Notes under the pieces: generated by a model | The model's database searches: none | Told to the model about the DNA's origin: nothing | The model's input: the letters and a program-made list of their open reading frames with translations, nothing else | NCBI GenBank assembly: GCA_019636345.1 | Contig: JAHBXQ010000001.1 | Span: 463,985-527,984, forward strand | Reading direction: 5' to 3' | Length of the DNA stretch: 64,000 nt | Source of the DNA: Pirellulales bacterium | GTDB lineage: Bacteria; Planctomycetota; Planctomycetia; Pirellulales; Lacipirellulaceae | Translations under genes and position numbers: made by a program | Shown: one piece after another, positions 1-64,000 of the stretch | Layout: every line of letters starts with the position of its first letter | Numbering within the stretch: the first letter of the stretch is position 1

Positions 1-1177
1 TGTAGCGTTCGATGACCATCACGTCGGAGAGCTCGACCGTGCCGAACTTGGAGACTCGGCCGACGTCGTTACGGCCCAGATCGACCAACATGACGTGCTC
101 GGCCCGCTCCTTGGGATCGGCGATCAGTTCGTCGGCCAGGGCCCGGTCCTCGGCCTCGGTTCCGCCCCGACGGCGGGTCCCGGCGAGCGGCCGGACGGTC
201 GCGCGCCCGTCGACCACCCGGACCATAATCTCCGGCGAACTGCCGACCAGCGTGCAGGCCGGCGTGCGCAGATAGAACATGAACGGGCTGGGGTTCACCA
301 CCCGCAGCGTGCGATAGAGCTCGAACGGAGGCAGGTCGAAGTCGACCTCCATCCGCTGGCTGATGACGACCTGGAAAATGTCGCCGGCGCGGATGTACTC
401 GACGCACTTGCGGACCGCCCCCTCGAACTCGGCCTGCGTTTGGTTCGAGCGGGGTTTAAGAGTCAGTTCCGCCCCGGGGGCGATGTCGGCCAGCGGAAGC
501 GCCGCGCCCGGGGCCGACAGGACCGCAACGTACGCGTCGACCCGGGCGGCGGCCTCGCGGCGAGCCGCCTCGATCTTCTCGGGGTCGCCCGCAGCGCCGC
601 GGACGTCGGCCAGCACGATTGCGTGCAGCGTCTTGGCCACGTTGTCGAACACGACCATGTGATCGAACAGTCCGAACGCCAGGTCGGGGAGCCCGCGGTC
701 GTCACGGGGGGCGTCGGGAAGGCGCTCGACGTAGCGGACCGTGTCGTACCCCGCGTAGCCGACCGCCCCGCCGATGAAGGGGGGGAGCTCCGCGAGGTGA
801 GCCACGCTCAGTGCGCCGACCAGCTCGCGCAGCGTCTCCAGCGGGTTGTCGACCGTGCGGCGCTCGGCCAGCCAGCTCTCGACCGGTTGCTCGGGGGCTT
901 TGGCGCCTGTGGCTGGCCCCGTCGGGCGACGACGGATCGTCACCTCGCAACCCCGGGCTTCGACCATCAGGAACGGCTCGCAGGCGATGAAGCTGTAGCG
1001 ACCGACCTTTTCGCCGCCGATGACGCTCTCGAACAGCCCCGCCGCGCCGCCGCGGTCGAGCTTGCGAAACGCCAGCACGGGGGTCAGGGCGTCGCTGACG
1101 AGGGTGCGGTAGACCGGCACGAAGTCGTATTCCGCCGCGAGCGAGGCGAAGCAGTCAGCGGACGGAAGATGGGACAT
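1..1177 (-). CDS. trpE: anthranilate synthase component I (partial, C-terminus beyond window)
   Basis: Chorismate plus an ammonia donor to anthranilate, the first step of tryptophan synthesis. About 392 codons are visible, starting at an ATG whose first base is 1177. The N-terminal domain shows the residues FESVIGGEKVGRYSFI, typical of TrpE. The chorismate-binding half carries PLAGTRRRG, then DELIADPKERAEHVMLVDLG and RNDVGRVS, the signature of the anthranilate/aminodeoxychorismate synthase family. The last quarter is cut off by the window. PabB is the main alternative; the full TrpE-type N-terminal domain favours TrpE. The gene is divergent from mcsA, so the 386-base gap should hold both promoters. 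Long open frames on the opposite strand here are GC-driven shadows. Confidence 0.93.
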   Translation of the reverse strand, partial: MSHLPSADCFASLAAEYDFVPVYRTLVSDALTPVLAFRKLDRGGAAGLFESVIGGEKVGRYSFIACEPFLMVEARGCEVTIRRRPTGPATGAKAPEQPVESWLAERRTVDNPLETLRELVGALSVAHLAELPPFIGGAVGYAGYDTVRYVERLPDAPRDDRGLPDLAFGLFDHMVVFDNVAKTLHAIVLADVRGAAGDPEKIEAARREAAARVDAYVAVLSAPGAALPLADIAPGAELTLKPRSNQTQAEFEGAVRKCVEYIRAGDIFQVVISQRMEVDFDLPPFELYRTLRVVNPSPFMFYLRTPACTLVGSSPEIMVRVVDGRATVRPLAGTRRRGGTEAEDRALADELIADPKERAEHVMLVDLGRNDVGRVSKFGTVELSDVMVIERY

Positions 1178-1420
1178 GCCGGGTCCGGGGAACTGGGAGG
1201 CGAATCGGCGAGCGAATGCGAGCGACTCTCAACCGCCATGCAACGAGGACTGCCGCCGCCGGTTGACGGCGGACACGACGCTTCGCGGCAAGGTGATCGG
1301 CAGCTCGCCCCAAGGCGGGCCAAAGCCCACTCTATCACTGCTGGCGCGGGGTCACAACGGCGCGAGCGTGCGCGACTGAACTTGTTGGCCGTCAACGGCT
1401 TAGCATCGTTCGCGGTCAGC

Positions 1421-1448
1421 TTGACACTCCCTGGGGCACGGCTAGAAT
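1421..1448 (+). promoter_or_regulatory. sigma-70-like promoter for mcsA
   Basis: TTGACA at 1421-1426 and TAGAAT at 1443-1448 with a 16-base spacer, 115 bases before the mcsA ATG. It is one of the best consensus matches in the window. A possible leader would include a GC-rich stretch before the gene. Confidence 0.6.
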
Positions 1449-1563
1449 CCCCTACGGCTTGAGGGTCGCCGCGGCGCGGCCGGTCCCGGTTGCTCGCATC
1501 GGTCGCAACCTGTGCGCCCTTCGATCCGCGGCTAGTCCGGCTCCTTCGTCTGCTCGCGTTATC

Positions 1564-2082
1564 ATGAAATGCCAAAAATGCGACCGCGCCGCCACGTTTC
1601 ACATCACCGACTTGATCGGCGGGGTGAGCGAAGTCCATCTATGCGAGCAATGCGCCCAGGCGTTCCTGACGCCGACCCCTGAGGAAGCCGCTGAGGTCAT
1701 GCCGGCCATGGCCGGGCTGCTGGCTCAGCATCTGGCGGTCGGCGAAACGGCCGACGAACTGGCGCGGCTCGACCAGCGGGCGTGCCCGGTGTGCGGCATC
1801 ACGTTCTTGCAGTTCCGCAAGCAGGGGCGGCTGGGATGCCCGCACGATTACGTGTTCTTCGAGAAGGAACTCGAGCCGCTGCTGCTCAATATCCACGACC
1901 AGACCCAGCACATCGGCAAGAGCCCCAAACGCTGCCCCCGCGGCGCCGACGAACAGACGCAGCTCATCCGTCTGCGGCGCGAGATGAAAGACGCGGTCAG
2001 CGCCGAGAACTACGAACGGGCTTCAGAACTGCGCGACCAGATCCGCGAGATTGAAGTGAACGTTCGACCCGCGAGCGAGTAA
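1564..2082 (+). CDS. mcsA: McsA-like zinc-binding UVR-domain protein
   Basis: 172 aa. Probable activator of the protein-arginine kinase encoded next door. The N-terminus has paired CxxC motifs (CQKC at residues 3-6, CEQC near 27-30) and a second pair of zinc-ligand clusters (CPVC, then CPHD), as in McsA/YacH. The C-terminus (about 130-168) is a UvrB/UvrC motif: LRREMKDAVSAENYERASEL. The ATG at 1564 is preferred because the conserved zinc domain begins immediately there; the frame stays open further upstream, but that part is arginine/serine-rich and not family-like. The family occurs with McsB in Firmicutes and in many planctomycetes. Neither ctsR nor clpC accompanies it here. Confidence 0.88.
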   Translation: MKCQKCDRAATFHITDLIGGVSEVHLCEQCAQAFLTPTPEEAAEVMPAMAGLLAQHLAVGETADELARLDQRACPVCGITFLQFRKQGRLGCPHDYVFFEKELEPLLLNIHDQTQHIGKSPKRCPRGADEQTQLIRLRREMKDAVSAENYERASELRDQIREIEVNVRPASE

Positions 2083-2290
2083 TCGCAGAGAGAAGTTGTT
2101 TCAGAGTGACAGGACATCGGAGGCGCGAAACGCACGGAGTTGAACGGCGAGACGAACGCTGGCGAGCCGGGCTGGTCGAATCGTCCGGTTGCGCTTCGCT
2201 CGTCGTCGCTGCTTCGAGCGAGCATTTGTTCTCCGTGACCTCAGTGCCTCGGCAGTTCTTCCCCAGCGCCAGTTCCCGCCGCATTGCCTT

Positions 2291-3382
2291 ATGAACCTCG
2301 ACGAACTGGCCCAATCGACCGGCGAATGGCTGCGAGGCTCGGGCCCGCAATCCGACATCGTCATCAGCAGCCGCGTCCGACTGGCGCGGAATCTGGCTGA
2401 TTTCCCGTTCATCTCGCGGGCGACGGTCGCCGATCGGGCGGAGATCGAAAAGATCCTCCACGGCCAGCTCGACGCCCTGCAGGCCAGCGGCCGAGCCCCG
2501 GCCGACATGGAGTACGTCAACGTCGGCGAACTGCCGGAGCTGGATCGCAGTTTTCTTGTCGAGCGACAGCTCATCAGCCGCGAGCACGCCGAGAGCGAGA
2601 GCGCTCGGGCGGCCGTCATCGATCGGGCCGAACGGTACAGCGTGATGATCAACGAGGAGGATCACCTGCGGATCCAGGTGATGCGAAGCGGGCTTGACCT
2701 GCAGACCGCCTGGGAGCAGGCCGACCAGCTTGACGATCTCATCGAGGAGCAGGTCACCTACGCCTTCAACGACCGGCTGGGGTACCTGACCGCCTGCCCG
2801 ACGAACGTCGGCACCGGGCTGCGGGTGAGCGTCATGCTTCACCTGCCGGCGCTAGTGATTACGCGCCAGATCGAGAAGGTGTTCAAGAGCCTGCAGAAAA
2901 TCAACCTCGCCGTCCGCGGGTTGTACGGCGAGGGGTCGCAGGCGACCGGCGACTTTTATCAAATCAGCAATCAACTCACGCTCGGCCAGACCGAGGACGA
3001 GCTGGCCAAGAAGGTGGCCGACGTCGTGCCGGTGCTGATCGACTACGAACGGCAGGCTCGCGACTTCCTGGTTCGCGAAAGTCACGAGACGCTCCATGAC
3101 CGGGTCAGCCGGGCGTACGGCATCCTCCGCACGGCGCAGACGATCAGCTCCGAGGAGTCGATGCACCTGTTGTCGAGCGTGCGGATGGGCGTGAACCTGG
3201 GGCTGATCGGCGACCTGTCGATCCCGACGATCAACAAGCTCTTGCTCCACACGCAGCCGGCTCACCTGCAGAAACTCGCCGGGATGGAACTGGATCAGTC
3301 CGATCGACGCATCGAGCGGGCGTCGTATCTGCGGCGTCACCTGATTCCCGACGCGACGCCGGGCGACCCCTCGGCGAATTAG
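2291..3382 (+). CDS. mcsB: protein-arginine kinase McsB
   Basis: 363 aa, the usual length. It transfers phosphate from ATP to arginine residues of proteins, marking them for Clp degradation in Bacillus. Guanidino-kinase hallmarks are visible: VISSRVRLARNLADFPF near residue 22, MINEEDHLRIQ near 120 and the nucleotide-site loop CPTNVGTGLRVSVMLHLPAL near 165-185, including the conserved Cys. Start at ATG 2291, where homology begins; the upstream in-frame extension reads as non-coding. The 208-base gap to mcsA contains GC-rich inverted motifs and could carry an internal promoter. It is probably co-expressed with mcsA, but no heat-shock operator (CtsR/CIRCE) was recognised. Confidence 0.93.
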   Translation: MNLDELAQSTGEWLRGSGPQSDIVISSRVRLARNLADFPFISRATVADRAEIEKILHGQLDALQASGRAPADMEYVNVGELPELDRSFLVERQLISREHAESESARAAVIDRAERYSVMINEEDHLRIQVMRSGLDLQTAWEQADQLDDLIEEQVTYAFNDRLGYLTACPTNVGTGLRVSVMLHLPALVITRQIEKVFKSLQKINLAVRGLYGEGSQATGDFYQISNQLTLGQTEDELAKKVADVVPVLIDYERQARDFLVRESHETLHDRVSRAYGILRTAQTISSEESMHLLSSVRMGVNLGLIGDLSIPTINKLLLHTQPAHLQKLAGMELDQSDRRIERASYLRRHLIPDATPGDPSAN

Positions 3383-3478
3383 GCTCAAGTCGCAACCCGT
3401 GAAGCCGTGAAGCGGAGCCGCCGCGCACCGGCAGGCTCGCCGAGCAGAATGCTCCGTGAGCGCTCGGCATAGGTTCGC

Positions 3479-4282
3479 TTACTCGACGACAATTCCGTCG
3501 AGCCCTTCTTCGGGGGGCGGGATCTGCGGGTCCATCTTTTCCAGCGTCTCGCGAAAGATCTGGCTGACGACCAGATTGCGATACCATTTGCGGTCCGAGG
3601 GGACGACGTACCACGGGACGAGCGGCGTGTTGCACTTGGAAAGGACCGCCTCGTAGGCCTGTTGGTAGTCGTCCCACAGCGTCCGCTCGGCGAGGTCCCC
3701 TTTGCTGAACTTCCACCGTTTGCTCGGATCGTCGAGCCGTGCTTGCAGCCGCTCGCGTTGCTCGTCCTTGCTGATGTGAAGGAAACACTTCACCAGCGTC
3801 ACCCCGCCGTCGACGAGCAGTTCCTCGAACTCGTTGATCCGCCGGTAGCGCGACTTCCATTCGCTTTCCGGAACCAAGTTGCGGACCCGCACCACCAACA
3901 CGTCCTCGTACTGCGAGCGGTTGAACACCCCGACATGCCCGCGACGCGGCACGGCCTTGTGGATTCGCCACAGGAAATCGTGATCGAGTTCCTCTTCGCT
4001 CGGCTGCTTGAACGCGGTGATCTGGAACGTCTGCGGATTAATGCCGGTCATCACCGTGCGGATCGTGCCGTCCTTGCCCGAGGTGTCCATCCCTTGCAGC
4101 ACCAAGAGCAGCGCGCGACGATCCTCGGCGTACAGCCGGTAGGCCAGTTCACGACTCGCCTCGGTGTTCTTCGCGATCTGCTCCTCGGCCGACTTCTTGT
4201 CCCACTCCCCGTCGACACGGCGAGGGTCGTAGTCGGCCAGCTTCACGGGTTCGCCAAAGCGGGGAATGAGCGATTGGATCAT
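3479..4282 (-). CDS. ppk2: polyphosphate kinase 2 family protein
   Basis: 267 aa, a one-domain PPK2. It moves phosphate between polyphosphate and nucleotides (probably AMP/ADP or GDP). Walker A-like GMDTSGKDGTIR lies near residue 67, followed by the lid module with RRGHVGVFNRSQYEDVLVVR near residues 110-129 and the basic residues conserved in PPK2. Start ATG at 4282 gives MIQSL. The longer open frame upstream (to 4846) overlaps the divergent MCP-like gene and is not credible. Substrate class (I, II or III) cannot be assigned by eye. Convergent with mcsB. Confidence 0.9.
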   Translation of the reverse strand: MIQSLIPRFGEPVKLADYDPRRVDGEWDKKSAEEQIAKNTEASRELAYRLYAEDRRALLLVLQGMDTSGKDGTIRTVMTGINPQTFQITAFKQPSEEELDHDFLWRIHKAVPRRGHVGVFNRSQYEDVLVVRVRNLVPESEWKSRYRRINEFEELLVDGGVTLVKCFLHISKDEQRERLQARLDDPSKRWKFSKGDLAERTLWDDYQQAYEAVLSKCNTPLVPWYVVPSDRKWYRNLVVSQIFRETLEKMDPQIPPPEEGLDGIVVE

Positions 4283-4627
4283 GGCAGGCCGGGTTCGTTG
4301 AAGGAAGTCAGCGGAGTCTGTCGATGCTTGGCAGGTTCGCCCTCGATCCGCCCCCTGAGGGGATCGCTCGCGGTCTCGCCCCAGGGTCGCTCCGAGCAAG
4401 GCGCGAAGTCGCCGGCGCAATCGAACCAATCCGCACGGTCGGATAACAGGCTGGGAAGAAATGCCATCGCTTTCGTGCCGACGGGCCGCCTCGCGGCAAC
4501 CCGCATTGTATCTATCTGAGTCCCCCGGGCGACCCTGTCCGGCAGGGGCTGACAGACCGCTTTCTGCCGCGGCCGATCGATGGCCAGCCGACTCCCCCCT
4601 TGCGGCCTGAATCTCGGAGGCCTGACC
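4283..4627. other. intergenic region between divergent genes
   Basis: 345 bases between ppk2 (minus) and the MCP-like gene (plus). It must hold both promoters, but I see no convincing -35/-10 pair. A good GGAGG Shine-Dalgarno is present at 4616-4620, 7 bases before the ATG at 4628. No RNA gene or ORF recognised. Confidence 0.5.
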
Positions 4628-5701
4628 ATGTCCGTCGCCGCTCCCGAAGCAAGCGTCGCCGCGAACGACGAAACCAAGAGCGTCTCTGCCTTGGTGCACG
4701 ATCTCAATGCGACGATGGCCAACGCCATCGGCGAGATCAACGACATCAACAGCGACATCCAATTGCTGGCTTTGAACGCTCGGATCGAGGCCGCCCGCGC
4801 CGGACAAGCCGGCGCCGCCTTCAGCGTCGTCGCCCAAGAGATGCAAACCCTCTCAGGCAAGACCTCCGAGGCGGCTCACGAATTGGCCAGCACGACCCGC
4901 CGCACGATCGACGAACTCGTCGACGTCATCGGCAATCGGGTCCGCGGGACCCGACTGTCCGACCTGGCGCTGGTGAACATCGACCTAATCGATCGCAACC
5001 TGTACGAGCGGACCTGCGACGTCCGCTGGTGGGCGACCGACAGCAGCTTGGTCGACGCCTTGTGCCCCGAGGCCGACGACTCGGCCCGGGCCTTTGCAAG
5101 TCAGCGCATGGGGGTCATCCTCAGCGCGTACACGGTCTACTACGACTTGGTGCTGTGCGATCTCAAGGGGCGGGTGGTCGCCAACGGCCGGCCGCGTCAG
5201 TACGCCAGCGTCGGCAGCGATCAATCGCACGCTCCCTGGTTCCGCGCCGCGACGGCCACCCACAGCGGCGACGAATTCGGTTTTCAGGGCGCTCACGCCT
5301 CGCCGTTGGTCGACAATCAATTGGCGCTGGTTTACTCGTGCGGCGTCCGCGCGGAAGGTCGGGCCGACGGCGAGTTGATCGGCGTGCTGGGGATCGTCTT
5401 CAACTGGGAGGGGCTTGCTCAGACGATCCTCAAGCAGGTGCCCGTCGCCGAGGACGAACGAGCCGCCACGCGCAGCGCGATCATCGACGAGTCGGGCCAC
5501 CTGCTGGCCGATTCGTTCGGCAAGCAACTGCAGGGAAAGCTGTCGATTCCCCACTTGCCCGAACTCCTCAGCGAAAAGAAGAACTTTGCGGTCTGCGAGA
5601 TCGACGGTCGCCGCTCGTGCATCGGACACGCCCAGGCCCCGGGGTTCGAGACCTACTCGACCGGCTGGCACTCGGTAGTGATTCAGCCGATGGAATTCTG
5701 A
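4628..5701 (+). CDS. soluble chemoreceptor-like protein: MCP signalling segment followed by Cache-like domain
   Basis: 357 aa. Residues about 35-85 carry the methyl-accepting chemotaxis hairpin tip: SDIQLLALNARIEAARAG then AAFSVVAQEMQTLSGKTSEA. The remainder, about 110-350, looks like a Cache/PAS-like sensor (YYDLVLCDLKGRVVANGRP, then SHAPWFRAA, then GVLGIVFNWEGLA). No transmembrane helix, HAMP domain or signal peptide is visible, so the usual sensor-membrane-signal order is inverted and the protein should be cytoplasmic. The GGAGG 7 bases before ATG 4628 fixes the start. No che genes lie nearby. Planctomycetes have related soluble proteins; the ligand is unknown. Confidence 0.8.
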   Translation: MSVAAPEASVAANDETKSVSALVHDLNATMANAIGEINDINSDIQLLALNARIEAARAGQAGAAFSVVAQEMQTLSGKTSEAAHELASTTRRTIDELVDVIGNRVRGTRLSDLALVNIDLIDRNLYERTCDVRWWATDSSLVDALCPEADDSARAFASQRMGVILSAYTVYYDLVLCDLKGRVVANGRPRQYASVGSDQSHAPWFRAATATHSGDEFGFQGAHASPLVDNQLALVYSCGVRAEGRADGELIGVLGIVFNWEGLAQTILKQVPVAEDERAATRSAIIDESGHLLADSFGKQLQGKLSIPHLPELLSEKKNFAVCEIDGRRSCIGHAQAPGFETYSTGWHSVVIQPMEF

Positions 5702-5704
5702 CGG

Positions 5705-5887
5705 TCACTCCCCTTCGCTCCACACGCTGACTCGGCCGTCTTCGTCGACCGCGACGTGGAGCACGTTCGGGCTGCAACACACGGGGCAGTCCTCGACGTA
5801 CGACTGCTCCTCGCCCGCCGAAAGATCGATCGGCACGATGATCTCTTCGCCGCAATGATCGCAGACGTAACTGGCTTCGTCGTCCAT
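5705..5887 (-). CDS. CPXCG-motif small cysteine-rich protein
   Basis: 60 aa. It has two zinc-knuckle-like pairs, CDHC near residue 9 and CPVCC near 34, and an acidic C-terminus. It fits the CPXCG-motif small protein family found in many Gram-negative bacteria; the function is unknown, with a metal-binding role inferred. It converges on the MCP-like gene with a 3-base gap. Short, but the family pattern is clear. Confidence 0.78.
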   Translation of the reverse strand: MDDEASYVCDHCGEEIIVPIDLSAGEEQSYVEDCPVCCSPNVLHVAVDEDGRVSVWSEGE

Positions 5888-5979
5888 ACGGGGATGTTAG
5901 GCGGGTGATGCTCGATTGGCGATCAAGAGGAAAGGCGGGTCGTCGCTGCCGATCAAAGATCGTACCTCAACCATCCCGC

Positions 5980-7377
5980 TCAATCTTCGGCCCGGCTGCC
6001 GTCGCCGCACATTTTGACGATCCGCGGATCGAACTGGGCGACGATCTCGACCAAGTCGGCCTGTGCCGCCATGACCCGGCGGATGTCTTTGTAGACCCCG
6101 GGAACCTCGTCGCTGCCGGCCGAGAGGACCTCGATCCCCCGCTCGGCCAACTCCTTCTTCACGTGTCCGATGCGGAAGGTGTTGTTCGCCTGCGTGCGCG
6201 ACATGCAGCGCCCCGCGCCGTGAGAGGCCGAGTCGAAGCTGGCCGCCGAGCCGCGCCCCCGGACGACGAACGCGGGGTCGGCCATCGAACCGGGAACGAC
6301 CCCCAGGACGCCGGCCGCGGCAGGGGTGGCGCCTTTGCGGTGGACCACTAGGGGCCGATCGCCGTGCCGCTCGAGCCACGCGAAGTTGTGATGATTTTCG
6401 ACCCCCGCGACGATCGCCGCCCCCAACAAGCTTGCGACCAGCCGGTGGATGACCGCGTGATTCGCCGCGGCGTACTCTCCCATGAGGTTCATCGCGGCCC
6501 AATATTCCTGCCCGGCCTGGGAATCGAGGTCGAGCCACGCCAACCGGCCCAGGTCCTTGTACTCGCGAGGGAGTTTCTGCTGAGCGATCGCCGAGTAGGT
6601 GCTGCAGACGGCCGCCCCCGCGCCGCGACTGCCGCTGTGCGACAGCAGCGCGACATATCGCCCCGCGTCGAGCCCCAGTTGCTGGTCCCGCTCAGCGAGC
6701 GTCAGCACGCCGAACTCGACGAAGTGGTTCCCCGAGCCGCTCGTGCCGAGTTGCTTCCGGGCCGTGTCTTTCCTATCGCGGGTGATCCGCGAAACGTTCC
6801 AGTCGGCGTCCATGACTGGATGATCCTGCGGCGGGCGATGCTCGACGCCGACGCCGAACCGCGTGCCGCGCTCCAAGGCGGTGCGGAACGGCTCGCGGCG
6901 CGTTTCGAGTCGCTCGACGGACGCGTCGAGGACCGAGAGCTTCATCCGGCAGGCGATGTCGACCCCGACGGCGTAGGGGATGACCGCATTCTCGCAGGCG
7001 AGCACCCCGCCGATCGGCAAGCCGTAGCCGACATGAGCGTCGGGCATGAGCGCTGCCCCGACGGCCTTCGGGACGCGGCAGGCGTCCCGCATTTGCTGGT
7101 GCGCAGCGGGGTCGATCTCGTCGCCCCAAGTTTGGTAGGTCGGCGGTTCATGCACCGGCAGGGCCGCGCGCCCGCTCAGCTCGCGGGCGAGTCCTCCCCA
7201 GATCGGGTCGTGCAGATACGTCGCCGGCGCCGCGACGACTTGCTGGACGAGCTCCTTGGCTCGTTTCCCTTTGAGCCCAAACCCCAGACCCTCGCAGGCC
7301 GCGGCGCGGAGCGCATCAATCGCCGCGGCCGCGCATTGCGGCGGGACGCCGAGCTTCTGCAATTGGCGACGGTTCAT
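5980..7377 (-). CDS. rtcB: RtcB family RNA-splicing ligase
   Basis: 465 aa. It joins RNA 2',3'-cyclic phosphate or 3'-phosphate ends to 5'-OH ends, using GTP and Mn2+. Conserved blocks in order: MPDAHVGYGLPIGGVL (about 120), GVDIACRM (about 145), GSGNHFVEFG (about 210), LSHSGSRGAG (about 240), ENHHNFAWLE (about 315), HRKGATPAAAGVLGVVPGSM (about 335), SHGAGRCMSR (about 375) containing the guanylylated His. Metal-binding Cys/His/Asp residues are kept. Start at ATG 7377 is chosen by homology; the open frame extends to 7599 but that extension overlaps the promoter region of the ncRNA on the other strand. No rtcA or archease is adjacent. Confidence 0.95.
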   Translation of the reverse strand: MNRRQLQKLGVPPQCAAAAIDALRAAACEGLGFGLKGKRAKELVQQVVAAPATYLHDPIWGGLARELSGRAALPVHEPPTYQTWGDEIDPAAHQQMRDACRVPKAVGAALMPDAHVGYGLPIGGVLACENAVIPYAVGVDIACRMKLSVLDASVERLETRREPFRTALERGTRFGVGVEHRPPQDHPVMDADWNVSRITRDRKDTARKQLGTSGSGNHFVEFGVLTLAERDQQLGLDAGRYVALLSHSGSRGAGAAVCSTYSAIAQQKLPREYKDLGRLAWLDLDSQAGQEYWAAMNLMGEYAAANHAVIHRLVASLLGAAIVAGVENHHNFAWLERHGDRPLVVHRKGATPAAAGVLGVVPGSMADPAFVVRGRGSAASFDSASHGAGRCMSRTQANNTFRIGHVKKELAERGIEVLSAGSDEVPGVYKDIRRVMAAQADLVEIVAQFDPRIVKMCGDGSRAED

Positions 7378-7605
7378 GGGGAGGGGGGAGAGGTCGGAGG
7401 TAAGCAGGTTGGCGGTCGCGGCAACGCGATCGTCCCGCGATGACGTTCCCCGCCAGCGCGAGGTTCGCAGCGAGTCGATCGACAGGAGCCCTGGAGCACG
7501 TGTTTTCGATTTAACGCTCTGCGGCGCGAACCTTGACGCTGGCAGCGCGTCTGTCGTGGTATTCGACGGCGTACTTTTCGGCGAAATCAAAATTCTCAAT
7601 CGATC

Positions 7606-7636
7606 TTGCTCGACTTCGCCGGGCCGTGATTATAAT
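7606..7636 (+). promoter_or_regulatory. promoter of the 7.6-8.0 kb non-coding transcript
   Basis: Perfect TATAAT at 7631-7636, with TTGCTC at 7606-7611 as a suboptimal -35 (19-base spacer). A TG dinucleotide at 7627-7628 resembles an extended -10 with one extra base. Transcription would begin near 7643, just at the first hairpin. Confidence 0.5.
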
Positions 7637-7748
7637 GCAGCCGTAGGTCGTGCAGTACGCAGCACGACGGGCAATCCTGGCCGCTTGAAGCGTCCTCTGG
7701 CAGCGACGCCCCAAGCCGCTGAAACCCCGTAAGGAAGGAGGTGGTCCG

Positions 7749-7793
7749 TTGAACCTTTGTGAGATACGCCAGATTGGTGGTGCAAACCGTTGA
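7749..7793 (+). CDS. possible 14-codon leader peptide
   Basis: TTG start at 7749 placed correctly behind the strong Shine-Dalgarno AAGGAGGTGG, reading MNLCEIRQIGGANR then TGA. No homologue recognised. It lies inside the structured RNA and its ribosome site can be hidden by downstream pairing. It may instead be a non-translated part of an sRNA. Confidence 0.25.
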   Translation: MNLCEIRQIGGANR

Positions 7794-7936
7794 TCACCGG
7801 CGGGTGTCCAATGGCGGACGCCACCACCTGCTTCTGAGCGCCTGCTGCGGCGGACATGCCGTATGCCGACGACCGCCTGACGGCTTGGTCGGCGTGCAAT
7901 TCCGACGCGCATCTGGACTCAAAGCAACCAACGACG

Positions 7937-7976
7937 GCAGCCCGGTCGTCCTCGAGACGGCCGGGCTGCTTTTTTT
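7937..7976 (+). terminator. intrinsic terminator
   Basis: Fourteen-pair stem GCAGCCCGGTCGTC / GACGGCCGGGCTGC with a 5-base loop, then seven T residues from 7970. It terminates the plus-strand transcript starting near 7643; there is no ordinary gene just upstream on that strand. Confidence 0.88.
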
Positions 7977-8066
7977 GTGCGCCTGCTCCTGACATGAGTC
8001 GCTCCACGAGCGTTGTTCGCGCACAGGCTATGGATTCTTTCGTCCGCCCGGTCGATACTGCTCGGC

Positions 8067-8486
8067 ATGGACGACGACCAGCACGAATTGGAAGCGGCGC
8101 TCGAGTCGCAGCAAGCGCTCCTTGAGAGCTGTCTCCCCTTGGTGTTCGCCGAATACGACGAGGCGATCCAACGCAACGTGCCGACCCCCGTGGTCGTGCT
8201 CGTGGATTGCGAGGACGAGATCGGCGGCGAGATCGCCCGGGCGTGGGTCGGCGACGAGGCGGTCGAAGCGGCGATCGCCGAACAGGAATTCGCGCGCGAG
8301 TCGCCGGAGGAAACCACGACGTTCGCCCGCGTGGTGAGCTTCGCCGAGGCTCGGCGCGAGATCCCCGAGGTGTTCCCGTACTTGGCCCCGGCGTTGGCGA
8401 CGCCGCCGCAGGAGGGGTTTCTGGCGATTTCCGTGACGGCTGGCGGGGCGTCGGTGCTGACGGTGCCGCCGTCGGCCAGAGATTAG
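8067..8486 (+). CDS. conserved-looking hypothetical protein, acidic
   Basis: 139 aa, very acidic, without signal peptide or membrane segment. Sequence includes VVVLVDCEDEIGGEIARAW and a C-terminal half with FPYLAPALATPPQEGFLAI. I do not recognise the family. Codon pattern fits the neighbourhood and the frame closes cleanly 143 bases before the dehydrogenase gene. Start ATG 8067 (MDDDQHE) is preferred over an upstream in-frame start at 8013 that overlaps the ncRNA terminator zone. Confidence 0.6.
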   Translation: MDDDQHELEAALESQQALLESCLPLVFAEYDEAIQRNVPTPVVVLVDCEDEIGGEIARAWVGDEAVEAAIAEQEFARESPEETTTFARVVSFAEARREIPEVFPYLAPALATPPQEGFLAISVTAGGASVLTVPPSARD

Positions 8487-8629
8487 CGGGAAAACAGTCG
8501 GGGCTCCGCGGGCGAGGCGTTAAACTGGCGGCAAAGAATCGCGGCGACAGCGCAGTCGCCGTCAATTGCCCTCCCGCTTGCGCCCCCCCTCCCCTTCCCG
8601 CCCCTCTCCCCCCGCTTGGAGCCCCCGTC

Positions 8630-9628
8630 ATGCCTTACTCCCTCGCGCTCATCCCTGGCGACGGCATTGGTCCTGAAGTGTGCGCTGCGGCGCGATGCGT
8701 CCTTGACGCCGTCGGTCTTGATCTCGCCTGGACGGAGCTCGCCGCTGGGCAGACGGCGTACGAGCAACTTGGCGATCCGCTCCCCGCGGAGACGATCGAC
8801 GGGGTCCGCGCGGTCGATGCGACGCTCAAGGGTCCCACCGCCACGGCCAAAGGGGGCGGCTTCCGCAGCGTGAACGTCGCGTTGCGACAGAAGCTCAATC
8901 TGTTCGCCAACTACCGCCCCGCCCGATCGATGCCCGGGATCCTCACGCGGTTCAGCGACGTCGACCTGATCGTCGTGCGCGAGAACACCGAGGGGCTCTA
9001 CAGCGGGCTCGAGCACGAGGTCGTCCCCGGGGTCGTCGAGAGTCAGCGAATCATCACCCGCGTCGCGTCGGAGCGGATCGCTCGGTTCGCGTTCGACGTC
9101 GCCCGCCGGCAAGGCCGGCGCCGCGTGACCTGCATCCATAAGGCGAATATCCTCAAGCTGAGCGACGGATTGTTCCTGGAGTGCTGCCAGAAGATCGCCG
9201 GGGAGTACCCCGAGATCGAGTTCGACGATTGCATCGTCGACGCCGCGGCGATGAAGCTCGTCAGCAACCCCCAGTCGTTTGACCTGATGGTGATGGAGAA
9301 CTTGTTCGGCGACATCCTGTCGGATCTCTGCAGCGGGCTCGTGGGCGGGTTGGGAGTGACCCCCAGCGCCAATGTCGGCGAGGGGATCGCCGTGTTCGAG
9401 GCGGTCCACGGCACGGCCCCCGACATCGCCGGCCGCGGGATCGCCAACCCGACGGCGCTGATCCTCAGCGGGGTGCTCATGCTGCGGTTTCTGGGCGAGA
9501 AGGCTGCGGCCGATCGGATTGAGCGCGCCGTCGGCCAAGTCATCGGCGCCGGGCGCACCGTCACCGGCGACCTGGGAGGCTCGGCCGGGACCGACGAGTT
9601 CGTCGGGGCGGTCATCGCCGCCCTGTAA
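8630..9628 (+). CDS. isocitrate/isopropylmalate dehydrogenase family protein (NAD-IDH type)
   Basis: 332 aa. Beta-decarboxylating dehydrogenase fold. IPGDGIGPEV at the N-terminus, YRPARSMPGI near 100 (substrate-binding arginine), VVRENTEGLYSGLEHE near 115-130, the metal-binding MVMENLFGDILSDL near 225 and GVTPSANVG/FEAVHGTAPDIAGRGIANP near 245-280. The NTEGLYSG segment and the HGTAPDIAGRG motif favour NAD-dependent isocitrate dehydrogenase over LeuB; homoisocitrate dehydrogenase cannot be excluded. It converts isocitrate to 2-oxoglutarate in the TCA cycle if so. Start ATG 8630 by homology; the upstream open frame is a GC artefact and no Shine-Dalgarno is visible. Confidence 0.88.
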   Translation: MPYSLALIPGDGIGPEVCAAARCVLDAVGLDLAWTELAAGQTAYEQLGDPLPAETIDGVRAVDATLKGPTATAKGGGFRSVNVALRQKLNLFANYRPARSMPGILTRFSDVDLIVVRENTEGLYSGLEHEVVPGVVESQRIITRVASERIARFAFDVARRQGRRRVTCIHKANILKLSDGLFLECCQKIAGEYPEIEFDDCIVDAAAMKLVSNPQSFDLMVMENLFGDILSDLCSGLVGGLGVTPSANVGEGIAVFEAVHGTAPDIAGRGIANPTALILSGVLMLRFLGEKAAADRIERAVGQVIGAGRTVTGDLGGSAGTDEFVGAVIAAL

Positions 9629-9734
9629 GCGGGATCTGATGAAACGGTCGGGGGGGCCGTTGGCCGGCTCCAGGGTCGACGCCCTGGTTGTGTCGCCCCG
9701 GATACCCTCGCGGCGGGGGGCAGGCAAGGATCTT

Positions 9735-9763
9735 TTGGCCCCGGGGAGCGGTTCGTCTACACT
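9735..9763 (+). promoter_or_regulatory. probable promoter of the secretin-N-domain gene
   Basis: TTGGCC at 9735-9740 and TACACT at 9758-9763 with a 17-base spacer, 79 bases upstream of the ATG at 9842. Confidence 0.4.
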
Positions 9764-9841
9764 GGGGGTCTGGGGGGGCGGTGCGCCGCACTCGCTCCCT
9801 TGGAACAGGATCGGCGCCCCCCTTTCTCGGGATAGCTTGCA

Positions 9842-12793
9842 ATGCCACGCTTCGTCTCTTGCGGCCGCTGGGCGGCCTTGTCGGCGGTTGTTCTGGCGGC
9901 GGTCGGCGGCGCGTGTCGCCTGACCTCGCAGATCGCAGCGGCGCAGCAACCTGTGGCTATGCCCGCAGCCTCGCCGTTGTCGCCGGAGCAAATGAAGGAG
10001 CTTGAGGAACTGGCCAAAAAGGACCCCGCCGCGGCCCAGCGTCGCGCCATGGAGATGATGGGCCGGCCGCAACCGGGCGGCCCGCCGGTCGACAAGCCCA
10101 AGGAATCCAAGCCAGGCGAGCAGAAGGCCGATGAGGGGAAGAAACCCGAAAGCTCCGGCGGCGAAGCCAGCACGGTGAAGCGTCCCGACAAGCCCGAGAC
10201 CAAGGCCGACCCCGCGGAACTGAAGATCGCCCCCGACGAACAGGGCCGCGTCCGGTTTAGCTTTCACGGCCAGCCGTGGAAGGACGTGCTGCAATGGTAC
10301 GCCGACGTGGCGAACTACAGCTTCGACTGGACCGAACTGCCCGGCGACTATCTCAACCTGACCACGACGCGCAGCTACACGCTCGATGAGACGCGTGATC
10401 TTTTGAATCGTCACCTGATGGCCCGGGGCTATACGCTGCTGGTCAAGGGAGAGATCCTCTCGGCCGTGAAGATCGACAAGCTCGACCCGAGCCTGATTCC
10501 GCAGGTCGATCCCGACAGCCTCGAAGACTACCCCCCGCATGAGTTCGTGCGGGCGCGGTTCGTCCTTCCCGCGACGATGGAAGCGGAAAAGGCCAAAGAG
10601 GACGTCAAGATCCTGCTGAGCCCCAACGCCAGGGTCGTGCCGCTGTTGGCCTCGAAGCAACTGATGGTGATCGACGCGGTGGTTAATTTGCGCGACGTCC
10701 GCGACCTGCTGTACGGCGAGCAGATGGCGATCAAGGAAGACGTGCGACCTCGGCCGTTCATGATTCGGTATCAACGGGCCGATTGGATTGCCGACCAAGT
10801 CATGGTGGTGCTGGGAATGGACCCTGCGGCGCGCAAAGGACCGCAGGAGGTGCAGCTCGAACAGCAGCGGATGCAGATGATGATGCAGATGCAGCAGCGC
10901 GGCGCCGACGTCAGCAAGATGCTGTCGAAGGACAGTCCCCCGGTCCACATTGCGGTCGACAAACGGCGCAACGCGCTGCTGGTCAACGCTCCCCCCGAGC
11001 AGATGGCGATCATCGAACGCACGGTGGCCGAACTTGACGTTCCCTCGGGAGACGGCGACTTCGCCGCGGCCGGGGCGATGGAAATGCGAAAATACCGCAC
11101 CGTGACGACCGGCCCCGACGCGATCGTCAACGCGCTCAAAGAGATCGGCAGCCTTGATCCGCTCACGCAACTGCAGACCGACGCCAAATCGAAAACGATC
11201 TTCGCCTACGCCACGGCCCGCGATCACGAGAGCATCCAGCGGATGATCGACAAGCTGGACGGCAGCGGCCGGGGGCTGCACGTCATTCCGCTCAGTCGTC
11301 GTTCGGCCGCCGATCAGGTCGCAGGCACGATCCAAGCGCTCATGGTGGGCGAGAAGAAGCCCGACAACCAGAACAATCGCCAGCGCTCGTACATGTTCTA
11401 CGGCTGGGGCGGGCCGCAGGAGGAAGAGACTCAGGAAGGGGACTTCCGCATTCAGCCGGACGTGGAGCAGAACCGATTGCTGCTGTGGGCGACCGAAGCA
11501 GAGTACGAAGAGGTCATGGCCCTGCTGACCAAACTGGGGGTCGTGCCGACTCCCGGCGTCGGCGGCGATCGGTTGCGCGTGTACGAGGCCCAGAGCCCGG
11601 AGGAGACGGCTCGGCTGCTCGAACAACTGCAAAAATCATGGCAGGGCAAGAACCCGCTGATCATCAACGGCCTCGACTCGAAGCAAGACGCCCCGGCGGA
11701 AGAGCCGCGGGCCCCCGCGCCCCAAACCGAGGACAAGGTCACCCGCATCGAACGCAGAGGTTCGCTGCGGGCGCATTTCGTCGCAGCCCCGGTCGACGAA
11801 GAGGCCGCGGCGGGGGCGACCGCTCCGCCGATCACGCTCACCGTCACTCCTGACGGCCGGCTCGTGCTCAGCTCCGCCGACCCGGCCGCGCTCGACCAAC
11901 TCGAAGAACTGATGGCGGAATTGCAGCCGCCGCAGGACGAGTTCGCCGTGTTCCGACTGAGCCATGCCGACGTCTACTACGTGTATCTCAATCTCAAGGA
12001 CTACTTCGCCGAAGAGCTCAAGGGCCAGAAAGAGCCGATCTACGACTATTGGGGCGACTACCGCGGCTCCCGCGACAAGGCGGCCGGCCCGGCGACCCTC
12101 GGCCGACGGCGACCGCTGCAGTTCATTTGGGACATCGACACCAATACGATTCTGGTCCAGGGGGCCAGCAAGTCGCAATTGGCGGTCATCGAGAAGCTGA
12201 TCAAGATCTACGACGAGCCCGTGGGCGAGGACGCCGTCGCCTCGCGCCGCACCGAGGCGATTCCGATTCGCTACTCCCGGGCGCAGGACATCGCCACGGC
12301 TCTCAAGGAGGTCTATCGCGACCTGTTGAGCTCGAAGGACAAGGAGTTCGCCAACGGCGGTCGCGACGGCCAGCGGACGACCCGCAACGAAACCTACTAT
12401 CGCTTCTACGGCGGGGGCGACAGCGACGACAAAGACAAGAAGTCGGCCCCCGTGAAGATGGCCTTCGAGGGCGCCCTGTCGATCGGCGTCGACGAGATCT
12501 CCAACACGCTGATCATCTCAGCCGAGGAGCAGGTCTGGACGAGCATCCGCGAAATCGTCGTTCAGCTCGACGAGCGGGCGAACCCCGAGTCGACGGTCGA
12601 GGTCGTCGAGGTGCGGGGTAACGTGACCTCGGCGGCGCTCAAGTCGGCCCTGGCGCAGGCGCTGTCGCAGCCGTGGCCTGGGGGGAAGCCGTCGTCCCAG
12701 GGAGCCCAAGGCCAGGGCCAGTCCCGCGGCGGCGAGGGGCGTAACGGCGAGAACCGAGGGAATCAGCAGCGAAATCGTGGCGACCGCCGGTAA
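9842..12793 (+). CDS. exported protein of repeated secretin N-terminal-type domains, no secretin barrel
   Basis: 983 aa. The first ~38 residues form a signal peptide (ending around AAAQQ). Residues 50-115 are a charged Lys/Glu/Pro linker. Then an N0-like start (FSFHGQPWKDVLQWYADVAN) and several NolW/Secretin_N-like modules: MAIIERTVAELDVPSG, HVIPLSRRSAADQVAGTIQA, FRLSHADVYYVYLNLKDYFA, ILVQGASKSQLAVIEKLIKI, EAIPIRYSRAQDIATALKEV. The C-terminus is Gly/Arg/Asn-rich, and the outer-membrane secretin barrel is absent. Such N-domains normally line the periplasmic channel of type II/III secretion or type IV pilus systems. Here it stands alone, so a periplasmic scaffold role is only inference. Confidence 0.82.
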   Translation: MPRFVSCGRWAALSAVVLAAVGGACRLTSQIAAAQQPVAMPAASPLSPEQMKELEELAKKDPAAAQRRAMEMMGRPQPGGPPVDKPKESKPGEQKADEGKKPESSGGEASTVKRPDKPETKADPAELKIAPDEQGRVRFSFHGQPWKDVLQWYADVANYSFDWTELPGDYLNLTTTRSYTLDETRDLLNRHLMARGYTLLVKGEILSAVKIDKLDPSLIPQVDPDSLEDYPPHEFVRARFVLPATMEAEKAKEDVKILLSPNARVVPLLASKQLMVIDAVVNLRDVRDLLYGEQMAIKEDVRPRPFMIRYQRADWIADQVMVVLGMDPAARKGPQEVQLEQQRMQMMMQMQQRGADVSKMLSKDSPPVHIAVDKRRNALLVNAPPEQMAIIERTVAELDVPSGDGDFAAAGAMEMRKYRTVTTGPDAIVNALKEIGSLDPLTQLQTDAKSKTIFAYATARDHESIQRMIDKLDGSGRGLHVIPLSRRSAADQVAGTIQALMVGEKKPDNQNNRQRSYMFYGWGGPQEEETQEGDFRIQPDVEQNRLLLWATEAEYEEVMALLTKLGVVPTPGVGGDRLRVYEAQSPEETARLLEQLQKSWQGKNPLIINGLDSKQDAPAEEPRAPAPQTEDKVTRIERRGSLRAHFVAAPVDEEAAAGATAPPITLTVTPDGRLVLSSADPAALDQLEELMAELQPPQDEFAVFRLSHADVYYVYLNLKDYFAEELKGQKEPIYDYWGDYRGSRDKAAGPATLGRRRPLQFIWDIDTNTILVQGASKSQLAVIEKLIKIYDEPVGEDAVASRRTEAIPIRYSRAQDIATALKEVYRDLLSSKDKEFANGGRDGQRTTRNETYYRFYGGGDSDDKDKKSAPVKMAFEGALSIGVDEISNTLIISAEEQVWTSIREIVVQLDERANPESTVEVVEVRGNVTSAALKSALAQALSQPWPGGKPSSQGAQGQGQSRGGEGRNGENRGNQQRNRGDRR

Positions 12794-12914
12794 ACCGCGG
12801 GGGCTCGCGCAAGCAGCGCGGCGACCGCCCGCGCGGGGGCATTGCCGACCCCTGGAAAATGTTGTAAGTTGCCGGGCTATCCCGGTTTGGCTCGCCTTGG
12901 GCCCTCCGGGCTCC

Positions 12915-12988
12915 GCCAGCGTAGCTTCAATTGGCAGAGCACCGCATTCGTAATGCGGGGGTTGTCGGTTCGACTCCGACCGCTGGCT
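12915..12988 (+). tRNA. tRNA-Thr(CGT)
   Basis: 74 bases. Acceptor stem GCCAGCG/CGCTGGC pairs perfectly (12915-12921 with 12981-12987), discriminator T at 12988. D-arm, an anticodon arm with loop TTCGTAA giving anticodon CGT (reads ACG, Thr), and a TTCGACT T-loop are all present. CCA is not encoded. It lies about 150 bases before the TPR/alpha-CTD gene. Confidence 0.95.
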
Positions 12989-13136
12989 TTTCCTGGGCGC
13001 CTTTGTCGCAGGGCGCGACGGCCGTCAGGCGACCGCCGGCCAGCCGGCGTACTGCGAGCCCGCGAGGACCCTGGCGCGACCCCGCCCCGGTCGCGAATCT
13101 CTCCGGGCGTTGTTCGAGATCACAAAAGGGATACTG

Positions 13137-14462
13137 ATGTTGCAGGCAGCCGAAGTCGACCTGAAGCAGATCGTCGTCTCCAACAGCACGTTCGGGCCGA
13201 ACGAAATCAAGCTGATCCGCTCCGCCCTGTCGGCCGATCCGACCAACCTGCGGATCCTCCGCGAGTCGGTCGGCGAACTGGAGCGGCAGGAGGGTCGGTC
13301 TCCCGCGGCGTCGGCCCGGCTGGGGGTCTGCCAGTATTTGCTGGGGCGCTATTCCGACGCGGTCAACACGCTGAAGGCCGCCGATGGCGGGGCCCTCACC
13401 CACTTCTACCTGGGCAAGAGCCACTTGTCGCTCGACCGTTACGGCGACGCGCTGGCCGCGTACGAATCGGCCGAGAAGGCGGGCTATAACAAGGACGACG
13501 TCGCCCTGGCCCGGGCCGAGGCCCAGCGCTACAACGGCGATCCCCAGGGGTCGCTCGCTACGCTCGACAAGCTGTCGGGCGCCGTCGAGCAGACGGCCGA
13601 GTACCTGTACCAGCGCTCGGCCACTGTCTCGGCCTTGGGGGGGAACCGGTCCGAGGTGGTCGCCCTGCTGGAGCGGGCGATCGACGCCGACGGCAGCCAC
13701 TCCGGCGCCCTGTTCGGGCTCGCCATGGAAAACGACCGTCACGGCAACGACCGCGAGGCGATTCAACTCTACGAGCGGGCCGCCAAGCAGTTCCCCGCCC
13801 ACGTCGGCACGCTGCTGAACCTGGGCGTGCTCTACGAGGACCAAGAGCAGTACGAGCGAGCCAAGCAGTGCTACAACCGCATTCTCGATTCGTATCCGTC
13901 GCACGAACGGGCCCGGCTGTACTTCAAGGACGCCGACGCCTCGCGCGACATGTACTACGACGAGGAAGCTCGTCGCCGGCAGGATCGGCTGTCGCAGATC
14001 CTCAGCGTGCCGGTCACCGACTTCGAATTGTCGGTCCGCAGCCGCAATTGCCTGCAGAAGATGGGCATCATGACCCTCGGCGATCTCACCGAGACGACCG
14101 AGCAGGAACTGCTGTCCAGCAAGAATTTCGGCGAGACGTCGCTCGTCGAAATCCGCGAGATGCTCTCCTCGAAGGGGCTCGAACTGGGCCAGTTCGCCGC
14201 CAACAAGTGGCAGGAAGAGCCGGTCTACGAGGCGACCTCCATGAGCGACGACGAGCGGGCCCTGCTCGATCGTCCGATCGCGGAGCTCAATCTCTCGGTC
14301 CGGGCCCGCAAGTGCATGGTCCGCTTGGGACTGACCACGATCGGCGAATTGGTCCGCCGCACGGGGGACGACCTGCTGGAATGCAAGAATTTCGGGGTCA
14401 CCAGCCTCAACGAAGTCCGCGAGAAGCTCACGACCCACGGCCTTAAGCTCCGCGGCGACTGA
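13137..14462 (+). CDS. TPR protein with two C-terminal RNA-polymerase alpha-CTD-like domains
   Basis: 441 aa. Residues ~10-270 are tetratricopeptide repeats (e.g. AREAIQLY-type helices, GVLYEDQEQYERAKQCYNRI near 235). Two helix-hairpin-helix domains follow: FELSVRSRNCLQKMGIMTLG (about 295-350), which continues DLTETTEQELLSSKNFGETS, and LNLSVRARKCMVRLGLTTIG near 385, which continues ELVRRTGDDLLECKNFG. Both closely resemble the alpha subunit C-terminal domain of RNA polymerase that binds UP elements and activators. The protein could contact DNA, sigma or activators, with TPR as a docking arm, but this is inference. Start ATG 13137, behind AAAAGGG; a TTG 9 codons upstream is less likely. Confidence 0.85.
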   Translation: MLQAAEVDLKQIVVSNSTFGPNEIKLIRSALSADPTNLRILRESVGELERQEGRSPAASARLGVCQYLLGRYSDAVNTLKAADGGALTHFYLGKSHLSLDRYGDALAAYESAEKAGYNKDDVALARAEAQRYNGDPQGSLATLDKLSGAVEQTAEYLYQRSATVSALGGNRSEVVALLERAIDADGSHSGALFGLAMENDRHGNDREAIQLYERAAKQFPAHVGTLLNLGVLYEDQEQYERAKQCYNRILDSYPSHERARLYFKDADASRDMYYDEEARRRQDRLSQILSVPVTDFELSVRSRNCLQKMGIMTLGDLTETTEQELLSSKNFGETSLVEIREMLSSKGLELGQFAANKWQEEPVYEATSMSDDERALLDRPIAELNLSVRARKCMVRLGLTTIGELVRRTGDDLLECKNFGVTSLNEVREKLTTHGLKLRGD

Positions 14463-14658
14463 GCCCGGCCTGAATTGCCCCCGGGTCTCCCCCCGGAGGA
14501 ACTCGCGCGAAGGCGTAATGAAAATTCAGCTTGCACGCCGCCCTTTCGCAGCTCGCTGACCGCGGCATGGTCGCTGAGGTGGCTTCCGCCGGACCGGGCG
14601 TCTTGGCGTTGCGTTTCTTTGCGCCCCAGCGCGCCTTTGCGCGAGGAAGACCTGACTT

Positions 14659-15810
14659 GTGACCGCCGCGCTCTTCCGCTTCGAGTTGCACGGCACGAGC
14701 GCTCCCGGTGCGCGGCGAGGGACGTTTCATACGCCGCACGGCGAGGTCCAGACGCCGGCGTTCATGCCGGTCGGGACGCTCGGCACGGTGAAGGGGGTCG
14801 ACGTCGGGCGGCTCCGCGAGACGGGCGCCCAGATGGTGCTGGGAAACACCTACCACCTCGCCCTCCGGCCCGGCGAACAGACCGTTGCCGAACTCGGCGG
14901 GTTGCATGCCTTCATGGGGTGGACGGGGCCGATTCTCACCGACAGCGGCGGGTTCCAGGTGTTCAGCCTCGCCGAACGGTCGGTGGTCACCGAGCAGGGA
15001 GTCACGTTCCGCTCGCACATCGACGGGAGCCTCGTCGAACTGAGCCCGGAGCGATCGATCGCGATCCAGGAAGCCCTGGGGAGCGACGTGGCGATGGCGT
15101 TTGACCACGTCGTGGCCCTTCCCAACTCGGCCGCGGCGGTCGAGGAGGCGACCTGGCGAAGCGTTCGCTGGGCCGAACGCTGCCGACGGGCGGCGACCCG
15201 GGGCGATCAGGCCCAGTTTGGCATCGTTCAGGGGGGGCTCGACCCGCTACTGCGACGCCGCTGTGCGGCGGCCCTGGTCGAACTCGACTTTCCCGGTTAC
15301 GCCGTCGGCGGGCTGAGCGTCGGCGAGCCCCCGGAGGACATGTACGCGATCCTCGACGAGACGACCCCGGTTCTTCCCGCGGACCGGCCCCGATACCTGA
15401 TGGGGGTCGGCCGGCCGGAGGATCTGGTCGAGGGGGTTGCTCGGGGGATCGACCTGTTCGATTGCGTCATGCCGACGCGCAACGGTCGCAACGCGTTGGT
15501 CTTCACCGACGCCGGTCCGTTGCGACTGCGGAACTTGGTCCACGAGCGCGACCCGTCGCCCATCGAGCCGGGGTGCCCTTGCCCAGCTTGCCAGCGCAGC
15601 CGCGGGTACTTGCGGCACCTGTTTCAGGCGGGCGAGATGCTGGGCCCGATCCTCGCCTCGATCCACAACCTCACCTACTACCAGCGGCTGATGGCCGAGG
15701 CCCGCGCGGCGATCGAAGCCGACGCCTACGCCGAGTTCCGCGAGGAGAAGCTCCGCGGCTGGCAGAAACAAGGGGGCAGGCGTCACGGGACAGGCGGCAG
15801 GACTGACTGA
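14659..15810 (+). CDS. tgt: queuine tRNA-ribosyltransferase
   Basis: 383 aa, GTG start. It exchanges guanine-34 of GUN-anticodon tRNAs for preQ1 in queuosine synthesis. Visible: [11 protein letters not shown] near 70, the catalytic-Asp motif [11 protein letters not shown] near 94-104, [12 protein letters not shown] near 216, [14 protein letters not shown] near 245, the nucleophile region [13 protein letters not shown] near 266, and the zinc site [17 protein letters not shown] with a downstream His (CxCx2C...H). No queA beside it. It precedes yajC-secDF, a gene order (tgt-yajC-secDF) also common in proteobacteria. Confidence 0.97.
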
Positions 15811-15907
15811 GCAGGCCGCCTCCCCCCTCCCCTGTTCGCCTTCGTTCTCCCGCCCTTGTCCCTTATGGCGTCAGGATTTAAGATACGCCGATTGTTGTTC
15901 GGCGTGA

Positions 15908-15942
15908 GGCCCGGCAGCGTGGTGGCGCGTCGGGCCGTTTTT
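15908..15942 (+). terminator. terminator-like hairpin after tgt
   Basis: GGCCCGGC (15908-15915) pairs with GTCGGGCC (15929-15936), followed by GTTTTT. It may end the tgt transcript about 100 bases after its stop, or act as an attenuator before yajC. Confidence 0.6.
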
Positions 15943-16063
15943 GTTCGTTCGCCTTCCCTGGCCTCGCCCGCACCGGGCGGTCGCGAGGCCGAACGACGCC
16001 ACGAATCCTTGACAACTCCTGCTTGCGGACCGCCCGATCAGCGGCGCCGGCGGAGCTGACGCC

Positions 16064-16456
16064 ATGCCATTTGCCCGTTCGTTGAACTCGCTGTTTCTGC
16101 TCGCCGCCGAGGCCGAGGGCGCCGCTGACGCGGCAGGGGGAGCCGCTGTCGAGCAACCGCCGGCGCTGTTCAGCCCCTGGGTGCTGGTCGCGATTTTTCT
16201 GGCGTTCTATTTCATCATGCTGCGCCCCAAGCAGCGCGAGGAGCAGCAGCGCCGAAGCATGCTCGGGGAACTCAAGGAGAACGATCGTGTCGTCACGATC
16301 GGCGGGATTCACGGCGTCGTGACCAACGTCCAGCGGAACAGCGATCAGGTGACGATCCGCGTCGATGAATCGACCGGCGCCAAGCTGCGCGTCAACCTCT
16401 CGGCCGTGTCGCGCGTGGTCGTCGACGACGACAAGAAGGACGGCAAGGGAGCGTAG
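16064..16456 (+). CDS. yajC: preprotein translocase subunit YajC
   Basis: 130 aa. One membrane helix near residues 45-62 (PWVLVAIFLAFYFIMLRPKQ) followed by the cytoplasmic YajC core: MLGELKENDRVVTIGGIHG then VVTNVQRNSDQVTIRVDEST. The N-terminus is longer than in E. coli (alanine-rich, about 30 extra residues) and may be an additional helix. Part of the SecDF-YajC accessory complex and directly upstream of secDF. Confidence 0.95.
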   Translation: MPFARSLNSLFLLAAEAEGAADAAGGAAVEQPPALFSPWVLVAIFLAFYFIMLRPKQREEQQRRSMLGELKENDRVVTIGGIHGVVTNVQRNSDQVTIRVDESTGAKLRVNLSAVSRVVVDDDKKDGKGA

Positions 16457-16601
16457 CCGAAGCAGAGCGGAACTTCGAGACAGGCGGACTTCAGAAAAGC
16501 AGAGCCAAACCAAGCGGCCGTTCGCGTCGGCGACACGGCGATCAAACCACGACGCCTCGCCTCGCGGCGAGAGCAAATAACAATTCGCAGGTGGAAGTTC
16601 G

Positions 16602-19600
16602 ATGGACAGGCGCGTTGACTGGCGGAATCTGGCGACGGGACTGCGGACGCGGACGGCGGCGGTCGGGGTCGCGGCGCTGACCATGGCGGCGACGACCGCG
16701 GCGTTCGCTCAGGAAGCCGGCGAGGAGGCGGTTGCGGCCGATCCTGCGGCCGCCGAGGGGATCTCGCAACAGGGGCTGCTCAATCTGGGGATCGTGCTGG
16801 CGATCTTCATCGCGCCGGCTTTCATCGGCAATTGGCTCGGCAAGCGCCTGCGGATGCCTGACCATGGCTGGAAGTTCGCCGTGGCGATCGGCACGTTGGC
16901 GGCCGCGGCGGTGGTCGTCTCGCGGGGCGAAATCAAGCTCGGTCCCGACCTCAGCGGCGGCATCACGCTGATTTACCAAATTGATCAGCAAGCGGCCGCG
17001 GACAAGGAGGCGGGGGGGGACGACCGACAAGCGAACGCTCCCAAACGGAGCCAGCAGGAGCTCGTCGACGCCCTGGTGACCCAGCTTGCCAAGCGCGTCG
17101 ACCCGACCGGCACGAAGGAAGTCTCGATCCGCAGCTACGGCGAGGGGCAAATCGAGATCATCATCCCCAAAGCGAGCCCCGAGGAACTAGAGAGCATCGA
17201 GCGGAGCATCTACACCGCCGGGGCGCTCGAATTCCGGATTGTCGCCTCGCGAAAGTTCTCGAAGCATCGTTCGATCATTGAACTGGCCGAGAAGCTCCCC
17301 AAGGGCGCCAACATCGTCCGGCTCGACGACGGCACGTCTGTGGCCCGCTGGGTCGGCTACGACGAAGCGCAGATCGGCGACGACGCGTCGCTGGTGCGCC
17401 GCGTCGGGGCCACGGAGCCGCAGATGCTGGTGTTGACCAACGACGGTCAGGACGTGAAAGGCGACCAGCATCTCAAGTCGGCCTCGGTCGGCGCCGACCA
17501 GCTTGGCAAGCCGGCGGTCAACTTCTCGTTCAACACGGCCGGGTCGTTCGCGTTCGGCGAGTTGACTGCGGCCAACTTGCCCGACCCCTCGGGCGAGAAG
17601 TACCGCCTGGGCATCTTGTTGGACAATCGGCTGCTGAACGCCCCGAGCATCAACAGCAAGATCACGGACCAGGGGATCATCGAAGGCAACATGACCCAGA
17701 AGGAGGTCGAGGAGATCGTCGGCATCCTGCAGGCCGGCAGCTTGCCGGCGGCGCTCGACAAGGACCCTATCAGCCGCGAGCAGATCAGCCCCACGATCGG
17801 CAAGCAAACGGTTGAAAAGGGGCGCAAGGCGATCGCCGTGTCGCTGGCCGCGGTGTTGGCGTTCATGGTGTTCTACTACCGGTTCGCCGGTCTCGTGGCT
17901 TGCATGGCGCTGGCGGCCAACGTGCTGTTGATCCTCGGCTGCATGGTGCTGATCAAGGGCGCCTTCACCCTGCCGGGGCTGGCGGGCTTGGTGCTCACCG
18001 TCGGCATGTCGGTCGACGCCAACGTGCTGGTGTTCGAGCGAATCCGCGAGGAACTCGACCGCGGCACGGCCCTGCGGATGGCCATCCGCAACGGCTTCGC
18101 GCGGGCCATGTCGACCATCGTCGACGCCAGCGTCACGACGCTGATCACGGCCATCGTCATTTACAAGATCGCCCCCGACAACGTGAAAGGCTTCGGCGTC
18201 ACGCTCATTTTGGGCATCCTGATGAGCATGTTCACCGCAGTGTTCATGTCGCGAATCGTCTTCGACGTCGCCGAAAAGACCGGCTACCTCAAGAAGCTGA
18301 CGATGGCCCGGCTGGTAGGCGGAACGCGGATCGACTTCATGGGATTGCAGCGGTTCTGCGTCACGGCCTCGCTGTTGCTTGTCGCCCTCGGATTGTTCGG
18401 CCTGTTCTCCCGCGGACGCGACATTTTGAACATCGACTTCACCGGCGGCAGTTCGGTGACGATGGTGTTCGAGGAGCCAATGTCGTTCGCCGAGGTCAAA
18501 AAGACGATCGAGGAGAAAACTGACCTGGGCAAGCAGAATCTGACGCTCGTCGAGGTCGGAGACACGCAGACCCGCTACACGGTGACGTCCGTCAACGAGG
18601 ACGTCGCTGCAGTCGAACTGCTGCTGACCGAGGCGTTCGCAGGGAAGTTGAAGACCTATCACGTCGAACGAGAGAAGCTCCAGCCGATTTCCGCCACGAT
18701 GCCGCGCAACGGGGCGCCTCGGCTGTGGGGCGTGCCGGCGGGACCGTTCGCGCTGGTGTCGCTGTTGCAGGACGACGGCGACGAGTCGGTCGCGACCGCC
18801 GAAGAGGAAGAATCGGCGGCGGAGGCCGCCCCTGCGGAGGATGCCGACGATGCCGACGAAGTCGGCGAAGCGACTCAGCCGGCCGAGGAGGAGGCCGACT
18901 CGGCCGCACCTGCGGACCAGCCCGCCGCCGAGAGCGCAGCCGCCGCAACGGCCGACGCCGACGCCGACGACGACGACAACGACGCATTCGTCAACGGCAC
19001 GCAAGCGACGTTGAAGTTCAGCCTGGGCGAGGACGATTCGAGCGACGACGGGATCGGTTACGACGCGCTCGACAAGCTGGTCCAAGACGCGCTCGAAGCG
19101 ACCAAGAAGACCGGGGCCGCCTATCGGCTGTCGAGCCCCGAACCGAACTACGCCCCGACCAGCAAGCGGCGGCATGTCACCTGGGACGTGCAGCTCGCGC
19201 TGCCCGAGGCGGAGGCCCAGGAGGTGATCGCCAAACTGGAATCGACAATCAACGGCCACCCGGTCTTTCCGCTGGCCAGCAAGATCGGCGGGCGCGTGGC
19301 GGGCAAGCTCGCCGGCGACGCCATCGCGGCGATCGTCATCTCGCTGGCAGGCATCATCGGCTACATCTGGTACCGCTTCAACGGCGTCATCTACGGCTTG
19401 GCCGCGGTGGTCGCCCTGCTGCACGACGTGATCATCACGCTGGGGATCGTCGCCCTGTCGGCCTACGTCGTCGACGGCGTCCCCGCCTTGGCCAGCCTGC
19501 TTCAGCTGGAAAAGTTCCAGATCAGCCTGCCGATGGTCGCGGCAATTTTGACCCTCATCGGCTACTCGCTGAACGACACGATCGTCGTGTTCGACCGCAT

Positions 19601-19883
19601 TCGCGAAGTCAAGGGAAAGAGCCCCCGTCTGACTCGCGACATGATCAACGCCAGCGTCAACCAGACCTTGAGTCGCACGCTGTTGACCTCGGGCACGACG
19701 TTGTTGACGGTGATTGTGCTGTACTTCATCGGCGGCGACGGGATTCACGGATTCGCCTTCGCGTTGCTGATCGGCATCGTCGTCGGTACGTACAGCTCGA
19801 TCCACGTGGCGGCGCCGACCCTGCTGTGGATGAGCGACAAGGCCCACGGCGCCAAGCTGCCGCAACCCGTGAGCGGGACCTGA
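16602..19883 (+). CDS. secDF: SecDF fusion protein translocase
   Basis: 1093 aa. SecD and SecF are fused in one chain; it uses the proton motive force to pull exported proteins through SecYEG. N-terminal helix and a second helix (residues ~65-110), then the SecD P1 region, helices at ~410-560 (LAAVLAFMVFYYRFAGLVAC, GLAGLVLTVGMSVDANVLVF), then the SecF half with NIDFTGGSSVTMVF near 608 and a C-terminal membrane bundle with SLNDTIVVFDRIREVKG near 987. Conserved Asp residues in DANVLVFERIREE and NDTIVVFDRIRE are kept. Residues ~726-796 are an unusually acidic, Ala/Glu/Asp-rich insertion in the periplasmic SecF loop. Confidence 0.95.
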   Translation: MDRRVDWRNLATGLRTRTAAVGVAALTMAATTAAFAQEAGEEAVAADPAAAEGISQQGLLNLGIVLAIFIAPAFIGNWLGKRLRMPDHGWKFAVAIGTLAAAAVVVSRGEIKLGPDLSGGITLIYQIDQQAAADKEAGGDDRQANAPKRSQQELVDALVTQLAKRVDPTGTKEVSIRSYGEGQIEIIIPKASPEELESIERSIYTAGALEFRIVASRKFSKHRSIIELAEKLPKGANIVRLDDGTSVARWVGYDEAQIGDDASLVRRVGATEPQMLVLTNDGQDVKGDQHLKSASVGADQLGKPAVNFSFNTAGSFAFGELTAANLPDPSGEKYRLGILLDNRLLNAPSINSKITDQGIIEGNMTQKEVEEIVGILQAGSLPAALDKDPISREQISPTIGKQTVEKGRKAIAVSLAAVLAFMVFYYRFAGLVACMALAANVLLILGCMVLIKGAFTLPGLAGLVLTVGMSVDANVLVFERIREELDRGTALRMAIRNGFARAMSTIVDASVTTLITAIVIYKIAPDNVKGFGVTLILGILMSMFTAVFMSRIVFDVAEKTGYLKKLTMARLVGGTRIDFMGLQRFCVTASLLLVALGLFGLFSRGRDILNIDFTGGSSVTMVFEEPMSFAEVKKTIEEKTDLGKQNLTLVEVGDTQTRYTVTSVNEDVAAVELLLTEAFAGKLKTYHVEREKLQPISATMPRNGAPRLWGVPAGPFALVSLLQDDGDESVATAEEEESAAEAAPAEDADDADEVGEATQPAEEEADSAAPADQPAAESAAAATADADADDDDNDAFVNGTQATLKFSLGEDDSSDDGIGYDALDKLVQDALEATKKTGAAYRLSSPEPNYAPTSKRRHVTWDVQLALPEAEAQEVIAKLESTINGHPVFPLASKIGGRVAGKLAGDAIAAIVISLAGIIGYIWYRFNGVIYGLAAVVALLHDVIITLGIVALSAYVVDGVPALASLLQLEKFQISLPMVAAILTLIGYSLNDTIVVFDRIREVKGKSPRLTRDMINASVNQTLSRTLLTSGTTLLTVIVLYFIGGDGIHGFAFALLIGIVVGTYSSIHVAAPTLLWMSDKAHGAKLPQPVSGT

Positions 19884-20109
19884 CGCGGGCTTCCCAGGTC
19901 GGTTTCCCCAACCGGTACGTCCGGCACGTTCGCACGGGTCGCCGCCGCCGGCGCGGGTCGCGCGACGCGCGCAGTTTGTCCTGCCGCGGCGTCTGCGGCG
20001 CAGTTCTGGGCGAAATTGGCTCGCGAAGCTCCCTGTTGGCGGACGATGACGCGGAAGAGGATCTCCCTCGGTCTCCGCTCGTCGGAACTTCGTCCCCTTC
20101 GTGGTCCGC

Positions 20110-20679
20110 ATGAGCCGTCAACGTCGCATCGCGTCCGCCCTGGCGGTCCTGGCCGTCGGAACGGCGGCCGCCCTCCCCTTTCGCCGCTCGGCCCCCGAAC
20201 CGTCCGTCGTCGGGCCGATCGAGGCCGTGAGCGCGTGGGAGCAGCGCCCCGTCGCCTCTCCCGCTCTGCCGACTCCCGCTGCGGACGACGACCGTCTCGT
20301 CGCGGCGCCGATCGCAGCCGCCTCGCCCGTCACCATGCCGACGATCGTCGGGCTTGATCCTTCCGCGACCGACCCACAGGCGTTTGCCGAACCGGACGGC
20401 GCCCCCCGGCTCGGTCCGACTGGCGTCGCCGCTCCGCTGGTTCCCGAGGGGGTCGTGTACCAGACGGCCGGACTGGGGGCCGCATCCTCGGCCCCCGTCG
20501 CCGAGCCGGAGATCTACGTGATCCACAACGGCGACACGCTCGAGCGGATCGCGGCTCGCCGGCTGGGAGACGAGCGCCGGGCCCTCGAGATCTTCGATCT
20601 CAACCGCGACGTCCTCACGAACCCGTATCTGCTGCCGCTCGGAGCCGAACTGCAACTCCCCCCGCGACACGCGCCCTGA
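20110..20679 (+). CDS. LysM-domain protein
   Basis: 189 aa. N-terminal hydrophobic segment (ASALAVLAVGTAAALPF, residues 7-23) as signal or anchor, an Ala/Pro-rich linker, and a C-terminal LysM module at ~135-185: VIHNGDTLERIAARRLGDER then ALEIFDLNRDVLTNPYLLP then LGAELQLPP. LysM binds peptidoglycan-type glycans, so this is probably a periplasmic wall-associated protein. ATG 20110 preferred over GTG 20101. Located 226 bases after secDF. Confidence 0.8.
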   Translation: MSRQRRIASALAVLAVGTAAALPFRRSAPEPSVVGPIEAVSAWEQRPVASPALPTPAADDDRLVAAPIAAASPVTMPTIVGLDPSATDPQAFAEPDGAPRLGPTGVAAPLVPEGVVYQTAGLGAASSAPVAEPEIYVIHNGDTLERIAARRLGDERRALEIFDLNRDVLTNPYLLPLGAELQLPPRHAP

Positions 20680-20721
20680 CCGCCGTGGGACTCGGAGCGA
20701 CGAAGTCCGCTTCCAGGTCGC

Positions 20722-21675
20722 TCACTTCACCTTGCGGCCGACCCAGGGAAAGTCGATCCGGTCGACGCGCAGAGCGAGGAATTCGTCGAGCTTCGGGGCG
20801 AGCGCGAACTCCGACTTGGTGACCAGCGCCGTCCCTTGCAGCGTCGTCGGGTACTCGTACACGAACAGGGTCTTGCGCGTGACTCCCTCGTCGGCCGGCG
20901 GCGCGGGGTGAAACTTCTCGACGTTCCTCAAGATGTTGCGGGCGTCGCGTGCCGCGTCGCGCGACTGGTCGCCGTACGCCAGCAACAGCGAGACGCGCTG
21001 CCTCACGTCGGGTTGCCGCAGGGCTAGGTTCAGCGCGAGTCCCTTGTAGCTCCACGCCGGCGACACCAGCGCAAGGGCCTTCACGTCCTGCCCCTGTTTG
21101 CGGACGGCCAGCGGGGGCGTGGCCCAGTCCTGGGCGGCCCAAATCGCGGCGATCGTGGCGCCCATGCCGCACCCCGCAAGCGACAGCTTGTTCAGATTGA
21201 GCTTCTTTCCGTCGTTTTGCTCGACCAAGAAGCTGCGGATCGCCTCCATGTCGAACCCGACCATGTTTTCGTAGTCCTCCTGCCGAAACTGGGTCGCGTC
21301 GAGTTCAATCGGCGCATCGTCGTAGCCCAGAGCGGTCTTGCTGTCGCCGTGGCCGCGGAGATCGACCGTGACCACCGCGCGGCGGTGCGCCTGCGGGTCG
21401 GTCGGGGTCTGCAGGGCGAGAGCCAGCTCGCGCAGCACGGCTCGCGACTCCCCCTGGTCGTGCAACAAGACGACTGTCGTCGCGTCGACGCCGGCGTCGC
21501 TGGGGAAATAGGTGATGCGCAACTGCACGGCGTCCCGCGTCGTCAGAGTGTATTCCGCCGGGTCGGGGGCGACGCGATCGCGTTGCTGCGCCAACGCCCT
21601 CGGCGAAGCGACCAGCCCCCACGCGACGGTCGCGAGGAGCATCCTCCGCAGAACCTCGATTGCGCGTCGTTTCAT
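20722..21675 (-). CDS. exported alpha/beta-hydrolase-fold protein lacking the nucleophile serine
   Basis: 317 aa with an N-terminal signal (RRMLLATVAWGLVASPRALA). Alpha/beta-hydrolase features: VVLLHDQGES near 70, VVTVDLRGHGDSKTALGYDD near 105 and a nucleophile elbow LAGCGMGATIAAIWA near 172. In the canonical elbow G-x-S-x-G the serine position is glycine here (GCGMG), so ordinary serine-hydrolase chemistry is unlikely. Start ATG 21675 gives a clean signal peptide. Possibly a binding protein or pseudo-enzyme. Converges with the LysM gene. Confidence 0.72.
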   Translation of the reverse strand: MKRRAIEVLRRMLLATVAWGLVASPRALAQQRDRVAPDPAEYTLTTRDAVQLRITYFPSDAGVDATTVVLLHDQGESRAVLRELALALQTPTDPQAHRRAVVTVDLRGHGDSKTALGYDDAPIELDATQFRQEDYENMVGFDMEAIRSFLVEQNDGKKLNLNKLSLAGCGMGATIAAIWAAQDWATPPLAVRKQGQDVKALALVSPAWSYKGLALNLALRQPDVRQRVSLLLAYGDQSRDAARDARNILRNVEKFHPAPPADEGVTRKTLFVYEYPTTLQGTALVTKSEFALAPKLDEFLALRVDRIDFPWVGRKVK

Positions 21676-21929
21676 CGTCGTGTTCCCGGTGCTGATTTGC
21701 GGCGTCGCGGCCCGTCGGTGCGGCAGTCGCCGCGTCGGTTCTCGCCCCCCGAAATCCATCATAGCAGCCGTCGCAACAGTTGCAGAGCAAACGCTCTTGC
21801 GAACGAAGCCGTCGGCACGAGCCGTGCAGAGTTCCTGCTGTCTTGCAGCGGCTCCGAAATGCCCCCAATTGCTCAGCGTTTTCTGCTTCGGACGCGCATG
21901 CGTAGGTCGTTGATCTCGGGCGTGGTATC

Positions 21930-22850
21930 ATGGGGGGCATGAGCTTCGTCGAACCCGTCTCAATCGAAACAAGCAGCCCGTCGCACCGGTTGCGGGCGGT
22001 CGTGTTGGCCGACGCCAGCCGTCCGGAACTCGCCAGCCGAGCCGCCGAGTTGCGGCCGCTCATCGACCGGTATCTCGACACGGTCGCCGCGGTCGCCGAC
22101 CTCGACGGCGTTCTTCCCGAGTGCCGGGCCGACGTCGCCGTCGTGCTGGGCGGGGACGGCTCGATGCTCCGCGCCGCCCGGCTCATGGGCGATCGACAGA
22201 TTCCCGTCTTGGGGGTCAATCTCGGTCGATTGGGGTTCCTCGCCGACGTACGGCCCGAATACCTCGACAGCGCGCTGCAGTGCGTCGTCTCGGGACGGTA
22301 CCGGTTGGTCAAGCACCTGATGTTCCGCTGGCACGTTCGCAAGGACGGCCCCGCTTGGGCTGCGCACGATTTGCGGTACGAAGGGACCGGGCTCAATGAG
22401 GCTGCGGTGCTAGCAGGCTCCCCGTTCGCGATGCTCGAGGTGCAGCTTTACGTTGACGGTGAATTGGTCACGACCTATAGTTGCGACGGCTTGATCGTCA
22501 GCACCCCCGTCGGATCGACCGCTCACAATCTGTCGGCGGGCGGGCCGATCTTGCGGAAGGATTTGCAGGCGTTCGTCGTCTCGCCGATCAGTCCCCACAC
22601 GCTCACCAACCGCCCGGTCGTCGACGCGGCCGATCGCGTGTACGAGTTGGCGGTCGCCCGACCGCACGCGGGGACCTCGCTGGTCGTCGACGGCGACGTC
22701 GTGTGCACTCTGCTGCCGACCGATCGCATTCGCATCCAACGCGCCGACGCGGAGTTTCAGTTGATCGAGGTCGAAGGCCGCGGCTACTACCGCACGCTCC
22801 GCGAAAAACTTGGCTGGGGCGGTCGCCTGCCGACCAAGGGAACCGATTGA
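21930..22850 (+). CDS. nadK: NAD kinase
   Basis: 306 aa. Phosphorylates NAD to NADP. VVLGGDGSMLRAARLM near 72 (GGDGS loop), GVNLGRLGFLADVRPEYL near 98 and the highly conserved DGLIVSTPVGSTAHNLSAGG near 185 followed by the HTLTNRPVV region. Length matches the family. ATG 21930 and ATG 21939 are both possible; the first is annotated. The downstream flank carries a tandem 44-base repeat. Confidence 0.95.
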   Translation: MGGMSFVEPVSIETSSPSHRLRAVVLADASRPELASRAAELRPLIDRYLDTVAAVADLDGVLPECRADVAVVLGGDGSMLRAARLMGDRQIPVLGVNLGRLGFLADVRPEYLDSALQCVVSGRYRLVKHLMFRWHVRKDGPAWAAHDLRYEGTGLNEAAVLAGSPFAMLEVQLYVDGELVTTYSCDGLIVSTPVGSTAHNLSAGGPILRKDLQAFVVSPISPHTLTNRPVVDAADRVYELAVARPHAGTSLVVDGDVVCTLLPTDRIRIQRADAEFQLIEVEGRGYYRTLREKLGWGGRLPTKGTD

Positions 22851-22868
22851 GCCGAAACAGGCAAGTCG

Positions 22869-22952
22869 TTGACGCGGCCCAAAAAAACTCGAGCTGACAA
22901 AGCGCTAGTGCTTTGACGCAGCCTAAAAAAACTCGAGCTGACAAATCGCTAG
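22869..22952. repeat. two-copy tandem repeat, 44-base period
   Basis: Two 40-base units (22869-22908 and 22913-22952) match at 37 of 40 positions; each contains AAAAAAACTCGAGCTGACAA and ends GCGCTAG or TCGCTAG. The tail AGCTGACAAAGCGCTAG recurs in inverted form at 39586-39605, so the element is dispersed in this genome. Too few copies for a CRISPR. Confidence 0.75.
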
Positions 22953-23134
22953 GTTTGTTGCGGACGCAACCGGGAAGCAAGAGCCGGAATCTTAACTGCC
23001 GTCCAAGTCCTGACTCCGACGCTCCGTAGGCAAGCTGTCGCGGCGTCGGCCTCCGAATCTCAACTTACGATCTCCCCTCCCCTTCGATCGCCGCAGCCGT
23101 CGGCGCTCCACCGTTCGTGCAAGGAAGCGCTCTC

Positions 23135-24040
23135 ATGACTCTTGCCCACCGTGCCTCGCACCGGATTCTTCTGACGGTCGCCTTGGTCGCAATCGTCGCG
23201 TCGACCTCGTCGGTTCGCGCCGCAACCCCGGCCAAGACGAAGTACGCCCTCGCTTACAAGTTCAAGATGGGCGAGGTGCTTCGCTACCAGGTCGAACACG
23301 CCACGAACGTCCGGACCACGATCGACGGCAAGACGCAACAGACCGAGTCGCTCAGCGAGTCGACCAAGGCGTGGAAAGTGACCGACGTCCTGCCCGACGG
23401 CGAGATGGAGTTCGTTCACCTCGTCGAGTCGGTTCGCATGACCAACGACACTCCCGGCGGACCGAGCCACTCGTACGACAGTGCGAAGGACTCCTCGCCC
23501 CCGCCAGGTTTCGAAGGGGTCGCCGCGGCCGTGAACGTGCCGATCTCGGTCGTGCGGATCTCCCCCAGCGGCGAGGTCGTCAGCCGCGAGGAGAAGCACC
23601 CCCAGCCCGTGGCGAGCAAGGACATGCCCATCACGCTGCCGCTGCCCGCCCAGCCGATCGCCGTGGGCGAGCGGTGGTCGAACGTCTACGACGTCCCGGC
23701 CGAGCGCAAGGGGGGCGCCAAGATCGCCGTCCGCACCCGGCGAATCTGCAAGCTCGTTGCGGTCAAGAACGGCGTCGCCACGATCAGCGTCGAGTACAAC
23801 ATCCTCACCCCCGTCGACCCGTTCGTCCGGTCGCAGCTTGTCGATCGACTCACCACCGGCAAAGTGCGGTTCGATCTGGAAGCGGGCCGGATCGTCGAGC
23901 AACGCCACAGCGGCGACACCCGGGTGCTCGGCTTCGCCGGTCAGGCGAGCAGCATGCACTTCGCTTCGCGGTTCGAGGAACGCCTGCTTCCCGTCGACAG
24001 CGACGCGGTGAGCAAGGCGTCGCACACGACGACGAAGTGA
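23135..24040 (+). CDS. exported hypothetical protein
   Basis: 301 aa with a signal peptide (ILLTVALVAIVASTSSVRAA, cleavage near 30). The mature part begins YALAYKFKMGEVLRYQVEHA, which resembles beta-rich exported planctomycete proteins of the DUF6263 kind. The remaining sequence has alternating beta-type patterns and ends in a Thr/Lys tail. ATG 23135 has AAGGAAG 7 bases upstream. No catalytic motif is seen. Convergent with the large sensor kinase. Confidence 0.65.
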   Translation: MTLAHRASHRILLTVALVAIVASTSSVRAATPAKTKYALAYKFKMGEVLRYQVEHATNVRTTIDGKTQQTESLSESTKAWKVTDVLPDGEMEFVHLVESVRMTNDTPGGPSHSYDSAKDSSPPPGFEGVAAAVNVPISVVRISPSGEVVSREEKHPQPVASKDMPITLPLPAQPIAVGERWSNVYDVPAERKGGAKIAVRTRRICKLVAVKNGVATISVEYNILTPVDPFVRSQLVDRLTTGKVRFDLEAGRIVEQRHSGDTRVLGFAGQASSMHFASRFEERLLPVDSDAVSKASHTTTK

Positions 24041-24056
24041 CTGCCGGCTGCAACCG

Positions 24057-27000
24057 TCAGCCCTCGAGACACTCCCGAATCTTGCGCAGGATCGCATCCT
24101 GGGTGAAGGGCTTGGCGATCACGTTCTCCAGATCGCCGAGGCGCAATTCCTTGCCGGCGGCGTCCGGGCTGTAACCGGTCATATACAGGACCTTGATCCC
24201 GGGGTCGTCCTCGCGGAGCCGCCGCGCGACTTCCAGCCCGTTCACCCCGCCCGGCATGACTAGGTCCGTCAGCAACAGGGCAATCGGTTCGGAGTTGGTC
24301 CGCCACAGTTCGAGGGCTTCGACGCCGCTGGCGGTCGCGAGCACGCGATACCCGCCTTGCTCCAAAATCGTCTGAGCGAGCCGCCGGACGGCCCCTTCGT
24401 CTTCGACCAGCAATATGGTCTCGCGCCGGCCGCGCGGCGCAGCGCCGGATTGCGACGAGACGCGTTCGCTCCCTTGCGCGTCGGCGGCGTAGGGAAGCAG
24501 AATCGTGATCGTGGTTCCCGCGCCGACTTCGCTCTGCACGTTGAGACAGCCGTTATGGTGCTTCACGATGCCGAACACCGTGGCGAGCCCGAGCCCCGTC
24601 CCCTTGCCCGGTTCCTTGGTCGTGAAGAACGGGTCGAGGATGCGGGGCAAGATCTCCGGGGGGATCCCGACGCCCGCGTCGCGGACGACGACGCCCGCGT
24701 ATCGTCCCGGGGCGACTTCGGGTTGATAACCGGGGAGCGGGGCGCCGATCGTCGCCTCGATCGTCTCGATCGTCAGTTCTCCTCCCGCAGGCATGGCGTC
24801 GCGTGCGTTGACGGCCAGATTGACGAGCACTTGGTCGACCATGCCGGCGTCGGCCTTCACCGGCAACGGCTCCGGGTGGAGTTGCAACCGCAGCGCAACG
24901 TCCTCCCCGATGAGTCGCTCAAGCATTCGCACGATCTGCCGCACCGATTCGTTGAGGTCCAACTTTTGCGGCCTCAACATCTGTTTGCTTCCGAACAGCA
25001 GCAGTTGCCGGGTCAGGTCCGCTGCGCGTTCGGCCGAGCTTTGGATTTCCTGCAACCCTTCCAGCACCTCAGCCGGATTTTCTTTGCGCATCCGCAGAAC
25101 TTCGAGCTGCATGATGACGGCCGCCAGGATGTTGTTGAAGTCGTGAGCGACTCCCCCCGCCAACTGACCGATGGCCTCCATCTTTTGCGACTGTCGGAGC
25201 CGCTCCTCGACCTGTCCGCGAGCCTCCTCGGCGAACAACAGCGAGATCATATTCGCCGCGGCGATCGCGAACGTTTCTTCGTCGGTCGTCCACTGCCGCG
25301 CCGATCCGACGTGTTCGGCGCACAGCACGCCGGCGACGCTCCCCGACACGTGGATCGGCACGGCCAGGATCGCCCCCTTGCCCGAGTCGCCGAACAGTGC
25401 CGCGGCGAACCCCCGCGTCCGCTCGTCCTCCGCGGCGGCCGCGACGCTGAACAACGCGCCGGTCGCGATCTGGGCGAAGAAGCCGGGGCAGTCGTCCGCC
25501 GCGAGCGTCGTTCCGGTCGCTTGCGCGTCGGCGGTCTGATCGAACCGTTCGCGGCACGCAAGAGTCCGCTGGTCCGAACCGTAGACCCACACGCTGGCGA
25601 GTCTTGTCCGCAAGGTTCGGGCGACGATCTCGACCGCGTCACGGATCAGCTCCGTCGCCTCGGGCCGGTGGAGCGCATACGCTTGCGTCAACGACGTCAA
25701 CGCCGCCTCCTGCTCGGCGTAGCGTTCGTTCGCGGCGCGGATCTCCTCCTGCGTGCGGATGCGCTCAACGATCTCCGTGCCCAGCACGGTGTTGGCCCGT
25801 CGGAGCCGACCGCGCTCGCGCACCACGCGATAGCTCTGAGCCGCGATGAGCCCGGCGAACGTCACGATCATCCCCATGAACCAGCTTTGCCGCCACACCG
25901 GCGGCGTCACGACGAACTCGAGGATCGCGGGCGTGGGATCGACGTTGAAGTCTTTGTCGCGCGCCTGGACCTCCAGACGGTGCGCCCCCGCCGGCAGCGA
26001 GAAGAACGAGGTCCCCCGGTCGGGCGTAAAGGGGGACCACGGTTGATCGTCGAGGCGGTAGGAGTACTGCATTTGAGATCCTTGCCCGTCGCTCCACGCC
26101 GCCGCGCCTGTCCACAGGACCGAGAGATTGCCCGGGTGCTGCACGGTCTTGTCCCCCGCGACGATTGCCGTCCGAGGAGCCGGCCCGTGGAAGCGGCGAC
26201 GCGTGGTTTGATACTCGATCGTCGCCGCCTTCATTTCTTCGGCCCACAGAGGCCAGGCGCGAAGACTCCACTCCCGGCTGCAGCGGTTGATCCAGACGCT
26301 CCCCGCGCCCGACGCCTTCAGCCCGCCGCCGTCCGTGGTAAGCGTCAACTGCGCCGGCAGCGACGTCGGGGTCCACAGATCGCCGTCGAAGCGACTGAAG
26401 CCCCGATCGGTCGCCGCCCAGATCGCTCCGTCCTCCGTTTCGGCAAGACTGAACACCGAGTTGGCCGACAACCCGCGTTCCCCTTGGTGATTCGTCCAGG
26501 TCGTTCCGTCGTAGCTCAGTACGCCGTGCTGTTGCGACCCGATCCACAGGTCGCCCCGGCTCGTGGACAGCATTGAAAAAATCGCTCCCGTTTCAGGCTC
26601 GGTCGGCGGGATGCGAACCCACCCGTCGGGCCCCCGGGCGATCAGCAGATTGCGGCCGGCCCAGATCCGTCCGTCCCGGGATTCCCCCAGCAGATTCAAT
26701 TTGGCCGGAAGTTGCGGGATCTTGGGCAACAACTCCGTGACGCCAGTCGTCGGCGTCCGCTCCGCCTGGTGATGGTGGATCCAGACGCCGTTCTTGAACT
26801 GCAGGATGCCGTGGCAGTATTTTTCGTGTGCGCTCGAGTCGACCGCCGCGGAGAACCAGAGCGAGCCGTCGGACGCCTCAAGCACCCCCCGCGGGTCGAC
26901 GCCCCAGGACAGTTCGTCGTGAACGAATCGCGTCCAGGCGGTTCCGTCGAACCGCGCCGTCGCTGCCGTCGAGTCGTGGCTTCCGGCGACCCAAACCTCG

Positions 27001-28250
27001 CCGGACCGTGTTCCCATGAGGGCCGTCGGCGCATTGATCACGCCGTCCTCGGGCCCGTAGCTTGTCCAGTCGTCGTCGCGATTGACGACGACTCGTCCGT
27101 TGCGATGGAGAAACCACTGCTCGCCCGCGGGACTTTCCCACCCGAAATTCAGGTCCTCGATCGTCAGCCATCGCGACGTCTGGTAATCGATGCGAACGAT
27201 CTCGGTGTTCGAGCCGCCAATCCACAGCGCCCCGTCGGACGACTGCAGCAGGAAGTTGAGCGCGTAGGGAACGGGATGCTCGGGTTTCGCATAAGTCGTC
27301 CACTGCCCGTCGCGATAGACTCCGATCCGGTAGTGCCCTGACAGCCAGACCGTGCCGTCCTTCGCTTCGATCGGACTTCCGAAACGCGCAGGGGCGCCGA
27401 ACCCCTCCAACGACTCGATTCGCCACGACTCGCCGTCGTAGATGTTGAGGCCATCCGAATCGATCCCGTACGCGACCCATGTCGATCCGTCGCTTAGCCC
27501 CAGAATCGCCGGCCGCCGCCCGACGGTCAGTCCGTCAGTCTCGTTGAACAGCGACCACGTTCCTGAGGACCGGTCGAAGCACAACACCTCGCCACCGGCG
27601 GTTCCCAGCCACACGCGCCCGCGCGGATCGATGCAGACTTCCTCGAAGTCGTGCCGCTCCGCCGGCAGCGTGCTGGTTCGCGGCGCTTGGACGACCTTTT
27701 CGGGAATGATCTCGACGCGAACCGACTTGAGTTGGTTCGCCGCTAAGCGGGCGGCAATCTCGCCGGTCGTGTAGAGGGTCCAGGTCGAGTCGGCGTAGCG
27801 CAGCGCCCCCGACGACGTCGCCGCCCAAACGGTCCCGTCCTTTGCCGTGACGAGCTTTCGGAACGTCAGGTCGATCCGATCGGGATGGGGAGGAAACAGC
27901 GGCGTCCACTGTTTATTCTTGAATTGATAGACGAAGGAGCCAATCGCGACGAGCACCTCTCCGCCGGGGCCGGCGCAGACCGAGTCGCCCTGATTGGGGC
28001 AGTCCGGTTCACTGTGATGAACCCAATCGAAACCGTCGTAGCTCCAGACGCCCCCGACGGCGCCGAACCACATGGTTCCGTCTGCGGCCTCCGAGACGCA
28101 ATTCGCCCCGAGACCGCTCAGTTCCGGAAAGACGCGCACCCGCCACGGCTCGCTCAGCGGGTCGACGTACGCGGGCTGAAAGGGCTCGACCGCGACGGCG
28201 GCATGTCCGCTCGGCCAAGCAAGGAGAATCGCAACCGCTGCATGCCGCAT
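24057..28250 (-). CDS. hybrid sensor histidine kinase: two-component propeller, Y_Y_Y, GAF, HisKA, HATPase, receiver
   Basis: About 1397 aa. Signal peptide (MRHAAVAILLAWPSGHAAVA), then ~650 residues of propeller blades with repeating VWAATSSG/MWFGAVGG-type motifs (two-component regulator propeller), a Y_Y_Y domain (SYRLDDQPWSPFT near 730), one membrane helix near 790-805, a GAF-like domain about 867-1005, HisKA with phospho-His in AIGQLAGGVAHDFNN near 1030, HATPase (NARDAMPAGGEL near 1150; KGTGLGLATVFGIV near 1220), and a receiver with phospho-Asp in LLLTDLVMPGGVNG near 1329 and Lys in VIAKPF. Start at 28250 chosen for the signal peptide; in-frame starts lie upstream. In Bacteroidetes such sensors detect glycans; the ligand here is unknown. 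Confidence 0.9.
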   Translation of the reverse strand: MRHAAVAILLAWPSGHAAVAVEPFQPAYVDPLSEPWRVRVFPELSGLGANCVSEAADGTMWFGAVGGVWSYDGFDWVHHSEPDCPNQGDSVCAGPGGEVLVAIGSFVYQFKNKQWTPLFPPHPDRIDLTFRKLVTAKDGTVWAATSSGALRYADSTWTLYTTGEIAARLAANQLKSVRVEIIPEKVVQAPRTSTLPAERHDFEEVCIDPRGRVWLGTAGGEVLCFDRSSGTWSLFNETDGLTVGRRPAILGLSDGSTWVAYGIDSDGLNIYDGESWRIESLEGFGAPARFGSPIEAKDGTVWLSGHYRIGVYRDGQWTTYAKPEHPVPYALNFLLQSSDGALWIGGSNTEIVRIDYQTSRWLTIEDLNFGWESPAGEQWFLHRNGRVVVNRDDDWTSYGPEDGVINAPTALMGTRSGEVWVAGSHDSTAATARFDGTAWTRFVHDELSWGVDPRGVLEASDGSLWFSAAVDSSAHEKYCHGILQFKNGVWIHHHQAERTPTTGVTELLPKIPQLPAKLNLLGESRDGRIWAGRNLLIARGPDGWVRIPPTEPETGAIFSMLSTSRGDLWIGSQQHGVLSYDGTTWTNHQGERGLSANSVFSLAETEDGAIWAATDRGFSRFDGDLWTPTSLPAQLTLTTDGGGLKASGAGSVWINRCSREWSLRAWPLWAEEMKAATIEYQTTRRRFHGPAPRTAIVAGDKTVQHPGNLSVLWTGAAAWSDGQGSQMQYSYRLDDQPWSPFTPDRGTSFFSLPAGAHRLEVQARDKDFNVDPTPAILEFVVTPPVWRQSWFMGMIVTFAGLIAAQSYRVVRERGRLRRANTVLGTEIVERIRTQEEIRAANERYAEQEAALTSLTQAYALHRPEATELIRDAVEIVARTLRTRLASVWVYGSDQRTLACRERFDQTADAQATGTTLAADDCPGFFAQIATGALFSVAAAAEDERTRGFAAALFGDSGKGAILAVPIHVSGSVAGVLCAEHVGSARQWTTDEETFAIAAANMISLLFAEEARGQVEERLRQSQKMEAIGQLAGGVAHDFNNILAAVIMQLEVLRMRKENPAEVLEGLQEIQSSAERAADLTRQLLLFGSKQMLRPQKLDLNESVRQIVRMLERLIGEDVALRLQLHPEPLPVKADAGMVDQVLVNLAVNARDAMPAGGELTIETIEATIGAPLPGYQPEVAPGRYAGVVVRDAGVGIPPEILPRILDPFFTTKEPGKGTGLGLATVFGIVKHHNGCLNVQSEVGAGTTITILLPYAADAQGSERVSSQSGAAPRGRRETILLVEDEGAVRRLAQTILEQGGYRVLATASGVEALELWRTNSEPIALLLTDLVMPGGVNGLEVARRLREDDPGIKVLYMTGYSPDAAGKELRLGDLENVIAKPFTQDAILRKIRECLEG

Positions 28251-28552
28251 GACGCGAGCGCTCGCCCCGCGGGAGTCGCTGCTCTTGAGCCCAGAGCCGG
28301 TCCGCGCCGCACGAGCGCCCTGCCGTCCCGCCGACTTCTTCCAGGATTGCGCCAATCGCAACATAAGCCGGCGGCCCGACGGGGAAAAAACCTCACAGGA
28401 CAACGACGCTCGAACCGCACGCAAGCGAACGCCTGTGTCCCAAAGACCATGAGCGGACGGCGCGAGCCGCCGGTGAATTGCCGCCAAGGTCTCGATCGAA
28501 CTTCAGCGAGGGCGAGCGCCTGCCGCTCATTCTTGAGTCTTGGGACATCTCG
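28251..28552. other. intergenic segment between kinase and receiver
   Basis: 302 bases. It contains the 5' extension of the kinase frame and, at 28450-28487, a palindromic repeat shared with 41172-41208. No other gene or RNA seen. Confidence 0.5.
28450..28487. repeat. GC-rich palindromic repeat, copy 1
   Basis: Begins TGAGCGG and contains GGCGCGAGCCGCCGG, ending TGCCGCCAA. It matches 41172-41208 over nearly its whole length with few substitutions and one indel. The core can fold (CGGCG...CGCCG). Looks like a dispersed REP-type element. Confidence 0.6.
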
Positions 28553-28945
28553 CTAGTGCGACGCCGCCCGCCGTTGCTCGAGCATCTGAAACGCGCGATC
28601 GAGCGATTCCTTCAACTGGGCCGCGCCGAAGGGCTTGGACAGCACCGCGACCGCCCCCAGTTCCTCGGCCTCGGCCGCATCCTTGCCGTGAAACACGCCG
28701 GAGATAAGGATCACGGGCAATTCGGAATCGATCGCCCGCAGTCGTCGAATCAAATCCACCCCGCTGGTGCGCGGCATCCGCAAGTCCGTAATCAGGCAGC
28801 CCCATGAATCGTGCGGCAACTGCTCTAGGAACTCGCCGGGACTTGAGAAAGTGCGCACCGCAACCCCAATCGCCGTCAGCAACGACCCGAGCGCCCTGCG
28901 GCAATCGTCGTCGTCATCCACCACGTAGACCACTGGGCTCGACAT
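28553..28945 (-). CDS. stand-alone response-regulator receiver domain (FixJ-like)
   Basis: 130 aa. Acidic pocket VVYVVDDDDDCRRALG at residues 5-20, phospho-acceptor Asp in CLITDLRMPRTSG near 53 and conserved Lys in AVLSKPFG near 103. No output domain. It is co-oriented with the hybrid kinase, roughly 300 bases upstream, so a phosphorelay partnership is plausible but not shown. Confidence 0.9.
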   Translation of the reverse strand: MSSPVVYVVDDDDDCRRALGSLLTAIGVAVRTFSSPGEFLEQLPHDSWGCLITDLRMPRTSGVDLIRRLRAIDSELPVILISGVFHGKDAAEAEELGAVAVLSKPFGAAQLKESLDRAFQMLEQRRAASH

Positions 28946-29200
28946 CTGGTTGCTCCGGGCGCTGCGGCGCCCGACGATGTCTCGATCTCCTCGCGCTTCG
29001 ATGAGCGCGCCGCCGACTTCGACCTGACCGGGGTTCCGAGCGGAGGCCGCACGACCGGCCCCCCCGCTCCGCCTGCCATTGTCTCCGATCGACGGCGAGT
29101 TGTCACCACCGCGCGGGAATCAATCGAGATTCATGCAACTCGATCCTTCAAGCCGCGAATCGCATACCCCGAGCCGCAAGGCGTAAGCCCGCGGAGCCCC

Positions 29201-30763
29201 TCAGTCCGACATCGCCTCGACCTCATGCACGATCACAATGTCGTGCACCCCCGCGGCCAGTTCTTCGTCGGCGGGGCCGGCGGTCAGGTGCGATCCGCCG
29301 ACGATCACGATCGAGTCGCCCGGCTTGGTCAGCCCGGCGCCCGCGGCCCACACGTCCATGTGACGGATCAGTTGCTCGACGTTCGTGGCCGGCGCCCCGC
29401 GCAGCGGGGTCACGCCCCAGTACAGGCACATCTTCCGCAGCGTCGATTCGACCGTGCTCACTCCGATCGTCGGGGCGAAGCTCCGCTGTTGCGACAGGGC
29501 CAAAGCCGTGCGGCCCGAGTGGCTGGCCACCACCACCAGCTTGGCCCCCACGACCTGGGCGATCGTCCCCGCCCCGCGCACCACGCCGCGCGTGATCGTG
29601 TGGAGCCCGTCGTCCGCCTCGACCAGCTTGCGAAGCGGGCGGCCCCTCATGGTCTCCTCGGTCGCCAGGGCGATCCGGTTCATCATGTCGACCGCTTCGC
29701 GCGGATACTTGCCGATCGCCGTCTCGCCCGACAGCATGCAGGCGTCGGCGCCGTCGAGAATCGCGTTGGCCACGTCGGTCGCCTCGGCCCGGGTCGGCCG
29801 CGGCGAGTCGTGCATGCTGTCCAGCATCTGCGTGGCGATGATCACCGGCTTGTGGAACTCCTGGCAGGTCTTGATGACCCGCTTCTGCTCGATCGGCATC
29901 CTCGCGACGTCGATCTCGACCCCCAAATCGCCGCGGGCCACCATGATGCCGTCCGCCTCGCGCACGATCTCCGACAGCCGCTGCAGGGCTTCCTGCTTTT
30001 CAATCTTGGCGATGACTCCCGCCTTCGACCCGGTCGAGCGGACGATGTCCTTGAGCGTCCGCACCTCGTCCGGCGAGCGGACGAAGCTGAGCGACACGAA
30101 GTCCGCCCCCGCCTTGGCCGCCCACAACGCGTGTTGGTGGTCCTCGACGCTGATCGCCGGGGCGCTCAGTTTGACCCCCGGCAGGTTGATCCCCTGCCGA
30201 CTGCGGACCGTCCCCTGGTTGAGCACCCGCATCGACACCCGCTCGGGCTTGACCGTCTCGACCCGCATGCTCACCGTCCCGTCGGCCAGCATCACGACGT
30301 CGCCGGGCGACAACTCGCGCAGCAGCGGTTCATAGCCCGAGGTGAGCTCGTTGGGGGCTTGCGACTCGCCGGCGACGAAAAAGAATTCTTCCCCCCGCCG
30401 GCAGAAGACGCTCTCCCCCGGGATCTCTCCCAGCCGAAACTTCGGCCCGGCCAGATCGACCAGGATCGCCACCGGCACGTTCAGATCGCGGCTCACCTGG
30501 CGGATACGGTCGACGTAACCCTGCTGCTTGTCAGGGCCGCCGTGGGCCATGTTGACGCGAAACACGTCGGCCCCGGCGCGAATCAACTCGGCCAGTTGCT
30601 CCGGCTCGCTCGAAGCGGGCCCGACCGTGGCGACGATTTTCGTCCGGGCCCACCGAACGTGATCCTGCGACAAGGGAAAGGCGTCCATGAGGCTGTCCGC
30701 GGCGGCAAGGGCGGTGAACGAGGCGGGAAGGGAGGGAAGTACGACGGGCGGGCAAGTCGACAT
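29201..30763 (-). CDS. pyk: pyruvate kinase
   Basis: 520 aa. PEP plus ADP to pyruvate plus ATP. RTKIVATVGPAS near 40; VIAKIEKQEALQRL near 245; VARGDLGVEID; the PK signature region with TQMLDSMHDSPRPTRAEATD near 325; GETAIGKYPREAV. The loop normally read RxNFSHG is RVNMAHG here, with Ser replaced by Ala. Start at 30763 (AAGG 8 bases upstream) gives about 25 more residues than ATG 30688, which is the alternative. The C-terminal domain is family-typical, with SHSGRTALALS. Confidence 0.93.
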   Translation of the reverse strand: MSTCPPVVLPSLPASFTALAAADSLMDAFPLSQDHVRWARTKIVATVGPASSEPEQLAELIRAGADVFRVNMAHGGPDKQQGYVDRIRQVSRDLNVPVAILVDLAGPKFRLGEIPGESVFCRRGEEFFFVAGESQAPNELTSGYEPLLRELSPGDVVMLADGTVSMRVETVKPERVSMRVLNQGTVRSRQGINLPGVKLSAPAISVEDHQHALWAAKAGADFVSLSFVRSPDEVRTLKDIVRSTGSKAGVIAKIEKQEALQRLSEIVREADGIMVARGDLGVEIDVARMPIEQKRVIKTCQEFHKPVIIATQMLDSMHDSPRPTRAEATDVANAILDGADACMLSGETAIGKYPREAVDMMNRIALATEETMRGRPLRKLVEADDGLHTITRGVVRGAGTIAQVVGAKLVVVASHSGRTALALSQQRSFAPTIGVSTVESTLRKMCLYWGVTPLRGAPATNVEQLIRHMDVWAAGAGLTKPGDSIVIVGGSHLTAGPADEELAAGVHDIVIVHEVEAMSD

Positions 30764-31058
30764 ATTGTGGGCCTTGGAGTCGAGGTTGGGAAGCCAACTC
30801 GCAAACGCGCGAGGGGACCCGCTCGATCAGAGGTTGTGGCTGCCGGGCTCCTGAACGATACTTTTCCGGCGGGATTTCGCATCCGGCGAAACCCCGCGAC
30901 CCCCTCCGGGCGCCCGAAGTTTGGTCACCGGCGTGCCGGTTCTGACGGCGGCGAGGGTCGTGCATTGCAGCGGGGCGCGGGCCGCCGGCTCGACGATTCC
31001 CGCCCGATTCACCGATCGCGTCCCGCCGACGTCCGCAAGGTTCTCAAGGTTCGCACCG

Positions 31059-31868
31059 ATGGCACGCAATTCTTGGGCCGGCAAAGCGTGCCTCGTCACC
31101 GGCGCCTCGGCCGGCTTGGGGCGCCACGTCGCCGCGGAACTCGCGCGACAGGGGGCGCGCCTCGCGTTGTGCGCGCGCAAGGTCGAACCGCTCGAAGCCG
31201 CGGTCGCCGAGATCCGCGCCGCCGGCGCCCACGCCGTCCCCTGCCCCGCCGACGTCACATGGCAGGAGGACGTCGACCGACTCGCCGCGACCGTCGCCAG
31301 CGAGTTCGGAGGACTCGACCTCGTGGTCCACTGCGCCGGCCGCTCGACCCGCGGCAGCTTGGCCGACACGACCCCCGAAGACATGCAGCAACTGTTCGAC
31401 GTGAACTGCCTGAGCGCCGTCCGTTTGGTCCGCGCGTTCGCCCCGACGCTCGTCGACCGCCGCGGCAGCCTCGTCCTCGTCGGCTCCTTGGCCAGCAAGA
31501 CCGCGCTCCCCTACCTCGGCGGCTACCCGGCGAGCAAACACGCGCTGGCCGCGGTCGCCCAGCAGTTGCGGCTGGAACTCGGGCCCCGGGGGCTCCACAC
31601 GCTGCTCGTCTGCCCGGGACCGATCGCCCGCGACGACGCGTCGCCGCGCTACGCCGACAAAACGGCCGGCCTGCCGCAGTCGGCGACCAAACCGGGCGGC
31701 GGGGCGAAGCTCAAAGCGATCGACCCGGCCTGGCTTGCCGTGTGCATCCTCGCGGCGTGCGAACGCCGTCAAGCGGAACTCGTCGTCCCGGCGAAGGCCC
31801 GCCTGCTGTTCGCCCTCGCTGCGCTCAGCCCCAAACTCGGCGACTGGCTGCTGCGGAAGAACTCGTAG
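31059..31868 (+). CDS. short-chain dehydrogenase/reductase
   Basis: 269 aa. Rossmann TGASAGLGRHVA near residue 13, HCAGRSTRG near 90 (replacing NNAG), catalytic Ser in VLVGSLASKTA near 138 and YPASKHAL (Tyr-x3-Lys) near 153. NADP/NAD-dependent oxidoreductase; substrate unknown. ATG 31059 has AAGG 9 bases upstream; the longer frame from 30921 is not family-like. Divergent from pyk. Confidence 0.9.
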   Translation: MARNSWAGKACLVTGASAGLGRHVAAELARQGARLALCARKVEPLEAAVAEIRAAGAHAVPCPADVTWQEDVDRLAATVASEFGGLDLVVHCAGRSTRGSLADTTPEDMQQLFDVNCLSAVRLVRAFAPTLVDRRGSLVLVGSLASKTALPYLGGYPASKHALAAVAQQLRLELGPRGLHTLLVCPGPIARDDASPRYADKTAGLPQSATKPGGGAKLKAIDPAWLAVCILAACERRQAELVVPAKARLLFALAALSPKLGDWLLRKNS

Positions 31869-31943
31869 TTGTCCCTAGGTGGGCGACTTTCTCCCAAAAG
31901 TCGCCTCTGCCGGTTGCGGAGAAACCGGCTTCGCAACTCCCGC

Positions 31944-33629
31944 TCACTCCCGCCCGAAGCACACCAGACACATGTCGTCGCTTTGCGGGAAGGTGCCGGC
32001 GAACTTGCGGACCTCTTCCAAGATATACGGCCCGAGCGAGTCGCTCGGCACCTCGTTGTTGCCCGCCAGTTCGGCGAGCCGTTCCAGGCCGAACAGTTCG
32101 CGATCGCGGTTCATCGCCTCGCTGAAGCCGTCGGTGAACAGCGTCAGGAAATCGCCCGGGGCGAGCGGGCGGCGATACGGCTCGAAGTCGAAATCGTCGA
32201 CCACGCCGATGGGCAGTCCGGCTTCGTCCCCGCCGATCTCCTCGACCGCGCCGCTGGCGTGTCGCAACAGCGGCGGCATGTGCCCCGCGTTCACCAGCGT
32301 CAACTCGTTGTTCTTGGGGTCGATGACCGCGACGATCATCGTGACGAACCGGTCGTCCCAGCCGTAGGCGGCGAACGCGGCGTTGATTTGCTTCATGGCG
32401 AGCGCCGGGTCGTCCTCCCGCGCCAGCCAGAACCGCACGTCGCTCGACAGCTTGGCCATGATGATCGCGGCCGAGACCCCTTTGCCCGCCACGTCCCCCA
32501 CGACCGCCGCGAACCGCTCGCCCGGCAGGGCGATGTAGTCGTAGTAGTCGCCGCCGACCTGATACGCCGATTCGTAGTGCTGGAAGAAGTGGTACCCCGG
32601 CACGTTCGGCGCCTTGGAAGGCAACAGCGTCCGCTGCATCTCGCGAGCCAGTTCCAGATCGCGCTCCAGGGCCTTTTGCCGCATGATGCTTTCGTGCATC
32701 CGGGCGTTGTCCATGGCGATTGCCGCCTGGCTCGCCACGGCGGCCAGCACGCGCAGGTCTTGCTCGGTGAACCGGCTGCGCTGATCGCTCGTGTCGATCT
32801 GGATCACTCCCAGCGCATCGCCGTTGTTGTCGATAAGCGGCGCACAGATCAGCGACCGGATTTGAAAGTCCGCGATGCTCTGCGCCATGTTGAACCGCGC
32901 ATCGCTCGCGGCGTCGGCCGACAGGATCGCCTTCTTCTCGTTCATCGCCGTTTGGACGATCGTGCGACTGAACCGCATCTCCTGGTCGTCCCCGCCGCGG
33001 CGCGCCTTGGCCGCGACCGCCGCCAGCCGCGCCTCGGGAGCCGGCCGTTTGATGACGAACCCGCGGTCCGCCTGGACGAAGATCTTGAACAGGCTGTCGA
33101 GAATCTTGGGCAGGATCTCGCGTTCGTCGAGCGTTTGCCCCAGGTTGTGCGAGATCTCGATAATCGCCGCGAGCTGCGTCTCCGGCCGCGCCGATTGCCA
33201 CGCGTTCGACACGCCCCGCGACACGTCGAGCGTCGCCACGATGTCGGCCCCGGGGCCTTCGTCGTCGTCCAACTCGGCCAGCGGCGTCAGCAACGACGAG
33301 GTTTGCGGCCCCCCGCCCCCCAGCAGCGTCGGGCCCTCGATGATGCGAAACTCGAACAGCACGTCGCAAATCAGGACGTGGTCGCCGTCGCGCAACTCGA
33401 CCCGGTCGACGACCCGCTGGCCGTTGACGTAGGTCCCGTTGCGGCTGCCGTGGTCCTGCAGCCAGATCTGCTGCGGGCCGACCTCGATCGAGGCGTGCTT
33501 GCGGCTGACCGCGGCCACGTCGAGCACGACGTCGCACTCGGGACTGCGGCCGACGACGGCCGTCCCGGTCGGCGGCAGCGTGAACGATTTGCCGACCTCG
33601 GGGCCTTGAACGATCTTGAGCGTGGCCAT
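31944..33629 (-). CDS. FHA-GAF-SpoIIE protein phosphatase (PP2C/RsbU-type)
   Basis: 561 aa. N-terminal FHA domain (GRSPECDVVLD, SRKHASIEV, DHGSRNGTYVNG), which reads phosphothreonine; a GAF domain at ~150-310; a coiled linker; then a SpoIIE phosphatase with VGGDYYDYI near 358, GDVAGKGVSAA near 380 and LFTDGFSEAMNRDREL near 515, the metal-binding aspartates of PPM phosphatases. Such proteins dephosphorylate anti-anti-sigma partners or respond to Ser/Thr kinases. No kinase or STAS gene is adjacent. ATG 33629 begins MATLKIVQG, the natural start of the FHA strand. Confidence 0.93.
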   Translation of the reverse strand: MATLKIVQGPEVGKSFTLPPTGTAVVGRSPECDVVLDVAAVSRKHASIEVGPQQIWLQDHGSRNGTYVNGQRVVDRVELRDGDHVLICDVLFEFRIIEGPTLLGGGGPQTSSLLTPLAELDDDEGPGADIVATLDVSRGVSNAWQSARPETQLAAIIEISHNLGQTLDEREILPKILDSLFKIFVQADRGFVIKRPAPEARLAAVAAKARRGGDDQEMRFSRTIVQTAMNEKKAILSADAASDARFNMAQSIADFQIRSLICAPLIDNNGDALGVIQIDTSDQRSRFTEQDLRVLAAVASQAAIAMDNARMHESIMRQKALERDLELAREMQRTLLPSKAPNVPGYHFFQHYESAYQVGGDYYDYIALPGERFAAVVGDVAGKGVSAAIIMAKLSSDVRFWLAREDDPALAMKQINAAFAAYGWDDRFVTMIVAVIDPKNNELTLVNAGHMPPLLRHASGAVEEIGGDEAGLPIGVVDDFDFEPYRRPLAPGDFLTLFTDGFSEAMNRDRELFGLERLAELAGNNEVPSDSLGPYILEEVRKFAGTFPQSDDMCLVCFGRE

Positions 33630-33815
33630 GCGAAACGCGGGGAGAGCCAAGTGGGCGGCGACCGCTGCGCCGGCGCAGCGGCCGGCGGCGTAAGCCGCGA
33701 TTCTACGGGCGTTTGCGCGCAGCCGTCAACAACCGCCGCCCTTGACTCCCGGCCCCCTCGGACCTAACTTTGACCACTGCCAACCGCCGCCGCCGAACCT
33801 GCGCCGGCGCCGCAC

Positions 33816-33887
33816 TGGGGTGTAGTGTAATTGGCAACACGACAGATTCTGACTCTGTTATTCTAGGTTCAAGTCCTAGCACCCCAG
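33816..33887 (+). tRNA. tRNA-Gln(CTG)
   Basis: 72 bases. Acceptor TGGGGTG/CACCCCA (33816-33822 with 33880-33886), discriminator G. Anticodon loop TTCTGAC gives CTG, reading CAG. T-arm CTAGGTTCAAGTCCTAG is intact. CCA not encoded. Confidence 0.95.
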
Positions 33888-33962
33888 CTTGCCGTCAGCC
33901 GCCCTGAACGCGGGCCTGACCGGGCGTGCTGCCCGGCATACAGGCCCGACCAACGGCCCGCC

Positions 33963-36743
33963 TCATCCCCCATGACGCTGGGCAATTCGCGCTGCCGCGA
34001 GCGTCGGCAGGCCGCTTCTCAGCCGCGGGCCGAACCCCGCTTCCCCGGCGGCGTCCTCGGCTTCCCAGACATGGTCGTGATCGGCCGTCTGTCGGGCAAG
34101 TCGCTGCCAAGACTCCCCGGCGTGCTGTCCCCCGCGGGGCGCGATCCTCTCGTCGCAGCCTCGCGCGAACGAGAAACTCGCCTCGGCCGACGAATGGGCG
34201 AACCGCCCCGACATTGCGTCGTCGTCCGCCGCGGCATGCTCGGGCTCGCCGGCGAAGAGCGCCGTCAACGCCGTCTGCGGCGCCCCGGACGTCCAGTCGG
34301 CCACGGCGTACTCCAGAGCCATGTCGTCGTCGACCGGCAGCTCGTCGACAAGCGCGTCGTCGAACGAGTCACCGGCGCCCGTCCCCTCGTCCGCAATCGC
34401 TCCTGCGGGCGCCGATGCGGGTGCGCCGTTCACCGGCGGTTCCGTCTCGCCGTATTGTTCGAACCAAATCTCCAGGTCGCTCGCGTCGACGACGCCGTCG
34501 AAGTTCGCGTCCCCGTCGGCATGGGCAGCCGCCGTCGCGCCGAACCCGCGCTGCCAGGCCAAGAAATCGCCGCCATCGACGTAGTGATCGAGATTGAAAT
34601 CGGCCGACGGAGCGACGATCAGCGCCACCGCGTTGCCGAAGTCCTGCGCGACGACCGCCTCTCCGGAGCCGACCGTCACGATCCGACCGACGCCGACGCC
34701 GGCCGGCGCGGTTTGTTCCCACCCTTCCTCGACGACTTGCCGAACGACGTACGTCCCAGGGACGAGCGACGCGAAGACGTACTCGCCCGCGGCGTCCGTT
34801 TGCCGAATCGCTTCGGCGGAGGCATGGATCGACAGCGACCAGCCCTCCAAGGTCCCGCTCCCTCCCCCGACGGCGTCGAACACGCGCAGCGTCCACACGC
34901 CGTCGGCGCTTTGGCCGTCGAAGGCCGACAACGGCGCGGCCGGCTTGAACGTCGCCGAGTAGGGGGCCTCGCCTTCTTGAATCGTTTGCGGCGCTTCGTC
35001 GTCGAAGTGGGTCGAATCGAGATCGGGTCCCCAGCCGCTGAACAACTGGAGCAGATCGACCGTGGTCCCCGCCGGGCTCTCGAGCCAGACGTACAGGTCC
35101 GAGACGTTTCCATGAGTCACGTCGAGCGTGACGTCGAGATCGTAGATCGTCCCCGCGACCCCCGCGACGTCGACCGTCGAGACGGTCGTGCCGCCGTCGA
35201 CCAGCGCCAGGGCTCCCTCGGCGTAAGCGACCTCGGTCGTCTCGACGTCGAGCGTTCCGTTGTCGTTGCCGTCGATGTAGACGGTCCAGCCGGCGAGCCC
35301 CGCTTCGCCCGGGCCGCGGACGCCGTCTCGGTCGTCGTCGCTCCAGACGACTCCCTGGAGGCTGCCCAGCACGGGCGCCAAGGCGATCGTGCCGGCGATC
35401 TTGTAGTACCCGAGGCTCCCGTAGTCGGAGTAGCCGTAATCGGTCCCCGACGCCGCTTTGCCGGTCCCCTCGACCGACAGGTAATATGTCCCCGCGGTCA
35501 ACGTCAGCGAGAACGACGCCGAGAGACTCGTCTCGGGGTTGCTCGCGGCGATCACCGTGCCGACCGAGTCGTACAGCTTCGCAAGAATGTCGAGATTGGG
35601 CCCGATCGCCGCGGGAGAGACGTTCAGGTTCACCGCCCCGTCGGCGGTCGTAAAGCGAAAGAAGTCGACGTCGGTGTTGCGCTCGACGATCCCCTCGGCG
35701 GAGACGCTGGCGTCGGCGATCGTCACGTTGGTCGCCGACGCGATCGTCCCGCCGTGGTCGTCCGTTCGGTACGTCACCCCGGTGGCCGAACGCGTCATGT
35801 GGGCGAGATCGTCCTGAGTGTTGTTAGCGTCAGGGTACTGGCCCTTGCTCCACTGCGTGAGTTGCCGGTTGTAGCCCACCCCCATGATCGGCGCCCAACC
35901 GGTGGCCCCCGACCCGTGGCCGCCGTAGTACTCAGTGCCGGTCGTCGTGCCGTCGTGATTCAGTCCCAACGAGTGGCCGACCTCGTGCGCGATCGCCTCG
36001 GCGACCGACTTCTCGCTGCCGTTCGACAGGTTCTGCGAAAAGATGAACGCGGGCGTGTCGGTGCTGCTGGTGAAGGAATTGACGTATGCGACCCCGCCGG
36101 CGCTCGAGCCGTACCAATCCGACCAACTGCCGCCGATGACCACCCGAATGCCGTACTGCGAGTCGTTGCCCGACGTCTTGCGCAGCGCGTTGACTCCCGG
36201 GTCTTGCGTCGTCACGTTCACGTTGAACGGCAGAAAGTCCTCGGCGACTCGGGCCCAAATGGCTTGAATTCGCGTCAACTCGTTCGCTGAGAACGTGCTG
36301 TCTCCCTCGAAGCTGTAGGCCGGGGTCGTGAACGCCGCTCCGCCGTTGTAGGAGGTGTTCCACTGCGTCCCGCTGGTGGTATGGCCGTCGAAGTCGAGAT
36401 AGATGACCTTCGTCGCCCCCGGCAGACTGTGCAGGAAGAACGTGTCCTCCAGCGGCGCGGCGCCCGCGTACACGAGCTCGAGATCCGAGGGCTGCGGCGC
36501 GGGATCGGTTTCGTCGACCTCGCCGGCAAGACTCCTCGAGGCCGTTTCGTACCAGGGATCGACCGGCGCCTCTTCGACGACCGGCGCCGCGGTCGCCCAG
36601 GCCGAGCCAAGATCGGCGGCCAGCAGAACGCGGCTCTCCAGCGGCTCGAAGCGCAGAACGCGCCGAGTCCCGCCGCCTCCCGGAGAGCGCGCAAACCCCG
36701 CCATCCGCCCTCCCGCGGCTCGCAACGCGTGGAAATTGTCCAT
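33963..36743 (-). CDS. LEPR-XLL exported zinc metalloprotease with PPC, P-domain-like and dockerin modules
   Basis: 926 aa. LEPR-XLL motif RFEPLESRVLLAADLG near 30. Metzincin zinc site HEVGHSLGLNH near 251-261 with an IMG Met-turn about 25 residues on. A PPC-type domain (~328-448, ending AGTYYLSVEGTGK), an SdrD B-like segment (VVWSDDDRDGVRGPGEAGL), a proprotein convertase P-domain-like region (~514-644) and a dockerin type I near 709-765 (DFNLDHYVDGGDFLAWQ, then DGDANFDGVVDASDLEIW). The last ~100 residues are acidic then basic. Probably cell-surface or extracellular. ATG 36743 preferred to TTG 36761. Confidence 0.88.
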   Translation of the reverse strand: MDNFHALRAAGGRMAGFARSPGGGGTRRVLRFEPLESRVLLAADLGSAWATAAPVVEEAPVDPWYETASRSLAGEVDETDPAPQPSDLELVYAGAAPLEDTFFLHSLPGATKVIYLDFDGHTTSGTQWNTSYNGGAAFTTPAYSFEGDSTFSANELTRIQAIWARVAEDFLPFNVNVTTQDPGVNALRKTSGNDSQYGIRVVIGGSWSDWYGSSAGGVAYVNSFTSSTDTPAFIFSQNLSNGSEKSVAEAIAHEVGHSLGLNHDGTTTGTEYYGGHGSGATGWAPIMGVGYNRQLTQWSKGQYPDANNTQDDLAHMTRSATGVTYRTDDHGGTIASATNVTIADASVSAEGIVERNTDVDFFRFTTADGAVNLNVSPAAIGPNLDILAKLYDSVGTVIAASNPETSLSASFSLTLTAGTYYLSVEGTGKAASGTDYGYSDYGSLGYYKIAGTIALAPVLGSLQGVVWSDDDRDGVRGPGEAGLAGWTVYIDGNDNGTLDVETTEVAYAEGALALVDGGTTVSTVDVAGVAGTIYDLDVTLDVTHGNVSDLYVWLESPAGTTVDLLQLFSGWGPDLDSTHFDDEAPQTIQEGEAPYSATFKPAAPLSAFDGQSADGVWTLRVFDAVGGGSGTLEGWSLSIHASAEAIRQTDAAGEYVFASLVPGTYVVRQVVEEGWEQTAPAGVGVGRIVTVGSGEAVVAQDFGNAVALIVAPSADFNLDHYVDGGDFLAWQRGFGATAAAHADGDANFDGVVDASDLEIWFEQYGETEPPVNGAPASAPAGAIADEGTGAGDSFDDALVDELPVDDDMALEYAVADWTSGAPQTALTALFAGEPEHAAADDDAMSGRFAHSSAEASFSFARGCDERIAPRGGQHAGESWQRLARQTADHDHVWEAEDAAGEAGFGPRLRSGLPTLAAARIAQRHGG

Positions 36744-36869
36744 GGAAAAGCGATCCCTCAAGCCCCGTTCCGCAGTGGTTTAGTCTATTTGGGACCCCCG
36801 AATCCCGCAAGAAAAGGTTCCCCTCGCCCAGGTTGCGGGTTGCGCTCTTCTGGTGCAATGAGAGCGGGT

Positions 36870-36900
36870 GGCTGGGGTCGCAGCGCAGCGAAGCCCCCAG
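36870..36900. repeat. short palindromic element (CTGGGG...CCCCAG)
   Basis: CTGGGG and CCCCCAG arms flank CGCAGCGCAGCGAAG. A related sequence sits at 45830-45860 (also ending CGAAGCCCCCAG), so this is probably another dispersed palindrome. Confidence 0.35.
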
Positions 36901-36952
36901 AAGAACGCCGTGCTCGCCCCTCCCGCCTCGGCCCTCGCCCCGTCGACGGCTC

Positions 36953-38392
<1,440 letters not shown>

Positions 38393-38488
38393 CCCGCGCC
38401 TGTTCGGCAATTGGTACATGCTGGCGACCGTGCCCCATAAGATGCACGATCAGCCGTCGGACGAGCAAGTGCGCAAATCCCATGCCGA

Positions 38489-39532
38489 TCAGGCGTGCAG
38501 CGTCCCCCGTCTTCCCATCCAGAGCAGTCCGATCGCGGCCAATGCGACGCCGTAAAGAGTGCTTGGCTCGGGAATCGTCGCGACGCGGAAACCGTTGTTC
38601 ACGAACTTAAACGTCGGATCATCGCGGCCCCAACCCGCAGCCTGGGGATCAATCGTAGAGTTGGACCACGAACCGCCGCGAAAACCGCGATACAAACCCG
38701 AGAACGCCCGTTCGTTGAATTCCCACACGCTGCCCCCTTGATCGAACGTGCCGTAGGAACTTGCCGACTGCGTATAGGCGCCTGCGTCGGTCAAGGAATA
38801 ATTGTAGTCCCCGGTCGTGTAGTTGCCGCTCCAAGACCGGGCATTGATCGAGTTGCCCGTGTCCGCCGTCGGCAAGTTGTTGTCGGGCTCGCTGTCAGAC
38901 GCAGTGGGAAAATTCCAATAGTTGCCGGTCACGCCGTCGTTCTTGTGATAAGCGGCTTTGTACCATTCGTCTTCGGTTGGAATCCACCACTTCGCGCCGG
39001 GGTTGCGGGCGACGGCCATCAATTCTGCTGCGGTTGTTGCACCGTGGAGCGGATAGGCGCCATCTTCGGTCGTTGTGGCATCTGCCGCGCCGGTCGGTTG
39101 TCCGTTATGCAGCCAGTTCACAAACCGCGCCGCATCGCCCCAACTCACAAACATCACCGGCTTGTTGTCGTACGGATACGCACCACTCAACGCAGGATCT
39201 TTGACGGCGTAAGCGTAATTGCCGTCATCTCCGCTGCGCACCACTCCTCCCCAGGTTTGCTGCATGTAGATCTCGTGATAGAGCCCGTACGGGTCCGACG
39301 CGGCCACCGCATTCAGAAAGGCCGCATACTGGGCATTGGTGATTTCCGTTTTGCCAATGCGAAACGAATAGCCGACCGAGCCGACCCCGGCCGGGTGTTC
39401 GGCGTCGAGGTAACGGGTATCCGCCGGATTGCCAGGATTGCCGACGGACACAGTGTCAATCTCAATCGCATGAGTCGCCGCGCTGGCCATGAAAGCCAAC
39501 AAGAAGAGTGCCGCGAAGCGTATCGGCTGCAT
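38489..39532 (-). CDS. PEP-CTERM protein with formylglycine-generating enzyme (SUMF1)-like domain
   Basis: 347 aa. Signal peptide (FAALFLLAFMASAATHAI), then an FGE-sulfatase-like fold: YSFRIGKTEITNAQYAAFLN near 55, VMFVSWGDAARFVNWLHNG near 128, WWIPTEDEWYKAAYHK near 183, GGSVWEFNE near 262, FRGGSWSNS near 284 and NNGFRVATI near 310. It ends in a PEP-CTERM sorting signal: IPEPSTLYGVALAAIGLLWM then GRRG. In other FGE-like proteins the active site is a pair of Cys; no Cys pair is visible, so oxidase activity is unlikely. A 111-base inverted repeat lies 54 bases upstream. Confidence 0.88.
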   Translation of the reverse strand: MQPIRFAALFLLAFMASAATHAIEIDTVSVGNPGNPADTRYLDAEHPAGVGSVGYSFRIGKTEITNAQYAAFLNAVAASDPYGLYHEIYMQQTWGGVVRSGDDGNYAYAVKDPALSGAYPYDNKPVMFVSWGDAARFVNWLHNGQPTGAADATTTEDGAYPLHGATTAAELMAVARNPGAKWWIPTEDEWYKAAYHKNDGVTGNYWNFPTASDSEPDNNLPTADTGNSINARSWSGNYTTGDYNYSLTDAGAYTQSASSYGTFDQGGSVWEFNERAFSGLYRGFRGGSWSNSTIDPQAAGWGRDDPTFKFVNNGFRVATIPEPSTLYGVALAAIGLLWMGRRGTLHA

Positions 39533-39585
39533 GAGACATTCCTTGAGAAACAGAGGCGGTGACGAGCCAAGCGGACCTATTGTAA

Positions 39586-39696
39586 CCTAGCGCTTTGTCA
39601 GCTGGTATATTCGGGGTGGCGACGACGCAACCTGTTGACGGAGTGAGATGTTGCGCCGTCGCCACCCCGAAATCCGGCTTGTGTCAAAGCGCTAGG
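39586..39696. repeat. 111-base inverted repeat (MITE-like cruciform)
   Basis: Outer arms CCTAGCGCTTTG and CAAAGCGCTAGG are perfect. Inner arms TCGGGGTGGCGACG (39611-39624) and CGTCGCCACCCCGA (39657-39670) are perfect and extended by CGCAAC/GTTGCG, leaving an ~18-base loop. The outer-arm motif also occurs at 22891-22908. It resembles a non-autonomous mobile palindrome. Confidence 0.8.
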
Positions 39697-39799
39697 AATG
39701 ATCGGCGCTTCAACGCTGGCCGGCGCGTAGACAGGTGAACTGAAGAGTCCCTTCATTGAACCGCCAGCAGCGACAAAGCGGAGTTCTCACTAACCGAGA

Positions 39800-39917
39800 A
39801 GTAGAAAGGGACCCAGCTCAGTTCTTCGGTCCAACCATCGAAAGCCGAGCCACGGCGCGATGGAGCGCGTGGCAAATCATTCCTCCCGGGAACGCAGCGA
39901 GCAGTACGGGGCATGCC
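39800..39917. repeat. dispersed hairpin repeat, copy R1
   Basis: Related to R2 (40815-40918) and R3 (43531-43641). Shared landmarks in order: GAAGNAGAAAGG, TTCTTCGGTCCA, GCCGA-CCACGGCGCGAT, GCGTGGCAAATCATTCC, CCCGGGAACGCAGC. The CCACG...CGTGG part is a hairpin in R1 and R2. Confidence 0.7.
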
Positions 39918-40078
39918 GCAGCCGAACCGAACCGAACCGTCTCGACCCATCGCAATAAAAATCTATTTGCGTCCTGCATTTTGCCGTGATAATTTGGGCA
40001 TGCACGGCGCACTTCCAGGGCGCCGTCCCCTTGAAGCGTTTGTGTTCGATCCGAAAACAAGAGTGGATAAGGCGTGTC

Positions 40079-40879
40079 ATGAGAACGTTGACCTTCATCG
40101 TCTGTGCGTTATGCGCCGGCATCGCCAGCCTCAATGCTCGCGCCACGTTGACTCCGTACAACGCCGGCGGCATTGATCTGGTTTACAGCAGCGTCAGCGA
40201 CGTCACTTGGTTGCAGCACGGCAACCTGCTCGGCAGTTGGATCAACGCCAGCGGCGCCCAAGCCGTCTTCGACGCCATCGCCGACAAAGTGCCCACGGTC
40301 ACGCTGTCCTATTCGTTCTCGGGCCCCGAGGTGCACACGCTTGTCTTAGGCGATTACTCGGGGGCATGGGGCGCCGACGGCAGAGCGACGTTCTACGGCG
40401 CCTTCGCATTCGTCGAGTACTTGAACGCCGTCTCGTACGGCGGCATCAACGGGTGGCGCCTGCCGGACGCGATCAACACGGTCTACCCCAACCCGTTCCC
40501 GAGCGGCTACGTCAAATCCGGCGACTTCGGGCAGCTCTACTACGACGAGTTGAACTCCACGTTCACCGGAATGGCGGATCCCCTGAACTACTTCACCGAC
40601 GAAGTCCATGCGCAGTACTGGTCGTTTACCTTGTTCGACAACACCGACATTGTTCAGCCCTACGGCTTCCACGTCGGCCAGGGAGACCAGTATTTTCTCA
40701 ACAAGGACTTTCCCTTCTACGTGTGGCCCGTGTTCAGCGGGCAGATCGCGGTGGTGCCAGAGCTTTCCAGTGCCTGGCTGGCGGGGCCCGTTCTGCTGTT
40801 CGCAGCCGCCCTTGGAAGAAGAAAGGGAACGCACATTTCTTTGGTCCACAGCGCGGAAGCCGAACCACGGCGCGATTGA
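40079..40879 (+). CDS. exported protein, DUF1566-like, with PEP-CTERM-like C-terminus
   Basis: 266 aa. Signal peptide (TLTFIVCALCAGIASLNARA). The mature part has DVTWLQHGNLLG near 38 and NGWRLPDAIN near 122, the usual D-x2-T-x-L-x-W and WRLP landmarks of DUF1566-like exported proteins. The C-terminus has VPELSSAWLAGPVLLFAAAL then GRRK, a PEP-CTERM-type helix and basic end with Leu replacing Pro in the VPEP motif. The final ~17 residues are encoded by repeat R2, which has extended the frame. AAGG lies 6 bases before ATG 40079. Confidence 0.78.
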   Translation: MRTLTFIVCALCAGIASLNARATLTPYNAGGIDLVYSSVSDVTWLQHGNLLGSWINASGAQAVFDAIADKVPTVTLSYSFSGPEVHTLVLGDYSGAWGADGRATFYGAFAFVEYLNAVSYGGINGWRLPDAINTVYPNPFPSGYVKSGDFGQLYYDELNSTFTGMADPLNYFTDEVHAQYWSFTLFDNTDIVQPYGFHVGQGDQYFLNKDFPFYVWPVFSGQIAVVPELSSAWLAGPVLLFAAALGRRKGTHISLVHSAEAEPRRD

Positions 40880-40918
40880 TCGCGTGGCAAATCATTCCCC
40901 CCCCGGGGACGCAACTCT
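40815..40918. repeat. dispersed hairpin repeat, copy R2
   Basis: Second copy of the R1/R3 family. Contains CCACGGCGCGATTGATCGCG then TGG, a strong hairpin (CCAC/GTGG and GCGAT/ATCGC). It overlaps the 3' end of the DUF1566-like gene and ends about 24 bases before the intI remnant. Confidence 0.75.
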
Positions 40919-40941
40919 GACGACTGTTCGGATCTAACGAC

Positions 40942-41166
40942 TGGCGGCCCATCCTGCGTCTGGCTCGCAAGTCTCCCCCTGCCAACCGCGAATGGGTTTG
41001 GCAGTTCGTGTCTCCTCAAAACCATCGCTGGGCCAAGGCGAAGGCCGACAATCACGGAAGGCCTCATGGTCACGAGTCTCTCGCCCCAAAGTCTCTTAAG
41101 CAGGCTGCTGGACAAGCGGGGCCGACGAAACGAGTCACAAGCCGCACGTTCCGCCATTCATTCGCC
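40942..41166 (+). pseudogene. truncated integron-type tyrosine recombinase (intI) C-terminal remnant
   Basis: In-frame codons read WRPILRLARKSPPANREW, then VWQFVSPQNHRWAKAKAD, then HESLAPKSLKQAAGQAG, then PTKRVTSRTFRHSFAT. Tyrosine integron integrases have the same series: an EWxWQxVFP block, the IntI-specific additional segment, a H...L...LxxA...AGIxKR run and HTFRHSFATHLLE holding the catalytic HxxR box (here RTFRHS, first His lost). The reading then breaks at FAT into unrelated sequence with a repeat at 41172, and everything before the EWVWQ block is missing, including the first catalytic Arg. Normal IntI is over 300 aa, so this is a dead fragment. Orientation is the same as the cassette genes downstream. 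Confidence 0.75.
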
Positions 41167-41171
41167 ACTCC

Positions 41172-41208
41172 TGAGCGGCCGGCGCTAGCCGCCGGTGACT
41201 GCCGCCAA
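41172..41208. repeat. GC-rich palindromic repeat, copy 2
   Basis: Begins TGAGCGG and contains GGCGCTAGCCGCCGG and TGCCGCCAA; copy 1 is at 28450-28487. It sits at the break point of the intI remnant. Confidence 0.6.
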
Positions 41209-41509
41209 CGCCTCGAACCGGTTCAACCGCTCCCTCGCTCCGTTTCCCCCAGTGTGGCATGCCCTCGTCCGCGTGGGCATGGCGCAGTATCGGGAAGACA
41301 TGCCCACGACGACGGCCCGTCGAGGCCATGCCGCACGTCCGTTTGAACAACGGATCGGCACTGCATCACGCAGCGAGAAGATTGATAGAGACGCAACCCG
41401 CGTCTACACTGCGACTTGCGAGGCTCGGCCGCCTGCGCGTTAGGCTGACGACCTTGTAGCCTCCAGGCGTTACGTTAAGCATTCTATAAACAAGTTCGGC
41501 GGTGTGTGC
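41209..41509. other. cassette-array leading segment with GTTAGGC core
   Basis: No gene recognised. A GTTRRRY core, GTTAGGC, lies at 41439-41445 behind CCTGCGC, and a second, GTTAAGC, at 41474-41480. The first could be the right end of an attI or of a lost attC and would mark the left edge of the first cassette. No matching left core was found upstream, so this part is tentative. Confidence 0.4.
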
Positions 41510-41848
41510 ATGTTTGTCTCGGAGCGCTGGGGATTTCTTGTGCCAATCATCGGGTTAGCGGTTCTGGCGCTGACAGAAGCCATCTCTGAGTTTATCGCCG
41601 GCGACGATGCGTTCTATCAAAACAATCCCTGGGTGAAGTTTATCGGTTTTTGCGTTGTTGCCGCAATACTATGGCCACTTGGTCGTTGGCTGAACCGAAA
41701 GGCGCCTGAGCGGACTTTAGTTGATCCCAACACAGGAGAGCAAGTCGTACTCCAAATCGGAGGCGGCAACACGTTGTTCTTTATTCCCATGCAGTTTTGG
41801 GCTCCTATTGCTATTGTGCTGGGTCTCATATTCTTGGTTTCCAAGTAA
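41510..41848 (+). CDS. small membrane protein in an integron-like cassette
   Basis: 112 aa. Three hydrophobic stretches: WGFLVPIIGLAVLALTEAIS (about 5-24), VKFIGFCVVAAILWPLGRWL (about 41-60) and MQFWAPIAIVLGLIFLVSK at the C-terminus (about 94-112). Between the second and third is a short soluble loop (APERTLVDPNTGEQVVL). The DNA is visibly more AT-rich than the neighbouring core genes. The stop codon is followed after two bases by an attC-like site. No family recognised. ATG 41510; a GTG two codons upstream is possible. Confidence 0.65.
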   Translation: MFVSERWGFLVPIIGLAVLALTEAISEFIAGDDAFYQNNPWVKFIGFCVVAAILWPLGRWLNRKAPERTLVDPNTGEQVVLQIGGGNTLFFIPMQFWAPIAIVLGLIFLVSK

Positions 41849-41850
41849 TC

Positions 41851-41986
41851 GCCTAGCAACGCGTTGCCGTTCACTCGGCGGCCCTGCGCCGACCCTACGG
41901 TCGCTTTGGCGTTTCTCCTCCACGGCGGTATACTGATGATCGATCCTGCTCGCTTGAGGGCGGGCAACTGAGCTTTGGCGTTAGGC
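41851..41986 (+). other. attC-like integron recombination site 1
   Basis: 136 bases with standard attC layout. R'' GCCTAGC at 41851-41857 pairs with R' GTTAGGC at 41980-41986 (one G-T wobble). Inside, L'' GTTGCC at 41863-41868 pairs with L' GGCAAC at 41963-41968. Spacers are 5 and about 11 bases. The core GTTAGGC fits GTTRRRY; cleavage would be after G at 41980. The site lies directly behind the membrane-protein stop codon. Confidence 0.65.
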
Positions 41987-42028
41987 GGCAGAAGGCGCCG
42001 TCGTCGCACATCCAGGAGTCCTCCATAC

Positions 42029-42526
42029 ATGCCGCGGAACGCCGACTCGGAGATTGCAGTCTTCATCAGCCACTCGCACAGAGACAAGAATATCGCGGAG
42101 GCGTTGGTCAACTTCCTGATCGCAGGCGTTGGCCTTGAACCGGATGACATTCGCTGCACGTCGCACTCGCCAACTGGCCTCGCGATTGGTTCACTGATCG
42201 CCAACCGACTGCGTGACGAGATCGAGAACTGCGACTACTTTCTGCCCTTGATCACCCCGAACACGTTGAGCAGTGAGTTCGTCGCTTTCGAGATAGGTGC
42301 CGCATGGGCTCTCGAAACCTCCCTGGCGCCTCTTGTGCTGGAGAGCGCAACAACGAAGATCCCTGCGCTGCTACAAGGCCTTGTGTATTGCGACCTGAAG
42401 AGCTTGGACGCCCTCATTCAGCTCGTTTCTGAGCTGTCACAAGAGCTCTTCTATGCGCAGGACCGCCGCTCACCGAACCAGATGCTGTCTGCCGCACGTA
42501 CGTTCCTGGCTGCGACTGCCGTCTAA
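42029..42526 (+). CDS. TIR-domain protein (cassette-borne, candidate defence gene)
   Basis: 165 aa, a single TIR-type domain. AVFISHSHRDKNIAEALVNF near 10-30 (box-1-like), an acidic middle, ANRLRDEIENCDYFLPLITP near 66-85 and SSEFVAFEIGAAWALETS near 90-107, where the Glu in FEIGAAW is at the place of the NADase catalytic Glu in TIR proteins. No other domain or signal peptide. ATG 42029 follows CAGGAG by ~11 bases. Its TAA stop forms part of the attC-like core GTCTAAC, as in integron cassettes. Bacterial TIR proteins commonly deplete NAD during phage defence; that role here is inference. Confidence 0.82.
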   Translation: MPRNADSEIAVFISHSHRDKNIAEALVNFLIAGVGLEPDDIRCTSHSPTGLAIGSLIANRLRDEIENCDYFLPLITPNTLSSEFVAFEIGAAWALETSLAPLVLESATTKIPALLQGLVYCDLKSLDALIQLVSELSQELFYAQDRRSPNQMLSAARTFLAATAV

Positions 42527-42649
42527 CCCCTCGCTCGAGAGGCGACCCTCCAAGGCCGACTGCTTTGCCCGGCGGACTGGGGGCAGTTATTGTCGGTCTG
42601 CCGGACAAAGCTTCCGGCCGCTCCGGGCGATTCAGCTCGAACGTTAGCT
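42521..42649 (+). other. attC-like integron recombination site 2 (weaker)
   Basis: R'' GTCTAAC (42521-42527, a perfect RYYYAAC) overlaps the TIR stop codon. R' GTTAGCT (42643-42649) departs from GTTRRRY at one base. The interior has a GCTCGAG/CTCGA pairing and GC-rich palindromic parts, but L boxes are less clear than in site 1. After it, 42650-42851 shows no gene. Confidence 0.4.
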
Positions 42650-42851
42650 GCCCAGAGCCAATCGCCCCAGAACGCACTCAAAGCCGCTGAGGTCGTGTCT
42701 CCGCTGCAAGTCTCAGCAACCTGAATGTTGCTGATGCTGGACCGCCCGCTGTCTCGCTGCCCGAGTCGCCCGCGAAGGAAGCTCACCCAGCAACAGCTTG
42801 ACACCCGCCTGCGGGTCAGCAAGGCGTTGGACCTGCGACCAGCCGAACGGA

Positions 42852-43157
42852 TCATTGCCCCCGCTTCTTCCAGTGATCTGGGTGTCGGCTGGCATGGTAG
42901 ACGGCGACGATCAGCGTGCGATCAACGTCTTCTCGGTAGACGACGACAAAGGGGAATCGGGTCAGGCGACGGCAGCGGTACAACCGGCTGTCATCGTGGT
43001 AGGCGCCTTGCCGAGGATGTTCCTCAATCAAGCCCAGCACGCGCTCCAGGGCGGCCAGGAACTGGTCGGCGACCTCGGGGTTCCGCTCGGCGTACCAGTC
43101 GCTGGCCTCTTGAATCTCGCCAGGGACCTCCGGCAGAAATGCGAGCCGCTTAGCCAT
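42852..43157 (-). CDS. RelE/ParE-family toxin
   Basis: 101 aa. AFLPEVPGEIQEASDWYAER near 5, LGLIEEHPRQGAYHDDSRL near 42-60, RFPFVVVYREDVDRTLIVAV near 67-86 and HASRHPDHW near 88: the small alpha/beta toxin pattern that acts on ribosome-bound mRNA or gyrase. The ATG at 43157 overlaps the antitoxin stop by 8 bases, so antitoxin is translated first. It is on the opposite strand to the integron-like cassettes. ParE versus RelE not decidable here. Confidence 0.88.
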   Translation of the reverse strand: MAKRLAFLPEVPGEIQEASDWYAERNPEVADQFLAALERVLGLIEEHPRQGAYHDDSRLYRCRRLTRFPFVVVYREDVDRTLIVAVYHASRHPDHWKKRGQ

Positions 43158-43410
43158 TGTCCGGTGACTTCGATTGCCAGGGCTTGCCGGTGATACCGGG
43201 CCAGGCGTCTTCAATGGGGATTGCCGTCGTTTCCCCGCTTTCGAGGCTGGCGACCCTTCGGTCAACCTCTTCGATCCACGCCTGCCGGACCGTTTTAGCC
43301 TCGGCTTGGGTCGGCTCAACGCTCCCCATCAGACGAACGGCCAAATCCTCTCGCGCGTCCGCCGGCAGTTTAAGCGCCTCGGCAAGAATGTGCTGGGCTT
43401 GAGTGTCCAT
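43150..43410 (-). CDS. addiction-module antitoxin (Unstab_antitox type)
   Basis: 86 aa. AQHILAEALKLPADAREDLA near 4-23, VRLMGSVEP, then WIEEVDRRVASLESGETTAI near 52-71, the typical short acidic antitoxin that neutralises the adjoining RelE/ParE-like toxin and ends with PWQSKSPDNG. ATG 43410 is preferred; an upstream ATG at 43452 adds 14 residues. Confidence 0.85.
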   Translation of the reverse strand: MDTQAQHILAEALKLPADAREDLAVRLMGSVEPTQAEAKTVRQAWIEEVDRRVASLESGETTAIPIEDAWPGITGKPWQSKSPDNG

Positions 43411-43530
43411 CGGGTCGCTTCTCGCGGGTTTCGTGGCAGCCGGCGCTTTCATTCTATCACAATCTCGCCTGCTCGACGCAAGCCATTCTCACAACGTCAG
43501 GGCCGCGACTTTCTCCAAGTTCCTGAGAGT

Positions 43531-43641
43531 CGAAGGAGAAAGGAACGCAGTTGATTTCTTCGATCCAAATCGCGAGAGCCGAACCACGTTGCTAGTGAGC
43601 GCGCGGCAAAGCATCCCCCGGGAGCCCAGCAAGCAGCGCGG
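43531..43641. repeat. dispersed hairpin repeat, copy R3
   Basis: Third copy of the R1/R2 family: GAAGGAGAAAGGAACGCAG, TTTCTTCGATCC, GCCGAACCACG, GCGGCAAAGCATCCC, GGGAGCCCAGC. More diverged in the hairpin. The gap 43411-43771 holds nothing else recognised. Confidence 0.65.
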
Positions 43642-43771
43642 CCTGCCGACAACCGAACCGCCTCTCTACGCCTCTCGCCTGAGTCTGATCCGCCCCGGAA
43701 CGATGCACGCAAGCTCCGCGCCGAACAGTCTTGGCTGCGTTCCCTCTTGCTCGCAATCTGGCCGGCCCAAG

Positions 43772-44245
43772 CTACGCCGGCAAGTCGCGCTTGGGATTGA
43801 GCCCCGCCGCCTCGTGGACGATTCGTTCAAGCGTCGCAGCGGCGGCGGCGATCACCAGGGCGCCGAATGCGAAGAGGACCCCCATCATGATCGCCGCAGG
43901 GGGATCGTCGCTGTAGCGCAGCAGGAACGCCTCGCCGAGCGCCACAAAGCCGACAAGCGCGTACGCACAATGGCGGATCGTCCGCAACGCCTGTGCGGCC
44001 GCGGGGGTGAACATCTCCTGCCGCCCAGCGTAGCTCAGCACCTTGAAGGCCTGATAGAGCGCCCAGAAAAACGCCACGGACGCGACGTACGCATACGCCA
44101 GGAAGGGATCGTGGAAGTACACCTCGAAGGGCGTCGCGTGGGCGTTTCGTCCCTCGAAGTGCGGTTCCCCGAGCAGAAACGCCAGGGCGCCCACGCCGAC
44201 CAGCACGACGACGAACTGGAGAAACACCGTGGCGCTTCGCTGCAT
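43772..44245 (-). CDS. DUF2975-like membrane protein
   Basis: 157 aa, four hydrophobic segments: FLQFVVVLVGVGALAFLLGE (about 8-27), a second around 45-75 (AYAYVASVAFFWALYQAFKV), a third around 92-112, a fourth around 118-142 (AAIMMGVLFAFGALVIAAAA). GEPHFEGRNAHATP after helix 1 and the 4-helix layout fit DUF2975. Function unknown. 15 bases downstream of the threonine synthase stop, same strand, so probably in its operon. Confidence 0.72.
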   Translation of the reverse strand: MQRSATVFLQFVVVLVGVGALAFLLGEPHFEGRNAHATPFEVYFHDPFLAYAYVASVAFFWALYQAFKVLSYAGRQEMFTPAAAQALRTIRHCAYALVGFVALGEAFLLRYSDDPPAAIMMGVLFAFGALVIAAAAATLERIVHEAAGLNPKRDLPA

Positions 44246-44260
44246 GGTCCGCTCGCTTGC

Positions 44261-45733
44261 TTAACTGTTCAGTTGAATCGCCTGCACGATCGCCGCCAAG
44301 TCGTTGGGGGTCTTCACCGCACGGTTCGCGAACGCCGCGCGGCTCACCCCGCGTTTGCCCAGGACGCGGTTGAATTCGTCCTGGTCGGTCGTGTGATAGG
44401 CGACCGTCGCGGTGGGGTCTTTGAGCTGGTGGCCCGTGAGAATGCAGACGACTCGGTCGCTGGGGGCGATCACCCCTTGCTCGCGGAGCAGTTTCGCCCC
44501 GGCGACGCTCGCGGCCGAGGCGGGTTCGCAGCCGAACCCGTTGGCGCCGACTTGGGCCTTGGCGTCCAGGATGTCCTGGTCGCTCGCCTCGCGGACCACC
44601 CCGTCGCAACAGGACAGCGCCCGCAGGCACTTCGTGAGATTCACCGGGCGATTGATCTCGATCGCGCTGGCGATCGTGTCCGCCTTGGCCTTCGCCGCGT
44701 CGAGCTCGGCGTAGTAGGCGCCGACCGCGTCCATGTCGGGCCGGCCGTCGTTCCAGCGCACGCCGCGGCGATTGACCAACTCGTCGAGCGTGCTCGCTCC
44801 CGCGGCGTTGACGACCGCCAGCCGGGGGATGCGATCGATGAGCCCCAACTCGTGCAGCTCGTGAAACGCCTTGCCGAACGCGCTCGAGTTGCCGAGGTTC
44901 CCCCCCGGGACGACGATCCAGTCGGGAACCTCCCAGTCGAGGCTTTCAAGCACGCGGAACATGATCGTCTTCTGCCCTTCCAGCCGGAAGGGATTGACGC
45001 TGTTGACCAGGTAGATGCCCAGTTGCTGGCTCACCTCTTTGACGCGCTGCATCGCGTCGTCGAAGTCTCCTTCGATCTGGACGGTCAGGGCGCCGTAGTC
45101 GAGCGCCTGCGACAGCTTGCCGTAGCTGATCTTCCCCGAGCCGATGAAGATGACCGCCTGCATGAGCTTGCTGGAGCAGCAATACAGGGCGAGCGAGGCG
45201 CTGGTGTTGCCGGTCGAGGCGCACGCAGCCCGCTTCGCCCCGATCATGTGGGCGTGGCTGAACGCGGCGGTCATGCCGTTGTCTTTGAAGCTGCCCGAGG
45301 GGTTCATCCCCTCGTACTGCAGGAACAGCCGCCCCGCGTCCATGCCGACGTACTTCCCCACGCCGTCGGTGGGGACCAGGGGAGTTTGCCCCTCGCCGAT
45401 CGTGACGATCTTCTCGGGCGGGGCGAACGACAGCAGTTCGTGGAACCGCCACACGCCGCTGCGACACAGGGGCTCGTTGCGGCGAGCCCATTTTTTCTCG
45501 AACCAGCGAAGCGAATCGGGGGGCCCGAGCCGGTCCCAGTCGTACGACACGTCGAGCAGTCCCCCGCAGTCGGCGCACGCGGTCCGGACCTCGCCCACGT
45601 CGTACGTGGCCCCGCAATCGGGGTTGAGGCACTGCTGGAACGCCAGATCGGTCTTCACGTTGCCGAGGGTCGCCACGGTCGGGACTCCGAGATCTCGCGG
45701 CGCACCGGCAAGTCGCCAATAACCGCATGCCAT
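44261..45733 (-). CDS. thrC: threonine synthase
   Basis: 490 aa. O-phosphohomoserine to threonine, PLP-dependent. N-terminal zinc-ribbon-like pair ([20 protein letters not shown]) precedes the core. PLP lysine in [11 protein letters not shown] near 148, [14 protein letters not shown] near 170 (phosphate loop), [19 protein letters not shown] near 275 and [16 protein letters not shown] near 400. The zinc ribbon is typical of the longer archaeal/planctomycete class. ATG 45733 annotated; GTG at 45676 ([11 protein letters not shown]) is a credible alternative that removes about 19 residues. Confidence 0.94.
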
Positions 45734-46158
45734 GCAAGGACTTACAAGAGTAGTTTACTGCCCGCGACGACCCGCGACAACGCGGACGCGCTCGGGGCAC
45801 AGACGCCGACTTGGGCTCCCTCGTTCGTGCGACGGGGGCGTCGCACGACGAAGCCCCCAGGGTCTCAACGGGGGCGTCCCGGCGCGACGCCCCGCCCCCT
45901 CGTCGAGAGCCCGTCCGGTCGCCGTCGAGCGGCTGGGGGACGAGCCGATCCGAGCCGCGGACCGGACCGCGTAGGCTGGCAGGGGGCGGCGTTCAACTTT
46001 CCTTCGCAACTCGCAACCGCAGGCAATCAAACAACTTGCGCCGCGTGGCGAGCGCGGCCAGCGGTTTGACGGTCGTTAAGGACGGGTTTACAATAAGGGG
46101 TCTCAACTTGCTCGTCGCGCCCATGCAGTCGCATCGGGCTCCTCAGGAGAAGCACACG
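45734..46158. other. divergent intergenic region with a promoter
   Basis: 425 bases between thrC and the DksA-like gene. Contains the palindrome at 45830-45860 and the 46066-46094 promoter. No small gene seen. Confidence 0.5.
46066..46094 (+). promoter_or_regulatory. sigma-70-like promoter of the DksA-like/lspA unit
   Basis: TTGACG at 46066-46071 and TACAAT at 46089-46094 with a 17-base spacer. The transcript would start about 55 bases before ATG 46159, which has AGGAGA as Shine-Dalgarno. Confidence 0.65.
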
Positions 46159-46539
46159 ATGAAGAATGCGGACATGAAGGTTTATCGGGATCGGCTCCTC
46201 GATTTGCGCTCGCGACTCCGCGGCGACGTGAGCTCGATGGCCGATGCCGCCCTGCGGAAATCGGGCGCCGAGGGCCCCGACTCCTCCAGCATGCCCATCC
46301 ACATGGCCGAGCTTGGCAGCGACAACTACGAGCAAGAGTTCACGCTCAGCCTGCTGGCCACCGAAGAGGATCAGCTCGGAAACATCGAACTGGCTCTCCA
46401 ACGGATCGAAGACGGAGTCTACGGCAAGTGCGTCGATTGCGAGGGGGTGATCCCCAAGCTGCGGCTCAACGCCCTCCCCTTCACGCCCGTTTGCATCAAG
46501 TGCGCCGAGGCCCGCGATCGGGACGGGGGCGGGAGCTGA
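46159..46539 (+). CDS. TraR/DksA-family zinc finger protein
   Basis: 126 aa. Coiled N-terminal half (VYRDRLLDLRSRLRGDVSSM), then LLATEEDQLGNIELALQRIE and a C4 zinc finger, CVDCEGVIPKLRLNALPF then TPVCIKCAE, of DksA type. DksA proteins enter the RNA-polymerase secondary channel and work with ppGpp. The motif DxxDxA at the coiled-coil tip, needed by E. coli DksA, is not seen, so the activity may differ. AGGAGA is 9 bases before ATG. lspA begins 34 bases later. Confidence 0.9.
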   Translation: MKNADMKVYRDRLLDLRSRLRGDVSSMADAALRKSGAEGPDSSSMPIHMAELGSDNYEQEFTLSLLATEEDQLGNIELALQRIEDGVYGKCVDCEGVIPKLRLNALPFTPVCIKCAEARDRDGGGS

Positions 46540-46573
46540 CCCTGCCGCCGGCAGGGCGCGGCCCTCATTCTGC

Positions 46574-47164
46574 ATGGTGATCGCGATGGATCGCAGCCTC
46601 TCGACTCGTCGGCGTCATGTGGCGCTGTTTGCGGTCATCGCCGTCGCCGGCTGCGCGGTCGATCTGCTCACCAAACAGTGGGCCTTCGCGCAGCCCGACC
46701 TGCTGGCTCACGAGGTCCGCTGGGCCTGGACCGGGTACGCGGGGATCCAGCTCAGCCTGAACGAAGGCGCCCTGTTCGGCATGGGACAGGGAAAGGTCGC
46801 CCTGTTCGCAGCCTTCGGTCTGGCGGCCTGCGTGGCGATTCCCTGGTGGCTCCTCCGCGGCGGCGCCGAGGGTGATTGGCGAATTGCCGCCATCCTGGGC
46901 CTCGTGCTGGGCGGCGTGCTCGGCAACCTTTACGACCGGCTCGGTCTGCCGGGGCTCGAGTGGGGAGGATTCGACCCTTCCCGCGCCGGCGAGCGCGTCT
47001 ACGCCGTACGCGACTTCTTCCTCCTCGCCGGCCGCTGGAGCGACGACCCGGCCGAGCGGCTCGTGTGGCCCAACTTCAACGTGGCCGATGCGCTGCTGGT
47101 TTGCGGCGCGGGGGCGCTCCTCCTCGCGTCGTTCCGGCCCCAGCGCCCGGCGGTCGAGAGCTGA
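46574..47164 (+). CDS. lspA: lipoprotein signal peptidase (signal peptidase II)
   Basis: 196 aa. Cleaves prolipoprotein signal peptides in the membrane. Four hydrophobic stretches. VDLLTKQWAF near 25, LNEGALFGMGQG near 62 (N-x-G-A block), GGVLGNLYDRLGLPG near 112 with catalytic Asp, VRDFFLLAG near 142 and WPNFNVADALLV near 163 with the second catalytic Asp. It is longer than E. coli LspA by a loop at 124-140. A second ATG at 46586 is possible. Likely co-transcribed with the DksA-like gene. Confidence 0.95.
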   Translation: MVIAMDRSLSTRRRHVALFAVIAVAGCAVDLLTKQWAFAQPDLLAHEVRWAWTGYAGIQLSLNEGALFGMGQGKVALFAAFGLAACVAIPWWLLRGGAEGDWRIAAILGLVLGGVLGNLYDRLGLPGLEWGGFDPSRAGERVYAVRDFFLLAGRWSDDPAERLVWPNFNVADALLVCGAGALLLASFRPQRPAVES

Positions 47165-47387
47165 GCGCCGGCAGCGGCCGCCCGGGGCGTCGGAAAGGCC
47201 CCAGTCGCGCTGCAGCTTGCGGGATGCCGCAAATCGCCGCATCTGAGAGGAGTTTTATGGTTGTTGTGTTTACTTCTCGCTCAGAATCCCGGTAGACCCG
47301 ACGTGAGTTGCTGTCGAGTGCGGCAAGCGTGACAGATGCGAACGGTCGCATCCGCCTGCCGTCGGGATCTGTTCTGTCGCGACGCGT

Positions 47388-47786
47388 ATGAAACTCTCTC
47401 GAGCAGCCATGTACGCGGTGATGGCCGCGGTTCAGTTGTCGGACGATCCTTCCGCGCCCCCCGTCCCCTGCCGGCAAATGGCCGAGGCGGCGAAGATGCC
47501 GGAACGGTTCTTGCTGCAGGTCCTGCGGATGATGGTCAACGCGGGTCTGCTCGTGTCGACTCGCGGAGTGGTGGGGGGATACCGCCTCGCCCGGCCGGCG
47601 CACGAGATCTCGCTCCTCGAGATCGTCGAGGCGACCCAAGGGCCGCTGAAGGCCGAGCCGCTCGACCTCCCCGAGCTCTCCCAGGAACTGAGCGCCCGAT
47701 TGGGCGCCCTGCTGGCCGCAGCGGTCGAGGAACACCGTCGCCGCCTTGCTCGAGTGACGCTGCACGAGCTGAGCCGCGCGGCCTGA
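47388..47786 (+). CDS. Rrf2-family transcriptional regulator
   Basis: 132 aa. Winged-helix start MKLSRAAMYAVMAAVQLSDD and AKMPERFLLQVLRMMVNAGL, then RGVVGGYRLARPAHEISLLE, the Rrf2 hallmark. The three Cys that bind the Fe-S cluster in IscR/NsrR are missing (only one Cys, in the N-terminal part), so it probably senses something other than an Fe-S cluster. No iscS or suf gene adjacent. Converges on the membrane-protein operon. Confidence 0.88.
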   Translation: MKLSRAAMYAVMAAVQLSDDPSAPPVPCRQMAEAAKMPERFLLQVLRMMVNAGLLVSTRGVVGGYRLARPAHEISLLEIVEATQGPLKAEPLDLPELSQELSARLGALLAAAVEEHRRRLARVTLHELSRAA

Positions 47787-47799
47787 GGCCCAGCGTTCG

Positions 47800-48826
47800 C
47801 TACTGCGCCGCGGCCTTCGAGCCTTCCGACGAGAACTCGATCGGCTGCCCGGTCCGCAGCGGCCACACGGCCAGCGGGGCTCCTTGTTCCCACAAGGCCC
47901 GCTTCAACAGCCGCAGTTCGTCGTAGCTGTCCGGGTAGACCCACGCCAGGATCGCCGTGCGATTGGAGGGCCGGTTGCGGATCGCCCGCTCGAGCACCCC
48001 CCCCGGCATGAGCGCCTGCTCGACCGGCACGCCGATGTCGTCGTGCTCGGGCAGAAACACCCCTCGTTGCACGTGTTTGGCGCGCGCGACGGTCATGTTG
48101 GGATTGGGGCCGGCGAGCACCTCGGCGTACCGCTCGACCCGGAACCGCATCCGGAACCCGTCGATCGGGCCGTACACGTCCGAGGCCGAATCGCGGGCGC
48201 TAAGCTGTTGCCGCAGGTAGCTCACGCCGTTGGTGCGGTGCATTTCCTCGACCAGGGCGTCGACCGGCACGACGGCCGCCAGACCGTGGCAGAGCCGCAC
48301 GTGAATGACGTCGTCGCCGGCGGTCTCGGCGATCGGGGTCGGGGTCGCTTCGAGCGTCTCGACCTCGGGGGCCGCGCCCAACTGGCGCAACTGCTCCTGC
48401 GACAGTTCGTTGAGTCGGATCTGCGCCTCGACGAGCTTGCGCTGCACGTCGAACTCCTCCTGGCGATCGGCATCGAGTTTCGCCCGGCGCGCAGCGATGT
48501 CCTGCTCGACCGCGGCGCGAACCATCTCGAGTTCGATGCGGCGCGTTTCGATGAGCTTGCATTCCTGATAGGCGCCGAGCATCCGATTGGCCGCCGACTC
48601 GACCTCCTTCTGCTCGGCGACCATGTTTCGCCGGGCGGCGAGCAGCGCGGCGTCGAGTTCGGCCAGCGGCTTGCCCGCCTCCGGAGCGGCGCTATGCGAG
48701 TGCGATTTCGCTTCCGAGAGCCGCCCTGCGCGCACCCCCGCGACCATCACCAGGATGATCACGATTCCCACCATGTTGGCGATGACGTCGAGGAACGAGT
48801 CCTCGCCCGGCATCCCCTCGTCCGAC

Positions 48827-48840
<14 letters not shown>
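47800..48840 (-). CDS. ExbD/MotB-like single-TM protein of the proton-channel operon
   Basis: 346 aa. One N-terminal helix: SFLDVIANMVGIVIILVMVA at residues 15-34, with Asp in FLDV at the place of the proton-carrying Asp in ExbD/MotB. Then a long coiled coil (~60-140) and a soluble C-terminal domain with LPEHDDIGVPVEQALMPGG near 260-278. No OmpA-like peptidoglycan domain recognised. Its start overlaps the stop of the 690-residue gene by 14 bases. Possible stator partner of the channel protein; inference. Confidence 0.65.
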
Positions 48841-50895
<2,055 letters not shown>

Positions 50896-50899
<4 letters not shown>

Positions 50900-52476
50900 G
50901 CGGCTTGGCTTTTCGAGTTGGTCTCAGAGGGGGTCTCAGCCGAGTGATCGTCGCGCGCAATCGCCAGCGGCCGGCCGATCCGGAGATTGAGCAACTGCAG
51001 CGAGGTCGACAGGTGATTGACGAGCTTCTCGAAGTCGTGCACCGTGGCCAGCCGCGTCAGGTTGCTCACGAGCGCCTCTTCCAACTTGCGAACGGCGCCG
51101 GTCGACTCGACGACGCGCAGCAGCACGTCGCTTTGCTTGATGAGCTGCTCCTGTTGCGCGACCGTCGTTCCGGCGGCCTCGACGAGCGCGACCTGCATCT
51201 CGCGGAGCAGTTCTTCGCTTTGCTGAATGAGCTTCTCCTGGCGCGACGCGGCGACGACCATCGCTTCGCCGAGAGCGGCTTCGACCTCGGCCAGATGGCG
51301 CCGGTTTTGCTCGCCGAGATCCCGCTCCGTGGCGACCAACAAATCGGCGTGACGGTTCATCGCCCCGGCCAGGGTCTCGCCTTGCGTTTCGATCGCCGCG
51401 ACGAACGCGCCGGCGTGTTGCTCGACGTTCTCGCTGAGGATCTCCGCGTGCCGGACGAGCATGTCCTTCATGTCGCGGGTGTGAGCGGCGACTCCCTCGT
51501 TGAGGGCGTGAGCATGAGCGTCGAGCCCCGCCGCGAGACTGTCGGCCAGCGACTCGCGCAGCGCGTTGGCCGCCGACGCCGCCGTGTGTTCCCACGCGCT
51601 GGCGACGCGGGCGAAGGCGTCGCCCATCAGCGCCGTTTGCCGGGCGGCGGCCGTTTCGATCGTGGCGAGCAGTTGCTCGTTCATCCGCCGAACGCTGGCC
51701 AAGTGGGGGTCGTTGCTGGACCCGAGCTGCTGGAAGCGACCCAACAGCTCGCGATTGACTCGCTCGTCGACGAGGCTCAGCAGCCGTCCGTCGACCCGCT
51801 CGACGGCGAATTTGGTGAACAGCAGCACGATCGACAACGCCAGGGCCTGCGCCGTGGTGTCGAACGCCACGCTCAGCCCCGCGATGACGTTGGGCAGACT
51901 GAGCTCCATGTCCTTGCCCGAGAGCTGCCCGATGGCGAGCGTGATGCCGATGACCGTGCCGAGGAAGCCCAAGATGGGGATCGTCGACGCGATCACGCGA
52001 ACCGTCGCGTAGCTTTGATTCATGCGGTCGAGGTCGACGTCTTCGAGTCGGCGCAGTTGGTCGTCGAGCGCGTCGGCCGAGCCCTTGTCTTTGACGTACA
52101 GCAACGCGTGCCGCAGCCGGCGCAGGAAGTAGCCGTCCTGCAGGCTCTCGTGCGCCGCGTCGACTTCGGCGAGGAGCCGGTCGGCGTCAGCGGGAGTCTG
52201 CCCGTCGGCCGGGGGGGCGGACAGCCCGGTCCGCTCGAGGGCCCCGAACTGCACCAGCAGCCCCAGCATACGGATCGTCAGGCCGGCTAGCCCGACGAAA
52301 AACAGCGTGGCCGTGGCGTACTTGACCTCCCAGCCGTCGCCGTCGAAGTAACGGCCGATCGTGCTGGCGTCGTCGGCAGGGCGCACCACAAAGGCGTAGA
52401 AGGCCAGGCAGAAGAGCCCGCCCCAGACGACCCCTTGTCGCAACAGCCATTCGGATACGGAAGTAATGCGACTCAC
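50896..52476 (-). CDS. MotA/TolQ/ExbB-like proton channel protein with long coiled tail
   Basis: 526 aa, GTG start with AAGGAAG 6 bases upstream. Helices at ~15-32, 55-75, then the channel pair VIASTIPILGFLGTVIGITL (about 160-180) and VIAGLSVAFDTTAQALALSI (about 205-225), the MotA/TolQ/ExbB core. Residues ~240-500 form a long coiled tail (repeated ETLAGAMNRHAD/LLVATERDLG-type helices). The next gene begins in its stop (ATGA overlap). ZorA of Zorya defence has a similar channel-plus-tail layout, but other Zorya genes are absent. Likely inner-membrane energy-transducing complex. Confidence 0.82.
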
Positions 52477-53225
52477 GACGAGCTTCCTTTCTCACGACCC
52501 CGTTTCGGCGTCTTATTTTGTTGACAGCAAGCAGACGAACCGAGCGCGCACCGCCGCGGCGGGTCTGTCGCTGTTCCCTCAGAATCGGCGCAACCGGCAA
52601 ACTCGGCTGAGTCAAACTTGGCGAAATCTGCCGACGCCGACGCCGGCGCCAGCGGTGCTGGCGAAGGGGCTGGGGGCAAGGGGGACTGCGAAGGCCCCTT
52701 TCGAACCGCCAAGTGCGCCAAGGACCTTGTGGGTCTCGCCCCTCGGGGGGAACGACGCAGGCAACCGGAGATCGCCGCAGACTCACGGCCGGCGACGCCT
52801 TGCTCGGCGCCCAACTGCGGTCAATGAGAAGTCCTTCGTGGCGCCGGAGCCGAAGCTCGGTTGCCAGTCCCGAGTCTGCAGCCGACTGGTTCCAGCAAGA
52901 ACTTCACTTCGGGACCCTCCCCTGGGCTTCGTCGGAGGAACCGACAAAGATTGCCAAAGGAGCGATGCGTCCGCGGTCGATATCTCTTGTGCTCGCAAGG
53001 AGCGACGGCCGCCGTCGGGGGGGAACCGCGGGGCGTCGCACTCTCTGCCGCGCGTGCAAAGGGGGATGCTTCTCACGCGGCGCCGATTGCTCGGCCACCA
53101 ACGTCGGAAGCGCATGCGCGCAGACCGCGAGCTTTATCGCACATCCCAGGGGGGACGGCAGGTTCGGTACGTCGACGTCGACGACCGAGCCTGCCTTTTT
53201 TTGTGCGCAGCGGACGAGCGCTGTC
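52477..53225. other. 749-base gene-free stretch with an orphan terminator
   Basis: No convincing gene on either strand (open frames here are GC-driven). A TTGACA at 52521-52526 lacks a -10. The stretch ends with a strong plus-strand terminator at 53157-53202, implying an unrecognised plus-strand transcript, perhaps an sRNA. Confidence 0.5.
53157..53202 (+). terminator. intrinsic terminator, orphan
   Basis: GGCAGGTTCGGT pairs with ACCGAGCCTGCC (12 pairs, one G-T), 15-base loop, then seven T residues and GTGCGC, similar to the 3' flank of the 7937-7976 terminator. No gene upstream on the plus strand. Confidence 0.82.
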
Positions 53226-53927
53226 CTACGTCGCCGGCGCGCCGATCGCGGCAGTGAGCGGGAGCGTCTCGCGCCACCGCGTTACGGCCGGGTGATCGAG
53301 CGGGCCGCCGTGTCCCACAAAGAGCCGCCCGTTCGTCGCGGCCAGCACGCGGTCGATGGAATCGTAAAGTTGCGGCAGGTCCTCGGCGAAGTAGGGAAGC
53401 CGCGGTCGCGAGGGCTGAATGAGCCCGCCGAGAAAACCGCCGATGAGGACGTCGCCGGCGAATGCGTCGCCGTCGGCCGTCACCAGCGTGATCGAACCGG
53501 GCGAGTGGCCCGGGGTCTCCAGCACCTGCGCCGGCAGTCCCCACTCGCCCAGCGACGCCCCCTCGCTGAGCGGGACGTCGATCTCGAAGGACTCGAATCG
53601 TCGATCGACCAGCGGCAGGAGGATTCGATGGCGCGGTCGCACGGGGACGAGGTTGCTCATTCGGCCGGCGCGGATCATCGGCAAATCGCCGCGGTGGGCT
53701 GCGATGGGCGCCCCGGTGAGCCGCTGGAGTTCCGCCGCGGCGCCGACATGATCGGCGTGACCGTGAGTGGCGACGATCAGGGCGACGTCGCGCGGCTCGA
53801 CGCCGCGCTTCTTGACGGCGCGAAGAATTCGCTTCGCTTCGCCGGGACTCCCCGCATCGACGAGCACGGGGCGCTCGCTGCAAACGAGGTACGCGGTGGA
53901 CAGACGCAGGCGAATCGGGTGAATCAC
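53226..53927 (-). CDS. MBL-fold metallo-hydrolase
   Basis: 233 aa from GTG 53927 (VIHPIRLRLSTAYLV). Metal site ATHGHADHVGAA (HxHxDH) near 75, a second His in LETPGHSPGSITLV near 135, Asp in AFAGDVLIGGF near 155 and the final His in LFVGHGGPLDH near 203. Beta-lactamase-fold hydrolase; substrate unknown. The frame is open to 54008, so an earlier start is possible. Confidence 0.88.
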   Translation of the reverse strand: MIHPIRLRLSTAYLVCSERPVLVDAGSPGEAKRILRAVKKRGVEPRDVALIVATHGHADHVGAAAELQRLTGAPIAAHRGDLPMIRAGRMSNLVPVRPRHRILLPLVDRRFESFEIDVPLSEGASLGEWGLPAQVLETPGHSPGSITLVTADGDAFAGDVLIGGFLGGLIQPSRPRLPYFAEDLPQLYDSIDRVLAATNGRLFVGHGGPLDHPAVTRWRETLPLTAAIGAPAT

Positions 53928-54246
53928 GGGACAAGCTCGGCACGGCCGGGGGGGATTTATCCTACTCCCATCGACGTGAACTGAGGAAGGACCCTCTGCG
54001 AGAACCATGCGATCTCGAAGTTCCTCCGGCGCTGACAGGACTCGCGTCGGGGGGCAGGGACGCAGAGGTCCCGGCTCGCGCGCTTGCGGAATTTCGCCCG
54101 GGATCGACGCAGACGCACCCTTGGGGAGGGTCGGCGGGGACCGTTGGTCTCATTAAAATCGCAGGGGCGGAGGCGGCGATCGTCGCTTCCCTGACTTGGC
54201 TTCTCTCCGCGGCGTTGAGCCGCTTGTCTTTTTTTAGGCGACGTTT

Positions 54247-56139
54247 ATGCGATTGTCGACTGCGGCGTTGGCGTGCGTGTGTTCGTGTTCGGCGTTGACG
54301 CGGGAATGCCCGGCGGCTCCGCGGGTCGTGAAGGTCGTCGGGTCGATCCAACAGGCGATCGACTCGGTCCCGGCCGACAACCGCGAGCGCGTCGTCATCG
54401 AGATCCCCGACGGCGTTTACAACGAACGGTTCCGGCTCGATCAGAATCGCGTCACGCTGCGCGGCGCGAGTCGCGACGGGGTGCGGATCGAGTTCAGTTA
54501 TCCCCGGTCCGAATACGACCGACGCCCCGATCGGCTCGGCCCCGGGGTCGTGAATTTGTTCGGCGACGATTGCGTGCTGGAGAATCTCTCGATCACCAAC
54601 ACCCAGCCGAGCGGCGAACACGCCTTCTCGATCTACGGACAGCCTAATCGGTTGATTCTGGACAACTGCAACGTGCTCGGGGTGGGGGGAGATACGGTGT
54701 CGCTGTGGAACACGTCGTTCGGCATGTATTACCACCGCAATTGCTCGTTTCAGGGGCGGGTCGATTTCGTCTGCCCGCGCGGGTGGTGCTTCGTGCGCGA
54801 TTCGCAGTTCGAGGAGGTCGATCGCACGGCCGCGTTGTGGCACGACGGGCATATGGATCCGCGGATGAAGTACGTGCTGCGGAACTGCCAATTCACGGGG
54901 GTGCAGGATTGGTGGTTGGGTCGGAACCACTATCCGTCGCAATTCTACTTGCTCGATTGCACGTTCAGCGAATCGATGGCCGACAAGCCGATCGGCACGG
55001 TCGTCGATCTGCAGACGTTTCCCGAGGCGATGCACCCGCTGTTCGACCGACGGTATTACTTCAACTGTCATCGCGAGGGGGGCGACTTCGCCTGGCATGC
55101 CGACAACTTGCAGGCCGCCGCGGGGGCGCCGACGCCCGCGGAGATCACCGCTGCGTGGACCTTCGACGGTCGCTGGGATCCCGAGAGAGACGCGGCGCCG
55201 GGGGTCGAGAGCGTCGAAGTCGCCGACGGCGGGGAGATTGTGGTGCAGTTCAGCGAACCGGTCGCGGGGCTGGCCGGGGCCGCGATTGCGCGGGGCGACG
55301 GTTCGCGGGCCGAGTATGCCCGAGGGAGCGGGACGCGGCGGGCGACGTTCGTCGGCGGCGCCGAGGGGTCGCCTCCGCATCGCTTCGTACCGGCCGCTGC
55401 CGACGCGGCGTACGGCGCGACGGCGACGCTCGCCATGCGATACGTTACGGAGCAAGACCTGCCGCCGGGGGGGCCGCTGAAATCGCTCACGCTGCTGACG
55501 GTGGGCGACTCGACGGTCGCCGACTACGCCGAGAACAGTCCCCTGCAAGGATGGGGCTGGGGGCTGCGGCGGTTCGTCGACGAGCGCGTCACGGTCGTCA
55601 ACGGAGCCAAGAACGGGCGCAGCTCAAAGAGCTTTCGCGCCGAGGGACTGTGGGACACGGCGCGTCGCTCGAACCCGGACCTCGTCCTGATTCAGTTCGG
55701 TCACAACGACAATCCCGGCAAGGGGCCTGAGCGCGAGACCGATCCGGCCGAAGGGGGCGACTTTCGCGCGAACCTGCGGCGGTACGTCGACGAGGCTCGT
55801 GCGGCGGGGGCGACGCCCGTGCTGTTGACGCCGCCGGCGCGACGCCACTTCGACGAGTCGGGGCGGATTGCCGCGGATGCGAACGCCGCGTACGCCGAGG
55901 CCGCGCGGGCCGTGGCGGCCGAGGCGGAGTGCCCGCTGGTCGACTTGGCTCGGTTGTCGACCGATCTGTTCAACAACCTGGGCGCCGCGACGAGCGACGC
56001 GTTGCAGGTCCCCGGGGATCGGACGCACTTCAACCCGACCGGGGCGCGACGTCTGGCGGCCCTGGTGCTGGGCGAGTTGCAGCAGCAGTTGCCGGAACTG
56101 CGAACGTTTGTGGATCAGGAACGTCTCACGCGCCCGTAG
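54247..56139 (+). CDS. fusion of pectinesterase-like and SGNH (rhamnogalacturonan acetylesterase-type) domains
   Basis: 630 aa. Short signal-like N-terminus (AALACVCSCSALTRE). Pectinesterase-like beta-helix about 25-265: VVKVVGSIQQAIDSVPADNR, VVIEIPDGVYNERFRLDQNR, a DTVSLWNTSFGMYYHRNC block then GRVDFVCPRGWCFVRDSQF, matching GTVDFIFG of pectin methylesterases, and QDWWLGRNHY. The second half, about 415-625, is an SGNH hydrolase: TLLTVGDSTVADY (nucleophile Ser), LIQFGHNDNPGKGP and the D-x2-H pair in PGDRTHFNPTG. Probably removes methyl and acetyl esters from pectin or an algal polysaccharide, outside the cell. The bridging ~110 residues look like a beta-sandwich (Big-like). Confidence 0.86.
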   Translation: MRLSTAALACVCSCSALTRECPAAPRVVKVVGSIQQAIDSVPADNRERVVIEIPDGVYNERFRLDQNRVTLRGASRDGVRIEFSYPRSEYDRRPDRLGPGVVNLFGDDCVLENLSITNTQPSGEHAFSIYGQPNRLILDNCNVLGVGGDTVSLWNTSFGMYYHRNCSFQGRVDFVCPRGWCFVRDSQFEEVDRTAALWHDGHMDPRMKYVLRNCQFTGVQDWWLGRNHYPSQFYLLDCTFSESMADKPIGTVVDLQTFPEAMHPLFDRRYYFNCHREGGDFAWHADNLQAAAGAPTPAEITAAWTFDGRWDPERDAAPGVESVEVADGGEIVVQFSEPVAGLAGAAIARGDGSRAEYARGSGTRRATFVGGAEGSPPHRFVPAAADAAYGATATLAMRYVTEQDLPPGGPLKSLTLLTVGDSTVADYAENSPLQGWGWGLRRFVDERVTVVNGAKNGRSSKSFRAEGLWDTARRSNPDLVLIQFGHNDNPGKGPERETDPAEGGDFRANLRRYVDEARAAGATPVLLTPPARRHFDESGRIAADANAAYAEAARAVAAEAECPLVDLARLSTDLFNNLGAATSDALQVPGDRTHFNPTGARRLAALVLGELQQQLPELRTFVDQERLTRP

Positions 56140-56164
56140 CGGGAGTGCACCAGGAGTTCTCCGG

Positions 56165-56737
56165 TCAGTCGCCCAAGGGCGCGGTGGCGAGCACGTGGTA
56201 GCGCGGGCCGTCGCGGGAGAGTTCGCTGGCGTAGACGATCACCTCGTCGACTCCCATCGTGCCGCCAGGATCGTCGGCCAGCTTGGCAAGACGGTCGCTG
56301 AGCACCGGCCCGGGGTTGCCGCCTCGGCTGGCGCGGCCGAGGGTGAGGTGCGGGACGAATTGGCGGTTCTCGTTGTGAAAGCCCATCGAAGCGATCGCTT
56401 GCTCGACGACACCCTGGAGTTTGCACATCCGCTCGCTCCCCTCCCCCGCCCCGAGCCACAATGTGCGCGGCCGCTGGATCGACGGGAACGCCCCGACGCC
56501 GCGGGCTTCGAGCGTGAACGCCGGCACGTCGGCCACGGCCCGCGCGACGCGCAGGCAGACGGTCGCCATCTCCTGGTCGTCCAGATCGCCGAGGAACTTC
56601 AGCGTCCAGTGGAGATTGTCCGGCTCGACCCACTTGACGTTCTCGGCGGCCGAAGCGAGACGCTCGATCGCCAGGACCGCCGCGGCATGGACCGCGTCGA
56701 CGGCGGCGACGGCAATGAAGGTGCGGGTCTTGGACAT
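56165..56737 (-). CDS. thpR: RNA 2',3'-cyclic phosphodiesterase (2H family)
   Basis: 190 aa from ATG 56737 (MSKTRTFIAVAAVDAV). Two catalytic H-x-T motifs, HWTLKFLGDLDD near 43 and HLTLGRASRG near 130, spaced as in ThpR/LigT. Hydrolyses 2',3'-cyclic phosphate RNA ends. A long Pro/Arg stretch upstream in the frame is not needed. Confidence 0.93.
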   Translation of the reverse strand: MSKTRTFIAVAAVDAVHAAAVLAIERLASAAENVKWVEPDNLHWTLKFLGDLDDQEMATVCLRVARAVADVPAFTLEARGVGAFPSIQRPRTLWLGAGEGSERMCKLQGVVEQAIASMGFHNENRQFVPHLTLGRASRGGNPGPVLSDRLAKLADDPGGTMGVDEVIVYASELSRDGPRYHVLATAPLGD

Positions 56738-57349
56738 GGGGGCGATTGAGGGCGGGCTGATTCCGGGTGCGAACTGCATTCAGAGTAACGCCGCTGGCGG
56801 TCGCCGACAGGGGGAGAGCGACTCGGCACAGGCAAGTCGGGTCGTAGTCAGGCCGATGAGGACTCCGCTAGGCGAGCGGGGACACACGAGCGTCTCGCTC
56901 GATCGTGTCAGTAATCTCCTCCTCCGAGCAATGCCGTTCCCTTGCGGACCAGCCGGGAAAAATGGCTGAACCAACTCGGCGGATTCCGCGCTGCGGTCCG
57001 CAATGGCCTGTCGGCCCGGTCTTCCGGCTTGGCTCCGGGAGCGGCTCTTTAGCCGCCGTTTTTTGATGTTGCGCACCAGATGTTTTGAATCCCCGCAATT
57101 TCATTGCAACGAACGTCCGGGAGCTTGCAACGGGCGATCGGGTAGTTAGAGTTGAGCCGGATGGAGGCCCGGCGGCGGCTGCATCGGACAGGATCACTTG
57201 TCAGCCACTCGTGACGGTCGCCGCTGCGGCAGTTTCGGAGCGGCGCGGGAATTCGGCTGCTGAGTTGCGGTCCCGCGAACTTTTCTCATTCACTTTTCAC
57301 ACCCTCGGTATCTTCCTTGGGCGCCAGGCGCTCGAGGCAGGAGGCACCA
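56738..57349. other. 612-base intergenic stretch
   Basis: No gene recognised between thpR and the PEP-CTERM gene. It carries the plus-strand terminator-like hairpin at 57041-57064, so an unassigned short transcript may end here. GCAGGAGG before ATG 57350 serves the next gene. Confidence 0.45.
57041..57064 (+). terminator. terminator-like hairpin, orphan
   Basis: GCGGCT and AGCCGC around a CTTT loop, followed by CG and six T residues. No plus-strand gene upstream. Confidence 0.65.
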
Positions 57350-58213
57350 ATGACGAGACTCTCTTGGGCAGGCTTGGCGGCCGTGGCGCTCGTGGGCTGG
57401 GCGACTACGCCCGCTTCGGCGACCTTGTGGACGCTATTGGACAATTTCGACGGCTACGACAACTCGGTGCAAACTAGGACGACTGACGCGACAGGCGGCG
57501 TCTGGAGCGCGGAATTCGTCGGTACGAACAACTCGCACGTCATCAATACGGATCAAGGCAAATCGCTGGCGACCTACGGCGGCGCGGCGTGGCGGGGAGC
57601 CGAGCGCAATCTCACCGGTTCTGGCGCCGCTGTGCTCGTGGGAGAGATTCAAACCCTTTTTTGGCAAGTCCGGGCGACGAGTACGGGCGGCGGCTATGAC
57701 TTCATGATGGGTCTCTCGCCGAGCGTTGCTCGCATTGACACGGCCGACGCTTGGCGGGACTTCAACGTCATGCCGTTTGTGAACAACGCCGCGTCAACTC
57801 CCTTCATCAACGCTCAGGCCCCGACGACGCCCTGGTGGGCGCCGATGAACGCCAACGAGTGGTACAACGTGTGGGTCGTCGTCGACAACAATGCGACGGC
57901 CCCGACCTACGATTTGTACTACTCTTCGGGCACGAACGCACCGTCGCTGGTGGCGACCAACGCGATTTGGCGAAATACGGGCGAACCCGGAATGGGGATC
58001 AACCAAGATCTCAATGCGATTGGTTTTATGTCTGCCGGCGGGGCCGGGTCCGAGTTGTGGATTGACAATATCTTCTTTGCCTCCGGCGAGGTCCTGACGA
58101 ATCCCTTGGTTGCCGTTCCCGAGGCGTCAGCGATGCTTTTCGGCAGCGTCGCGTGCATCGCCGCCGGGGCGGGTTACGTCCGTCGGCGTCGTGCCGGCTC
58201 GTCCCCAAGATAG
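57350..58213 (+). CDS. PEP-CTERM sorting-domain protein
   Basis: 287 aa. Signal peptide (LAAVALVGWATTPASATLW), a beta-sandwich-like lectin/laminin-type exported domain (TDATGGVWSAEFVGTN; NEWYNVWVVVDNNATAPTYD), and a C-terminal VPEASAMLFGSVACIAAGAG then YVRRRRAG, a PEP-CTERM signal in which the motif reads VPEA. Probably exported and anchored in the cell envelope. AGGAGG sits 6 bases before ATG. No enzyme motif. Confidence 0.84.
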   Translation: MTRLSWAGLAAVALVGWATTPASATLWTLLDNFDGYDNSVQTRTTDATGGVWSAEFVGTNNSHVINTDQGKSLATYGGAAWRGAERNLTGSGAAVLVGEIQTLFWQVRATSTGGGYDFMMGLSPSVARIDTADAWRDFNVMPFVNNAASTPFINAQAPTTPWWAPMNANEWYNVWVVVDNNATAPTYDLYYSSGTNAPSLVATNAIWRNTGEPGMGINQDLNAIGFMSAGGAGSELWIDNIFFASGEVLTNPLVAVPEASAMLFGSVACIAAGAGYVRRRRAGSSPR

Positions 58214-58251
58214 CTCAGTCCGACACGCAAGCTTTGATCGACGCCAAGACT

Positions 58252-58282
58252 CGCAGTCGCCCCGTGCGGCTGCGGGTTTTTT
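58252..58282 (+). terminator. intrinsic terminator of the PEP-CTERM gene
   Basis: CGCAGTCGC and GCGGCTGCG pair (nine pairs, one G-T) around a CCCGT loop, followed by GGTTTTTT, 39 bases after the stop codon. Confidence 0.78.
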
Positions 58283-58402
58283 CTTTGCGCTGTTTTGCGA
58301 TCTCGCGGGGATCAAGGAGGCGCTTCGTCGGTCGCTCGCATTGCGAGAAGTTCGGTCTCGTCTCACAATACCCCCTTTCCGTTCGAGCGGGGAGGAGCCG
58401 AG

Positions 58403-58789
58403 ATGACAAGCGGATGGGGACTAGCCCTGCTGGGGCTGCTGGCCGGGGTCGCGTCGGGGATGTTCGGGATCGGCGGGGGGCTGATCATCGTTCCCGCGCT
58501 GATCTATTTCTTCGAGTTCTCGCAGCACAGGGCCACGGGCACGAGCCTTGCCGTGCTGTTGCCGCCGATCGGGCTGGCGGCGACGCTCGAGTTCTACCGC
58601 CGGGGGAACGTCGACCTGCGCGCCGCTGCGATCATCGCCGCCGGGGTCTTCGCGGGGAGTTGGGTCGGCGCTTACGGCGCCAACCAGTTGAAGGGCCCGC
58701 ACCTGCGGCTGGCGTTCGGCGTGTTCATCGTGCTGGCGGGGATCTACATGATCTACGGGGCCTGTCGGAAACTGGGGTGGATCGCGTAG
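58403..58789 (+). CDS. half-size TauE/SafE-like membrane protein
   Basis: 128 aa. LALLGLLAGVASGMFGIGGG near 7-26 with the sulfite-exporter TauE signature GIGGG; TSLAVLLPPIGLAATLEFYR near 47; AAAIIAAGVFAGSWVGAYGA near 72; FGVFIVLAGIYMIYGACRKL near 105. TauE proteins usually have a duplicated unit of eight helices (~250 aa); this has one half and may dimerise. GGGGAGGAG before ATG 58403. Confidence 0.86.
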   Translation: MTSGWGLALLGLLAGVASGMFGIGGGLIIVPALIYFFEFSQHRATGTSLAVLLPPIGLAATLEFYRRGNVDLRAAAIIAAGVFAGSWVGAYGANQLKGPHLRLAFGVFIVLAGIYMIYGACRKLGWIA

Positions 58790-59256
58790 CAGTCGCCGGC
58801 AGCCGGGGGCGAGCCGGCACGTTGCGGGCGAGTCATGCGGTGATCTCGAAAAACAGTTGGGATCCCAACATTCGTGCCCGGCCGGTCGTCTGGAGCGTAT
58901 TGCCGCGGGAACGCGGAAGTGACGTCAGCACGTGGCTTGGCGTTTCGACGGTTCGCCGCGCCGCGTTTGCGATGCTGCGGCGACGGCGGCGTTCGGCTCT
59001 GCCCGGGGACCGCCGGCACGCGCGCCGACGGTTGAATTCCAGAGCGTCTCGCCGCCGACGCCGGCTCGCCGCGGAGACGCGCCGATGGTCCGTCGTCGAA
59101 CAGCGGGATTATCGCAAGCGCGACGGGCGATTGCGAGGCGCAGTTTTGGGCCACTTTGGCGAGCGGGGCGCTCCGCGGGCTGACGCCGCGCGGCTCGGGG
59201 TTTGGCGACGCCCCTGGAATTGCCGGGCTGCGGCTTGAGGCGCTGGCTGCGCGCGT
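58790..59256. other. 467-base gene-free stretch
   Basis: Nothing recognised. Open frames on both strands are arginine-rich GC shadows. A short palindrome TTGGGATCCCAA occurs near 58858-58869. Confidence 0.45.
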
Positions 59257-60159
59257 TTAGAAGCTCAGCATCTTGCGGAACGCGGTCATCCGCTTGTCGA
59301 TGTCTTCGCGGGTGATGTCGTGCATTCGCTCGAGGCCGAAGTCTTCGACGTTGAAGCTGGCGACGATCACGCCGTAGGCCATCGCCGTTTTGAGCGTTTC
59401 GGCGTCGAAGGCGTCTTGCTCGGCGAGGTAGCCCATCATGCCCCCCGCGAAGCTGTCGCCGGCGCCGGTGGGGTCGATGACGTCGGGGGTGGGGAACGCG
59501 GGCATGACGTACGTCTCATGCTCGCCGAAGAACATGGCTCCGTGCTCGCCCTTCTTGATGATGACGAACTTGGGGCCCATCGCCTGCACGGCCTTGCCGG
59601 CGGCGACGAGGTTCTCGGTCCCGGTCAACAGCTTCGCCTCGCCGTCGTTGAGCACCAGCCCGTCGAGTTGTCCCAGCAGGCGGTCGAGGTCGGAGCGTTG
59701 GGTGTTGATCCACAGGTCCATTGTGTCGGCGACGGCCAGCCGGCGGCCCGGGACCTGGTCGAGGACCTTCATCTGCACTCCCGGCACGCCGTTGGCGAGG
59801 AAGACGTACTTCGCGCGGCGGTAACTTTCGGGGAGCACGGGGTCGAATTCGCCGAAGACGTTCAACTGGACGTCGAGCGTCTCGCGGTCGTTCATGTTGG
59901 GGAGGTAGCGGCCGGTCCAGGTGAAGGTCTTGCCCCCCGCGACGACGTGCAGCCCGCTGGTGTCGATGCCGCGGTCGGCGAGCATCTGGGTATGCTCCTC
60001 GGGCCAGTCGGCGCCGACGACCCCCACGAGCCGCACGGAGGTGAAGAAACTGGCGGCCACGGAAAAGTGAGTCGCCGAGCCTCCCAGCAGGTCGTTGCGG
60101 CGCTCCGTGGGGGTTTCGACATGGTCGATGGCGACCGATCCGACGACGACAAGCGACAT
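59257..60159 (-). CDS. PfkB-family sugar or nucleoside kinase
   Basis: 300 aa from ATG 60159. LVVVGSVAIDHVETP at the N-terminus, LLGGSATHFSVAASFF near 25 (GG substrate motif), LNDGEAKLLTG near 173, and the signature DPTGAGDSFAGGMMGYLAEQ near 238 with catalytic Asp and anion hole. Ribokinase superfamily, closest by eye to adenosine/fructokinase-type; substrate not assignable. Confidence 0.92.
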   Translation of the reverse strand: MSLVVVGSVAIDHVETPTERRNDLLGGSATHFSVAASFFTSVRLVGVVGADWPEEHTQMLADRGIDTSGLHVVAGGKTFTWTGRYLPNMNDRETLDVQLNVFGEFDPVLPESYRRAKYVFLANGVPGVQMKVLDQVPGRRLAVADTMDLWINTQRSDLDRLLGQLDGLVLNDGEAKLLTGTENLVAAGKAVQAMGPKFVIIKKGEHGAMFFGEHETYVMPAFPTPDVIDPTGAGDSFAGGMMGYLAEQDAFDAETLKTAMAYGVIVASFNVEDFGLERMHDITREDIDKRMTAFRKMLSF

Positions 60160-60312
60160 GGTGCGAGGCTTCTGGCAGGGAGGGGGGAAGTGCGGAAAAG
60201 GGCTGATTATGGCCCGGGCGGTGCGCGGGTCGCAAGGCGCCAGTCGGGCAAGAAGGGCCCGCGTATCACGCGAATGACCGCCGACGCCGATAGGTTTCCG
60301 TCGCCAAACGCT

Positions 60313-60348
60313 CGCAGGCCGCGGACGACTGGGCGTCCGCGGCCTGCG
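60313..60348 (-). terminator. perfect 15-pair hairpin after the first DDPSS gene
   Basis: CGCAGGCCGCGGACG and CGTCCGCGGCCTGCG around a 6-base loop, about 33 bases past the stop codon at 60381. T-rich tail is weak (AGCGTTT on the minus strand), so a terminator is likely but not certain. Confidence 0.55.
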
Positions 60349-60380
60349 GGGCGTGTTGAGTCTGGCTGCCGAGCGAGAGA

Positions 60381-60959
60381 TCAACTCGACGGATCGTCGT
60401 CGCGCGAGTTGTGGATGGCGATGGGGATTGCGATCGCCGCGGCGATCAGCCCGCCGACGACCAGCGGATTGGCGAGGGCTTCCTTGCAGCCGGCCATGCC
60501 GGCCGCCACCGGGCTGCCGCAGTTTTGAGCGAGGGCGAGATCCGCGTTCTCGACGACCAACAGTTGCGGCGCGGCACTGGGAGGTGCGGCGGCTGGGGTC
60601 CAGGCGCGACACATTTGCACCTGACCGCCAACCTGCACCTGATGGACGCCGCCGCGGACTCCTTCAATCCGGAAGCGACCCTGCTGATCGGTGGTGGCGC
60701 CGACGACCGGCTTGGCGTCGGCGACGACGACCGTCTGGCCGGCCACGGGGACCCCTTGCGGAGTCGTGACGACGCCGGCCAAGGCGCCGCGGGCGTCGAG
60801 CTTGACGTCGACGACGCGGGGCGCCGGGGGCGGCGCGACTTTCGCCGGAGCGGCTTGCCGTTCGACGGGCGTCTGGGCGACCACGGTCGCAGGCTGCAGC
60901 GTCATCGCTGCGACGGCCGCGATGGCGGCCGCACGCGAGAATCGAGAGTTCTTGGTCAT
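60381..60959 (-). CDS. exported protein with carboxypeptidase-regulatory-like domain and conserved DDPSS tail
   Basis: 192 aa. Signal peptide (AAAIAAVAAMTLQPATVVAQ). A carboxypeptidase-regulatory-like beta sandwich, residues ~52-112: GALAGVVTTPQGVPVAGQTV then VGATTDQQGRFRIEGVRGG. A C-terminal helix (PLVVGGLIAAAIAIPIAI) then HNSRDDDPSS. The end matches that of the 61218-61730 protein, so the two are paralogues. Function unknown; probably envelope-located. Confidence 0.72.
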   Translation of the reverse strand: MTKNSRFSRAAAIAAVAAMTLQPATVVAQTPVERQAAPAKVAPPPAPRVVDVKLDARGALAGVVTTPQGVPVAGQTVVVADAKPVVGATTDQQGRFRIEGVRGGVHQVQVGGQVQMCRAWTPAAAPPSAAPQLLVVENADLALAQNCGSPVAAGMAGCKEALANPLVVGGLIAAAIAIPIAIHNSRDDDPSS

Positions 60960-61153
60960 GGCGTGTTTCCTGTCGCCCCCCGTGGTTGGACGAACGTATC
61001 GGCGCGAACCGGCGGGAACGCGGCGAAGCCAGCGGCGCATGAGCGCCGCGAGGGACTGTAGCAATGAAGTGCTCGTGGGAAAAGGTCGGTTCGCCTCGGC
61101 GAACCGCGAACAAGTTCGGCGCTTGCCAGCGAGCGCGGCGCCGGTCGCTAAAG

Positions 61154-61190
61154 CCGCAAGCCGCGCTCATCGGTCGAGCGCGGCTTGCGG
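61154..61190 (-). terminator. perfect 15-pair hairpin after the second DDPSS gene
   Basis: CCGCAAGCCGCGCTC and GAGCGCGGCTTGCGG around a 7-base loop, 28 bases past the stop at 61218. CTTTAG on the minus strand follows. Likely terminator. Confidence 0.55.
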
Positions 61191-61217
61191 AGTGAACTCA
61201 GACGTTGGAGAGGCGGA

Positions 61218-61730
61218 TCAGCTGGACGGATCGTCGTCGTCCAGGGCGATCGGAATCGCGATGGCGGCGGCGACGATGCCCGCGGTCATCAGCGGATGCT
61301 TCACCATCCAGCCGCCGACGGCGCTGAACGGATTGGCGCCGCGCACGACGTCGGCGTCGGACACCAGCAGCACGCCGTTCGAGGCGGCCGGCGGAGCGGT
61401 CCGAGGGGCCCAGACGCGGTAGGCTCCCTGATGGCCGGGGGCGGCGATCTCGTAGACGCCCCCCTTGAGGCCGTTGACGGCGAATTCGCCCTGGTCGTTG
61501 GTCTTGGCTTCCGCGACCGGACGGCCTTGCGATTGGATCGAAATCATGGCGGAGGGCAGCGGGGCGCCTTGGCCGTCGACCAGTTGGCCGACCAGCACGC
61601 CGCCGTCGCGGAGCGCGACGTCGGTCGGGGCGAGACGTTGCGGAGCCGGAGGCGCGGCCAGCGCCGGCGCCGCCAGCATGCAGAAACATGCGGCCGTGGC
61701 CGCAGCGGATTGGAGTCGTCGAAGCATCAT
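61218..61730 (-). CDS. exported protein with carboxypeptidase-regulatory-like domain and DDPSS tail (paralogue)
   Basis: 170 aa, starting MMLRRLQS. Signal peptide (ATAACFCMLAAPALAA). Beta-sandwich domain with GVLVGQLVDGQGAPLPSAMI and TNDQGEFAVNGLKGGVYEIA, then a C-terminal helix KHPLMTAGIVAAAIAIPIAL and DDDDPSS. Same length, layout and ending as the 60381-60959 product, with a comparable downstream hairpin. No further family match seen. Confidence 0.7.
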   Translation of the reverse strand: MMLRRLQSAAATAACFCMLAAPALAAPPAPQRLAPTDVALRDGGVLVGQLVDGQGAPLPSAMISIQSQGRPVAEAKTNDQGEFAVNGLKGGVYEIAAPGHQGAYRVWAPRTAPPAASNGVLLVSDADVVRGANPFSAVGGWMVKHPLMTAGIVAAAIAIPIALDDDDPSS

Positions 61731-62003
61731 GCCATTCACTCCCGGTCTCGGTGGTTTACGAGTCGTCGCACAGCGTCCTGTTGCCGTGCGAGAGGCGGTT
61801 CGTAACACAGCGCTTGCCGACGAATGCCGACGATATTGCACCGCTAGCTGGGGTATCGGCTCGCGTCGCGCTTGATCTTCACCACAATCACGAATCTGCG
61901 CCAACTTTGCGGTCTGCGACGAGTTGCCTGTACCGCTGGAAGAGGCTGAAGTCAGTGCGAGCATTCGACCGACGTAGTCGGCGCTCGTGGTTGCGGGCAT
62001 ACG

Positions 62004-62801
62004 TTATGCGGCGCGCCAGTGTTTGAAGTGCCGGACGAGTTGCTCGTCGACGCTTGGGATCGCGGCGGCGAGTCGCGTCGAGAGTTGCCCGGGAGGGTTG
62101 CCGCGCCGGACGTCCGCCAGGAACGCCACAAGCGTGCGGTGCGCCGCCACCGGTCCGTGCAGCATGAAGTGAACCCACGCCCAGGCGAACCGGTACTCCG
62201 CGGCGCCCATGTCGGCGAGCGTGTGGCGCGACTCGAGCGACGCGACGGTCTGCATCATTCCCAGCCGCAAATTCCAGCGGAGCGTGCGGAGATGCTCGTG
62301 GCGAAATGCGCGGTCCGAGGCGGGGACCTCGAAGTACTCGGCCAGTCCCTCGTCGAGCCACAGCGGGACCATCGCCAGATCGGCATGGAGCAGCGCATGC
62401 GTGCATTCGTGCCGCAGGTCGACCGGCAGTTCGCGGTGCTGAAATGCGTAGACCGCCCCGCGGCCTCCCGACTGGACGTACAGGGCGCGGCGGTAGGGGA
62501 CGCGCGGGAACTGGGTGCGCAGCAACTCGCGGTGCGAGCGTTCGTCGGCCGCAAGGTAGACGTCGATCGTTTGCTGCGCCGGGGCCACGGCCAAGGTGCG
62601 CTGGAGCTCGGCCTGCAGGCTGCCGAGGCCGGCCAGTTCGGCGTCGAGGCTTGCCAGGGGAAACGCGGCGGCGACTTGGAAGGGTCCGTAGGCGCGGCGA
62701 TCGACCCATGCGGGCGCAGCGGCTGCGGCGATGCGCCACCCGCAGGCCGCGGCGAGGCCCACGCCGACGCCGAGCAGTTCACGCCGCGTGTAGCGATGCA
62801 T
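62004..62801 (-). CDS. DUF1570-like exported protein with HECTH zinc-protease-like motif
   Basis: 265 aa. Twin-arginine-like start (TRRELLGVGVGLAAACG). Gluzincin-like site HECTH in LRHECTHALLHADLAMVPLW near 126, then LDEGLAEYFE carrying the downstream Glu, as in DUF1570 proteins. Otherwise alpha-rich. ATG 62801 shares its A with the stop codon of the upstream gene (TGATG overlap), so the two are translationally coupled. Confidence 0.76.
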   Translation of the reverse strand: MHRYTRRELLGVGVGLAAACGWRIAAAAAPAWVDRRAYGPFQVAAAFPLASLDAELAGLGSLQAELQRTLAVAPAQQTIDVYLAADERSHRELLRTQFPRVPYRRALYVQSGGRGAVYAFQHRELPVDLRHECTHALLHADLAMVPLWLDEGLAEYFEVPASDRAFRHEHLRTLRWNLRLGMMQTVASLESRHTLADMGAAEYRFAWAWVHFMLHGPVAAHRTLVAFLADVRRGNPPGQLSTRLAAAIPSVDEQLVRHFKHWRAA

Positions 62802-63619
62802 CAGGCGGCCTTTCGTCGCGAGGAGAACAAGCTGCGCCATCCGCGAGGAGCGGCGGAGGTCATGCGGCGGGCCGGCTGCAGTCGGCCCGCGGAGACGTCT
62901 CGTCCCGCGGCCACGAGCGCCGGATTGATTGAGCAGATCGTCTCGGCGACGTCGCGGCCGACGATTTCGGCGGCGCGGTCGAACGAGCGTCGCAGCAGCG
63001 GGCGGCGGGAACGGGGGCTGTGCCCGTCGCTCGCCAGGACGTGGATCAGACCCTGTCGCAACATCCACTCGCTGAGGCGTTGGCTGTCGGCGCCGAACGT
63101 GCCGACGAGGCTGCCGGCGGTCACCTGCATGAGACAGCCGGCCTCGACCAGATCGGGGAGCAGTTCGGGCTCGTTGAGCAAGCCGCGATTGCGTTCGGGA
63201 TGCGAGAGGATGCCGGTGATGCCGTGGCGTTTGAGTTCGGCGAGCAGGCCTTCGAGCGGCAGGTACGTTTCGTGCGGCAGTTCCAACAGGACATGGCGAC
63301 CGTGATCGCCGAGGGTGAGGACTTCGCCTGACAGGAGCTTGTGCACCATGCCATCGTCGATCCGCACGTCGGCGCCGGGGAGGATTTCGAGTGCGAGGCC
63401 GGCGTCGTCCAGTGCGGCTTGCAGTTCGCCGGTCCAGCGGCGAATGTCGTCGCCGTGGTTGTGGGCGAAGTTGCCGAGTTGGTGAGGCGTGACGACGATC
63501 GTGCGGGTCCCGTCGGCGACGGCCAAGCCGGCCATGGCCAGCGACGCGGCAAGATCGGCGGCGCCGTCGTCGACGCCCGGCAGCAGGTGGCAGTGGATAT
63601 CGGTGAAGCCGGCAGTCAT
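62801..63619 (-). CDS. CpsB/CapC-type tyrosine-protein phosphatase (PHP fold)
   Basis: 272 aa. FTDIHCHLLPGVDDGAADLA near 5 (metal ligands), VVTPHQLGNF near 42, LEILPGADVRIDD near 77, ELPHETYLPLEGLL near 113, GILSHPERNRGLL near 136 and HVLASDGHSPRSR near 193, all PHP-type CpsB landmarks. Such enzymes dephosphorylate the capsule/exopolysaccharide tyrosine kinase. No wzc or polymerase gene in the window. The C-terminus is Arg/Ser-rich. Confidence 0.93.
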   Translation of the reverse strand: MTAGFTDIHCHLLPGVDDGAADLAASLAMAGLAVADGTRTIVVTPHQLGNFAHNHGDDIRRWTGELQAALDDAGLALEILPGADVRIDDGMVHKLLSGEVLTLGDHGRHVLLELPHETYLPLEGLLAELKRHGITGILSHPERNRGLLNEPELLPDLVEAGCLMQVTAGSLVGTFGADSQRLSEWMLRQGLIHVLASDGHSPRSRRPLLRRSFDRAAEIVGRDVAETICSINPALVAAGRDVSAGRLQPARRMTSAAPRGWRSLFSSRRKAA

Positions 63620-63806
63620 GGTCGCACGTCCCTGGCACTACGGTGCGCACCGGTCCGATCGATGTCGGACGGGGCGAATCGGGGCGGGAGTGTACCGAGC
63701 GTCCCGGACCGGTCAATGCCGAGTCGGGCGTCTCGCTAGCGAGCTCGCCAGGGGCGTTTGGCGTCGAATTGTCCCCGGGCGCGAACCTGGCCGTACCTGA
63801 CGCCGT

Positions 63807-64000
63807 TCAGGCTAGCTCGAGCGGCCAGGGAGTCAGCAACTCGACCCCCGAGTCGGTAACGACGTAGTTTTGTTCGAGTCGCAGGCCCGTGCGCAGGTCG
63901 CGATGATAGAGTCCCGGCTCGGCGGTGAAGAAATCGCCGACAGCGAAATGGTCGTCCCATTCGGGGTTGAGATGGGGCCCTTCGTGCGGGGCGAGGCCGA
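63807..64000 (-). CDS. M24 (Xaa-Pro-type) peptidase, partial C-terminus
   Basis: About 64 codons, cut by the right edge. Reads GLAPHEGPHLNPEWDDHFAV then GDFFTAEPGLYHRDLRTGL then RLEQNYVVTDSGVELLT. The H-E and F-x-x-E-P-G-x-Y motifs and RxEQNY fit the metal-binding end of M24 metallopeptidases. Stop TGA at 63809-63807. Confidence 0.82.
   Translation of the reverse strand, partial: GLAPHEGPHLNPEWDDHFAVGDFFTAEPGLYHRDLRTGLRLEQNYVVTDSGVELLTPWPLELA

Follow-up and report, generated by a model that had tools for sequence, protein, structure and literature searches.

The window, by which we mean the whole 64,000-nucleotide stretch of DNA analysed here, carries a structured RNA at 7641-7976, between rtcB and a gene for a 139-residue protein (Table 1). 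The minimum free energy predicted for the RNA, -155.7 kcal/mol, lies below that of 100 of 100 shuffled sequences (z -3.97). The first-pass annotation had assigned a promoter, a terminator and four hairpins to this segment. The terminator was found again by the terminator scan, and the hairpins were confirmed as well. The promoter could be upheld only in part: the TATAAT of the -10 element is nearly invariant among 13 relatives, but the -35 element TTGCTC, separated from it by a spacer of 19, is poor, and a strict sigma-70 scan called no promoter at the 5' end of the RNA. The 139-residue protein gave no Pfam match over the cut-off (CsoSCA_C, 14.2 versus 26.1 bits). In the window's family this conserved protein adjoins a dehydrogenase, which we take from its resemblance to be of the isocitrate/isopropylmalate type.

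Table 1. Positions of the features at the RNA locus, in window numbering, and of viral-contig loci, in the numbering of each locus (SD, Shine-Dalgarno sequence)
Feature	Position	Strand	Basis or remark
rtcB	start codon near 7377	opposite	Pfam RtcB match
139-residue protein gene	8067-8486	same as RNA	3' neighbour
Promoter-like TTGC(TC) (7606-7611) and TATAAT (7631-7636)	7606-7636	+	sequence
Hairpin P1, GTCGTGC / GCACGAC, conserved loop ACG(C/T)	7647-7668	+	fold
Hairpin P2, apical loop CCTCTGGCAG	7678-7720	+	fold
Pseudoknot 5' strand TCTGGC (P2 loop), partner GCCAGA at 7768-7773 in the ORF	7696-7701	+	covariation
Shine-Dalgarno sequence AAGGAGGTGGTCC	7735-7747	+	16S 3'-end complementarity; kept in homologs
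Mini-ORF, TTG start, MNLCEIRQIGGANR, 14 codons (7749-7790), stop TGA (7791-7793)	7749-7793	+	homolog ORFs
SD-like copy GGTGGT within the ORF, 5' strand of P3, partner inside 7821-7828	7776-7781	+	permutation test
Hairpin P4a at the stop codon, GATCAC / GTGTC, loop CGGCGG	7792-7808	+	permutations, pair counts
Hairpin P4b, GGTGTCC / GGACGCC, exclusive with P4a	7803-7822	+	permutations, pair counts
Anti-SD-like strand CCACCACCTGCTTC, partner the ORF copy (P3) or the SD at 7734-7745	7821-7834	+	covariation; window fold
Hairpin P5, closing stem GCTTCTGAG / CTCAAAGC	7830-7925	+	alignment of 13 relatives
Intrinsic terminator, 15-pair stem and T-run	7936-7976	+	terminator scan
Viral-contig SD and ORF loci	L202:3281-3297, L203:38-54, L218:11071-11087, L208:3867-3883, L225:9760-9776		

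The Shine-Dalgarno sequence (SD) had been singled out as exceptionally strong, and it indeed pairs at 13 of 13 positions, including a single G-U pair, with the 16S rRNA 3' end of its own genome, GGATCACCTCCTT. From the observed and expected occurrences in the 64 kb, the SD alone is not beyond chance: AAGGAGGTG occurs once against 0.28 expected, and the 13-mer with up to two mismatches three times against 1.3. What places the complete feature far beyond chance is its conservation throughout the class. Four homologs (L094, L109, L123 and L134) have the SD weakened to AAGGACGGTG.

Of 39 related genomes searched by blastn with the element, 13 gave a match, every one of them from the window's family, and an alignment of 13 sequences contains invariant AAGGAGGTGGT, TTG, GCCA, GGTGG and CCGGCGGG as well as near-invariant CCACCACCTGCTT. 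Of 297 genomes sampled from the class, the covariance model R1 matched 117; in a phylum draw it matched 10 of 199. The model R2, built from 87 diverse members, recovered the RNA in 247 of the 297 sampled genomes of the class and left 50 without a match; at the threshold of E <= 0.01 about three chance genomes are expected, the E-values being rough to a factor of about five. These matches, nearly always at one place per genome, cover 220 of the 261 more complete genomes and 127 of the 154 genera of the class. L063 and L142 were removed as false model matches, and near-identical cores were merged before counting. Hairpins of the P1 type with the ACG loop are present in 77 of 87 dereplicated homologs. 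In the phylum draw, R2 matched 134 of 294 genomes at E <= 0.1, many of them expected by chance, and among the matches listed 47 genomes outside the class reached E <= 1e-3. In all 30 outside-class loci inspected, a strong SD is accompanied by an ORF 10-17 codons long, three of them (L242, L244 and L250, with ATG at +16 or +17) as judged by eye. At the gathering threshold, neither the window element nor 20 diverse homolog loci matched any Rfam family; 6S RNA was likewise absent from the Rfam results for both, and tmRNA was found neither in the window by ARAGORN or Rfam nor in the 20 loci by Rfam. An element with no Rfam match that nevertheless occurs once per genome in most of the class bears out the earlier suggestion of a new planctomycete sRNA family. 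Taken together, the model searches establish the RNA as a real family that is common to most of the class and weakly traceable in other classes of the phylum.

A separate blastn search, which started from a Phycisphaera record sharing a 21-mer, matched 10 of 120 genomes of that class. Six of the seven places inspected have an SD followed by an ORF of 9-10 codons, and L158 has 14 codons. In the Phycisphaerae version (L151-L155 and L161, at about 1470-1590 in each), ORFs such as LESKIGGLP and VLHDIGGLP have their stop within CTGCCGTAG..GGCAGC, for which CTACGGCAGC is an alternative partner; judging from these strands, this version can form a bistable stop-codon hairpin of different sequence.

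The homologs also allowed us to examine the fold by covariation. The loop of P2 pairs with codons 7-9 of the ORF in a pseudoknot, P3 joins the 3' half of the ORF to the downstream strand, usually as GGTGG/CCACC, and P4a, with the loop CGRCGG, adjoins or includes the stop codon. P4a and P4b share one strand and are mutually exclusive, yet both covary. For each of the pseudoknot, P4a, P4b and P3, none of 3000 permutations reached the observed value (n=86-87), nor did any of 5000 for P3 as the pairing of the SD-like copy in the ORF with the downstream strand, all in permutation tests that leave common descent in. The value for the pseudoknot comes from narrow segments, which replaced a test with wide segments that had given a weak excess (observed -15.30 versus -14.49 in the permutations, sd 0.29, most extreme permutation -15.43). 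Where the loop reads NTGGC and the ORF reads GCCAN, the pseudoknot pair is C-G (CTGGC/GCCAG) in 29, T-A (TTGGC/GCCAA) in 15, T-G in 3, C-A in 5 and A-A in 3, and Fisher's test on the C-G, T-A, T-G and C-A counts gave 1.9e-6. The T-A pair occurs in three families (the window's family, f15 and f22), and other compensations are GCTGGTA/TACCAGC in L046, TGTTGGT/ACCAACG in L053 and GCTACAA/TTGTAGC in L055. P3 is compensated as GGGGAAG/CTTCCCC in L120 and as GGTTGA/TCAACC in L127. Over 87 sequences, both sides had changed in 45 cells for P3 plus P4a against 17 in shuffles, and in 62 cells for the SD helix plus P4b against 9, the alignment for the latter count being fitted to P4b and not to P4a or P3; the cells changed on both sides numbered 42 for P4a and 52 for P4b. 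Outside the class, P3 and P4a again each gave 0 of 5000 permutations with 22 dereplicated sequences, after 4 of the 30 loci lacking the loop motif and 4 with a duplicate ORF segment had been left out; examples of the pairings are GGGCTGCGC/GCGCAGCCC in L198 and GTGGGTTG/CAACCCAC in L235. On this covariation we consider the pseudoknot, P3 and the exclusive hairpins P4a and P4b to be real. The ORF thus lies inside a covarying switch, which lends structural support to the translational gating that had been proposed from the window alone.

The gating had originally been attributed to a downstream strand masking the SD. The pairing of 7734-7745 with 7823-7834 at 11 of 12 positions is exact as described and is part of the window's minimum-energy fold. 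Among homologs, the pairing of the SD with the 3' part exceeds that with shuffled 3' parts (17.99 versus 14.18). When own and swapped partners were compared, 6 of 5000 permutations reached the observed value, and 63 of 5000 without the window's family, so that masking is weakly supported by comparison; the downstream strand covaries instead with the SD-like copy in the ORF. The SD-masking pairing is real in the window but is the least conserved helix of the RNA. P5 often has GGATCACC, which copies the 3' end of 16S rRNA and matches the RNA's own SD, as in L042, L045 and L055, where it lies about 60-90 nt past the stop codon, or less.

All 120 distinct homologs have TTG, GTG or ATG at a distance of 13-16 nt, counted from the base that begins the SD, and frame 0 closes at codon 11-18 in 120 of 120, versus 8 and 0 for the other two frames; 92 of the 120 had passed an earlier filter requiring an ORF of 8-20 codons, and the other 28 (27 rejects of that filter and L064), examined without an ORF-length criterion, all had the ORF. 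The start codon is GTG in 86, TTG in 31 and ATG in 3, and the stop codon is TGA in 48, TAG in 46 and TAA in 26. The distance from the start to GGTGG is 24, 27, 30, 33, 36 or 42, all multiples of three, in 115 of the homologs, and the phase is broken in five (L118, L140, L120, L131 and L137). Since starts, stops and in-frame lengths vary in this way, the mini-ORF, which in the window is the 14-codon TTG ORF of the first-pass annotation, is most likely translated.

The peptides of the class tend to C-x-S-Q-R-G-G-x-A. Apart from one basic residue, their conserved positions show nearly no synonymous change (Cys is encoded by TGT in 45 of 46 and Ser by AGC in 54 of 54); the nucleotides of the Cys and Ser codons are conserved because they form part of the pseudoknot and P3. 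Within the class, synonymous change is free only at the basic residue before Gly-Gly (CGA 47, AGA 16, CGG 4, AGG 3 and AAA 9 of 92). In the loci from outside the class, the reading frame through AGGTGG is a different one, giving RRW and not RGG, and the peptides diverge widely. The low synonymous change and the other reading frame together suggest that selection seems to keep the act of translating more than the peptide, the sequence of which seems secondary. This bears on the alternative that the product of 13-14 residues is what matters and that the RNA structure is its control region. Such a small-peptide gene would account for the frequent Cys and for the one position at which a basic residue is conserved at the amino-acid level in the class; the other conserved residues lie in paired strands, and the change of frame and the divergence of the peptides also argue against it, so that we regard it as unlikely. 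Type I toxins are short hydrophobic peptides, and by reading the peptides here are polar or basic.

The first-pass annotation had left open whether the RNA is a leader or an sRNA. A terminator-like site follows the RNA in 75 of 82 homologs, compared with 163 of 952 control windows. Outside the window's family, the first recognised conserved gene within 700 nt downstream, called by an ORF-and-homology heuristic, runs opposite to the RNA in 30 loci and in the same direction in 16, and 51 loci have no such gene (n=97). Of 19 loci in the window's family, 14 have it on the same strand, 3 have it on the opposite strand (one of them the window's own call, probably a spurious frame) and 2 have none. 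There, 10 of the 12 neighbourhoods searched (the window, L017, L018, L020-L022 and L024-L027) have the 139-residue protein gene as a same-strand 3' neighbour, often about 100 nt past the terminator, which would fit a leader in this family. The RNA is retained in L023, where a convergent gene intervenes and 3.9 kb separate the RNA from the 139-residue protein gene, and in L019, where that gene was not found within 5 kb. Because the neighbouring genes change and are often convergent, we rejected a leader of the downstream gene as the general role, there being no consistently co-oriented 3' gene. A functional link to rtcB or to McsA/McsB/PPK2 was also discarded, since these genes adjoin the RNA in no more than some parts of the window's family. 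The terminator sites, the varying neighbours and the two exceptional neighbourhoods together make a stand-alone candidate sRNA, forming its own unit, the best reading of the comparison.

The same neighbourhoods weigh on a cis-acting attenuator, in which translation of the mini-ORF would control whether transcription continues past the terminator into the gene beyond. Its ORF resembles a leader peptide, and the same-strand gene in the window's family is what an attenuator would call for; L023 and L019, the prevalence of convergent genes outside the family and a terminator stem that in the window does not overlap P3, P4 or P5 all speak against it, and we find it quite improbable. A decoy in which the 13-nt SD titrates the 16S 3' end (or the 30S subunit) and the ORF is incidental would explain a maximal, nearly invariant complementarity, but it would leave unexplained why start, frame, stop and ORF length are kept despite in-frame length changes and why an intricate covarying switch surrounds the ORF, and it is very unlikely.

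We therefore favour, with a probability of roughly 55%, a stand-alone RNA of about 330 nt, the fold of which is read out by ribosomes and which acts in trans as a regulator reporting translation status. A 30S subunit would bind the maximal SD and start the ORF of 13-14 codons. The idle or initiating RNA would hold the pseudoknot, P3 and P4a, all of which a ribosome at the last codons and the stop would have to open. P4b could then form, and the anti-SD-like downstream strand, which resembles the anti-SD of 16S rRNA (CCACCTCCT in L044, L047 and L062), would be freed. Because the ribosome would open P3 and P4a and P4b would form, the fold would report whether the ORF is translated. The freed strand could cover the RNA's own SD, so that ribosomes would be admitted singly, or could act on other RNAs. 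As no gene follows the RNA consistently, the output is most likely in trans, through the freed strand or an exposed CGRCGG loop; on this model the RNA probably acts in trans and may be a built-in sensor of translation.

Partition functions were computed for 82 homologs. With a 30S-sized footprint on the SD and start codon, the predicted probabilities were 0.76 for P3, 0.55 for P4a and 0.17 for P4b. With a ribosome on the stop codon, P4b reached 0.52 versus 0.23 in the free RNA, rising in 51 of 82 homologs and falling in 9; only this rise is informative, because with the ribosome in that position P3 and P4a are excluded by the design of the simulation. The predicted free fold of the window's RNA (L001) has the SD masked and P3 absent, and its P4b falls from 0.34 to 0.03 with a ribosome at the stop codon.

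The idea may be extended, more tentatively, to a phylum-wide class of stand-alone, riboswitch-like RNAs gated by the ribosome as their ligand, which they would detect through a maximal SD and a mini-ORF whose end lies in a bistable stop-codon hairpin, with output in trans on translation; through RNAs like CC2171 the class might reach further. We consider this doubtful, though if true such a class would be a general sensor of translation capacity. A single-copy structured RNA that spans most of the class, can be followed through the phylum and has no Rfam entry points to a basic cellular role, and the design suggests that cells can read translation itself through a free-standing RNA. This is directly testable in genetically tractable planctomycetes and with the CC2171 RNA of Caulobacter.

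The combination of a maximal SD, an obligate mini-ORF and a three-way covarying switch with no consistent 3' gene is unlike textbook attenuators. In leader-peptide attenuators of the trp, erm and tnaC type, a short ORF with its own SD is translated and translation selects between alternative hairpins. The RNA described here differs from them in having no consistent 3' gene and in switch hairpins that are separate from the terminator. Dual-function sRNAs of the SgrS and RNAIII type are stand-alone RNAs with a small ORF. Our RNA differs from these in that a covarying switch encloses the ORF, the sequence of which is dictated largely by RNA pairing. It has in common with the dual-function sRNAs, as far as the available part of a survey describes them (PMC5521070), its probably stand-alone nature and small ORF, and the frame, starts, stops and lengths in the homologs indicate an ORF under selection to be translated. 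The accessible parts of the open-licence PMC literature searched, including PMC11701678, PMC5596092, PMC2864571 and PMC5521070, contain no description of the SD/mini-ORF RNA. The Rhodopirellula-1 motif, a candidate RNA from Planctomycetes and Proteobacteria, is marked there as ambiguous and probably cis-regulatory and carries no Rfam accession (PMC2864571, Table 1, the part of that source used here); our RNA is set apart from it by description alone and could be identical. With Rhodopirellula-1 compared by description only, the best reading of these partial sources is that the RNA was previously undescribed.

The nearest named RNA is the CC2171 sRNA of Alphaproteobacteria (RF01867). The window scores 21 bits with its model (E 0.024), far short of the gathering threshold of 75, and the model found no match above the cut-off in the window's own genome. 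The portions of PMC11701678 and PMC5596092 at hand mention no ORF for CC2171. Its Rfam consensus, AAAGGAGGUGAUCCAGUG, nevertheless has a maximal SD with GTG at the same +14 spacing, and the pattern AAGGAGGUGRUCC followed by a start at +14 is present in the window at 7735-7751. The consensus also shares a long-range helix, in which a downstream strand pairs with the would-be ORF, and a terminal hairpin. Five viral-contig loci (Table 1), none of which reaches the Rfam cut-off for CC2171, carry AAGGAGGTGATCCAGTG followed by short ORFs such as VSYSKRCHLAGIAR and VSHCHQSRAVAATLVLGEVRA, and two of them, L202 and L218, have a tRNA gene nearby. By analogy with CC2171 their hosts are probably alphaproteobacterial, and from their sequences these loci look like they share the design of an SD and mini-ORF.

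Follow-up and report, generated by a model that had tools for sequence, protein, structure and literature searches.

The TIR-domain gene analyzed here is almost certainly an integron cassette carried within a decayed integron. Integrons are bacterial platforms for gene capture, and in the 64,000-nucleotide stretch of Pirellulales bacterium DNA that we examined (the window), the TIR gene is carried as the second cassette in a small integron on the chromosome. Of the integrase only a fragment is left, and the attI core and the first attC site have both acquired mutations. The locus reads in the order intI remnant, attI, cassette 1 with its attC, and TIR cassette with its attC (Table 1). The best explanation for this arrangement, and one that we consider probable, is that the cassette encodes an NAD+-cleaving defence effector that was taken up as a cassette and is now stranded.

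Table 1. Features of the decayed integron and its TIR cassette (window coordinates).
Feature	Position	Strand	Remarks
intI remnant	40960-41169	+	70 codons, residues 197-266 of about 316; TIGR02249 E 1.4e-15
Candidate Pc	41382-41410	+	TTGATA-N17-TACACT; lies after the intI remnant and before the attI core; consensus scan only
attI	41415-41500 (about)	+	core AAGTTCGGC at 41492-41500; three-way alignment
Cassette 1 ORF	41504-41848	+	114-aa membrane protein, no known family
Cassette 1 attC	41851-41986	+	long lineage subtype; R'' mutated to GCCTAGC; R1 42.7 bits
Promoter-like motif	41906-41934	+	TTGGCG-N17-TATACT in loop of cassette 1 attC, aimed at TIR gene
TIR gene cassette	41981-42643	+	cut point to cut point, G^TTRRRY; from attC boundaries
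TIR gene	42029-42526	+	ATG start, 165 aa, single-domain, ORF intact
TIR cassette attC	42521-42649	+	R'' GTCTAAC, L'' with extrahelical C, R' GTTAGCT; R1 20.9 bits

The initial annotation, made from the sequence alone, described a 165-residue TIR protein bracketed by GTTAGGC and GTCTAAC...GTTAGCT, with its stop codon inside the attC core. A profile search against Pfam recovered TIR families for this reading frame, and the boxes lie where they had been placed, with GTTAGGC 5' of the gene at 41980-41986, the R'' box GTCTAAC at 42521-42527 containing the TAA stop, and the R' box GTTAGCT at 42643-42649. Cassette boundaries drawn from the attC boxes show that the original coordinates were right almost to the base. 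The TIR reading frame is thus followed by an attC with R'', L'', L' and R' boxes and an extrahelical base, and it is positioned downstream of attI/intI and of another attC. The neighbouring small-membrane-protein cassette that had been proposed was also found on the forward strand as an open reading frame followed by an attC, with the amendment that this attC is decayed.

The attC assignments were assessed using a covariance model (R1) built from 12 attCs of integrons and arrays of the family, from which the window sequence was excluded and to which other arrays of the same genome contributed four sites, including C4:428884-429010. Among the training attCs 92% of cells were paired and six pairs had changed on both sides, while slid controls gave far lower pairing. 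In the window the cassette 1 attC ranked first (E 1.5e-11) and the TIR attC second (E 2.7e-4), these model E-values being rough; as a third, probably false match reached 16.8 bits, the TIR attC score taken by itself is modest. For any given stop, the chance that an equally high-scoring complete attC-like pair begins no more than 25 nt away is approximately 1e-3. The same attC type, GYCTAACCCYTCGCTCGAG...CAGCTCRAACGTT, also closes the cassette at C4:428884-429010 in another array of this genome, and a search for the pattern in 294 genomes of the phylum returned mostly chance matches and one true array, which is in the same genome. The TIR attC folds with a z of -2.8 for the top strand and -1.7 for the bottom strand. 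Over its length, the cassette 1 attC aligns with further long attCs from the genome and the family. It and the TIR attC differ in type, which suggests that the two cassettes have separate origins.

Three parts of the platform extend what had been described initially: the intI remnant, attI and the decayed attC of cassette 1. The remnant was detected by a whole-genome search with the integron-integrase family; it is truncated at both ends and lacks the catalytic Tyr and the first catalytic Arg. Its closest relative is the full-length IntI of family genome G163 (70% amino acid and 81% DNA identity), followed by that of G092 (67% amino acid identity). Changes private to the remnant were distributed 3/10/5 over the three codon positions, versus 9/4/27 in G092, and this absence of third-position bias is as expected for a pseudogene. 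The region at 41415-41497 shares 73% DNA identity over 83 nt with the attI region of G092, and the core position reads AAGTTCGGC in the window versus AAGTTAG in relatives. As the core sits at 41492-41500, the GTTAGGC at about 41439 represents an inner attI motif. The locus therefore holds a 70-codon remnant in place of an intact intI, and no IntI above the family cut-off was found in the genome, whose assembly is 95.9% complete. Approximately 20 further attCs were found in the genome in arrays on C3, C4, C5 and C12, and a second, N-terminal intI fragment adjoins attCs on C4. The presence of arrays with no intact integrase indicates that the TIR cassette is stranded.

The intI of G163 lies upstream of its attC sites on the same strand, like the remnant in the window. 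Both layouts occur in the family, with intI on the cassette strand in G163 and G092 and facing away in G155 and G069 (L024-L029); this 'reverse' order, with intI on the cassette strand, is described as usual for Spirochaetota IntIs (PMC9668308). Homologues of the cassette 1 membrane protein were found on a few plasmids and in one family genome, and the DNA of the locus had no match among plasmids. Threonine synthase alone is conserved in synteny with relatives, so that no empty site can be read. Just past the TIR attC lies a ParE toxin and antitoxin pair (42852-43452, reverse strand; Pfam ParE_toxin and Unstab_antitox), for which no attC of its own was found. A local repeat of about 88 nt is present in three copies (39798-39887, 40815-40902 and 43532-43619), and the intI remnant, the cassettes and the toxin-antitoxin pair are bracketed by two of these; elsewhere in the genome there is one further, weak copy.

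The TIR protein is likely an NAD-cleaving TIR, as judged from its residues and predicted fold. It matched Pfam TIR_2 with an E of 2.7e-14 and exceeded the cut-off of CAP12-PCTIR_TIR. In PADLOC the top model was spbK (E 1.7e-15), of which the protein covers only positions 147-242 of 308, the TIR part, while the ThsB models were weaker (best E 9e-9). Across 53 aligned TIR relatives F12, S14, H15, D19, G54, S82 and E88 are invariant; E88 corresponds to the catalytic Glu in helix C, and G90 and W93, which belong to the helix-C interface, are also conserved. Structural comparison of an AlphaFold model, which had been proposed at the outset, returned a SpbK-like fold: the model (pLDDT 88.9) matched SpbK 9phb best in the PDB (E 5.6e-7, TM 0.76), followed by MyD88 and then the SPARTA TIR. 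E88, G90 and W93 align with 9phb chain positions 216, 218 and 221, which we infer to be SpbK E192, G194 and W197 when reckoned with a 24-residue tag. In SpbK, G194R and W197A abolish filament formation or assembly and NADase activity (PMC12847820).

Orthologues in housekeeping contexts, which the initial annotation had named as grounds for doubting its reading, did not appear: a search of 296 other genomes from the same order gave no homologue with E ≤ 1e-8, and the more distant relatives, mostly at 25-40% identity, are patchily distributed as single genes across many phyla, with plasmid copies in Rhizobium, Agrobacterium and Enterococcus. Most homologues in named genomes are longer proteins with no attC, no homologue was found in phage records, and among TIR genes of the family no attC was found except beside the bSEFIR gene described below. 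NCBIfam gave no name for either the TIR protein or the 114-residue membrane protein. GC content is 58% for the TIR gene and 51% for the membrane-protein ORF versus 66% for the window, and GC3 is 0.72 and 0.56, respectively, versus 0.89 in neighbouring genes.

The protein resembles SpbK, the anti-phage TIR NADase of Bacillus subtilis ICEBs1, in its TIR fold, catalytic Glu and helix-C Gly and Trp, and in being carried on a mobile element, although here this element is an integron. Identity to SpbK is low (20% in the structural alignment), and the 165-residue protein lacks the N-terminal domain with which SpbK binds the phage portal YonE; it is thus at most like the SpbK effector domain, and we do not file it as SpbK. 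Thoeris ThsB is likewise a short TIR protein, but the window protein matches spbK better, and no match to ThsA or the SIR2 family was found among the neighbouring ORFs scanned. Defence genes in integrons are established in Vibrio and in mobile integrons, according to work by Darracq, Getz and Kieffer (2025) as it is cited in PMC12444791 and PMC12409362. The TIR cassette shares with those cassettes a single small gene with an attC that encodes a candidate defence effector, and differs from them in that it is a lone TIR known from sequence, in a host judged planctomycete-like from PEP-CTERM proteins, composition and similar general features, and on a decayed platform with intI on the cassette strand. 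Clusters of attC sites lacking integrase (CALINs) are similar in having an array without functional IntI, and there are several in this genome, whereas the TIR locus retains an identifiable integrase fragment and attI.

Two promoter-like motifs lie upstream of the TIR gene. The candidate Pc reads towards the cassettes, and its conservation in relatives is not obvious. The second lies in the loop of the cassette 1 attC, and similar loop motifs, TTGGCG/TTGAGC-N17-18-TATACT, are seen in several genera of the family (41906-41934; L224-L246, L295-L308). We compiled 26 long attCs of 120-136 nt from the present genome and its relatives in the family; 20 of them contained a promoter-like site with at least 8 of 12 matches directed towards the next cassette. 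On the opposite strand 2 such sites were seen, and shuffled sequences gave 1.0 on average and 4 at most. When only the 14 copies found outside this genome are considered, the -10 columns hold 1.46 bits, similar to the recombination boxes, compared with 0.94 bits in the spacer and 0.61 bits after the -10. It is possible, though we hold this tentatively and with some doubt, that in this planctomycete-like lineage the hairpin loop of the long attC subtype contains a sigma70-type promoter, through which each cassette of this kind would drive transcription of the next. We put this forward as a hypothesis because the copies share descent and because the hexamers may have a role in attC folding instead. 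No description of an attC-embedded promoter-like motif was found in the literature on integron-cassette promoters that we searched (a review and a study). Were the promoter real, decay of the integrase and its promoter would not silence the cassettes, the TIR gene here included; an active motif would account for how cassettes are expressed where an array has no integrase or Pc, a question that concerns large as well as orphan arrays.

Under the favoured reading, recombination between attC and attI would have brought the TIR cassette in from another integron, and the cassette would now be expressed from the integron promoter region, from the promoter-like motif in the preceding attC, or from both. 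A phage-derived or cellular trigger may bring TIR copies together head to tail, and the TIR thus activated would cleave NAD+, depleting it and bringing the infected cell to a halt, as in abortive infection. As no recognisable sensor domain was found in the protein, the trigger would be sensed by the TIR domain itself, by its short C-terminal helix or by an unlinked partner. From its family resemblance and the published integron defence stores, we lean slightly towards the view that the protein defends against phage.

Some bacterial TIR proteins are not defensive, and the protein could be NAD-active in another role, such as cell-fate control, interbacterial or plasmid conflict, or signalling. 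The TIR stands alone without a sensor, nothing phage-related lies near its gene, and its relatives occur on Rhizobium, Agrobacterium and Enterococcus plasmids, all of which would fit such a role; we nonetheless consider it unlikely, given that SpbK and the SPARTA TIR, the characterised proteins nearest to the TIR protein in sequence and fold, are both immune effectors and that the relatives are patchily distributed. The decay of the platform raises a separate question, namely whether the cassette is silent cargo that has stayed intact by chance and has no present function. The IntI pseudogene, the mutated cassette 1 attC and attI, and the frequency of integrase-less arrays are consistent with this, while the intact reading frame with every TIR motif, its good ribosome site (AGGAG at 42014-42018, 10 nt 5' of the ATG) and the promoter-like motifs at two upstream places argue against it and make it quite improbable.

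The membrane protein of cassette 1 might also be thought to form a two-gene defence system with the TIR protein, as the genes are adjacent on the same strand and could share a single transcript. Their placement in separate cassettes, with attCs of different type and probably separate origins, leaves little probability for this. That the GTTAGGC and GTCTAAC motifs are there by chance, with no integron at all, would draw on the frequency of GTTRRRY, which occurs 67 times in the window; the integrase remnant, the attI homology and the independent model matches contradict it, and we give it virtually no weight. An integron is likewise what the initial annotation had proposed from the packaging of the gene, and this is borne out by the IntI remnant, by attI and both attCs, and by the arrays elsewhere in the genome.

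Integron-borne defence genes have already been published, and the TIR gene, read as a defence effector, is a further example; the conserved promoter-like motif of the long attC subtype may be the newer observation. The idea that integrons stock immune genes has so far drawn mostly on Vibrio and on mobile integrons; the locus carries it over to a planctomycete-like genome in which integrase-less arrays are numerous. The minimal single-domain protein offers a test case for how a sensor-less TIR is triggered.

A possible second example of a TIR gene beside integron remains was found in Noviherbaspirillum galbum, where a SpbK-like TIR gene (L071:2579-4113; PADLOC spbK E 2.6e-32) begins some 60 bp away from a truncated intI of opposite orientation (NF011946 E 2e-12), next to which it may be the first cassette. 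AttC-like boxes, GCATAAC...GTTAGGC, lie at its stop; as this candidate attC folds weakly (z 0.27) and was not picked up by the family covariance model, we treat it as supporting evidence only. Within the genome under study, a bSEFIR anti-phage gene on C3 (L165:10257-11754; PADLOC E 2e-92) lies beside a nine-site attC array and has a candidate 62-nt attC (13.6 bits) at its stop codon. Two pairs of direct repeats, 93-94% identical (L165:8239-8433/9962-10154 and 9825-9967/12268-12410), surround this array and the bSEFIR gene and include a duplicated hydrolase tail.
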